In this document: piece by piece, positions 1-33,385 of the stretch
How the letters are laid out: each line of letters begins with the position of its first letter
How positions within the stretch are numbered: the stretch's first letter is position 1
Source of the DNA: a virus
Virus record (IMG/VR): IMGVR_UViG_3300044984_001107
Location: 1 to 33,385 of that record
Direction: 5' to 3' (one strand)
DNA length: 33,385 nt
Position numbers and translations under genes: made by a program
Notes under the pieces: generated by a model
Seen by the model: only the letters and a program-made list of their open reading frames with translations
Told to the model about the DNA's origin: nothing
Databases searched by the model: none

Positions 1-298
1 CATTCATTGCATCGTGAGACAATAACTCCAAGCACATTTCGAACTCAATGAAGTCTCTGGTCTCTTCAGACCATAATGCTTTGTTTACAGAGTCCAGTTT
101 CCTTTTGCCAGAGAAAGATACCCCCATAAATTTAAAATCAAAATGGAAGTCTCCCCAAGCATCACAATGCAAATGATATACGATAATGTTTTGCCCAGAA
201 AATGTGTAATGCTCTTCAAGTTGTTGAAATTCCTCTGGTGAAAAGCAGTCATTTAAACGCTCATTGTAGAGCCAGTTGTTTTTTGGTTGGTATGTCAT
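1..298 (-). CDS. Hypothetical protein, 3'-truncated by the window edge
   Basis: An open frame of at least 99 codons runs from an ATG at 298 to the left edge with no stop, so the C-terminus is missing. The visible protein begins MTYQPKNNWLYNERLND and is rich in aromatic and acidic residues (segment CDAWGDFHFDFKF near residues 45-57). No signal peptide or membrane segment is visible and I do not recognise the family. Its ATG overlaps the TGA of the preceding 30-aa ORF (ATGA), so it is probably translated with it, as the fourth gene after the promoter at 0.8 kb. The function is unknown. Confidence 0.75.
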   Translation of the reverse strand, partial: MTYQPKNNWLYNERLNDCFSPEEFQQLEEHYTFSGQNIIVYHLHCDAWGDFHFDFKFMGVSFSGKRKLDSVNKALWSEETRDFIEFEMCLELLSHDAMN

Positions 299-387
299 AC
301 GATTCTTATTAATAAATTGAATACATAGGTGAATAGCAAGGCAAGAGTAAAGATGCCCCAGCATATTGTTTTTAATTTGTCGCTCAT
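295..387 (-). CDS. 30-aa single-membrane-segment micro-protein
   Basis: A short frame from ATG at 387 to TGA at 297-295 encodes 30 residues: a basic start (MSDKLKT), a hydrophobic stretch of about 20 residues (ICWGIFTLALLFTYVFNLLI) and a short RIV tail. This is a typical single membrane span. It starts 2 nt after the preceding stop and ends in an ATGA overlap with the next gene, which supports translation. Its role is unknown; it could be a small inner-membrane peptide affecting lysis or superinfection, but that is inference from the membrane span alone. Confidence 0.6.
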   Translation of the reverse strand: MSDKLKTICWGIFTLALLFTYVFNLLIRIV

Positions 388-389
388 AA

Positions 390-536
390 TTAGTCTCTTA
401 AAACTGCTCTAAAATATCCCCAAGAATACTCTCCGTATTCGTTTAAATTGTTTTTCCAATCTGATGGTACGATGGTTTCAAATTGTGATTTGGTGATTGA
501 TACACCATTGTTGAAGTAATTGAATTTATTTTTCAT
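390..536 (-). CDS. Hypothetical 48-aa protein
   Basis: The start chosen is the ATG at 536, which lies 4 nt after the stop of the upstream gene; a longer frame to 581 would overlap that gene by about 40 nt. The product is soluble-looking, with many Asn and aromatic residues (MKNKFNYFNNG at the start, EYSWGYFRAVLRD at the end). No family is recognised. It is the second gene after the 0.8 kb promoter. Confidence 0.6.
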   Translation of the reverse strand: MKNKFNYFNNGVSITKSQFETIVPSDWKNNLNEYGEYSWGYFRAVLRD

Positions 537-540
537 ATAA

Positions 541-765
541 TTATTTTTTAGCACATTTGTAAGTTTCAGTGAAATAGCCATCAGATACCGAACGCATAGA
601 TTCTAAATTATTATCATCTAAACTATAATCAGCCCCATAATAATTCCCGTCACCATCGTAACATTTGACTTTCCAATAAATCGTTCCACTTGGTAATTGC
701 TTATGAATTTCAGTCCATTCTTTTAAGCCTTCGTAAACCTCTGTTGATTCTAATAAATTTGTCAT
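541..765 (-). CDS. Hypothetical 74-aa protein, first gene after the 0.8 kb promoter
   Basis: The open frame extends to 804, but the -7 box of a clear promoter lies at 790-797 inside that extension. The start must therefore be the internal ATG at 765 (MTNLLESTEVYEGLKEW), about 18 nt after the predicted transcription start, behind an A-rich leader. The protein is acidic and aromatic with the segment KCYDGDGNYYGADYSLDD in the middle, possibly a beta-rich fold, and ends YKCAKK. No family is recognised. It heads a late mini-operon of four small genes running off the window. Confidence 0.7.
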   Translation of the reverse strand: MTNLLESTEVYEGLKEWTEIHKQLPSGTIYWKVKCYDGDGNYYGADYSLDDNNLESMRSVSDGYFTETYKCAKK

Positions 766-782
766 AATATTTTTAATAATTG

Positions 783-820
783 TATGGAGCAAAGATACAT
801 TCATTCACATCATTTCCAAA
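783..820 (-). promoter_or_regulatory. Bacteroidetes-type promoter (late promoter copy A)
   Basis: On the minus strand a -33 box TTTG (820-817) is followed after exactly 19 bp by the -7 box TATCTTTG (797-790), a full match to the Bacteroidetes consensus TTTG-N19-TAnnTTTG. Transcription should start near 783. The initial transcribed stretch CCATACAATTA is identical to that of the promoter at 21.3 kb, and both have an AT-rich tract just upstream of the -33 box. It lies in the 150-bp gap between the holin-like gene and a set of tiny genes. Confidence 0.8.
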
Positions 821-857
821 TTTTAATTTTTAAATTTGAAAATAAATTGACATAGTT

Positions 858-879
858 ATTATAACTTGCTGAAAATCAA
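858..879 (-). promoter_or_regulatory. Conserved 22-bp upstream element (copy A), possible activator site
   Basis: The minus-strand sequence TTGATTTTCAGCAAGTTATA plus AT lies 37 bp upstream of the -33 box. A copy matching at 19 of 22 positions sits at exactly the same distance from the promoter at 21.3 kb. The core TGA-N3-TCA is a dyad, as expected for a dimeric DNA-binding protein. That it is an activator or operator site is inference from conservation and spacing. Confidence 0.55.
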
Positions 880-914
880 CAAGAATATTTTATATTGCGA
901 TTAGAAATATTTTT

Positions 915-1181
915 CTAACCTTTTATTTTAGGATGTTTTGGAGATGGTTTTATGGAAGTTTTCTTGCTTCCGTATCTCAAATCGTGAGGATTAAGAGAAT
1001 TATATATGACTGGAACAATAGAAATCACTCCAGCACTAATCAATTTCTTGCCCATTGTCCAATCGAATGAGAATAAATCAACACCATTGCTCATCTCTGC
1101 CATATATAATGTCAGTACTCCAGATATAAATATCTTGCAATAACTCCCTATTGCAGATGAAAAAAATTTGTTTATCGACAT
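915..1181 (-). CDS. Predicted holin, 88 aa, two membrane segments
   Basis: There are two hydrophobic segments: residues about 9-28 (AIGSYCKIFISGVLTLYMAE) and about 46-62 (KLISAGVISIVPVIYNSL). They are separated by the aromatic, acidic stretch GVDLFSFDW, and a basic C-terminal tail (KKTSIKPSPKHPKIKG) follows. Size, topology and the charged tail fit small phage holins. The gene lies at the end of a cassette that begins with the M15 endopeptidase. Its ATG overlaps the stop of the Lys-rich ORF. Holin function is inferred from topology and position. An AT hairpin (901-918) covers the stop codon. Confidence 0.65.
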   Translation of the reverse strand: MSINKFFSSAIGSYCKIFISGVLTLYMAEMSNGVDLFSFDWTMGKKLISAGVISIVPVIYNSLNPHDLRYGSKKTSIKPSPKHPKIKG

Positions 1182-1294
1182 TTGCCTTGACCTTTATATT
1201 TCTTTGCCGGTTTATTATTTTTTGAATGGATTCCTTTTCCATTCTTCTTTGCTTTCGTTTTGAAAGATTTAGTTTCCGTTGTCTTCTTTGCCAT
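1172..1294 (-). CDS. Lys-rich 40-aa peptide in the lysis cassette
   Basis: ATG at 1294 to TAA at 1174-1172 gives 40 residues, of which about 15 are Lys (MAKKTTETKSFKTKAKKNGK and onwards), ending YKGQGKCR. It overlaps the preceding gene by 26 nt and the following holin-like gene by 10 nt, and it fills the only gap in the cassette. Such a basic peptide may bind nucleic acid or the membrane or cell wall surface; I recognise no formal family. The ORF is judged real from position and strongly biased composition. Confidence 0.55.
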   Translation of the reverse strand: MAKKTTETKSFKTKAKKNGKGIHSKNNKPAKKYKGQGKCR

Positions 1295-1448
1295 TTGTCC
1301 AGAATTTCTTTTTAAGTATATGTACGATGTAAGCAGATAGAATCGATGTAAAAATTGATGTCAAAAATCTTGTTCCAATATCTCCCCAGTTGATGGACAT
1401 AGTTATGAATCCAACAATGCATCCAGTTAAGTCCTCAACATTCTTCAT
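1269..1448 (-). CDS. Small membrane protein of the lysis cassette, 59 aa
   Basis: The start chosen is the ATG at 1448 (MKNVEDLTGC), which overlaps the TGA of the preceding 35-aa ORF as ATGA; the frame also has an ATG at 1460. Residues about 12-21 (IVGFITMSIN) are mildly hydrophobic and residues 32-49 (FLTSIFTSILSAYIVHIL) form a clear membrane span followed by KKKFW and a polar tail. It could be a second holin, an antiholin or a pinholin-like partner. That role is inferred only from topology and its place between endolysin and holin. Confidence 0.6.
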   Translation of the reverse strand: MKNVEDLTGCIVGFITMSINWGDIGTRFLTSIFTSILSAYIVHILKKKFWTNGKEDNGN

Positions 1449-1552
1449 ATCAAATCGCATACAAATGATGTGATAAATGCAGTTGCCTCCTCAAGTCTGT
1501 GCTTCCAAGTTTTCTTGCAGAAAACAATGATGAATAATAATGACTCACTCAT
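1445..1552 (-). CDS. 35-aa micro-protein coupled to the endolysin
   Basis: This short frame starts with ATGA overlapping the stop of the M15 peptidase and ends with ATGA overlapping the start of the next gene, strong evidence that it is translated. The product is MSESLLFIIVFCKKTWKHRL followed by EEATAFITSFVCDLI: a short hydrophobic start, a basic centre and an amphipathic end with two Cys. It resembles no family I know. Membrane association within the lysis cassette is plausible. Confidence 0.55.
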   Translation of the reverse strand: MSESLLFIIVFCKKTWKHRLEEATAFITSFVCDLI

Positions 1553-2004
1553 AATACTGGATACCCCCCAATCATCTTTGCTTTTTGCAATGCTTTAATT
1601 GAATATCCAAATGTCTTTTGAAAATGTGGCAAGTCAAGAAATTTCCAATCTCCACCCCACTCCCATCCATATGATTTAAAGATTCTCACAACTTCCATCC
1701 AATCAGCCAGACCATCTTTGTCAAAATCTTTTGTGGTGTCATAAGATACCTTACCATCCACAATGAATGCAATGTCAATTGCTAATCCGTAGTTGTGATA
1801 TGATTGACCTCCTCGACTATTGGTGACTATCTTGCCAGATGTTGTCCTTCCTTTGGCATATAAGCCATTCTGTTCCTCATTTGAACGATGTGTATGAGTG
1901 AACACACAATCAATGCTTAATGCCTCGCATATCTCTTCATAGATGTGCTTGGCTTCATTCCTTAAGTTTGGATGGAGCAAATCGATTCTTTCCAATGTTT
2001 TCAT
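1549..2004 (-). CDS. M15-family peptidoglycan peptidase (endolysin) with EF-hand loop
   Basis: This 151-aa protein resembles VanY/L-alanyl-D-glutamate peptidases, which cleave peptidoglycan stem peptides. Zinc ligands are visible as H70 and D77 in SYHNYGLAID and H127 in DLPHFQ; GWEWGGDW (113-120) holds the probable catalytic E115. Between these motifs lies a 12-residue loop, D93-F-D-K-D-G-L-A-D-W-M-E104, with every canonical EF-hand calcium ligand. The phage T5 endolysin, also M15, is known to be calcium-regulated through a comparable loop. No signal peptide is present, so it should depend on a holin. Its start overlaps the upstream gene by 50 nt, but the N-terminus (LERIDLLHPNLRNEA) is family-typical, supporting this start. 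Confidence 0.9.
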   Translation of the reverse strand: MKTLERIDLLHPNLRNEAKHIYEEICEALSIDCVFTHTHRSNEEQNGLYAKGRTTSGKIVTNSRGGQSYHNYGLAIDIAFIVDGKVSYDTTKDFDKDGLADWMEVVRIFKSYGWEWGGDWKFLDLPHFQKTFGYSIKALQKAKMIGGYPVL

Positions 2005-2506
2005 AGTTTTTTGCTTTTATGTTATAATGTGTTTGATGGTATCCTCTGGATTCCATTTCTGTTTTCAATTCATTTGGAGTCATTCTGTGCCAGTTTTTAA
2101 ACTCCATAACTCTGGCAATATACTCATAACAAGTCGGCTTGTTTGATGCTTCCTCAATCGTTCTTCCATACCACTTATTTGTGAAAATATAAATAGGCAT
2201 AAACCACAACAAGTCAAAGAATGAATAAGAGAAATGTCCAATCATTGCTTTGGCTCTGTTGCCAGACTGGAATTGCAATTCCTCTGGGACTTCATACACA
2301 GAAATAATCTGCTCACGAACCCAATCAACATACTTTACTTTGACCACTCCATTGATGTCGGATTCTAACACATACAAGACTCCTTTGATTTCCACCAGAA
2401 ATGATGCGTGATTATAGAATGTCCTTGCAACTTTGCGAATCAAGTGAGAGATAATTGTTAATGGTTTTCTCCAGTTGAATGGAGTATGGACTAAAATTAT
2501 TTTCAT
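1955..2506 (-). CDS. Permuted NlpC/P60 (YiiX-like) fold protein, putative amidase
   Basis: This 183-aa protein has His first and Cys last: NHASFLVE with H33 and acidic E39, then E48 in YVLESD, and TCYEYIARVM with C126. This is the order seen in circularly permuted papain-like NlpC/P60 proteins (YiiX/LRAT type). A hydrophobic stretch (FFDLLWFMPIYIF, about 96-108) precedes the Cys region. Next to the M15 endolysin it may act on peptidoglycan or lipid amides during entry or lysis. The family call rests on motif order only. The 3' end overlaps the endolysin start by 50 nt. Confidence 0.55.
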   Translation of the reverse strand: MKIILVHTPFNWRKPLTIISHLIRKVARTFYNHASFLVEIKGVLYVLESDINGVVKVKYVDWVREQIISVYEVPEELQFQSGNRAKAMIGHFSYSFFDLLWFMPIYIFTNKWYGRTIEEASNKPTCYEYIARVMEFKNWHRMTPNELKTEMESRGYHQTHYNIKAKNYENIGKNRFAPSKLKE

Positions 2507-2516
2507 AGTGGGATTA

Positions 2517-2861
2517 TTATGCCGTTACAATTTCAATATTTGATTCTCCATAAAGTAATGCCAAATCTTCAAATACTGCCATAATCAACAATGTCTCGGA
2601 TGGAATTGTCTCGAATGATTCAACTGGAAGTTTTGCATACGAAAATGTTGTATCGAAATCTTCAATTCCTTGCAATATATGTTTGCCATCAGTCATTGCT
2701 TGGTATGATGCATAGACAAATGTGGCAATTTGTGATGGAATCATTCCTTCAACTTGTGCCTTCACATCTGCATATCCTTCCGCAATGATAACTATTGAAC
2801 CAGATGGAATTTGTATTCCAGATGTCAAATTTACTTCGGTGTTTATTTTTATATATTTCAT
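2517..2861 (-). CDS. Hypothetical 114-aa protein near the tail fibre
   Basis: The N-terminal half looks beta-rich (MKYIKINTEVNLTSGIQIPS, SIVIIAEGYADVK) and the rest mixed (MAVFEDLALLYGESNIEIVTA at the end). There is no membrane segment, signal peptide or known motif. It lies 13 nt after the fibre gene and 10 nt before the NlpC/P60-like gene. Gene order suggests a virion or fibre accessory protein. Function unknown. Confidence 0.65.
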   Translation of the reverse strand: MKYIKINTEVNLTSGIQIPSGSIVIIAEGYADVKAQVEGMIPSQIATFVYASYQAMTDGKHILQGIEDFDTTFSYAKLPVESFETIPSETLLIMAVFEDLALLYGESNIEIVTA

Positions 2862-2874
2862 ATTATTATCTATT

Positions 2875-3933
2875 TTACATTGGACTATGATTTAATTTTG
2901 CCCAAGCACCTCCTTGATAAACACATATATGGTCATTTGTAGTATTGTACACCATTAATCCATTAGGTGGTGTAGTAATTGCATTTATTTGTGTTGTAGT
3001 CATTCTTGGTGGGAGAAAACCTTTTGTTGTACTTACCACTTCAAGCATTGCTGAAGAATTTGGAGCAGTTGTTTGACCAATTGCCATTTGACCATTAGTT
3101 GCTAAATTTCCATCATCATCAAAAGTGATTGATTTTGTAGAGTCGCTATTTTCAGCCTTCAAACTTGTTGTTGAACTTGTTGCCGTTTTTCCCTTTATGT
3201 GAACGGATGCAGTTGGTGATGCAATCCCAAAGCCGTTCAATATACTTGGTCGAATTATCAATCCATAATGAGTCCCCAAAATTGAAGTCATTGTTGGATT
3301 GTAATCTATTCCATAAATAGAACCACTTGCCGTTCCAGTTTGATTAATGTCCGTTTTTATTTGAAAATGGGTTAATGTTGCAGTTCCACTTGATGGGTTA
3401 AATGGATGTTGTGCGGGACTTTGATGATTGTTTATAATCGAAAACAATCTATAATCTCCACTTGTAGCATTAAGACTTTGAGTCCCCGCCCCGTTGATTA
3501 TCTGAACTCCATCAAACCTTGTAGCATTTAAGTTTGAACTTATTTGAAAACCCCTTGTGATATATCTATCGTTACTCACACTTCCTCCAGCTATAAGTTC
3601 ATATGCAGTATCACGCATCGACCATTTTGTAGCCCCAGCAGACGCAAACGCAAAAGTCCCATCACCTAAATGGCTAAAACTTGCCGTGCCGTCTGAATTT
3701 TCAACTCGAAAATTTGTTGTTCCAGATGTGTTTCCACTCCCTTTCACACCTAATGTTGCATTGATTAAGCCAGTCCCTCCAATGTTCAATTGAGTGCTTG
3801 ATAAATATAATGGAGTTGCTCCCCCATCGCCATCACTCAATAGCCTTTTTGTTCCACTTATCGCAGAGTTATCGTTAAATTTTATTAGACTCTGGTATGT
3901 TGATGCTGGTGTTGTTCCGTTTAGTGATGCCAT
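2875..3933 (-). CDS. Putative tail fibre / receptor-binding protein
   Basis: This 352-aa protein is rich in Ser, Thr, Gly and Asn, starts MASLNGTTPASTYQSLIKFN and has the low-complexity beta-repeat look of fibres. A stretch near residues 240-270 (SVHIKGKTATSSTTSLKAEN) partly repeats residues 62-86 (GVKGSGNTSGTTNFRVENSD), so modules such as xAENSDSTKSxTFDDDGxL are duplicated. The C-terminus carries VVSTTKGFLPPRMTTTQ and GLMVYNTTNDHICVYQGGAW, a segment common in Bacteroidetes phage fibres and host surface proteins. No S74 chaperone motif is visible. Host-receptor binding is inferred from composition and location. Confidence 0.75.
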   Translation of the reverse strand: MASLNGTTPASTYQSLIKFNDNSAISGTKRLLSDGDGGATPLYLSSTQLNIGGTGLINATLGVKGSGNTSGTTNFRVENSDGTASFSHLGDGTFAFASAGATKWSMRDTAYELIAGGSVSNDRYITRGFQISSNLNATRFDGVQIINGAGTQSLNATSGDYRLFSIINNHQSPAQHPFNPSSGTATLTHFQIKTDINQTGTASGSIYGIDYNPTMTSILGTHYGLIIRPSILNGFGIASPTASVHIKGKTATSSTTSLKAENSDSTKSITFDDDGNLATNGQMAIGQTTAPNSSAMLEVVSTTKGFLPPRMTTTQINAITTPPNGLMVYNTTNDHICVYQGGAWAKLNHSPM

Positions 3934-3943
3934 TGTTTTTTGC

Positions 3944-4129
3944 TTAAGTCCAAGTTGTTGTAATTAAATTCCAGTTAGTTGTGATTAATTGCCATTCAGT
4001 TGACGGAAAAGGAGTCATCGGTATATATGTCAATGTCACATTCTGTCCAGCAAGAGTATAACTCCCTTGAGTGACAATCAGTTTCTTTTCTGGTGTCGGT
4101 GTGAATGTTATATATAACTGCTCTCTCAC
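3944..4129 (-). CDS. 61-aa protein with one GxYxLxGQ repeat
   Basis: It contains one copy of the repeat found eleven times in the gene before it: VTQGSYTLAGQNVTLTY near residues 19-35. A Trp/Thr-rich tail (TEWQLITTNWNLITTTWT) follows. Its ATG overlaps the upstream stop as ATGA. It may be a detached terminal module of the repeat protein, working in the same virion structure. Function unknown. Confidence 0.65.
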   Translation of the reverse strand: MREQLYITFTPTPEKKLIVTQGSYTLAGQNVTLTYIPMTPFPSTEWQLITTNWNLITTTWT

Positions 4130-4971
4130 GATGTTATGAAATACCTCTTTCTAAATAATGTAGTAATCAGTTGAATCTCTTTGCCAGTAAGACCATATTG
4201 ACCCTTTGACAAAGATAGAAATTTATTATTAATAAATGAAACTTCCTCACCAGTCAGAGAATAATCACCCTTACTAATTGATAGACGGATATTTTGCAAT
4301 AATTGAACATCTGTTCCAGACAATGTATATTGACCCTTAGACATCAACAAATAATGCTGAACAACAAAATTAATTGCTTGTCCATATGAGATGTAGTCTC
4401 CTTTATTAATTGTCACTCTGGATGACTTAATTAATCCAACACTTTCTTTTGCAAGAGCAAAATTTCCTCTGTTGCAAACAAGTGTATATGCTCCAATTGT
4501 GCCATACACCAATGTCACATTCTGCCCAGACAAAGAATAACTTCCTTGAGCAAGTGACAATATCCTTCCTCTAATAAAGTTCAACCCTTGCCCAGCAAGA
4601 GTGTAATTGCCATTAGTTGCAGAAAGAAGTCTTTGTCTTAATAGATTTGCAGATTGACCAGACAAGGTGAATGTGCCTTGAGACATAGCAATCAACTTGC
4701 CTCTTAACACATTCACAGATTGCCCAGAATAAGTATATGCTCCTTGGTTATTAGTCAACAAATAACCTTGCTTTAATAGAGCCGTTTGACCATTGTATGA
4801 ATAACTCCCTTGATTCGCAGTAAGCAATCTTGTTCTGGCAAATAATAAGGATTGACCAGTCAATTCAAAAGCACCTTGAGACAATAACAAACTATAAGAT
4901 GATGCTGAACTTACAATTGGTATTTGTTTTAGTTCAATTGTCGCTCCATCAAATAATCTTCTTGATGCCAT
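4126..4971 (-). CDS. Repeat protein with 11 copies of a ~22-aa GxYxLxGQ unit
   Basis: The 281-aa protein consists almost entirely of units of the form (Q/K)G-x-(Y/F)-x-L-x-G-(Q/x)-x-(V/L)-x-(L/F) followed by seven variable residues, spaced about 22 residues apart, for example QGSYSYNGQTALL, QGTFTLSGQSANL and KGQYTLSGTDVQL. I count 11 units; unit 7 (RGNFALAKESVGL) is degenerate. The N-terminal half uses QG and the C-terminal half KG, which suggests stepwise duplication. Copies are diverged at DNA level. The pattern suggests a repeated beta-hairpin or solenoid. Position points to a virion appendage, function unknown. Confidence 0.75.
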   Translation of the reverse strand: MASRRLFDGATIELKQIPIVSSASSYSLLLSQGAFELTGQSLLFARTRLLTANQGSYSYNGQTALLKQGYLLTNNQGAYTYSGQSVNVLRGKLIAMSQGTFTLSGQSANLLRQRLLSATNGNYTLAGQGLNFIRGRILSLAQGSYSLSGQNVTLVYGTIGAYTLVCNRGNFALAKESVGLIKSSRVTINKGDYISYGQAINFVVQHYLLMSKGQYTLSGTDVQLLQNIRLSISKGDYSLTGEEVSFINNKFLSLSKGQYGLTGKEIQLITTLFRKRYFITS

Positions 4972-5780
4972 TATACTTCGTTAAGAATTATACTTCCACT
5001 TACTTGTTGAGTCACACTTGATATAATTCCAAAAGTCAAACAAGCATTAGGATTGATTTCTGCGAATTGCCCTATTACCCCACCACTTGACACCATATCC
5101 AAAACAGATGTTGCCGTTGTTGTTTCCATCGATAGCATTGCAAGAGGCTTGTATAGACACACACCAAAGTTGCCAATTGACCCAGTTGTTCCAGCAAGTG
5201 TAACAGATTCAATACTTCTTATGCCCGTATCTCCCGCTTGTAAAGGAATAGGTATTAACCCAATGGCTTCCCTATAAAATCCCGCACCAATTTGTGTGGC
5301 AGTTGATGTTCTTCCAGATGTCCCCGCTTGGTTTGTATAACTGATTGTGAAAGTACTCGCAGTTGTTCCTAAAACAGCGTAAATAATTACCGCACCCATT
5401 ACACCCTCTCCAGATGTGTACCTTGTCAATGATGCAGTCGGAAGATTTGTTGTTTGTGTTGTTGTTAAAGTTGCATCCAACCCCCCATTGTGGACCAGCA
5501 AATCCATCAAAATAATACTTGCTCCACCTCCAGCCGATGAACTTAATCTCGCCCCTAACAATTGTAAACTACCCGAACTAATTGCTGGAATAGGACTAAT
5601 GCATTCAAGACTATCCTTGTTAAGTGTTACCGATGTTGTTGGTGTACTTGGAGATGGTATAAAATTTCTCCATCCCGCAGAAAGTCTCGATGTTCTTGGG
5701 CTTCCACCACCCATTATGAAATCACATTCCCGATTATCTCCAAGTTTTGATAAATATTGATTGAAGTCACTTAAAGCCAT
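4971..5780 (-). CDS. Virion-type protein, paralogue 2 of a tandem pair
   Basis: The frame extends to 5945, but the start chosen is the ATG at 5780 (MALSDFNQYLSKLGDNRECD), which overlaps the upstream stop as TAATG; the extension would lie in the other paralogue. The 269-aa protein aligns with the preceding gene in its second half: IPLQAGDTGIRSIESVTL, then TGSIGNFGVCLYKPLA, versus IPLQAGDSGIQSIQQVQL and TGTAGNFGITIAQPLA. Composition (Ser, Thr, Gly) suggests a beta-rich structural protein. Similar proteins occur in other phages as uncharacterised virion components. Confidence 0.7.
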   Translation of the reverse strand: MALSDFNQYLSKLGDNRECDFIMGGGSPRTSRLSAGWRNFIPSPSTPTTSVTLNKDSLECISPIPAISSGSLQLLGARLSSSAGGGASIILMDLLVHNGGLDATLTTTQTTNLPTASLTRYTSGEGVMGAVIIYAVLGTTASTFTISYTNQAGTSGRTSTATQIGAGFYREAIGLIPIPLQAGDTGIRSIESVTLAGTTGSIGNFGVCLYKPLAMLSMETTTATSVLDMVSSGGVIGQFAEINPNACLTFGIISSVTQQVSGSIILNEV

Positions 5781-6628
5781 TATTTCTGTATTGTTGCGAT
5801 TGAACCAAATAATTCTGGAGCATTTCCACTCGCTGGGATAAACATTAAAGATAAACAAGCATCTGGATTGATTACTGGTATACTTGGAAGTCCAGTTGTG
5901 TAATCTCGCCACCCCATTGTACCAACTGCATTCACTGGTATCCAAGCCAATGGTTGAGCGATTGTAATTCCAAAATTTCCAGCCGTTCCAGTTGTTGCAC
6001 TTAATTGAACTTGTTGTATTGATTGTATACCAGAATCACCCGCTTGAAGTGGGATTCTCTGCATCCTTGATACTTCACGGAAACCCGTTGCACCTATATT
6101 TATTGTTGATGTCCTTGAGCCAGTCCCTCCTTGATTGGTGTAGGTCATCGTTAGTGTTGTAGATGTTGTGCCTATTATTGTATATATTTCATAGAATGCT
6201 ATATTCCCAGCACCGCTTGTGTTTCTTGTTAGCGATGGTGTAGCGGGAGAGCCTTGAATTGTTTGAGCAGATATCGAAGTTGCATTCAGATTTCCTATAT
6301 GAAATAACCTATCATATAAAAGATAAACTCCCGCAATTAGTGGAGTAATAGATGCACCGATTAACCATTTTTCTCTTCCTCCACTTGGTGCAGTAAAAGG
6401 TATTGCCCCAATTGTTGTTTTATCTGGGATTACACCACTTGTTGGAACAACACCAGATGATGGCATTCCATCATATGTCCAAAGAGAACATCCTCTACCC
6501 GATATTGGAGAAGTTGCAGTAACACCAGCAACCCTTGGGACTTTGTGAAAAAAGATATTTTCGGGCAATCCACTATTTCCACCAGATTGTCTGTTTATTA
6601 AGTCGGATAAATCTGTTATTACTGCCAT
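5780..6628 (-). CDS. Virion-type protein, paralogue 1 of a tandem pair
   Basis: This 282-aa protein starts MAVITDLSDLINRQSGGN. It shares with the next gene the core TYTNQGGTGSRTST, IPLQAGDSGIQSIQQVQL, the GNFG-x4-(K/Q)PLA segment and a final block around NPDACL, so the two arose by tandem duplication. There is no membrane segment. A structural role (head decoration or tail) is inferred from location between connector and fibre genes. Its start overlaps the previous gene by 10 nt. Confidence 0.7.
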   Translation of the reverse strand: MAVITDLSDLINRQSGGNSGLPENIFFHKVPRVAGVTATSPISGRGCSLWTYDGMPSSGVVPTSGVIPDKTTIGAIPFTAPSGGREKWLIGASITPLIAGVYLLYDRLFHIGNLNATSISAQTIQGSPATPSLTRNTSGAGNIAFYEIYTIIGTTSTTLTMTYTNQGGTGSRTSTINIGATGFREVSRMQRIPLQAGDSGIQSIQQVQLSATTGTAGNFGITIAQPLAWIPVNAVGTMGWRDYTTGLPSIPVINPDACLSLMFIPASGNAPELFGSIATIQK

Positions 6629-6822
6629 ACTATTTCATTTTCAATTGCGTGTTCTTTTGCCTCTATTATTAATTGTGCTAAATTATCAAGATTAACTCCA
6701 GATTGATAATTTAAAACACCAACTTGTGGAAGTATTTCAAAACTTTCATTGCTAACTTGCAATCCCCAATCTCCAGCATCTGATAGATAGAGGATTGATT
6801 GTGTTTTTTGAATTACTTTCAT
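6619..6822 (-). CDS. Hypothetical 67-aa protein
   Basis: A small mixed alpha/beta-looking protein: MKVIQKTQSILYLSDAGDWG, then an amphipathic helical end (LDNLAQLIIEAKEHAIENEI). It lies 2 nt after the upstream stop and overlaps the downstream ATG by 10 nt. No motif is recognised. It sits among virion genes. Confidence 0.65.
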   Translation of the reverse strand: MKVIQKTQSILYLSDAGDWGLQVSNESFEILPQVGVLNYQSGVNLDNLAQLIIEAKEHAIENEIVWQ

Positions 6823-6824
6823 CT

Positions 6825-7241
6825 TTATGCTATTTGCAACAAGCCATTTGTTCCGTCAAAGTCAAGTGTTAATGTTTCACCATTTGCCAATGTTACGGAT
6901 GAACCATAATCAAACCAGCAAATCAATTCATCATTGGTTGCCGTGTCATTGTATATCACTACATACTGAAATGGAGCGACAGAACCACCAGATGCCGTAA
7001 GCACCAAGTCATTAATCACCAACTTATATGTTCCAGATGTCTGTGAACTTGCTGAAGTTGTCAATACTCTTGATGATAAGTTGGTATAACTTATTTGAGT
7101 TAAGTTACTCAATTGAGTGTTGGTTGAAACTGGAGCATTTGCAGATGATGTCAATGCAATTGTCAATGTATCTGCACCTAAATTGTGGACCTTTTCTGCC
7201 AATGCCTCTACGAAAGAGTTGAATTTGTTGTATGTTGCCAT
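6825..7241 (-). CDS. Putative virion structural protein, 138 aa
   Basis: It starts MATYNKFNSFVEALAEKVHN, followed by DTLTIALTSSANAP. That opening is shared by a family of small phage structural proteins encoded near portal and connector genes. The rest is Thr/Ser-rich and beta-like (LKLVINDLVLTASGG-type strands; LANGETLTLDFDGTNGLLQI at the end). Its ATG overlaps the upstream stop as TAATG. The family assignment comes from the N-terminal pattern and position; the exact place in the virion is unknown. Confidence 0.6.
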   Translation of the reverse strand: MATYNKFNSFVEALAEKVHNLGADTLTIALTSSANAPVSTNTQLSNLTQISYTNLSSRVLTTSASSQTSGTYKLVINDLVLTASGGSVAPFQYVVIYNDTATNDELICWFDYGSSVTLANGETLTLDFDGTNGLLQIA

Positions 7242-8074
7242 TATATTGTTATTTTATAAAATAAATTTGTTGAGAATAAATTAACCAATCCGGTAATGCT
7301 TGAAAATTTAATCCAGACCCAATTGTTGGCTGGGATTATTTTCGTGTCAAACACTTCCGTCTCTGCTCCGTCTTGCACATTTACCACTCTGTCTGTTGTC
7401 CAAATCTTCGATGGTGTCGCATCGTTCTTGTCATCCGAAAAATAGATATTATATGCCAAAGATGGATTCGTTCCAGTTACCACATCGTTAATCTGTCTCA
7501 CAATGATAGACGAATATGTGAAAAATATTGGAATATCATCAGTTATGACTGGCGATGGTATGGTTAATGCTTTGGAGTAAATTGAATTACTGAAGAAAAT
7601 ACCATTTGTCTCCACGAAATCACCCTCTGGTATTTCATCGGCTAATGGCAAATTACAAGAATCGAAATCAAAGAAATCTTCAAAAGATAAATCACAGAAA
7701 TGCCCAGTCACCTCATCGCTCCAATCCTCCCAAAAAGGAGAGATGGTTGTTGACTCATTCAATTTAAGTTGATTTTGTTGGCAGTAACGATACATATAAG
7801 ATATCACATCCTTTATGATTATATCCGTATCACTCTCAACTTCCAATTCATTGCTCTCATCCTTTCTCACCCTATCTGCAATGATGACTCTGTAATTGTA
7901 TGAAAGTGTTCCGGATGATAAGGTCTCATCATTACATATCACCCACATCATAGGATATCCAACACCTTCAACGGCTTGTTGTTCGAACTTCTGACCATAG
8001 CCATAAGACTGAATCTGCAAATGATTACTTGCCAGTTGTTTTAGGGCAAAGTTTAGTTGGTTTTTCGTTTTCAA
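7241..8074 (-). CDS. Putative neck / tail-terminator-like protein, 277 aa
   Basis: The N-terminus (LNFALKQLASNHLQIQSYGYGQ) and the segment YRVIIADRVRKDESNELEVE, followed by TDIIIKDVISYMYRYC, look like the joining proteins that Bacteroidetes phages carry after the portal/connector genes. The C-terminal half (beyond residue 140) is acidic then beta-rich (FDFDSCNLPLADEIPEGDF). No membrane segment is present. The role in the head-tail joint is inferred from neighbours and composition. Confidence 0.5.
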   Translation of the reverse strand: MKTKNQLNFALKQLASNHLQIQSYGYGQKFEQQAVEGVGYPMMWVICNDETLSSGTLSYNYRVIIADRVRKDESNELEVESDTDIIIKDVISYMYRYCQQNQLKLNESTTISPFWEDWSDEVTGHFCDLSFEDFFDFDSCNLPLADEIPEGDFVETNGIFFSNSIYSKALTIPSPVITDDIPIFFTYSSIIVRQINDVVTGTNPSLAYNIYFSDDKNDATPSKIWTTDRVVNVQDGAETEVFDTKIIPANNWVWIKFSSITGLVNLFSTNLFYKITI

Positions 8075-8112
8075 ATTTTAATAATTTTAAGATATTATTT
8101 TTGGTAACTCCA

Positions 8113-8646
8113 TCAACAATTGTCTTTGCTTGGATATTTGTTTTTATATCTGTTTTCATATCTTGAGTTTCCTAAATAAATTCCACCTATTGAAGTTGTG
8201 TGATTCTTTGGACAATATAACGGATAACTGCTTCCATTCTCACAAAGATATTCATCAATCTTGCTTCTGTATCCCTCTGCAATGTTGTTATATTTTCCTT
8301 GTATCTGTGCCAATTCTGATGTTGATACAACTTGACCATTCTCCGAAGATGTGGTCATTATTGCCTTGTTTCTAATCTTGAATGTGACATCTATAACCGA
8401 TTCAGATATCACCTTATTGATTAGATACGGCTCAAGATAATCATTAAGCAAAGTTTGATTCAAAGCACTCACCGAACCAGCATTAATTTGTGTGCAAATT
8501 TCTGCATATAAATCTTTGCCAAGGATTTCATACAAGAATAATTCTTGCACATTTATAATGGTTGGCTCAATTAGTTTATTGTCCAAGTTTTCAGATATTA
8601 CTGAAAAATTTTTCAGCCTTGATGCTTCAATGAATAATGGTGTCAT
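8113..8646 (-). CDS. Putative head-tail connector protein, 177 aa
   Basis: The frame extends to 8736, but the ATG at 8646 (MTPLFIEASRLKNFSVISEN) overlaps the portal stop as TAATG and is the natural start. The protein is largely helical: NVQELFLYEILGKDLYAEI near residues 34-52, then LLNDYLEPYLINKVISESVI. This matches the helical connector (gp6-like) type that usually follows the portal. The C-terminus is basic and Tyr/Asn-rich. The role is inferred from position and helical pattern. Confidence 0.6.
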   Translation of the reverse strand: MTPLFIEASRLKNFSVISENLDNKLIEPTIINVQELFLYEILGKDLYAEICTQINAGSVSALNQTLLNDYLEPYLINKVISESVIDVTFKIRNKAIMTTSSENGQVVSTSELAQIQGKYNNIAEGYRSKIDEYLCENGSSYPLYCPKNHTTSIGGIYLGNSRYENRYKNKYPSKDNC

Positions 8647-10634
8647 TAGATTTGTTCTTTTATTTGTACTTGTTTCCAGTAATGTCTGCAAGATGGTGTG
8701 TGCAATAATCCATTTGTATTTGGCATAGTATACCAACCACCTCTATATGTCCAAATTGATGTGTCTCCATTGATGTACAATGATGGGTCAATATATTGTC
8801 TCATCGTGTTGTCAAGATTATCGATTTCAGCCTTGGTGTATCTCTTGCCCATTCTCATCATCACTTGGCAAAACTCCCTTGACCTATCAATTGAACTGGC
8901 ATCCGATGGATTCACCCACGCATATTCATAATAGGTCTTAACTTGATAGCCTTTGTTTGGCTCTTGAATTTCCTTGATGGTATATTCAACGATATCTGCT
9001 CCTCCACCACCATTTGCTTTCGCAACAACAACATTGTTTTCAATTAATGTATTCATAATTTTCTGAACATCAACTTTCAATTCTCTTGTTGCTTGGGCAA
9101 TGTTTACTTTACTTTTTTTTTTCAGATAGTCAACAACTGCTTGTTCATCTGGTGACAATTGCACATCAGCAAAAGTTTGCTTACTTGCCTCAACACCTAT
9201 CTTACTGAACTCTGTAATCAACTTTGTGTTGAACTCATCATTGAATGTCGCTGGTGTCGGAGCAATGGCATCACCTCCAACTATTGGAGGAAGTCCAACA
9301 ATACCCAAGATTTGATTTGTGGTAAGTGAACTTAATATCTTATTTGCAACTAATGGAGACATTGAATTAAGTGTTGTCAATAAGTCATCTGTCTTCAATT
9401 GTTGCGTTGTCTTAAGTCCAGCATTCTCGCTCACTATCTGGCGAATCTCATCTTTGCTTAACGCATTCAAGATTGCTTGTTCAGACAATTCAATGTTCAA
9501 TTTCTTTAATGGTTGCAATACAATGTTGTCCATAAATCCAGCAAAGTTCAAAATGTAATTGAACTCATTTTCAATTTGTTTTTGATTTGGCTCAACATAG
9601 TTTATCGTGAACAGATTCCACGCAATATCCATTTCACTCCTTCCACCAAGTTGTCCTTCAGTCTTCAAACCAAACAACATTGGACTGGATATATTGTGAG
9701 CAAATATAATCTGCTCAATCGCAGATGCACTCATCTGTTCATATTGCTTATCAAGGTCATTGCCTCTTAATGGAGTGACACTCGGCTCTTTCTCATTTAT
9801 CTCTGCAAAGTTTAGAATCACCTCACCAGCATTGTCTGTGCCAGTAAACTTATTTTTTAATTGTCGCTCAACTTTTTTGGCTTCCTCTGGTGATGGCTTA
9901 CCATTATACAAAGTGATAATGTGACCAGCCGAAAATCCAGACTTAATCAAAGTTAAAAAGTAATTGCTAATTTCAATTTGTGTTTCAATACTTGCAATTG
10001 CTGAACGATATTCTGGAAGAGGATATATGTTTGTCTGTGGTCGATAATCTGTGATATATAATAACTGCTCCCCATCTCTTTTTGTAGGGTCAAATGGAGC
10101 AATTGTCCTCATATCATCTGGAATCTTCTGACTGCTTTTATATGTCGCTTTGGTGGACATATCTCTTGTCCATTCATTAGAGATGAAATAACAAGAATGG
10201 TCAGCATTTGTTCTAATAGTCTGGAATGGTTGGTGATATAGATTGACAATCTTACCATTCATCCAGATAACTCTTAATGCATAGCCACCAAATATCTTCC
10301 TATCCAGTATACTCTTTTGCGTAAGTTCATCCATTGAATCATTTGGATTCGGATTGTTAATGAACTTTGTTAATTCTGGATTAATGTTTCCACCTTTGAC
10401 TTCCCATCCACCACCAAGTATGAATCTTGTTTTACCATTGACAATGGCAGAGTGTATGCTTGACCTATTATACAAGTAAATCAGATAGTCAGTATAATCA
10501 TTGGTCTCACCAAAGTAAATATAGTTTACTCCTTTCTTCTCACGAAATTCTGGAGTTTTATGTTCCCACAATGGGAAACTTCCGAAGACATACTTATCTG
10601 ATGTAAGACTTTCTTGTTGTGGTGTTTCTTGCAT
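8646..10634 (-). CDS. Portal protein with fused C-terminal wHTH and MuF-like domain
   Basis: In this 662-aa protein, residues about 1-430 show a portal fold: the segment YLYNRSSIHSAIVNGKTRFI, the AIASIETQIEISNYFLTL helix and the GRSEMDIAWNLFTI region near residues 325-340. The portal forms the dodecameric packaging ring. Residues about 495-545 look like a winged helix (AVVDYLKKKSKVNIAQATRE). Residues about 565-662 hold SREFCQVMM, GKRYTKAEID, RGGWYT and PSCRHYW, resembling the C-terminal domain of MuF-type minor head proteins, which normally are separate. A run of 10 A's lies at the junction. The gene overlaps the previous one by 41 nt. Confidence 0.85.
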   Translation of the reverse strand: MQETPQQESLTSDKYVFGSFPLWEHKTPEFREKKGVNYIYFGETNDYTDYLIYLYNRSSIHSAIVNGKTRFILGGGWEVKGGNINPELTKFINNPNPNDSMDELTQKSILDRKIFGGYALRVIWMNGKIVNLYHQPFQTIRTNADHSCYFISNEWTRDMSTKATYKSSQKIPDDMRTIAPFDPTKRDGEQLLYITDYRPQTNIYPLPEYRSAIASIETQIEISNYFLTLIKSGFSAGHIITLYNGKPSPEEAKKVERQLKNKFTGTDNAGEVILNFAEINEKEPSVTPLRGNDLDKQYEQMSASAIEQIIFAHNISSPMLFGLKTEGQLGGRSEMDIAWNLFTINYVEPNQKQIENEFNYILNFAGFMDNIVLQPLKKLNIELSEQAILNALSKDEIRQIVSENAGLKTTQQLKTDDLLTTLNSMSPLVANKILSSLTTNQILGIVGLPPIVGGDAIAPTPATFNDEFNTKLITEFSKIGVEASKQTFADVQLSPDEQAVVDYLKKKSKVNIAQATRELKVDVQKIMNTLIENNVVVAKANGGGGADIVEYTIKEIQEPNKGYQVKTYYEYAWVNPSDASSIDRSREFCQVMMRMGKRYTKAEIDNLDNTMRQYIDPSLYINGDTSIWTYRGGWYTMPNTNGLLHTPSCRHYWKQVQIKEQI

Positions 10635-10992
10635 ATTTGTTTCTCGGTGTGATTGTTTTATTCAACTTCATAATTCCCTCTTCGACAAGTTCATTTGCTA
10701 ATGTGTAGTTGAGATTAGTTGTTGATGATTGTGCATAGATGTAATAATTATATTCATCTCCATATATTAATTGCAACTCCCCAAGCAATGGGGATGGTGT
10801 TGTTGATTTCGTGATTATTTTGAATGATTGTCTATCTTGCGAATATAAGGTATCGATGGCAGATATACAAGCATATTCATTCAATGTTTCTTTGTGGACA
10901 AATCTGAACAGAAATGTCGGTGTGCTTATCGTTACCTTCTCAATGAGAGATAAGATAATTGTGTTGGTTGTATTTTGTACTAAATATAACAT
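10594..10992 (-). CDS. Hypothetical virion-associated protein, 132 aa
   Basis: A beta-rich N-terminal part (MLYLVQNTTNTIILSLIEKV; FRFVHKETLNEYACI) is followed by LLGELQLIYGDEYNYYIYAQ, then LANELVEEGIMKL and a basic tail. Proteins of this shape are encoded next to portals in Bacteroidetes phages; the function is unknown. Its start codon lies only 5 nt after the T-tract of a terminator-like hairpin, so it may be expressed by read-through or at reduced level. Confidence 0.65.
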   Translation of the reverse strand: MLYLVQNTTNTIILSLIEKVTISTPTFLFRFVHKETLNEYACISAIDTLYSQDRQSFKIITKSTTPSPLLGELQLIYGDEYNYYIYAQSSTTNLNYTLANELVEEGIMKLNKTITPRNKYARNTTTRKSYIR

Positions 10993-10996
10993 TTGT

Positions 10997-11028
10997 AAAA
11001 AAAGGGAGTGAATAAATTACCCACTCCC
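10997..11028 (-). terminator. Rho-independent terminator-like hairpin before the portal genes
   Basis: On the minus strand, arm GGGAGTG (11028-11022), an 11-nt loop and arm CACTCCC (11010-11004) form a perfect 7-bp GC-rich stem followed directly by seven T's (11003-10997). It sits after the tube-like gene and 5 nt before the next ATG, with no promoter between them. It may be a partial terminator lowering portal expression relative to capsid. Confidence 0.75.
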
Positions 11029-11049
11029 CTTATATATGAAAAACCCCTC

Positions 11050-11574
11050 TTAAGCAGTTAATGTCGCAATAAGACCAGATGTCACCTCTAATGGTAAATC
11101 AATCTCATCACCAGCAAAAGTCAATGTAAATCCAGATAAGTCGGCTGATGCCGTTCCAGTTTGTCCACTTCCTTCGCTTATTTCCAAACCTCTCTTTGTT
11201 GATTCGCTATGACCATACAAGAAATACTTTCCATTCTGGTCAAGGACAATAATCATCAAAGTGTTTTGGGCAAGTAACATAATTTCGTTTCTAATTGCCG
11301 TTTCGAATTTAGGCAATTGAATTGTAACTGAATGAGTGTAGAATCTTGAACCAACTGCTCTATCGCCTCCGATAGTTGCAGTCGCTGAAGAACCACCCAT
11401 TGTCAAATTGTATTCAAAAAACTTCTTGGGAGCAGTTAATGTGAATGTAGTTACAACTCCAGATGCAACAACAAATGTTGCCTCATTAGATAACTCAGTT
11501 ATGTATACTTTCTGCACTCCACCCATCGACTTGCGACAAGGAAGTGTAAATCCAGATGTTAGAATACACGGCAT
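11050..11574 (-). CDS. Putative major tail tube protein, 174 aa
   Basis: It starts MPCILTSGFTLPCRKSMGGV followed by KVYITELSN, the opening of a family found beside the capsid gene in Bacteroidetes phages, and has a beta-rich body (TLTAPKKFFEYNLTMGG, VTIQLPKFETAI) ending in GDEIDLPLEVTSGLIATLTA. Size and beta content fit a tail tube or similar abundant virion protein. It lies 7 nt after the capsid gene and just before a strong terminator-like hairpin. This suggests high expression with the capsid. The tube call is inference. Confidence 0.5.
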   Translation of the reverse strand: MPCILTSGFTLPCRKSMGGVQKVYITELSNEATFVVASGVVTTFTLTAPKKFFEYNLTMGGSSATATIGGDRAVGSRFYTHSVTIQLPKFETAIRNEIMLLAQNTLMIIVLDQNGKYFLYGHSESTKRGLEISEGSGQTGTASADLSGFTLTFAGDEIDLPLEVTSGLIATLTA

Positions 11575-11581
11575 AAGTTAA

Positions 11582-12541
11582 TTATTTATTTGTATATTCA
11601 ACAACCTCTGAACCGATAACAACTTCAGCACCCAATTTGTATTTCAATCTGGTAAGAATTTTGTCATCCTTTTGCTCATACCAAACTTGGAAACCTTCGA
11701 AGTCATTTCTCAAATCTGTTCCAAGCACAATATTGCTTACTCTTGTCAAAACAATTCTTTCGCTGGTTAAACCTTTGAATGCTTTCACTTTGATTCCCCA
11801 AGTTGGCAATGTGTATTCACCAGTTGTATATGGATTCGGAGTGTTCACATCTACATAGTAATTGTTCAATGTTCTGAAAGCAGAAAGTAATTTCTTGAAA
11901 GTTGACCAAGAACAAGCAAAGAATAAATCTTCAGCACCCTCAATTGATTGAGGTAATTTAGTAATCATTTGCTCAAATATTTCAATGACATTTGATGCAG
12001 TAATTGAAGTCTTTTGAGTGTAAGAACCAGCCGTCACATTCGCATCGATACAAGCCGTATCACCATCAACTGCTTTCAAGATACCATTCACTAAAGCCAA
12101 GTTGCCAGTCCCAGTTGATTTGTTACCTTCCCAGATTTGTTTTTCAACTTCAGCATTAATCAATGCAGTATAGTAAGCCGACCATTCAGATTCGAATGCC
12201 ATTGTATCATAGTATTGACCAGTTTGAAGACCAACTCTTGCCCAGTAATTCTCAAGGTCATTAGGACACAAAGCAGTTTCGTGAATGATACCATCAACAC
12301 TGATTTCTTTTTGTGTGAAGATTTGGTTTCCAGACGCAGTGAAAGTTGAACATCCAGTGTTCGCTCTCATATACACTTGCTGGTCCATTATGTTAATCAC
12401 ATCTTTGTATTTGATGCCTTCTTGGATGGTAAACATTTGAGCAGATTCTCCAGCGAATACACTCTTCATAAATAGAGGAAGTTTTTCCTCATTGACATAA
12501 ACGGCTAACCCACTTACATCATAACCGAATTTTAATTTCAT
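11582..12541 (-). CDS. Major capsid protein (HK97-like)
   Basis: This 319-aa protein follows directly after the protease/scaffold gene. Visible features are an N-terminal arm, a long helix region LENYWARVGLQTGQYYDTMA, MFESEW-type spine residues, LFFACSWSTFKKLLSAFRTL and a C-terminal segment with VLGTDLRNDFEGFQVWYEQK. Length and layout fit HK97-fold capsid proteins, which form the icosahedral shell. The leader is purely A-rich without Shine-Dalgarno, as expected in Bacteroidetes. Assignment rests on context and fold-like layout, not a sequence search. Confidence 0.75.
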   Translation of the reverse strand: MKLKFGYDVSGLAVYVNEEKLPLFMKSVFAGESAQMFTIQEGIKYKDVINIMDQQVYMRANTGCSTFTASGNQIFTQKEISVDGIIHETALCPNDLENYWARVGLQTGQYYDTMAFESEWSAYYTALINAEVEKQIWEGNKSTGTGNLALVNGILKAVDGDTACIDANVTAGSYTQKTSITASNVIEIFEQMITKLPQSIEGAEDLFFACSWSTFKKLLSAFRTLNNYYVDVNTPNPYTTGEYTLPTWGIKVKAFKGLTSERIVLTRVSNIVLGTDLRNDFEGFQVWYEQKDDKILTRLKYKLGAEVVIGSEVVEYTNK

Positions 12542-12559
12542 TTTATTGATTTGTTTTTT

Positions 12560-13642
12560 TTAATTTAAATTACCTTCTTTTGCGAATCTTTCTGCCATAG
12601 CATTAATTTTGTTGCTGATTTTTACTTCGGCTTTCTTAAAGTTGTTTGCTTTGCTTGTTACATCTTTGCTCTCATTGAATGCTTTGATGGTTTCAAATAA
12701 TTCTTTTTGAGTTTCTTTAAGACTTGCAATGTCACTTGAGAAATCTTGTGGCTTGTTGCTTTCCATTGCTGACTTTAATTCAGCAACTGATAACTTCAAT
12801 GCTTCGATTTCACTTTTCATTTCAGCACTCATATCTTCCATACTTGGTGCTTCCTCTGGCTTGGCAATTGCCGTCACGATTCCTCCAGAAATTGTGACAA
12901 TTGTACCATCCTCAATTGTGTGGTCACCATCTGGTGCTGGACTGCCATCAGCCAACATTATTGGTGTGCCTTCTGTCAACTCACCTTCGTAAGTGATTTC
13001 TGTTCCATCAGTTAATTTCGCAGATGCGAATACTTTTTTTGCCTCATCAGATGAGAAGAATTTCTTCTCTAATCTTTCCAGCATTGTTTCTATTTTTGTC
13101 ATTATAATTGAATTGAATTGTTCTTTTTGTGAGAAATTACCCTCCACACTAAATCCTTTTAACTTGCCAGTCTTAACAAAGTCATTCCATATTTCATCAT
13201 TGTCAACTTTGATATATCCGAACCAAGTCCCATTGGGTAATATGTCCATTCCTTCTGGTGTGTTCATACCCTTTTCAGAGTCGATGATGAATGATTGCTG
13301 AATGTAGATGTCAGACAATGGAGATTTTTCATCGTGCATATAATTGAATGCACTCACTCTGCCTTCCTTCATAAACTTATTGACAATTGCTTCGATTGTT
13401 TCCCTTGAGAATCTCACAAAGAATTGTTTCTCATCTTTCACACGGAAGATGTTGAAGTCTGGAATCATCAAAGCACCAGCAATGATTCTCTTTTCTGAAT
13501 CAACTGCTTTGAATTGAATTGTCTCTTGAGAATTGAATGCCATCCAGTTTCTCATTATGGCTGGTGTGTCCACCAATGCAATCATCTCAACTCTGTCCAA
13601 GTCGATGTCATCTATGGTAAGTTCGATTACTGGTAATTCCAT
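12560..13642 (-). CDS. XkdF-type prohead protease fused to a scaffold-like domain
   Basis: In this 360-aa protein, residues 1-175 match the XkdF/U35-type head maturation protease: EMIALVDTPAIMRNWMAF at the start, H103 in AFNYMHDE and S165 in LKGFSVEGNF are the likely catalytic His and Ser. Residues about 205-265 form short beta repeats (LTDGTEITYEGELTEGTPIM). Residues 270-360 are an acidic, Lys-rich coiled coil (EALKLSVAELKSAMES), as in scaffolding proteins. An in-frame ATG at 13102 (M181, MTKIETMLERLEKK) lies exactly at the domain junction and could give a free scaffold, as in lambda C/Nu3. It precedes the capsid gene. Confidence 0.8.
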   Translation of the reverse strand: MELPVIELTIDDIDLDRVEMIALVDTPAIMRNWMAFNSQETIQFKAVDSEKRIIAGALMIPDFNIFRVKDEKQFFVRFSRETIEAIVNKFMKEGRVSAFNYMHDEKSPLSDIYIQQSFIIDSEKGMNTPEGMDILPNGTWFGYIKVDNDEIWNDFVKTGKLKGFSVEGNFSQKEQFNSIIMTKIETMLERLEKKFFSSDEAKKVFASAKLTDGTEITYEGELTEGTPIMLADGSPAPDGDHTIEDGTIVTISGGIVTAIAKPEEAPSMEDMSAEMKSEIEALKLSVAELKSAMESNKPQDFSSDIASLKETQKELFETIKAFNESKDVTSKANNFKKAEVKISNKINAMAERFAKEGNLN

Positions 13643-13677
13643 TTATAAGTATAGACTAATTATTTTTAAGAATTAAC

Positions 13678-15546
13678 TTATTCAACCTCTGCTTGTGAAT
13701 AGATGCTATTTGTTTTTTTTGTGGTCTTGCGAATGTCTGTCTCTGTGACATACACTTTCATTGCGTTCGAACTGCCTCCACCTTGTTGCTCTGGAAGATT
13801 TGTTTGGAATGCTCTCAATGATGGACCAGAACTGCCACCACTATTTCCTCCTCCAACTCCTCCTCCTCCTCCATTCATAAACTTTCCGATGGTAGTTGCT
13901 CCGATAGTTGCAATAGAGGTGACTGCTCGTATCTTTGCCGATGCAATTGCTGGTATCTTTAATGATGCACCTCCATCTGGCATCAATGACCAAGTCGGAT
14001 TGGCAGAATAACCAGCAATCTCTTTTTGTGTATCAATAATAATCTGGGCAATGGCAACTCCTTTCTGAATTGCGAATAAGGTATCTGACAATGTTTTGTT
14101 TTTACCAGCAAATTGTTGGGCAATGTTGAATCCAGTTTCAAGTGCATTCCTTTTTGCATCCAATAAAGATTGTTCAGCAATGATGACTTCTTGGTTATAT
14201 CTGCCAACGGCAAACAATCTCTTTTCTGATTCTTTCTTAATATTCTCTGTGTCAACTTCTCTTATCTTTGCATATTTGTCAACATTGTCTTCAGCCAATT
14301 CCAACTCTTGAGCCTTATCTCTTGCATCTTGTTCTGCAATTAGCTTTTTAACTCTTGCATCTCTCTCGGCATCTGTCTCCTTTGGCTTTGGCTTGTTTGC
14401 ATTTATCTTTGCTCCTTTGTCTGCAATCACATTCTGTTTTGTCTGCAAGTCAAGGATGTCTTGATTCACCTTTGCAAGTTGCTCCAATGGAGTCAATGAC
14501 TTAACAATGTTCTTTGTGCTTATATCTGTGACAATGTTACCCTCTGCTTTTAATTTATTTATTTTTGATAAATCATTTACCTCCTTAACAGCATTCAATA
14601 GTTGTTGTTGAGCCAGTTTCTTCTCCTCTTCCTTAACCACATAATTCTCAAGGGCAGTTGCTTTCGCTCTTAATCCAATTAAAGCAATTTCATTCTGAAT
14701 TGCCTTGTTCAATACTCCTTCAGCCGTGGCTTGTTCATAGGTATAATTTGTCAGAGATGGAATCAAGGTCTGCAATTCTTTGTATACACCTTTCTTTTGC
14801 TCTAATGTTTTGTTGCCATCATTCAGCACAGATTGATATTCCTCAATTTTAGAAATTTGCTGATTTGATTGGGCAGTGTTTTGAATCAATTCATCATTAT
14901 ATTCTTTCAATGATTCCATTCGCTTATCCTCTGCTTCTTTCTGGCGATTCATTTGCTCAACATACTTTCCAAGCATCACCAATGCAATACCAATTCCAGC
15001 CGTTGTCAATCCTATCATTGCAATTCTGAAAGCATTAGTGGATGCCGTTGCACTCCCAGTTGCGAATGAATATAATCGTGTTGAAAGTGATAATGCCTTC
15101 GCCCTTAAGTCAGCAATACCCATCATAAAGGTGCTTTCCTTTTGGAGAGCATTCTGTATCTCTTGGAATCCAGACAACATTGCCGTTGCTCCTTGCACCT
15201 TCAACAATGCTTTCTGAACATTTTCCGATTCATCACCAAACAATGCCATCGAACCTTGAACTGCACTAAATCCAGCCGTGATTCCAGTTGCAACTCCAAC
15301 ATACCCATCGAGTGTCTTGGAATCAGATGCCAAGTTTTTCACTTGTTGATTAACATCTGCAATCTGGTCTTTTAATTCTCCAGCACGTTTGCTGACCTCT
15401 TCGAATTGGTCAGCCGTTAATTGACCAGATGATAATAACTTGGTTAAGTCTTTTAATTCTTTCTTAATATTCCCAACTTGTTTCGATGCCTCACCCACGG
15501 AGTTGGCATTCTGCACATCTATTTTTAATACTATATTTTCAGCCAT
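13678..15546 (-). CDS. Tail tape measure protein
   Basis: This 622-aa protein has an N-terminal coiled coil (VGEASKQVGNIKKELKDLTK ... LTADQFEEVSKRAGELKDQI), Ala/Gly-rich hydrophobic segments (residues about 84-100 and NAFRIAMIGLTTAGIGIALV near 175-195), a long charged helical middle and a Gly/Ser-rich C-terminal region (FMNGGGGGVGGGNSGGSSGP). Tape measures set tail length and act in DNA entry. At about 1.5 angstrom per residue the tail would be near 90-95 nm. It is unusual that this gene follows the tail-tip-like genes and precedes the capsid genes. Confidence 0.85.
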   Translation of the reverse strand: MAENIVLKIDVQNANSVGEASKQVGNIKKELKDLTKLLSSGQLTADQFEEVSKRAGELKDQIADVNQQVKNLASDSKTLDGYVGVATGITAGFSAVQGSMALFGDESENVQKALLKVQGATAMLSGFQEIQNALQKESTFMMGIADLRAKALSLSTRLYSFATGSATASTNAFRIAMIGLTTAGIGIALVMLGKYVEQMNRQKEAEDKRMESLKEYNDELIQNTAQSNQQISKIEEYQSVLNDGNKTLEQKKGVYKELQTLIPSLTNYTYEQATAEGVLNKAIQNEIALIGLRAKATALENYVVKEEEKKLAQQQLLNAVKEVNDLSKINKLKAEGNIVTDISTKNIVKSLTPLEQLAKVNQDILDLQTKQNVIADKGAKINANKPKPKETDAERDARVKKLIAEQDARDKAQELELAEDNVDKYAKIREVDTENIKKESEKRLFAVGRYNQEVIIAEQSLLDAKRNALETGFNIAQQFAGKNKTLSDTLFAIQKGVAIAQIIIDTQKEIAGYSANPTWSLMPDGGASLKIPAIASAKIRAVTSIATIGATTIGKFMNGGGGGVGGGNSGGSSGPSLRAFQTNLPEQQGGGSSNAMKVYVTETDIRKTTKKTNSIYSQAEVE

Positions 15547-15553
15547 TTTATTT

Positions 15554-18241
15554 TTAAATTAATTCAACCACATCACCCCCAATAATCATATACTTGTGTC
15601 CTTCTTTGCCGTTTATTTCTTTCTTCAAAGTTGCATCGTGTTTGTTGACCAATACTTTGTGAGCAATCACACTCTTATAGATGTAATAAACCTTACCATC
15701 GTTTGCAACTTCCTCTGGAAGAGTGATGGTCACATTCCCAGCCGTTGTGTCAACTATTATATACAATGGACTTCCCTCCATTCCAGTTATGGTATAATCA
15801 CTTGTCACACTATTTAGATAATTAAAACCTAAATCAATGATGTTGTCACGCACAATTTCACTTGTTGCCAATCCTCCTTGCAATATATTACTTCCAGCAA
15901 TCCCTTTTGTATATCCATTTGTCAGAACACCATCAGCAATCACCACCCCTCCACCAGTCTTCCATAATCCATATCCATTTTTAATTGGATTCGATTGATT
16001 GCTTCCATCCTTGTATGGTGTCTTGTCCTTTGTTCCAGTTGTTGTGATTCTTGCTCCCCTTGTCTTGACCAATGCATTGGTGATTGGTGATGCTTCATTT
16101 ATCTTCAAGAATCTGCACATTGTTGTCTGCTCATAGTTGTGGTCTATGATTTCATACAATCTGTAATAAGCGTTATTGATGAAATACAAAGGTCTGAATG
16201 ACACATTGTGAATGTCACTTGGTCGCAGTCTCATATAGCATTCTATTATCTTGCTATTTCTGTCTGTAGTCTCTGTGATTTGTCTATAATAGTAACGATT
16301 GAATAATGTGCCATTCGTGAATGTCAACTCACCATTGACTCCATTATAATAGACAACAGATGGTTGACCAAAATTAAGGTCACAAGTTGGATTTGTCCAA
16401 TCGTCATAATTGGTTGCCAAAGGATATTGTTGTTTGCGTGTTCCATTCAATGACCAGTCAGCACAATTCTGCAATCCATTATAAAAAAGGACTCTTGGCT
16501 TCCCATCTTTCCTTGTGTCTCCATAAGAATTGTCCATCTTAATGGTTGGCATTGGAGTCTTAAAGTTTGTCAAAGATGAATCTGTTATCAAAGTCTGTGC
16601 AAATTGAATCTCAATCTTCTTTGTTTCCTTCACGAAGTCATTGTCAATCTGGTGAATGTAATCACCGAAGATTCGATTGGTCTGTGCTTTGTATCTTTCT
16701 TGCAAATAGTCATTGTCACTTGCATAAGTAAATTTGAAATACTTGTTTTCGGTGAATGCCGGTTTAATTGTAAACTCTTTTGACAAATCCAGATTGGCAG
16801 TCCAATCAATCACATCATCTGTGAAGTAATCATCCCTTGTCTCAATCAAGTATTCATTGTACTTTCCAGAGTTCACATCACCCTCTCTGAAATGGTATGG
16901 CTCAATATAGAGATTAAACATCTTGACAATGTTCATCAAGAAATCTTTCTGGCTCATCTTGTCATCAAGCATCTGGCTTACCTTCACATCTGTGCCATAC
17001 AATGTCGATGCCCACGGAGTGAAAGAAAAACTATTTTCTATGTTTGTCACCTCAACACTCAAATATGTTTTGAATAAATTTGGAGACAATGACCTTAAAC
17101 AAACACGGACTTGTTGCCCAGCATCCAGTCTCAAGAAATCTTGATGGATTGCTTTAAATGTGTAACTTGTTCCAGCATTGAATACACCACCCAAAGGAAA
17201 CATCTCAAGCAAATTGAGTTTGACTTTCTTGGTGCTTAATATTTTGCCAGTACTATCAATCACGCACAATGCCATCCCCATATTGTCTGCCAGATTAAAA
17301 GCAGATGTATTTGTCAACTTGATTCTGAACTCTCCATAGAAATTATAATAATCACCTTGCAGAATTGTGGTTGTTCCAGTTGCTGGATTATATTGTGTAT
17401 TGGTATCCAAATCAATCGTGTCATACAGAATCGGATAGTTTGTATAAATATTCGCTGGTGTTCTGTCATCCCCAAGGTTGGTGAATGTTTGTGTTGTTGT
17501 ATTGGTTGCCACAACTGAATACTCCTCAATCTCTTCATTGGTCTTGATTAATCCAGCGATGTCACCTTGATAAATTAATTTCTTGAATAAAGCAGAGTTA
17601 AAAAATGATGAGGAGTAATTGTATCCACTATCTGAAAATATTTTGTCAATGATTGTCTTCACATAAATAAATGGCTTGAAGTGTTCAGTCACCCAAAACA
17701 CATTTGAAGTGTTTACTCCATTCACCCAATGTTCGTGATTGTCTCCGTAGTCAATCATCGGATAGACATATCCAGCCCCAGTTGGTGCAGTCCAAGAATT
17801 GACAATCGATGTTTCGTTATATGGATGATTAAAGTCTGACAAATCCAAGTCACTCAACTTCTTGTTGGTGATGATTGCGAATAGGTCACGCAATTCCCCA
17901 TACAATGTCACTTCATATTCCCATTTTCCTTGATTCAAAGTGATGGCAGTCATTTGAGCATAACCAGTCATTTGCTCCAATTCACTTGTATGCAAGATGC
18001 AAGGTGCTTTCTTATTTGGATTGAAGAATGGTTGTTGTTGCAAGTCATTGGACAAATAAAAATTGACATCAAACCAACTTGCAAAAACTAAATCATTGGC
18101 AGTCGATGATGGAATCGTGATTGTCTTGGTAAAGTTGCTCTTCCTTTTATCTGGCTCTTGTATATCATATATTGATTTGGTCAATGACAGATTGGAATTG
18201 TCTCCCAAGTCAATTGTGTAATTGTCTGTGATTATACTCAT
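15554..18241 (-). CDS. Large tail / tail-tip protein, 895 aa
   Basis: It begins MSIITDNYTIDLGDNSNLSL and has mixed beta-rich sequence with many Asn, Tyr and Trp. The central segment DDKMSQKDFLMNIVKMFNLY with IEPYHFREGDVNSGKYNEYL looks like the hub domain of baseplate/tail-tip proteins. The C-terminal ~90 residues (ITGMEGSPLYIIVDTTAGNV; TITLPEE; YKSVIAHKVLVNKHD) form a small beta domain typical of phage appendages. It overlaps the previous gene as ATGA and lies 7 nt before the tape measure. The tail assignment is from size, composition and location. Confidence 0.65.
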   Translation of the reverse strand: MSIITDNYTIDLGDNSNLSLTKSIYDIQEPDKRKSNFTKTITIPSSTANDLVFASWFDVNFYLSNDLQQQPFFNPNKKAPCILHTSELEQMTGYAQMTAITLNQGKWEYEVTLYGELRDLFAIITNKKLSDLDLSDFNHPYNETSIVNSWTAPTGAGYVYPMIDYGDNHEHWVNGVNTSNVFWVTEHFKPFIYVKTIIDKIFSDSGYNYSSSFFNSALFKKLIYQGDIAGLIKTNEEIEEYSVVATNTTTQTFTNLGDDRTPANIYTNYPILYDTIDLDTNTQYNPATGTTTILQGDYYNFYGEFRIKLTNTSAFNLADNMGMALCVIDSTGKILSTKKVKLNLLEMFPLGGVFNAGTSYTFKAIHQDFLRLDAGQQVRVCLRSLSPNLFKTYLSVEVTNIENSFSFTPWASTLYGTDVKVSQMLDDKMSQKDFLMNIVKMFNLYIEPYHFREGDVNSGKYNEYLIETRDDYFTDDVIDWTANLDLSKEFTIKPAFTENKYFKFTYASDNDYLQERYKAQTNRIFGDYIHQIDNDFVKETKKIEIQFAQTLITDSSLTNFKTPMPTIKMDNSYGDTRKDGKPRVLFYNGLQNCADWSLNGTRKQQYPLATNYDDWTNPTCDLNFGQPSVVYYNGVNGELTFTNGTLFNRYYYRQITETTDRNSKIIECYMRLRPSDIHNVSFRPLYFINNAYYRLYEIIDHNYEQTTMCRFLKINEASPITNALVKTRGARITTTGTKDKTPYKDGSNQSNPIKNGYGLWKTGGGVVIADGVLTNGYTKGIAGSNILQGGLATSEIVRDNIIDLGFNYLNSVTSDYTITGMEGSPLYIIVDTTAGNVTITLPEEVANDGKVYYIYKSVIAHKVLVNKHDATLKKEINGKEGHKYMIIGGDVVELI

Positions 18242-19476
18242 AATCTCTGTCTGTATGATTTGTGTCCGAATGTCACCATAAACTCAACATTGAATAACTT
18301 GTTCTTCTCAATTGTCTGAATGTTGTATTCTCTTGCATCAAGATAAACAGAAATTAGATTGCCATTGTACATCATCCAATGCAATGGTGATGCAATCATA
18401 TATTGCATCCATTGTGCTTCCGTGTTTGAAAGATAATCGCTTTGTACTTTTATCTTTTTTTCTACAATGGTGCTGAAATTAGTCTTTCCACTTTCATATC
18501 TTGTTCTTGAGAATACATTGCCAGAATATGCTCCAGTCACTCGGTCAAAGGATGCCTTGGTGATGGAAATTGATTCATCACTTGCAAAGTTAAAATTAAA
18601 AGAATCAATCCTTCCCAATGAGTTAAGCCAATACATTCTCACACCATCTTCCTTATAACAATAATTATCTATTTTGAAAGTTAGTATTTCGGAGCATCTT
18701 GTTCCAGAATTATTCTCAACATATACTTCATAATAGTTGACCGATGATGTGATGACTGGTTGACTTCCACTTGTCAATGTTGTGGAATTTAAATCACCAG
18801 CACCCACCAAACAAGATAGAAACTTATCTGGAGAAGTTGTTCCACTTGCGAATGAATTGGCAATCTTGTATGTTCCAATCAATGTACTTGCATAATCGTA
18901 TGTCTTGACAACAATGTTCTTAACTGGTGATGTCGCTCCAGCATCTGTCATAATGCCTATCTCAAATGTGTCCGTTGATTTCAATCGGATGGAATCTCCT
19001 CTCATATCTGTGAGCAATTTGGCAGTTGTTCCAGATGCAATCACATACGATGCTTGGTCATATCCAATCTGGTCATTGTAATCCAATGCCCCATTCCAAG
19101 CAAACTTGTTTGAAGATGTTGAAGATGCTCCAGATGATATCCCAGATGCAACTGCTCCATACTCTTCAAGTGAATAAAGTATATACTCTTTGTATACACC
19201 AGTTGTCCGTCTCACTCCGTAACTTGGTGATGCAATTCCAGAGATGTCATAAGAAACATACTTTTCAAGCAATGGTGCAACATCGTGTTTGAATAGTTGA
19301 TTGTCGGGTCTTGGAGAATATCGACTTTGGCTAATGACATTTGATGATGCATCCTTGAGTTGTGTCAATAAGAAGAAAAAAGGATTCCCAGATATAGATG
19401 AGGAATAGAATGAAAATTCCATTGGATTGAAAACTGGCGAAAACTTATTGGGTTGCTGGTCTATGGTAATGCTCAT
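18238..19476 (-). CDS. Tail protein, 412 aa (distal tail / tip region)
   Basis: It starts MSITIDQQPNKFSPVFNPME followed by FSFYSSSISGNPFFFLLTQL, and is Ser/Thr-rich and beta-like. The last ~130 residues (RMYWLNSLGRIDSFNFNFAS ... SPLHWMMYNGNLISVYLDAR, MVTFGHKSYRQRL) look like a folded tail-joining domain. ATGA overlaps join it to both neighbours. The role in the tail, next to the 895-aa protein, is inferred; no enzymatic motif is visible. Confidence 0.6.
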   Translation of the reverse strand: MSITIDQQPNKFSPVFNPMEFSFYSSSISGNPFFFLLTQLKDASSNVISQSRYSPRPDNQLFKHDVAPLLEKYVSYDISGIASPSYGVRRTTGVYKEYILYSLEEYGAVASGISSGASSTSSNKFAWNGALDYNDQIGYDQASYVIASGTTAKLLTDMRGDSIRLKSTDTFEIGIMTDAGATSPVKNIVVKTYDYASTLIGTYKIANSFASGTTSPDKFLSCLVGAGDLNSTTLTSGSQPVITSSVNYYEVYVENNSGTRCSEILTFKIDNYCYKEDGVRMYWLNSLGRIDSFNFNFASDESISITKASFDRVTGAYSGNVFSRTRYESGKTNFSTIVEKKIKVQSDYLSNTEAQWMQYMIASPLHWMMYNGNLISVYLDAREYNIQTIEKNKLFNVEFMVTFGHKSYRQRL

Positions 19477-20063
19477 ATGTTTATATTAATTGTGAATGAC
19501 TTTCCAATCTCATCTTTGAAGTTGGTGGCAATTTGTTCTTCGATTGTGTCTGCTAATTGTTGATATGCTCTTTCATTGAATGTGTTGGTCCAGAACATTG
19601 TCTTGCCCAATCCAGTCTTCTTAATTTTCCTTGCAATAAAATATGCAAAGACCTTGACATCGCTCTGGACTGCTCTTGTGTTTTGTTTCTTTGATGTCCT
19701 CACTTGAATTGACTTGTTGGTTATCCAAGTCGCAATTGCTTTTGTCGGAATTGCTTTGCCATTGTTCTTAAACTTGAATACTCCAGTTGTCTCTTTTTTT
19801 ATAATACCCTTTCCTCCCAATCCCTCAACACCTTGGTCAACATATTTGTAATAATCAACTGCCTCACTTCGGCTATTCTTTACAAATCCAATCCCAACAC
19901 TTATTGACCGACCTTTCACACTTATGTCAGTTGCCGTGATTGATTGAATAAGATTATTGGTTCTGGTGTTCTTCCCCTTTGCCATCAAGATTGCTTTGGC
20001 AGATTCAATCGAATTGTCTGCCCACTCTTTGAGGACATCGGCTATCACACTATTGATTTCCAT
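19473..20063 (-). CDS. HK97 gp10-like neck / tail completion protein
   Basis: This 196-aa protein has a helical N-terminus (VIADVLKEWADNSIESAKAI), a beta core with VDYYKYVDQGVEGLGG and GVFKFKNNGKAIPTKAIATW, and a helical end with KVFAYFIARKIKKTGLGKTM followed by FNERAYQQLADTIEEQIATN. The pattern YxYVDxGV, then PxxxIxxWI, then AxxIARKIKKxGxxxxxFW is typical of gp10-like proteins that complete the tail or neck. The assignment is motif-based. Confidence 0.65.
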   Translation of the reverse strand: MEINSVIADVLKEWADNSIESAKAILMAKGKNTRTNNLIQSITATDISVKGRSISVGIGFVKNSRSEAVDYYKYVDQGVEGLGGKGIIKKETTGVFKFKNNGKAIPTKAIATWITNKSIQVRTSKKQNTRAVQSDVKVFAYFIARKIKKTGLGKTMFWTNTFNERAYQQLADTIEEQIATNFKDEIGKSFTININI

Positions 20064-20286
20064 TATTGCTTTCTTGTATCCAATTTTGTTTGTCTTTTTC
20101 GTATGAAAGGAAGTTCAACCATTCAATGATATTCTTATCATATAGACTATCCAGTTGAAGAAAGTTACCACCGACAGAATGCACCATCACATCATACCAA
20201 CTCCACTTGATGCCAAACCAACTTGAGATTCCTTTCCCTTCAAATAGTCCATCAAATTGTCTGGTAACTTCAACATAACAGCGCAA
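20050..20286 (-). CDS. -1 frame extension of the tail chaperone (T-like) or short coupled ORF
   Basis: This frame lies -1 relative to the preceding gene and has no ATG before 20187. It begins at a TTG inside a T9 run, where slipping on T-TTT-TTT joins it to residue 152 of the upstream gene and gives a 230-aa fusion. The -1 frame encodes FEGKGISSWFGIKWSWYDVM, then LYDKNIIEWLNFLSYEKDK, a plausible folded helix ending like a tail-assembly chaperone extension. Alternatively translation restarts at the ATG at 20187 (TGATG overlap), giving a 45-aa protein. It overlaps the next start by 14 nt. Confidence 0.55.
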   Translation of the reverse strand: MRCYVEVTRQFDGLFEGKGISSWFGIKWSWYDVMVHSVGGNFLQLDSLYDKNIIEWLNFLSYEKDKQNWIQESNNGNQ

Positions 20287-20741
20287 AAAAAAAGAGCAAT
20301 TGGATAAGCAATTGAGATTGAGAGATTGTTTTGAAAATGTTCTGACCGGTCCTCCACATCCATCTTGTCCTTACCCACACACATCACGGCAAGAATTATA
20401 TGGACATTGTCAAGGATTGTGGATTGGTCTTTGGTCAGATTGGACATTGAAACATACTGACCAACATTCCATTTGTTTGGAGTCTGCATCACCTTGTAAT
20501 TTACTCCAGACAATTCAAAAGACTTCACCCAATTGTCGGATGGCATCTCTTGATTGAGAAATGAATATCTCTCCAGCCTTTTGTTGAATGTTGGAATGTC
20601 CCAGCCTTCACTCTCTGTCCTTGGAATGTTTTCAAAGATGTTTAGCAGTTCAATACCTATCTCGAATGCGTTGTCCGTGTGATGTCTGGTTGCAGAGATG
20701 AGTCTCTGGTATTGTAAGATGGTGATATCGGAGTATTTCAT
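20187..20741 (-). CDS. Tail assembly chaperone-like protein, 184 aa (short form)
   Basis: The frame extends to 20792, but that part covers a terminator-like hairpin; the ATG at 20741 (MKYSDITILQYQRLISATRH) is the likely start. The protein is helical, with SMSNLTKDQSTILDNVHIIL followed by AVMCVGKDK in the middle and SIAYPIALFFCAVMLKLPDN near the end. The order (helical chaperone, slippery T9, -1 extension) resembles the lambda G/GT tail assembly pair, which loads on the tape measure. Here the pair lies 4.5 kb before the tape measure gene, which is unusual. Assignment by architecture only. Confidence 0.55.
   Translation of the reverse strand: MKYSDITILQYQRLISATRHHTDNAFEIGIELLNIFENIPRTESEGWDIPTFNKRLERYSFLNQEMPSDNWVKSFELSGVNYKVMQTPNKWNVGQYVSMSNLTKDQSTILDNVHIILAVMCVGKDKMDVEDRSEHFQNNLSISIAYPIALFFCAVMLKLPDNLMDYLKGKESQVGLASSGVGMM
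20285..20293 (-). other. T9 slippery run for probable -1 frameshift
   Basis: The zero frame reads CTT TTT TTT TGC. The heptamer T-TTT-TTT (20292-20286) lets both tRNAs re-pair perfectly after a -1 slip, continuing as TTG CGC into the open -1 frame, which runs 78 codons. The zero frame also stays open for 32 more codons, so about 100 nt are dual-coding. Transcriptional slippage is an alternative. Confidence 0.55.
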
Positions 20742-20755
20742 AATTATATAGACGC

Positions 20756-20783
20756 AAAAAGAGGAGACATTTCTGCCTCCCCT
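20756..20783 (-). terminator. Terminator-like hairpin before the tail chaperone gene
   Basis: On the minus strand AGGGGAGGCA (20783-20774), a GAAA tetraloop and TGTCTCCTCT (20769-20760) form a 10-bp stem with two G-T wobbles, followed by TTTT (20759-20756) and G. The GNRA loop adds stability. It lies between the 96-aa gene and the chaperone ATG at 20741, with no promoter in between, so it is either a partial terminator or a stabilising RNA end. Confidence 0.65.
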
Positions 20784-20808
20784 ATTTAACAATTAACACT
20801 TAAGGTCT

Positions 20809-21099
20809 TTATTTATTTTCAGCCATCCATCTCTCTGAATCCTCATAGGTAAATTCTGCATACACAACATTGCTATATCTTGCATTTGCTTCTGATAGTG
20901 TAATATTTGGAATCATATGGTTGTGATTTGCAGATGAATTGTAACAATGCCAATATAGATGATTTTGACCATCGGCATATTCAATATGCGTATATCTAAC
21001 ACTCTGATTTAAGTGAGCGTGTTCTGGGTGTCTGTGGCTTGACCAAGTTGATATTGTTTCGCCAGAATTGTTTGTGAATTGTTCCATTGGATTTTTCAT
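20809..21099 (-). CDS. His-rich hypothetical protein, 96 aa
   Basis: It has a striking His content in the first two thirds: SSHRHPEHAHLNQ, RYTHIEYADGQNHLYWHCYN and SSANHNHMIPN. The clusters may bind metal. The C-terminus (YAEFTYEDSERWMAENK) is acidic and helical. There is no signal or membrane segment and no recognised family. It is the second gene after the 21.3 kb promoter and is followed by a terminator-like hairpin, so it may be expressed more strongly than the tail genes behind it. Confidence 0.65.
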   Translation of the reverse strand: MKNPMEQFTNNSGETISTWSSHRHPEHAHLNQSVRYTHIEYADGQNHLYWHCYNSSANHNHMIPNITLSEANARYSNVVYAEFTYEDSERWMAENK

Positions 21100-21110
21100 A
21101 ATGTCTTTTA

Positions 21111-21263
21111 TTATGCTTTGCTATATTCTTTTTGTAACCAGATTAATGTTTTTCTTAATTCATTGATTTGTGATTGTGGAAAGTTTCTTTCAATCATTGC
21201 TTCAATTCTTACATTGGTGCTTTTCATTTCTTGTGCGATTGATTCTTTAATTTCGTTGTTCAT
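21111..21263 (-). CDS. 50-aa helical protein, first gene after the 21.3 kb promoter
   Basis: ATG at 21263 to TAA at 21113-21111 encodes MNNEIKESIAQEMKSTNVRI followed by EAMIERNFPQSQINELRKTL and IWLQKEYSKA, a charged helical protein with coiled-coil character. The start lies about 20 nt after the predicted transcription start, behind an A-rich leader like that of the gene at 765. The next gene starts 11 nt after its stop. Family unknown; a regulatory or scaffolding role is possible. Confidence 0.7.
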   Translation of the reverse strand: MNNEIKESIAQEMKSTNVRIEAMIERNFPQSQINELRKTLIWLQKEYSKA

Positions 21264-21281
21264 ATTATTTATATCTAATTG

Positions 21282-21319
21282 TATGGTACAAAGATATACC
21301 TATTATCCATATTTACAAA
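21282..21319 (-). promoter_or_regulatory. Bacteroidetes-type promoter for the virion operon (late promoter copy B)
   Basis: On the minus strand TTTG (21319-21316), a 19-bp spacer and TATCTTTG (21296-21289) give a full consensus match. Initiation is expected near 21283, with the CCATACAATTA start region identical to the 0.8 kb promoter. The AT tract upstream of the -33 box is also nearly identical. It lies in the gap between terminase and virion genes and should drive the roughly 20 kb virion and lysis block. Confidence 0.8.
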
Positions 21320-21356
21320 TTTTAAATTTTAAATAATCAATTATTTTTATAGAATG

Positions 21357-21378
21357 ATTATAAGATGCTGATAATCAA
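21357..21378 (-). promoter_or_regulatory. Conserved 22-bp upstream element (copy B), possible activator site
   Basis: The minus-strand sequence TTGATTATCAGCATCTTATA plus AT matches the copy at 858-879 at 19 of 22 positions and lies exactly 37 bp upstream of the -33 box in both. Its dyad TGATTATCA suggests a dimeric protein. It overlaps no coding sequence; the terminase stop is 13 bp away. Confidence 0.55.
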
Positions 21379-21390
21379 TTGACTTATTTT

Positions 21391-22551
21391 TTATCCGAAT
21401 GCATACTTGCCATAGTTTGGATTGCCAACTGCTTGAGTCATTCCATATCGGAGGGCATCCAGCAAGTGATTGTTGTAATCTATTGGCACACCAGTCGGCT
21501 TGTTATTCTTGTCAACATCCCAGACATATGACCTCAACTCCTTAATTAGATTGGTGCTTCTTGATGTGACAAGCAAGTTTTGTTTCTGGATTAACTGGAT
21601 GCCAAAGTTGATTGAGTCCTTTCCTTTGGTCGCTCCAACACACTTCAATCCATAACTCTGCAACTCTGCAATTGATTTAGGCTCTGCACTATCACACACC
21701 ACCAACTCACGGATGTCTTTCAATTGGTGATAGATGTCTCGGTTGCTCAATCCCTTTTGATAGATTAACTCATCCAGAATGTATTGGTCATTGTACTTGT
21801 ATATGGCAACTGCTCCAGTCGGGTCAACTGAATAACCAAAGTCAAGACCAACCATCACCATCCTTGCTTCGGATGGAATCGTATCAATTTGTTTCCAATC
21901 TGTGAAGATTGTTCCTTGGACTGCTCCGACTTGTCCGAGACCATAAACCTTAAACCAATTCTCCCAATACTTGGATGTCTTCGCTTTCTCTTGTGCTGAC
22001 TCTATATCTTGCACAATTGATTGTGGCAATGCTTCATTGTCCTTATAAGTTAGAATAATGAAGTCGGAATCCTCATCGTTTATCAATTCTTGATGCACCC
22101 AAAATTCGGCTGATGGATTATAGTCAAGCCAGATGTGATGTGATGTTCTTATTGCCAACTGGTGATATGATTCAAATGTCAAGTTGTTTGCCTCGTTTAC
22201 ATAGAGAATGTTTCTCCTTGCTCCTCTTAACTTACTCTCTTGGTCAGCACTAAAAAACTCAATGAAACTTCCATTGGTGAATGTGTATGTGAGCAATGTC
22301 TTATTCCATCTGTCTTCCGAATACCTATTTGTCCACTCCATAATTTTCAAGAAATCTTTGATACAGCCCCTACGCAAATGTGGAATGCTCTCACTCACAA
22401 TGCTTATCTCTGTTCTTGGATTCTTGATGGCATAGTCAATAAGGATTGGAATGATTCCGAATGTTTTTCCAGCCGATGTTCCACCTTGCACTATCCTCTT
22501 TCTCTTGGATAGTTTCAACAACTTGTTTATCGCAGTTGTCCGTTTGAACAT
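21391..22551 (-). CDS. terL: Terminase large subunit
   Basis: This 386-aa ATPase-nuclease packages DNA into proheads. Walker A is GGTSAGKT (23-30) and Walker B NILYVNE (114-120) with catalytic E120. The C-terminal nuclease carries D237 in GLDFGYSVDP, D287 in VVCDSAE and D365 in NHLLDALRYG, the expected RNase H-like acidic triad. It is of the PBSX/Terminase_3 type. ATG overlaps the small-subunit stop as TAATG. Unlike most phages, no portal gene follows it; the portal lies 11 kb further downstream. Confidence 0.95.
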   Translation of the reverse strand: MFKRTTAINKLLKLSKRKRIVQGGTSAGKTFGIIPILIDYAIKNPRTEISIVSESIPHLRRGCIKDFLKIMEWTNRYSEDRWNKTLLTYTFTNGSFIEFFSADQESKLRGARRNILYVNEANNLTFESYHQLAIRTSHHIWLDYNPSAEFWVHQELINDEDSDFIILTYKDNEALPQSIVQDIESAQEKAKTSKYWENWFKVYGLGQVGAVQGTIFTDWKQIDTIPSEARMVMVGLDFGYSVDPTGAVAIYKYNDQYILDELIYQKGLSNRDIYHQLKDIRELVVCDSAEPKSIAELQSYGLKCVGATKGKDSINFGIQLIQKQNLLVTSRSTNLIKELRSYVWDVDKNNKPTGVPIDYNNHLLDALRYGMTQAVGNPNYGKYAFG

Positions 22552-22970
22552 TACTTGTTCTCCTCTGGGAATAATGGTTGCTCCTTGATGGTTGTCTCTT
22601 GCTTTTCAACCAGACCATTCAATCGTTGTGTTATACTTGGATTGTATATCCCAGCCATTCCACCCTCAATCTGGTGTTGTCTTATTTCGTGCTTAATCGC
22701 ACGGCAGACCATAGAATAATTTTCATATGCACCATCTTTATTATTAAAATAATCAAATGAGTTTTTGGTTATGTCATTGTGATATAAATACATATTGAAT
22801 CCTTCATTGGTCAATGGTCGAGGCTTTTGTCTTATCACTCTCTTTCCGACTCCACCTACATAATCTTCAATTTCTATTGGGTTATGTTTCACCCAAGTCT
22901 TATAATCAAGAAAGTATTTCCACATCATTTCTGGTGTCTCTATATTCTTTGTGTCTTTTGGTCTTGCCAT
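22551..22970 (-). CDS. terS: Terminase small subunit
   Basis: A 139-aa DNA-recognition subunit starting MARPKDTKNIETPEMMWKYF, with ENYSMVCRAIKHEIRQHQIE and GGMAGIYNPSITQRLNGLVE (residues about 103-122), a C-terminal signature of Bacteroidetes phage small terminases. Location directly before terL with a TAATG overlap supports the call. It should bind the packaging site and hand the DNA to TerL. Confidence 0.85.
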   Translation of the reverse strand: MARPKDTKNIETPEMMWKYFLDYKTWVKHNPIEIEDYVGGVGKRVIRQKPRPLTNEGFNMYLYHNDITKNSFDYFNNKDGAYENYSMVCRAIKHEIRQHQIEGGMAGIYNPSITQRLNGLVEKQETTIKEQPLFPEENK

Positions 22971-23155
22971 TATTTTATATTGTTTAATTTGGTAATCATA
23001 TTCATATATGCGTAAAACATAATTGATTGCTCATCACTCTCATCCATATGCTTACACATTAGATTCTTGAGTGTGAGGATTGCATCTTGTTTTGGACTCC
23101 CAGTTGCCTCGCTTTGAAAGTCAATGTCCGTCACTTGTTTTGGTTTGTGTTTCAT
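22970..23155 (-). CDS. Hypothetical 61-aa protein before the terminase
   Basis: A small protein (MKHKPKQVTDIDFQSEATGS ... SIMFYAYMNMITKLNNIK) with a charged start and helical end. It overlaps the upstream gene by 35 nt and shares a TAATG junction with terS, so it is translated with the packaging genes. No family is recognised. Confidence 0.55.
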   Translation of the reverse strand: MKHKPKQVTDIDFQSEATGSPKQDAILTLKNLMCKHMDESDEQSIMFYAYMNMITKLNNIK

Positions 23156-23384
23156 CGTGTTTAGGTTTTAAGATATAATTTTCAACAAACTGATTCAGAG
23201 TCAATATTGATATCCATTCCATCCCACCATTGTAGAAAGACACATATTCCGTTCCATCATAATCGATGTATTTTGCAAAGTTGTCAATGGAAAAAAAGAA
23301 TCTGGAGACTATCTTGCATTCAGACAAGTCATACCATTCTTCTTCCTCTTGCTTTGCCGTTAATTCCCATACTTCAATCCACAT
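23121..23384 (-). CDS. Hypothetical 87-aa protein
   Basis: It starts MWIEVWELTAKQEEEEWYDL; an acidic start is followed by aromatic strands (RFFFSIDNFAKYIDYDGTEY) and a Lys/Thr-rich tail. No motif is recognised. A 68-bp gap separates it from the methyltransferase; that gap holds an AT-rich inverted repeat and a doubtful 17-aa frame. Confidence 0.6.
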   Translation of the reverse strand: MWIEVWELTAKQEEEEWYDLSECKIVSRFFFSIDNFAKYIDYDGTEYVSFYNGGMEWISILTLNQFVENYILKPKHDETQTKTSDGH

Positions 23385-23452
23385 TGGTTTTGTTTTTCGT
23401 AATCAGTCCTCTGCCTTGGTTTGCCTATTATTAATATCACATAATAATAGAC

Positions 23453-24016
23453 TCATATTTTCTTGATAATTGCTTCAATCTGATATTCTCCGTTTCCGTG
23501 TTCCTCTGGTCGGTCTTTGTTGTTGGATGTGTCATTGGTATCAATGCTTATGATTCTATACTTTAACCCTCTCAATGCCTCTTCAATTAATCCACGCAAT
23601 GAATAAGTATTTGGTGGCTCACTATTCTCTGGCAATATAAAATACTTGTGGTCTTCGTTCCAATTGGATGGCAATACTTTCTTCCTTTCATATAGGTCTC
23701 TGTGTGGAACGGCAATAATGATGTGTCCATTCTTTTGAGTTATTCTATACCAGTTGCGAATTGCCAATGTCGGATTTTCCAGATGTTCCAACAAGTGTGA
23801 ATTGTATACCAGATTGTACATATCATCTGGCACACCTTCCATAAGGTGAGCATCTCCATTGTCTTTGTCCCAAGTCTCACACCATTCATTCAATGGGTCT
23901 GCTCCGTCATATGTATCAATGCGACCAACTCCGATGTCAATCACTTTTCCTTTCACATATTTCTTGAAGAATCCAGATGCTTCTCTCCTTGGTTTGCTCT
24001 TTGATGTTTCTGCCAT
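23453..24016 (-). CDS. Class I SAM-dependent methyltransferase
   Basis: This 187-aa protein has the Rossmann glycine motif VIDIGVG (25-31), an acidic region W49-D50-K-D-N-G-D55 for SAM contact, YNLVYNSHLLEHL (67-79) as motif IV, and GHIIIAVPHRDLYE as a later strand. This is the methyltransferase-11 type often found in surface polysaccharide clusters. With the two glycosyltransferase-like neighbours it probably modifies a sugar or glycan, but the substrate is unknown and DNA or protein methylation cannot be excluded. Confidence 0.8.
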   Translation of the reverse strand: MAETSKSKPRREASGFFKKYVKGKVIDIGVGRIDTYDGADPLNEWCETWDKDNGDAHLMEGVPDDMYNLVYNSHLLEHLENPTLAIRNWYRITQKNGHIIIAVPHRDLYERKKVLPSNWNEDHKYFILPENSEPPNTYSLRGLIEEALRGLKYRIISIDTNDTSNNKDRPEEHGNGEYQIEAIIKKI

Positions 24017-24017
24017 A

Positions 24018-24323
24018 TTAATATTTGTTTAAATTTAATTCTTTTGACTCAACATATTGTTTAAGCCTTTCAATAGTTTCTCTTGATGGTCTAATGTCTT
24101 TAGGGATAAAATTATTTAGTGGTGTACCAAACCCATAAGGGAAATTTCCTACCCATACAATGATTTCTCCAAATTTTATTGTATTCAATTGGATACCATT
24201 GCTTGTATAGTCAATTACTCCATTATCACTATCAATCATTCTATTTAATTCTATATCCCATCGTTTTGAATATCGGTCATTTAGATGCCACCAAATTGGA
24301 TTAAAAATATATTTTAGTTTCAT
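24018..24323 (-). CDS. Hypothetical 101-aa protein in the glycan cassette
   Basis: It starts MKLKYIFNPIWWHLNDRYSK and contains KFGEIIVWVGNFPYGFGTPL, then a basic helical end (RPSRETIERLKQYVESKELN). It is joined by ATGA to the GT9-like gene and lies 1 nt before the methyltransferase. No family is recognised; it may work with the cassette. Confidence 0.6.
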   Translation of the reverse strand: MKLKYIFNPIWWHLNDRYSKRWDIELNRMIDSDNGVIDYTSNGIQLNTIKFGEIIVWVGNFPYGFGTPLNNFIPKDIRPSRETIERLKQYVESKELNLNKY

Positions 24324-25072
24324 ATGATTGATTCAAATTGTTGTTGTGTGTGAAAGACATTATATGTGCCTCCTTGTGGAATCACATTCGGTGCTTGGAA
24401 ATACTGCTCAAGTATTCTTGGATGATTCATCTGTTCAGCAATTGCGAATGCCATTGATTGATTTCCGATGAACAAACTGCTTCCAGCAATTAGTTTTGCC
24501 ATCTCCAGAAAGTCATTGACCTTCTTATGCTCACATCTGAAATGTGTATTCATAACCTTCCATTCTGTTTCTGTGCCTACAAAGAATACTTTCTTATTTA
24601 ACTTCTCAATGATTGAGTAATCGATTAAAGGATTGTTATATCGTTGAGTGCGATTGATTACAATATAGTCATTGCTCTCTTGCAATATGCTTAATGCTGG
24701 AGAAGACATATCAATGGTGCAATGCAAATGATTGCCATACCACATCCGAATATCACCAGCCGAAAGATTCTTGTATTCATCTCTGAACTTATCAAGGTCA
24801 ATGTCAACCATTGCATTCTCTTCCTTCTTAACTTCAAACACATCCAAGATATAATACTGACTCTCCAATAATGGTTTGAGCATATCAAACATTGCTTGGT
24901 TGAGCATCACACTTCCAACTGGATGACTCTTGTCTGTGAATGATGATGGCTTGTCAAGGAATAGATACAATACTGCTTTAGCATTCTCTTGCTCACATAT
25001 TTCTTTTATCGCAGATAGCGAATAGATGATGTCTCCAGTATTTCCAGAGTGTTTAAATTTTATAGTCTTCAT
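24320..25072 (-). CDS. GT9-like glycosyltransferase (heptosyltransferase fold)
   Basis: The frame extends to 25093; the ATG at 25072 (MKTIKFKHSGNTGDIIYSLS) is preferred because it puts the conserved N-terminal GDxxYSL motif near the start. Further features are VFFVGTETEWKV and LEMAKLIAGSSLFIGNQSMA, the donor-binding helix and GxxS loop of heptosyltransferase-like GT9 proteins. At 250 aa it is shorter than bacterial heptosyltransferases (about 320-350). It may transfer a sugar to host surface glycan or to a phage product; the acceptor is unknown. Confidence 0.65.
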   Translation of the reverse strand: MKTIKFKHSGNTGDIIYSLSAIKEICEQENAKAVLYLFLDKPSSFTDKSHPVGSVMLNQAMFDMLKPLLESQYYILDVFEVKKEENAMVDIDLDKFRDEYKNLSAGDIRMWYGNHLHCTIDMSSPALSILQESNDYIVINRTQRYNNPLIDYSIIEKLNKKVFFVGTETEWKVMNTHFRCEHKKVNDFLEMAKLIAGSSLFIGNQSMAFAIAEQMNHPRILEQYFQAPNVIPQGGTYNVFHTQQQFESII

Positions 25073-25244
25073 ATACTTTTTTTGTTGCTTCAATTATTTC
25101 ATCCAAACACACTTGACAGAATGGCTTTGTGTACTTTGCGATTGTTTCAATGTCCGTTCTGTTAAGGACTGATACATCGGTTTGCAAATATAGTTCATAC
25201 TTGTCCATTATAGGTTTGAGTATTTCTTTCTCTTCGTTGGTCAT
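25053..25244 (-). CDS. Hypothetical 63-aa protein
   Basis: A charged helical protein with a CQVC pair (MTNEEKEILKPIMDKYELYL ... PFCQVCLDEIIEATKK). It is linked to the GT4-like gene by an ATGA overlap and overlaps the GT9-like start by 20 nt. The single CxxC might bind metal. No family is recognised. Confidence 0.55.
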   Translation of the reverse strand: MTNEEKEILKPIMDKYELYLQTDVSVLNRTDIETIAKYTKPFCQVCLDEIIEATKKVYEDYKI

Positions 25245-26200
25245 ATCGTTTGTTTTCTTATTTCGTTTATACGTTCAATGTCATATTTGTTCCTTGCCCA
25301 TTCATTCAAAGCAATACCATATTCCTCTCTCATCATTCTGGATGATATCATTTTCTTCAATGCTTTGTTCCAGTTGTTTTCAATTCGCATTCCGTTCTTT
25401 CCATTTATCTCTCTGTACAATCCTCCGTTTGTTATAACCGGAAGTGAATGAGCAGATGCCTCAAGTATTTTCAAGTTGGATTTGGAAGATGAGAAATGGT
25501 CTCTTGCAACTGATGGCAGAATAACAATGTCTAATTCATTATACAAATATCCATACTTATCCATAGTCTCACCCTCAAACATCTTTACCTTTCCACCAAA
25601 GCATCCAGCAAGATACAACCAATAATCATTTATCTCATTCACCCCTCCGATTGCATAGTCAATTTTATTGTTCTTGTATATCTCTGCTTTACTTATCAAT
25701 TGAAAGTCGATGTGGTGATTGTTTTGCCCTATCCAACCAGCAACCAGTTTGTCCCTTTTAATCTCTCCACGGATAAATTGTGGGTCATTGTAGTCAATTG
25801 CATTCGGGATGAGGACTGATTCAATCTGGAGCAATGCAATTCTTTCTTGAAGATATGGAGTGCTTACCCATACAACATCTGCCATCTTCAATGCTTTGAG
25901 TATTTCAATTGTGTAATTGTGTTCATATCCTTCCATTTGGTTTCCGTGCCAGATTGGTCTTGTCCAGTAATCATCTATATCCATAATGATTCTTTTGCCT
26001 TTTGCTTTCAACTTTTCAATCACACTCAATGGTTGATTTGGTAATCGGTTGAATATAACCACATCGGCATCCGTATCCAAGTCAATCAAGTCAACTTCAG
26101 TTATCTTATATTCATTCGCCATTAATCTCATTGGTGTCTCCAGCCTATGGAAGTGAACACCTTGTGATGGATTTGCGATATAGGTTATCTTTTTGTCCAT
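25241..26200 (-). CDS. GT4-type glycosyltransferase
   Basis: This 319-aa protein has a two-Rossmann GT-B layout. The N-terminal half carries VHFHRLETPMRLM and RIIMDIDDYWTRP (70-82); ADVVWVSTPYLQER and VLIPNAIDY (129-137) mark the hinge. The C-terminal half carries FSSSKSNLKILEASAHSLPV (236-255), the donor-nucleotide site of GT4 enzymes. Such phage enzymes may alter host surface sugars or glycosylate a phage component. Its start overlaps the sigma-like gene by 16 nt. Confidence 0.85.
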   Translation of the reverse strand: MDKKITYIANPSQGVHFHRLETPMRLMANEYKITEVDLIDLDTDADVVIFNRLPNQPLSVIEKLKAKGKRIIMDIDDYWTRPIWHGNQMEGYEHNYTIEILKALKMADVVWVSTPYLQERIALLQIESVLIPNAIDYNDPQFIRGEIKRDKLVAGWIGQNNHHIDFQLISKAEIYKNNKIDYAIGGVNEINDYWLYLAGCFGGKVKMFEGETMDKYGYLYNELDIVILPSVARDHFSSSKSNLKILEASAHSLPVITNGGLYREINGKNGMRIENNWNKALKKMISSRMMREEYGIALNEWARNKYDIERINEIRKQTI

Positions 26201-26655
26201 TGTTTTATATATTTTTTGTAATCATTGAATGCTCTTCTCACTTCATTATAAGGAATCCCACTTGCTTGACTGAAATTCTGGGCAGTCTTGTATTGAATAC
26301 AATATTTGAATACCCTTGCGTGATAGAATCGTTTCGGATTATTGGAGTCTGCTTCAATCTTGTCCAACAATTCTTGGTGGTCGATTGGTGCAAGTTCATT
26401 CAACTGGTATGGTAATTCAACAAAGTTAATGTCTTTGAATTTTTTTTTCTTATCAAGTCCCAGATTGTAGCAACTCATCAACATATATCCTTTGATTGAT
26501 TTGATTCCTTGCAATCTCTCCATATTCATTTCAAGTAATCTGGCAACTATCTCTCCCCTTAAGTCTTCCCATTCGTTGCCTCCGATAACCTTACAAGCAT
26601 TGATGACATCTTCGCTCATATATGCATTGGTGATTTGTAGTTTAAAATTGCTCAT
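26185..26655 (-). CDS. Sigma-70-like regulator
   Basis: This 156-aa protein resembles a short sigma factor. WEDLRGEIVARLLEMNMERL with KSIKGYMLMSCYNLGLDKKK (residues about 28-75) fits region 2. TAQNFSQASGIPYNEVRRAF (about 124-143) followed by NDYKKYIK looks like a region-4 helix-turn-helix. Both matches are approximate. It may redirect host RNA polymerase or act as an activator of later promoters, since it lies just before the middle genes. A run of nine A's lies in the linker (26440-26448). Confidence 0.5.
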   Translation of the reverse strand: MSNFKLQITNAYMSEDVINACKVIGGNEWEDLRGEIVARLLEMNMERLQGIKSIKGYMLMSCYNLGLDKKKKFKDINFVELPYQLNELAPIDHQELLDKIEADSNNPKRFYHARVFKYCIQYKTAQNFSQASGIPYNEVRRAFNDYKKYIKQWTKR

Positions 26656-26722
26656 CGTTATTCATCCAAAAATAAGTGATTAACATTCCAAACAAATAAA
26701 CCATTACATATACAATTATCAT
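26642..26722 (-). CDS. 26-aa membrane micro-protein
   Basis: It starts with an ATGA overlap on the previous stop and encodes MIIVYVMVYLFGMLITYFWM followed by NNDEQF: one hydrophobic span with a polar, acidic end. It overlaps the sigma-like start by 14 nt. The coupled start and the membrane-span composition support a real gene, although it is very short. Role unknown. Confidence 0.5.
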   Translation of the reverse strand: MIIVYVMVYLFGMLITYFWMNNDEQF

Positions 26723-26904
26723 AGGTATTGCTTTAGTTTTATATAGTCTTGGTCTTCAATTTCTTGGTGAGATAACTCAATCACCTTGCCATTCCCCTCA
26801 TCAAAATAGAATCTCACGCAATTCTTCATTCTGTTTCTTCCAGCATATGAAGTGTGCATCTTCAATCGGTTAGTTAATATGTCAATCAACTCATCTGTTT
26901 TCAT
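26719..26904 (-). CDS. Hypothetical 61-aa protein
   Basis: The product MKTDELIDILTNRLKMHTSY followed by AGRNRMKNCVRFYFDEGNGK has an amphipathic helix and then strands, and ends KLKQYL. ATGs at 26910 and 26904 are both possible; both overlap the previous gene. The next micro-ORF is coupled by ATGA. No family is recognised. Confidence 0.6.
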   Translation of the reverse strand: MKTDELIDILTNRLKMHTSYAGRNRMKNCVRFYFDEGNGKVIELSHQEIEDQDYIKLKQYL

Positions 26905-27193
26905 ATGCAATCATTGATAATAGGATTGAATAATTAGCAAGGTCAATAAGTGAATCGTGAATGTCTTCATTATTTATCTCACCCTTTGCAATTATGTTTC
27001 CTAATCTGGAAACTTTCTTTGCCAATTCGTGAACGCATCCAACCTCTGGAGTGATGTGTGCAATTGAAGATGCTTGTTTGAAATTGGAAAGGACATCTTC
27101 TTGGTCTGCATAGTCAAGTGACTTGCTCCTCATTGTCTTTCTCATTTGGTCAATGAAGTCTTCAAAGTAATTATCTTGTTCTATTCTGTTCAT
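26891..27193 (-). CDS. DUF1599 / Nmad1-like protein (MazG-like helical fold)
   Basis: This 100-aa all-helical protein has KSLDYADQEDVLSNFKQASS, VHELAKKVSRLGNIIAKGEI and a final DSLIDLANYSILLSMIAYEN. The pattern K-x-DYAD, later E-x2-K-x2-RL, then D-x3-DLANY is that of DUF1599 (nucleotide modification associated domain 1), related to MazG/dUTPase-type phosphohydrolases. A role in nucleotide metabolism or base modification is possible but unproven. Confidence 0.65.
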   Translation of the reverse strand: MNRIEQDNYFEDFIDQMRKTMRSKSLDYADQEDVLSNFKQASSIAHITPEVGCVHELAKKVSRLGNIIAKGEINNEDIHDSLIDLANYSILLSMIAYENR

Positions 27194-27401
27194 TAGTTTC
27201 TTGTTTAATAACCCATTGCTTTTCTTCCTTTGTTAACTTCCCAGAATGTCGAATCCAATTCTTTTCTGGTGTTATGAATGCATAATATTCCCATCCTTCC
27301 TTCAATTGGTATTGTTTATCTAATTTGAAATGATTAAAAACACCAATTGCAATTGTGTCTATTGTTCTGTCAGTTTCAGATGTAAATTTTTCTATTATCA
27401 T
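27171..27401 (-). CDS. Hypothetical 76-aa protein
   Basis: The start ATG at 27401 (MIIEKFTSETDRTIDTIAIG) overlaps the u-spanin-like stop as ATGA and is preferred over an in-frame ATG at 27413. The product is soluble, mixed and basic at the end (WVIKQETNEQNRTR). It overlaps the DUF1599-like gene by 23 nt. No family is recognised. Confidence 0.6.
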   Translation of the reverse strand: MIIEKFTSETDRTIDTIAIGVFNHFKLDKQYQLKEGWEYYAFITPEKNWIRHSGKLTKEEKQWVIKQETNEQNRTR

Positions 27402-27811
27402 AGTCTTTCCCATTTGCTTATAAATCGAATTAATAACAACATAAGAAAAAATGCAGTGAATCCAATTATCAATCCAGTTTTTGTGAATCCAGATGGTTGC
27501 GTTATTACTTTCGTTGTATACTTATGCTCAAAGATGGTGTCTTTCTGACTTACAATTTGATTGACTTGTCTTTCTTTCCATTTGATTAATGTGACAACCT
27601 TAATGCCGTTGTTTGTTGTGATGATAGTGTCAACCTTGTTGATGGTATCAAACTGGATGAATGTATCTCTCTGCCATCCTCTAATCGTGTCATATCGAGT
27701 AATCGTGGAGTCTTTAAGATAACCCCATTCTTTTAGCTTACTTATTTTACTTTCTGCCCTATAACTTTGGCAACTTGCCAATAGACAAATTATGATTATT
27801 AAGTATTTCAT
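27398..27811 (-). CDS. Putative u-spanin: lipoprotein signal plus C-terminal membrane anchor
   Basis: In this 137-aa protein, residues 1-14 (MKYLIIIICLLASC) are a signal peptide with lipobox LASC, so C14 would be lipidated. The middle is polar and strand-like (ITRYDTIRGWQRDTFIQFDT). Residues about 112-130 (GLIIGFTAFFLMLLLIRFI) form a membrane span followed by SKWERL. An outer-membrane lipid anchor plus an inner-membrane anchor in one chain is the u-spanin layout known from phage T1 gp11, which joins the two membranes in the last step of lysis. It lies 25 kb from the endolysin, so the call is tentative. Confidence 0.55.
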   Translation of the reverse strand: MKYLIIIICLLASCQSYRAESKISKLKEWGYLKDSTITRYDTIRGWQRDTFIQFDTINKVDTIITTNNGIKVVTLIKWKERQVNQIVSQKDTIFEHKYTTKVITQPSGFTKTGLIIGFTAFFLMLLLIRFISKWERL

Positions 27812-28038
27812 TTTTTACAATTTTTACAATTACCTTTATGTGTTAATCCACATTTGTTTCCTCTGACTATCCAAATGTATTCGCACGAATCAATAGTCCA
27901 GATTGATATCACACTCCTACTTTCATCCATTATGTTTTCTCTTTTAACTCTGCCATTGTCAAAGTTATTTCCCATTTCATCATTGCATCCCATAGATGCC
28001 AGTAAGCAGATTAGTGCGATGATTAATTTATTGCTCAT
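27808..28038 (-). CDS. Small Cys-rich secreted protein / probable lipoprotein, 76 aa
   Basis: The N-terminus MSNKLIIALICLLASMGC is a signal peptide; C18 could be lipidated though the lipobox (SMGC) is not ideal. The mature part has C52 in DSCEYIWIVRG and a C-terminal cluster KCGLTHKGNCKNCKK. ATGA overlaps link it to the ORFs on both sides, including the u-spanin-like gene, so the two envelope proteins probably work together. An envelope or superinfection role is inferred. Confidence 0.6.
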   Translation of the reverse strand: MSNKLIIALICLLASMGCNDEMGNNFDNGRVKRENIMDESRSVISIWTIDSCEYIWIVRGNKCGLTHKGNCKNCKK

Positions 28039-28136
28039 AGGTATTTTCTTTGAAAGTTTCTTGATGTTCTTATTAAAGCAAATCTATCTTGCCTTGCCAT
28101 CCATTTGATAAAATCGCCTTTGTTTTTATAACTCAT
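28035..28136 (-). CDS. 33-aa basic micro-protein
   Basis: ATG at 28136 to TGA at 28037-28035 encodes MSYKNKGDFIKWMARQDRFA followed by LIRTSRNFQRKYL, a strongly basic helical peptide. It overlaps the previous stop by 11 nt and the next ATG as ATGA. The coupling on both sides supports translation. Function unknown. Confidence 0.5.
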   Translation of the reverse strand: MSYKNKGDFIKWMARQDRFALIRTSRNFQRKYL

Positions 28137-28368
28137 AAGTTTCTATATAATATTGTTCCCCATACTCAATATATTGCTCACTTGTTTTAGCTTTTTGCCT
28201 AACTCCCTCAAAGTGACACTTTATTGCAGTTAATTCTATTTGTTGCTTTTCCATTGCTTTGGCTTGTTCAAATAAATCTTCATATTGTGTACCTCTCCAT
28301 CTAATATCTTGGTTTTGTGTTATCTTATCAAATAACCATTCTACTGCCGTTTGTTTTTTATTGCTCAT
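28126..28368 (-). CDS. Hypothetical 80-aa early phage protein
   Basis: The start ATG at 28368 is 1 nt after the upstream stop; the longer frame to 28389 is rejected. It begins MSNKKQTAVEWLFDKITQNQ; the pattern TAVEWLFxK, then QAKAMEKQQI in a helical segment, is common in small phage proteins of Bacteroidetes. The end is Tyr/Glu-rich. No function is known. Confidence 0.7.
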   Translation of the reverse strand: MSNKKQTAVEWLFDKITQNQDIRWRGTQYEDLFEQAKAMEKQQIELTAIKCHFEGVRQKAKTSEQYIEYGEQYYIETYEL

Positions 28369-28369
28369 T

Positions 28370-28510
28370 TTATTTGTCCTCCAAAACAAATTTTATGTCA
28401 TCAATTACAAAGCATTTTAATTTGCCAGTTTTAAATTGAGTATATACCCACGCAGTTGTCTTGCCCTTTTCAAGAGCATATCTTCGAACTGACTTTAATC
28501 TTTCTATCAT
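28370..28510 (-). CDS. Excisionase-like mini-HTH protein, 46 aa
   Basis: ATG at 28510 to TAA at 28372-28370 encodes MIERLKSVRRYALEKGKTTA followed by WVYTQFKTGKLKCFVIDDIK and FVLEDK. The layout (helix, TTAWVYTQFKTGK recognition helix, then strand and wing) is that of small excisionase/MerR-like winged helix proteins. It may be a regulator or, if the phage is temperate, a recombination directionality factor. No integrase is visible in the window. Confidence 0.6.
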   Translation of the reverse strand: MIERLKSVRRYALEKGKTTAWVYTQFKTGKLKCFVIDDIKFVLEDK

Positions 28511-28533
28511 ATTGCAATATTAGTTATTAATTT

Positions 28534-28962
28534 TTAAATTTTCAAATTGTTTTTTATGAAACTTTCAAACTCCTCAAAGGATGCTTGATTTCTTCCACGA
28601 TTGGCAAACAATGAGCAAAGGATTACATTGTCCTTGTAATAGCCTCTCTCATTGTCTATCCTATCCAGAGATGGCTGGAGAAGATAATGGTCACTTTCCA
28701 TATATATTTTCATCCAGTAACACTTACCTCCTTGTGCAAAGAATAATTGATTGATATAGTATATGTCAATGTCTGTGTCTTTGGTGTTTTTTCGGCATCT
28801 GCGATATAATACACTTTGCCAATTTGCTCTGTGGCATTGTTTACATATAACTCTGTATTGTTGTTTGCCTTTGAATATTCCACTTTTTATAAAATTATCC
28901 CTAAATTTAGATTGCTTACACTTTTGACATTGAATCACCTTATCATTATCTTCACTTGCCAT
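28534..28962 (-). CDS. HNH-type endonuclease, 142 aa
   Basis: A zinc-binding N-terminal part (C12/C15 in CQKC and C40/C43 in CKQCH) is followed by FFAQGGKCYW and SLDRIDNERGYYKDNVILCS (98-117), then ANRGRN. The DRID-x3-GY-x2-DNV pattern is the HNH core of free-standing phage nucleases (homing or endonuclease VII-like). The usual first His of the motif is replaced by S98-L-D, as in many of this type. It may be a selfish element or serve DNA processing. Confidence 0.75.
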   Translation of the reverse strand: MASEDNDKVIQCQKCKQSKFRDNFIKSGIFKGKQQYRVICKQCHRANWQSVLYRRCRKNTKDTDIDIYYINQLFFAQGGKCYWMKIYMESDHYLLQPSLDRIDNERGYYKDNVILCSLFANRGRNQASFEEFESFIKNNLKI

Positions 28963-29084
28963 CCTTCTTTTTCTAATTGTTTAATTTTCTTTTCAACTGC
29001 TCTTGCATCATAGATGATTTCATAATTCACTATTTTGTCCTTTGAATATTCAATTACGGCTGGTTGTTTCTTTAAGTCTTTCAT
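28935..29084 (-). CDS. 49-aa hypothetical protein bridging the DnaA-like and HNH genes
   Basis: ATG at 29084 to TGA at 28937-28935 encodes MKDLKKQPAVIEYSKDKIVN followed by YEIIYDARAVEKKIKQLEKE and GWQVKIMIR. It overlaps the previous gene by 35 nt and the next by 28 nt and fills an 87-bp gap. The helical, charged ending looks like a real small phage protein, but overlaps this long on both sides make it less certain. Confidence 0.4.
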   Translation of the reverse strand: MKDLKKQPAVIEYSKDKIVNYEIIYDARAVEKKIKQLEKEGWQVKIMIR

Positions 29085-29523
29085 TTATTAAATTTACTAT
29101 GGTGTCATATGTTTTCTTGTAAGTTTTTGAAAATTCGTAGTCAGCATCGTGTGTGTTGATTGAATGAATAATGGTTGAATGGTCGTGATTACATTCCAAT
29201 GTTATAGATATTGATTTATATGCTAATTTGGTATTTTGTCTCATCCATTTATAATACATATTTCTACCAGATACAACTTTCATCAATCTCACTTTGACAT
29301 CAATATCAATCTGCATATACTCATTGATTATGTCTTTGACTATATCATAATCAGTTTGGATGTTGTTTCTTTTTGGTTTTTTGAGTCTGGCTTGTAAGAG
29401 CATATTCTTGTTTACCAATGATGTGCATTTTGTTTTTAGAATTTTGTAATTGTGAAGCAGAGTTTTGTATAGTCTTTTATACTCTGTATTGATGTATTCT
29501 TCTGAATCTTGAGTTGTTGTCAT
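29050..29523 (-). CDS. DnaA domain IV-like DNA-binding protein
   Basis: This 157-aa protein has an N-terminal coiled coil (EYKRLYKTLLHNYKILKTKC) and a C-terminal helical domain (residues about 57-150). DHSTIIHSI (114-122) matches the DnaA box-binding signature DHSTVLHA, with preceding helices VSGRNMYYKWMRQNTKLAYK and SISITLE. It lacks the AAA+ ATPase of DnaA. It may bind DnaA boxes of host or phage and either help initiation or interfere with host replication. It overlaps the preceding gene as ATGA. Confidence 0.75.
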   Translation of the reverse strand: MTTTQDSEEYINTEYKRLYKTLLHNYKILKTKCTSLVNKNMLLQARLKKPKRNNIQTDYDIVKDIINEYMQIDIDVKVRLMKVVSGRNMYYKWMRQNTKLAYKSISITLECNHDHSTIIHSINTHDADYEFSKTYKKTYDTIVNLINERLKETTSRN

Positions 29524-29957
29524 ATTTTTTTTGCTTGGTTTATTTTTAAGAAAGCATTGTATCGTGATATCTTGCTTCCATCGTTATTGATTTCTGTTCT
29601 TTTGTTTGTTTCTTTATAGTCCAACATCATCGCTATTGTGAAGACTCCGTTGTCGCATATCTTCCAGTATAGATATATGTCATCCGATGTCCTCATTGCG
29701 ACATAAAATGGAACATTTAATGTCTTGGACAACTCCCTTCCAGTTGTTATCTTATCGAATGACAAGAGTAATGTGTCAAATTGTTTCATCTGGTCATATG
29801 TGTGGTGTCTATTTTTCAATTCAATTATACCTTTTATGTTATTATCTCTCATAATTATTCCATCAACAATGCAGAATGTTGATGTCCTTGCAATCATACA
29901 CTTCCATCTGTCTTCCAGATAGGCAATCATTTCATCTTCTTTAGAATGGGACATCAT
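29520..29957 (-). CDS. PD-(D/E)XK-like nuclease candidate, 145 aa
   Basis: The start chosen is the ATG at 29957, overlapping the helicase stop by 17 nt. D32 in CIVDGII and E46-L-K48 in GIIELKN, 14 residues apart, form the core of a PD-(D/E)XK site, with E15 as a possible helix residue. The rest is mixed, with FYVAMRTSDDIYLYWKICDN. Small nucleases of this type occur beside phage helicases (resolvase or Cas4/RecB-like). The motif is short, so the call is tentative. Confidence 0.5.
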   Translation of the reverse strand: MMSHSKEDEMIAYLEDRWKCMIARTSTFCIVDGIIMRDNNIKGIIELKNRHHTYDQMKQFDTLLLSFDKITTGRELSKTLNVPFYVAMRTSDDIYLYWKICDNGVFTIAMMLDYKETNKRTEINNDGSKISRYNAFLKINQAKKI

Positions 29958-31764
29958 CAAACATTTGTTGTTGTTTTACTTGCTCTTTTATTTCGCTCTG
30001 GATGGTTTCAATGTAATCCACACCAGAGTCAAAGATATATCTTCTTGTGCCTCTTTTCAAATTAAAGTCTAATTGTCCAATAGAACCTACAATTTTCTGT
30101 CTCTTAATCTTCTTGGAATGCAATGATGCATTGGTCAATGTCGCATCCTCTCCTCTGTATGGTCTGTGATAGATTAGAATATTATCCATCTTATTATTCC
30201 ACATTGCTCCTCCAGACAAATCAAACACATCTGGACATTCATAGTTTCCTCTGCCATCTTTCTTGATTCCTCCCTTTGGATGAGCAACAATTAAGAAGTG
30301 TGTGTTGTTGTCTTGAGCAAATCTCTTGAAGTCTGCAAGAACCACTTCCAGATATTTATCATCCCTTCCACCAACACTTGCATAGTCATTGTCAAGTTGG
30401 TTGAATGGGTCAATTATACATCCATCAATTTTCTCTTTGATAATCAATTCAAGGAATCTTTCTTTGATATATGTCGGAGTTGACTTGATGTCATTCGGAT
30501 ATACAAAAAAGAAGTGTTTGGATACCCAGTCATACATCATTTCATAAATTACTTTCTTTGGTCTATAAAAATTCGCTGGAGTCATATCCATTCCAAGCAT
30601 TATTTCAACCAAATCGTGATAAAACTCGTGGGCTGGGAAGTCCTCTGGGGCGAATAGTCCCCATTTCCATCCAACTTTCATTGACTTCACAAGTAAAATA
30701 TACTTCAAGAATGTTGATTTCCCATAGTTACCTATACCAGAAAGCAATGTTATCTCTCCTCTCTTCCATTTCCAGAATCTATCCAGTTCAGAAATCTCTG
30801 TTGTGGTCGCTCCTTCATAGCCAACATCGTAGATATTTAATGCATCACCCTTAACATCCTCCCCAAATACAACATCCTTTGGCTTGACAGATGTGTCATA
30901 AATTACTGGGTCAATTATTACTTCTCTCTTGTTGGTCTTTTCAATTAGTTTCTCATTCTCAAAAACGGCTGAACCAAATAGATGCTTATTGCTTCGATAT
31001 GCAGATTTGATTGTTTGATTTGCCTCATTGCTTGTGAATGAAGTGTCATTCAATAATACTGAATTATGTATATAATGACCGGTATTCAATTCATCAAGAC
31101 CAAATCTACAACAAGCAGATGCTAATTTGAAGATGAACACATTTCTCTCTCCAGATACAAATGCATCACCTTTGTTTGTAAGCCATTTTAGGATGTTATC
31201 AAATATCTTGCCCTCATCACTCTGTTGCGTTATCTCTTTGACTCTTTCAATTGTTTTATATTTCTTGTATGGCTTTGGATTATCTTGGATGAATATGTCC
31301 TCATCAAAACTCTCATAGCATACTCTTGATATGTTTATTCCAGATTTGTCAATCAATGGGAAATCCTCAAGCAAAGATTGAAAGTGTTCCCGATGTTTGT
31401 TTTTGTCAGCAATTAGAACCAATGCTTTGACTCCATTCCCAGATGGTGAAATCCAAGTTGCTTTGACATACTCCTTGCCAATTAAATCGTGTTTCATTTG
31501 CTCACAATCCATCACTTGGTCAAAGTCAAGAATGATATATCCAGAATGCTCCAGCAATCCATCATCTGTTCTGGTTTCAAACTTACCAGAGAAACAAACA
31601 CTTGGAAGTTGTCCTTTCAGACTATTTGCTTTGTCCTTGTCCAATGCTGAACGAATCTCTTCAACTCTTGTCTTGCTCTTGCCTTGCTTTATTCTGTCCA
31701 ATGCTGAATCAACAGAAATATAGTTTGGTTGCTTGTCAAATATGTTTCTGTATATTGTTACCAT
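29941..31764 (-). CDS. PrimPol-like (BT4734/VirE-N) primase fused to RecA-like helicase
   Basis: In this 607-aa replication enzyme, residues about 1-165 form a BT4734/VirE-N-type domain with ILDFDQ (D80, D82, metal ligands), WISPSGNGVKALV (104-116) and SRVCYESFDEDI (146-157), a primase-polymerase-like set. Residues about 185-265 are a helical PriCT-like linker. Residues about 328-560 are a RecA-like helicase with Walker A GIGNYGKST (343-351), a post-Walker E374 (FAPED) and Walker B CIIDPFN with D452. It would prime and unwind phage DNA. ATG overlaps the initiator stop. Confidence 0.85.
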   Translation of the reverse strand: MVTIYRNIFDKQPNYISVDSALDRIKQGKSKTRVEEIRSALDKDKANSLKGQLPSVCFSGKFETRTDDGLLEHSGYIILDFDQVMDCEQMKHDLIGKEYVKATWISPSGNGVKALVLIADKNKHREHFQSLLEDFPLIDKSGINISRVCYESFDEDIFIQDNPKPYKKYKTIERVKEITQQSDEGKIFDNILKWLTNKGDAFVSGERNVFIFKLASACCRFGLDELNTGHYIHNSVLLNDTSFTSNEANQTIKSAYRSNKHLFGSAVFENEKLIEKTNKREVIIDPVIYDTSVKPKDVVFGEDVKGDALNIYDVGYEGATTTEISELDRFWKWKRGEITLLSGIGNYGKSTFLKYILLVKSMKVGWKWGLFAPEDFPAHEFYHDLVEIMLGMDMTPANFYRPKKVIYEMMYDWVSKHFFFVYPNDIKSTPTYIKERFLELIIKEKIDGCIIDPFNQLDNDYASVGGRDDKYLEVVLADFKRFAQDNNTHFLIVAHPKGGIKKDGRGNYECPDVFDLSGGAMWNNKMDNILIYHRPYRGEDATLTNASLHSKKIKRQKIVGSIGQLDFNLKRGTRRYIFDSGVDYIETIQSEIKEQVKQQQMFDDVPF

Positions 31765-32375
31765 TGGTCATCTGCTCCTTGCTTTATTGGTTGTTTTAAA
31801 ACTTGCATCTTGTTCTCTTCTTTAAACCATACACCTTGCATTTTCTGTTTCCAATTTTTTACTTTCTTTCCCTTGCTATCTGTCCAGTTTGCAGTTGCGT
31901 AATAGTTATATGCTTTCTTGCCTATCTCTTGGCTATATCCATTCTCAAGAAAATAAGCAACAACATCCTCCATACTTATTTCTTTTTTACTTTGTTTATT
32001 AGTACTTTGTATGTTAGTACTTTGTAGTGGTTGGTTTGCCGTTAACGGCTTTTCCGTATACGGCTTATCCATCGACGGCTCTCCGTTATACGGCTTATCG
32101 TATACAATGTGAGAATAAGTGAATTGTCCTTTATCATTTACCTCCTTTATGGATATGACATATCCTTGGTCTTGCAACTCCTTAAATATCCTATCCAGTT
32201 TCTCCCTTCCAATGCTCAACTTTGTATGCAATTGAGTCTTATATATAACCCAATCGTGAGGAAGAGACAAGAAGTATGATAGCAATCCAATTGCTTCAAT
32301 TGATAATCCACTGGTGAATATCTCATTCGGGAGAATAGTGTAGTTTGATGCGTGTTTTGATTTTATTATTGACAT
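31758..32375 (-). CDS. Winged-helix replication initiator (lambda O-like layout)
   Basis: The frame extends to 32474, but the natural start is ATG at 32375 (MSIIKSKHASNYTILPNEIF). Residues 1-90 are a winged helix with a recognition region LSIGREKLDRIFKELQDQGY. Residues 93-132 are a linker of 5-residue repeats (DKPYN, GEPSM, DKPYT, EKPLT, then QSTNI, QSTNK). Residues 135-205 form a conserved C-terminal domain (DVVAYFLENGYSQ; WKQKMQGVWFKEE). This layout, with DNA repeats in the middle of the gene, matches lambda O. It should bind the origin and recruit the primase-helicase encoded next. A terminator-like hairpin lies just before the start. Confidence 0.8.
   Translation of the reverse strand: MSIIKSKHASNYTILPNEIFTSGLSIEAIGLLSYFLSLPHDWVIYKTQLHTKLSIGREKLDRIFKELQDQGYVISIKEVNDKGQFTYSHIVYDKPYNGEPSMDKPYTEKPLTANQPLQSTNIQSTNKQSKKEISMEDVVAYFLENGYSQEIGKKAYNYYATANWTDSKGKKVKNWKQKMQGVWFKEENKMQVLKQPIKQGADDQW
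31985..32100 (-). repeat. In-gene 15-bp-period repeats: candidate replication origin
   Basis: Four exact copies of ACGGCT (plus strand) begin at 32045, 32060, 32075 and 32090, a perfect 15-bp period with similar flanks (GTATACGGCTTATC-like). Next to them, three copies of a CTTTG-containing 15-bp unit begin at 31990, 32005 and 32020 in a very AT-rich stretch. GC-containing iterons beside an AT-rich unwinding region inside the initiator gene is the lambda O/ori layout. Since 15 bp is 5 codons, pure protein-level repetition is the alternative. Confidence 0.6.
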
Positions 32376-32383
32376 AGTTGTAT

Positions 32384-32435
32384 AAAAAAAGCCACAATCC
32401 ACAGAGTCGGTGAAGACAATCTCTGTGAATGTGGC
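32384..32435 (-). terminator. Terminator-like hairpin (attenuator) before the replication genes
   Basis: On the minus strand GCCACA (32435-32430) pairs with TGTGGC (32396-32391) and CTCTGTG-type arms (32427-32421 with 32406-32400) extend the stem to 13 bp across a small internal loop, with a 14-nt loop. Seven T's follow (32390-32384). It ends 9 nt before the initiator ATG, with no promoter between, so transcription must read through it. It fits an attenuator or a processing site. Confidence 0.7.
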
Positions 32436-32481
32436 AAATATTGTGTTATTTAATTGATGCTCTTCACACATCATAACATTG

Positions 32482-32512
32482 CAAATATAGTATTTATTTC
32501 TTACCTAAAAAA
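32482..32512 (-). promoter_or_regulatory. Weak candidate promoter before the replication operon
   Basis: The minus strand carries TATATTTG (32489-32482), a match to the -7 consensus TAnnTTTG; 19 bp upstream is TTTT rather than TTTG (32512-32509). No copy of the 22-bp element is present upstream. A transcript starting near 32475 would cover the hairpin at 32384-32435. This would be an early or constitutive promoter for the replication genes if real. Confidence 0.35.
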
Positions 32513-32724
32513 TAATTATGTCTTGCTTTTAAAAATTCCATTTCTGCTTTTCGGTCTCCCTTGGTGATATGACATTCTCTACACAAAGCCATTAGATTCT
32601 GAATGATATCCAGATGCTTTGAGCCTCCGATACCTCTTGCAACAATGTGATGTATGTCAACTGCTTTCTGACCACATACTTCGCAAGGAATAAAATCGGA
32701 TATGTCATACCCAAAGTAAGACAT
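32494..32724 (-). CDS. HNH endonuclease, 76 aa
   Basis: The start chosen is the ATG at 32724 (MSYFGYDISDFIPCEVCGQK), 7 nt after the previous stop; a TTG at 32748 is the only upstream alternative. Zinc-finger cysteines C14/C17 and C48/C51 frame the HNH core D23-I-H25-H26, N43 in QNLMALC and H52 after CREC. All key residues are present. Such minimal HNH proteins act in packaging or recombination (NinG/NinX-like); its early location favours DNA processing. It ends 119 nt before the initiator start. Confidence 0.85.
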   Translation of the reverse strand: MSYFGYDISDFIPCEVCGQKAVDIHHIVARGIGGSKHLDIIQNLMALCRECHITKGDRKAEMEFLKARHNYFLGKK

Positions 32725-32731
32725 ATATACT

Positions 32732-32893
32732 TTAGTGTGATTTCGCAAGGGATTCTGTATTAAATTTTAACAACTCATTGTGAATATGCCAAAGCCAAGA
32801 TGAGATTTCAATGGCATTGTATCCTTTCTCATTGCAGTAATCTATACAAGCAACAGACATAGGATGCATTTTTTTAGTCCTTTTTCCTTTCAT
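32732..32893 (-). CDS. Hypothetical 53-aa protein
   Basis: ATG at 32893 to TAA at 32734-32732 encodes MKGKRTKKMHPMSVACIDYC followed by NEKGYNAIEISSWLWHIHNE and LLKFNTESLAKSH: a basic start, two Cys, and a Trp/His-rich helix. It fills the gap between the truncated gene and the HNH gene with 60 nt before and 7 nt after. No family is recognised; a small DNA-binding or regulatory protein is possible. Confidence 0.6.
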   Translation of the reverse strand: MKGKRTKKMHPMSVACIDYCNEKGYNAIEISSWLWHIHNELLKFNTESLAKSH

Positions 32894-32953
32894 AAAAATA
32901 AACTTAAAAGATTAAAATTTTAGCGAATAAAACAACTCCAGAGTTAAAATAAA

Positions 32954-33385
32954 TCATATGTCCCAAGTTGGCAACTCCTCTGTTTGCTTTTTAAGAGTGA
33001 AAAATGTTGAGTGCTTAACCTCTGGAGGATTAATTTCAAATCCACCATTCTCGGAATCAAATACTTTTTGAGTTAATGATTGCAAGAATTTCTCACGCAA
33101 CTTGATTGTGTCCTTAAGACTGGATTCCTTATCCTTAAGTTCATTAAGGTATTCATCTCCACAATTCTTGAAATTGTATGTTCTGCGATTAGCCAGACTA
33201 ACTTCATAACCCATTGCAATCGGCTTTTCTAATTTGCCGTATTTAAGGACTTCATCTTCAATAATGGAGTGAACCATCTTATCAGACTTAATCTCTTCAA
33301 TAATGGCTTCCATTCGCTTTAGAATGGCAATTGCTTCGATGGGATTAATCTCTCCTTCAATCACCTCTGATATACCAGTATTGGT
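32954..33385 (-). CDS. Hypothetical helical protein, 5'-truncated by the window edge
   Basis: A GTG lies at 33364, but the frame stays open to the right edge (TNTGISE precedes V), so the true start probably lies outside. At least 143 residues are visible. The product is helical and charged (IEAIAILKRMEAIIEEIKSD) with a middle segment around ANRRTYNFKNCGDEYLNELK and a C-terminal KHSTFFTLKKQTEELPTWDI. Early phage genes with this helical, Lys/Glu pattern occur beside recombination or replication genes. No known family is assigned. Confidence 0.65.
   Translation of the reverse strand, partial: TNTGISEVIEGEINPIEAIAILKRMEAIIEEIKSDKMVHSIIEDEVLKYGKLEKPIAMGYEVSLANRRTYNFKNCGDEYLNELKDKESSLKDTIKLREKFLQSLTQKVFDSENGGFEINPPEVKHSTFFTLKKQTEELPTWDI

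Follow-up and report, generated by a model that had tools for sequence, protein, structure and literature searches.

Twin promoter modules with a putative helically phased upstream element in an uncultivated Bacteroidota phage

Promoter modules and gene context

The DNA analysed here, referred to as the window, is the 33,385-nucleotide record IMGVR_UViG_3300044984_001107 (positions 1 to 33,385) of an uncultivated Bacteroidota phage. It is without end repeats and is likely a fragment. The main genes are all encoded on the minus strand. These include genes for a DnaD-like initiator and a primase at the right, a terminase, virion genes, and an endolysin. Two promoter modules, A (763-879) and B (21261-21378), are both oriented to the minus strand. 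The features of the two loci are as follows, where d is the distance between the first positions of the 22-mer and of the -7 box.

541-765, minus strand: 74-aa ORF, first gene behind A; no Pfam match; ortholog in the relative G451 (2153-2374)
790-797, minus strand: -7 box of promoter A, TATCTTTG (TAnnTTTG consensus); predicted start ~785
817-820, minus strand: -33 box of promoter A, TTTG, by sequence match
821-857, minus strand: AT-rich tract of 37 bp in module A, between the element and the -33 box; 24/37 identical to B
858-879, minus strand: upstream element (22-mer) of module A, TTGATTTTCAGCAAGTTATAAT; d=82, in phase with the promoter
1549-2004, minus strand: endolysin gene, upstream of module A (phrog_2649, E=1.5e-32)
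21111-21263, minus strand: 50-aa ORF, first gene behind B; no Pfam match
21289-21296, minus strand: -7 box of promoter B, TATCTTTG; predicted start ~21284
21316-21319, minus strand: -33 box of promoter B, TTTG, by sequence match
21320-21356, minus strand: AT-rich tract of 37 bp in module B, by sequence comparison with A
21357-21378, minus strand: upstream element (22-mer) of module B, TTGATTATCAGCATCTTATAAT
21391-22551, minus strand: terminase large subunit gene (phrog_2, E=4e-39), ending 13 bp before element B
29050-29523, minus strand: gene for a 157-aa protein with a weak match to the helix-turn-helix of DnaA domain IV (E=4e-4) and a DHSTIIHSI signature

Both modules have the same order of parts: the 22-mer, 37 bp, TTTG, 19 bp, TATCTTTG, CCATACAATTA, a short A-rich leader, and the ATG. 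They also share CATACAATTA. The 22-mers are identical at 19 of 22 positions and d is exactly 82 in both. A scan of the window with the 22-mer pattern returned two matches, A and B, and 100 dinucleotide shuffles returned 0. The twin module claimed in the preliminary description was therefore confirmed, with its equal 37-bp gap, its boxes, and its start stretch. The pair was also found by the repeat finder as the second direct-repeat family (777-895/21276-21394, 119 nt, 71% identity). It had been claimed as well that selection acts on the elements. In agreement with this, the boxes and the 22-mer are kept while the 19-bp spacers are identical at 9/19 positions, which is chance level (p=0.18). 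The promoters are nevertheless partly alike outside the elements, since the AT-rich tract before TTTG is also conserved (p=0.003 in mononucleotide shuffles). Its likeness is concentrated in the half adjoining TTTG, where the last 22 nt, TTTG included, agree at 18/22 positions.

The core boxes indicate the class of promoter. TAnnTTTG is present at -7 in both modules as TATCTTTG, and TTTG is present near -33, about 19 bp from the -7 box. The core of both modules is thus, as predicted from its boxes, an ordinary Bacteroidota primary-sigma promoter. It resembles the known sigma-ABfr / sigma-A promoters in both core boxes, their spacing, and the A-rich leader, but differs from them by the extra 22-bp element at phased distances. 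In the available sections of two papers on Bacteroidota promoters, no comparable upstream element is named (PMC7366714; PMC9723704). The -7 box is placed at -12 to -5 relative to the start (PMC9723704), and from this the starts are predicted at ~785 for A and ~21284 for B. The earlier estimate for A was ~783.

The genes behind each module can indicate what it serves. Behind the 50-aa ORF of B there is a 96-aa ORF and then the 201-, 196-, 412-, and 895-aa genes of the virion arm, and B is accordingly assigned to this arm by its position. Module A follows the last lysis-region ORF after 36 bp, close to the left edge of the window. What follows can be seen in two complete relatives, G448, whose first 40 bases recur at 36313, and G451, whose start recurs at its end. 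The order in G448 is virion genes, lysis genes, tiny genes, a homolog of the window’s left-edge gene, recombination and replication genes, terminase, and virion genes. Gene roles outside the matches to the window were taken from reading translations, and the left-edge gene homolog was matched by eye. In the region orthologous to A, both G448 and G451 lead from lysis and tiny genes through the left-edge gene to replication genes. Because of this gene order, A most likely heads a tiny-gene/replication (early) arm. Most of the other element-bearing promoters also precede tiny ORFs.

Two sets of repeats were noted elsewhere in the window. Tandem repeats of 15 bp (ACGGCTTATCC...) are present at 32045-32099, inside the DnaD-like initiator gene. 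Repeats of ~41 bp (family D1) are present at 4031-4748, mostly inside a 281-aa gene (4126-4971), and several of these are ~66 or 132 bp apart.

Spacing of the element in viral genomes

The 22-mer was found to be kept in relatives, as had been expected, and it recurs in related and in more distant Bacteroidota phages. Its consensus is TTGATTWTCAGYnAGTTAnAA. An exact-pattern scan of viral contigs returned 91 stretches. These gave 65 distinct sites, with clusters at 61-62, 71-73, and 82-84 bp in the distance between the 22-mer and the -7 box. No such clusters were found when the same 65-site analysis was applied to the control strand. Two further scans of viral contigs, each with the gap free over 31 positions, are samples from which only the matches listed were used. 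Among the matches listed there are 172 non-redundant viral sites, most of them from the scans with a free gap, and the distances peak at 61-62, 72-73, and 82-83 bp. Three narrow windows hold 70 of the 132 distances between 50 and 108 bp among these matches, as compared to an expectation of 18.6% (p=9e-19); these windows were chosen after the distances of the 65 sites had been seen. The cluster means among the matches listed are 61.8, 72.4, and 83.3 bp, a step of 10.7 bp. A simple Rayleigh fit over 55-90 bp gave a period of 11.4, which is probably pulled by background and by the window edges, and the cluster means are preferred. Many of the element-bearing phages are akin to each other, so the sites are partly dependent even after thinning.

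The in-phase sites look like promoters. In these, TTTG stands ~22 bp ahead of the -7 box and the leader is A-rich, and both features are missing from the out-of-phase sites. Among the matches listed, 45/64 sites with TTG at -33 are in phase, as compared to 25/68 sites in which it is absent. It had been proposed that the element would be found in related phages at a fixed 37 bp from the -33 box, with random distances as the alternative. A fixed spacing was rejected, as the viral sites cluster at three phased distances. The spacing is neither fixed nor random and proceeds in steps of about 10.7 bp.

Orthologous promoters provide natural spacing variants. Orthologs of module B were identified with d=82 in L152/L157 and L424 and with d=61 in L007, in all cases between homologs of the 196- and 412-aa genes. 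The promoter half of L007 is almost identical to that of L152, and a clean gap of 21 bp, or two turns, separates them in otherwise alignable DNA. Orthologs of module A in the complete relatives have a degenerate element at d=72 (G451) and d=71 (G448), both counted by hand, as compared to 82 in the window, which places them one turn closer to the promoter. Copies inside one phage also vary, with 71/82/82 in G440 and 62/82 in G446. In many relatives, one of the A/B positions has no element that can be recognised. Where orthologous promoters carry the element, the helical phase is kept. These natural variants (~62, 72, and 83 bp, and orthologs 21 bp apart) make the mechanism testable in a reporter.

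One further site in G448 (19032; L437/L438) has a weaker element (16/21) at an in-phase d=61. The promoter that it precedes is found behind the primase gene and two genes ahead of the gene for the DnaA-like protein.

Possible mechanism and alternatives

It appears probable, at roughly 0.7, that each module is a primary-sigma promoter with an upstream activating element, a putative protein site dependent on the face of the helix, and that the two modules head the two arms. A sequence-specific DNA-binding protein would occupy TTGATTWTCAGYnAGTTAnAA, which is centred near -63, -74, or -85 relative to the predicted start. Recruitment of RNA polymerase would be aided only when this putative protein and the promoter share one face of the helix. 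The element could then tolerate the gain or loss of DNA amounting to one full turn or two. Activation would be similar to class I, with the protein either touching the polymerase or bending the DNA in phase. The tiny gene at the head of each arm would be boosted in this phage, that of the tiny-gene/replication arm by A and that of the virion arm by B.

There are known systems of this type. In E. coli, CRP and other class I activators work from sites at -61.5 or farther from the start (PMC2859248). Modules A and B are similar to these promoters in having a site upstream of the -35/-33 box at whole-turn spacing, and the clusters at 61.8, 72.4, and 83.3 bp (among the matches listed) are those of a helically phased upstream site. 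They differ in being from another phylum and in having another sigma consensus. The element is not a CRP site, as TGTGA-N6-TCACA is absent and TTGATTWTCAG has the spacing TGA-N3-TCA in the logo. Fis or IHF sites in E. coli can also give an upstream, phase-dependent boost to strong, growth-related, and phage promoters, and the element resembles them in its upstream position and its putative phase dependence. The IHF consensus is WATCAA-N4-TTR, or YAA-N4-TTGATW on this strand. An IHF site was rejected, since ATT (A) and AAG (B) stand in place of YAA.

Other explanations of the modules were considered. The preliminary description had called A a late promoter and tied its genes to the virion regulon. 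It is unlikely that the module marks a late (virion) regulon. B and its orthologs do lie inside a run of virion genes, so B has the position of a promoter before virion or lysis genes, but A, by synteny in the complete relatives, most likely heads the early arm and leads to replication genes. The boxes of both are those of the primary-sigma consensus, and other phages place the module before tiny genes and methyltransferase cassettes. Neither a late-sigma nor a virion-only signal is supported, and no evidence was obtained for a late-only regulon. The element common to A and B suggests instead that both arms would be activated together. A displaced UP element is likewise improbable. Here, the C-terminal domains of the RNA polymerase alpha subunits would bind the 22-mer and no separate activator would be needed. 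Phased binding of upstream DNA is known for these domains, and the AT-rich tract between the element and the -33 box is conserved. UP elements consist of A/T tracts at -40 to -60, and it is the AT-rich tract that lies there; the 22-mer is positioned beyond this, at -52 to -95, with the furthest positions far for direct contact, and G and C occupy fixed positions in it (TTGAT..TCAG).

The likeness of A and B could also come from common descent, with the pair being a recent duplication of a mobile promoter cassette. The 71% identity over 119 nt and the similar AT-rich tracts are consistent with this, and promoter families inside one genome, such as that of G440, resemble copies. Against this, the spacers are at chance level while the boxes and the 22-mer are kept. 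In addition, orthologs of B are found at a nearby site and orthologs of A have a separate history, so the pair is older than the phage. A recent duplication is thus given little weight. The promoter boxes are short and AT-rich, as would be needed for a chance match or an artefact of AT-richness. The absence of the pattern from the shuffles, the spacing clusters, and the independent promoter features make such an origin extremely improbable. The reading of the modules as promoters with a phase-dependent activating element is preferred.

Descriptions of Bacteroidota promoters are usually confined to two short boxes, and a phase-dependent upstream activating element is absent from the literature that was found. 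No description of the element was found in the literature searched, with most subscription journals outside the reach of the search. The element points to a putative activator and offers a route to phage promoters in metagenomes. It could also serve as a part in expression tools for gut and environmental Bacteroidota.

Candidate binders and related motifs

The protein that would bind the element could be encoded by the phage, in which case the element would define a phage regulon that switches both arms at a set time. Phages often have the strict element with a promoter, whereas hosts almost never do, with 2 matches in 395 Bacteroidota genomes. The window, G448, G451, G421, G406, and G430 each encode the small protein with the weak signature of DnaA domain IV. 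This 157-aa family is widespread in terminase relatives, but it is absent from G443, G438, and G413 and is present in phages that have no strong element, G451 among them. It was rejected as the binder because its presence does not follow the element. Only terminase and tape-measure-like families appear common to G443, G438, G413, G421, and G448, as read from the family list of complete element-bearing genomes (BLASTP, E<1e-4). A phage-encoded activator is possible but doubtful.

A host factor exploited by phages appears the more likely binder. The pattern YTGATTNTCAG before TAnnTTTG has 23 matches in the 395 Bacteroidota genomes, as compared to 1 for the reversed pattern, and a looser form with the promoter has 44, as compared to 7 for reversed controls. 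The genes behind the host sites, named from reading translations, encode ribosomal protein S1 (in several lineages), L13, CTP synthase, ArgS, and a BlaI-like regulator, with rpsA and rplM recurring. A phase test of the few host sites was not significant (V-test p=0.35). There is an excess at 70-74 bp (9/19, p=0.0014, post hoc), and the rpsA sites, at 60-68, mostly do not match the phage register. When 30 rpsA and 30 rplM promoters from unselected genomes were inspected, a usable element was found in 0 of the rpsA and ~5 of the rplM promoters. The exact 21-mer was found in 41 stretches, ~38 of them Bacteroidota by title, and mostly away from promoters. RNA family and tRNA scans of the host sites returned nothing relevant. 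A host factor borrowed by phages is the favoured candidate. More specifically, the element may be the site of a Bacteroidota-wide putative activator of growth-related host promoters (rpsA, rplM) that many phages have copied in a stronger form, a proposal that is put forward tentatively, at somewhat less than even odds. If true, promoters of the phylum would include a phase-dependent part besides the sigma boxes.

A BlaI/MecI-like regulator gene of Bacteroidota hosts, in L477, L478, L479, and L564, has a conserved promoter with the element at d=72-73. These promoters also share a TATCACTAAAAAA-TAGTTGTTTGG block.

Searches with the window and with the bare motif were also made. No phage DNA close to the window was found at the megablast level. 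The nearest terminases from isolates are those of Fpv5-like Flavobacterium psychrophilum phages (57%), and Fpv5 itself was scanned and has no such module. A BLAST search of the bare 30-mer against phages returned mostly chance matches, along with copies in crAss-like and Bacteroides phages that have no promoter behind them. Palindromic copies of the motif, with no promoters, were left aside and appear to be a different type of repeat. A related motif of a more palindromic form (TTGATTATCAGCAAGTTATAAC...GTTGATTTTCAATGGGTTAT) is repeated in arrays in four viral contigs (L103, L110, L133, and L139). No promoter follows these arrays, which may represent an origin or a different repeat. In the csAssE-Sib crAss-like phage (L434, ~1800-1960), there is an intergenic cluster of near-palindromic TTGATTATCA sites in both orientations.

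Small proteins with the pattern RGGxRxGAGxKxKY...TKTVAFRxPLSK were noted in the contigs G404, G413, G429, G430, G432, G435, G438, and G440 (L455-L471). These are perhaps ribbon-helix-helix proteins. Their genes are found a few hundred bases behind element promoters, and some are near DNA methyltransferase genes.
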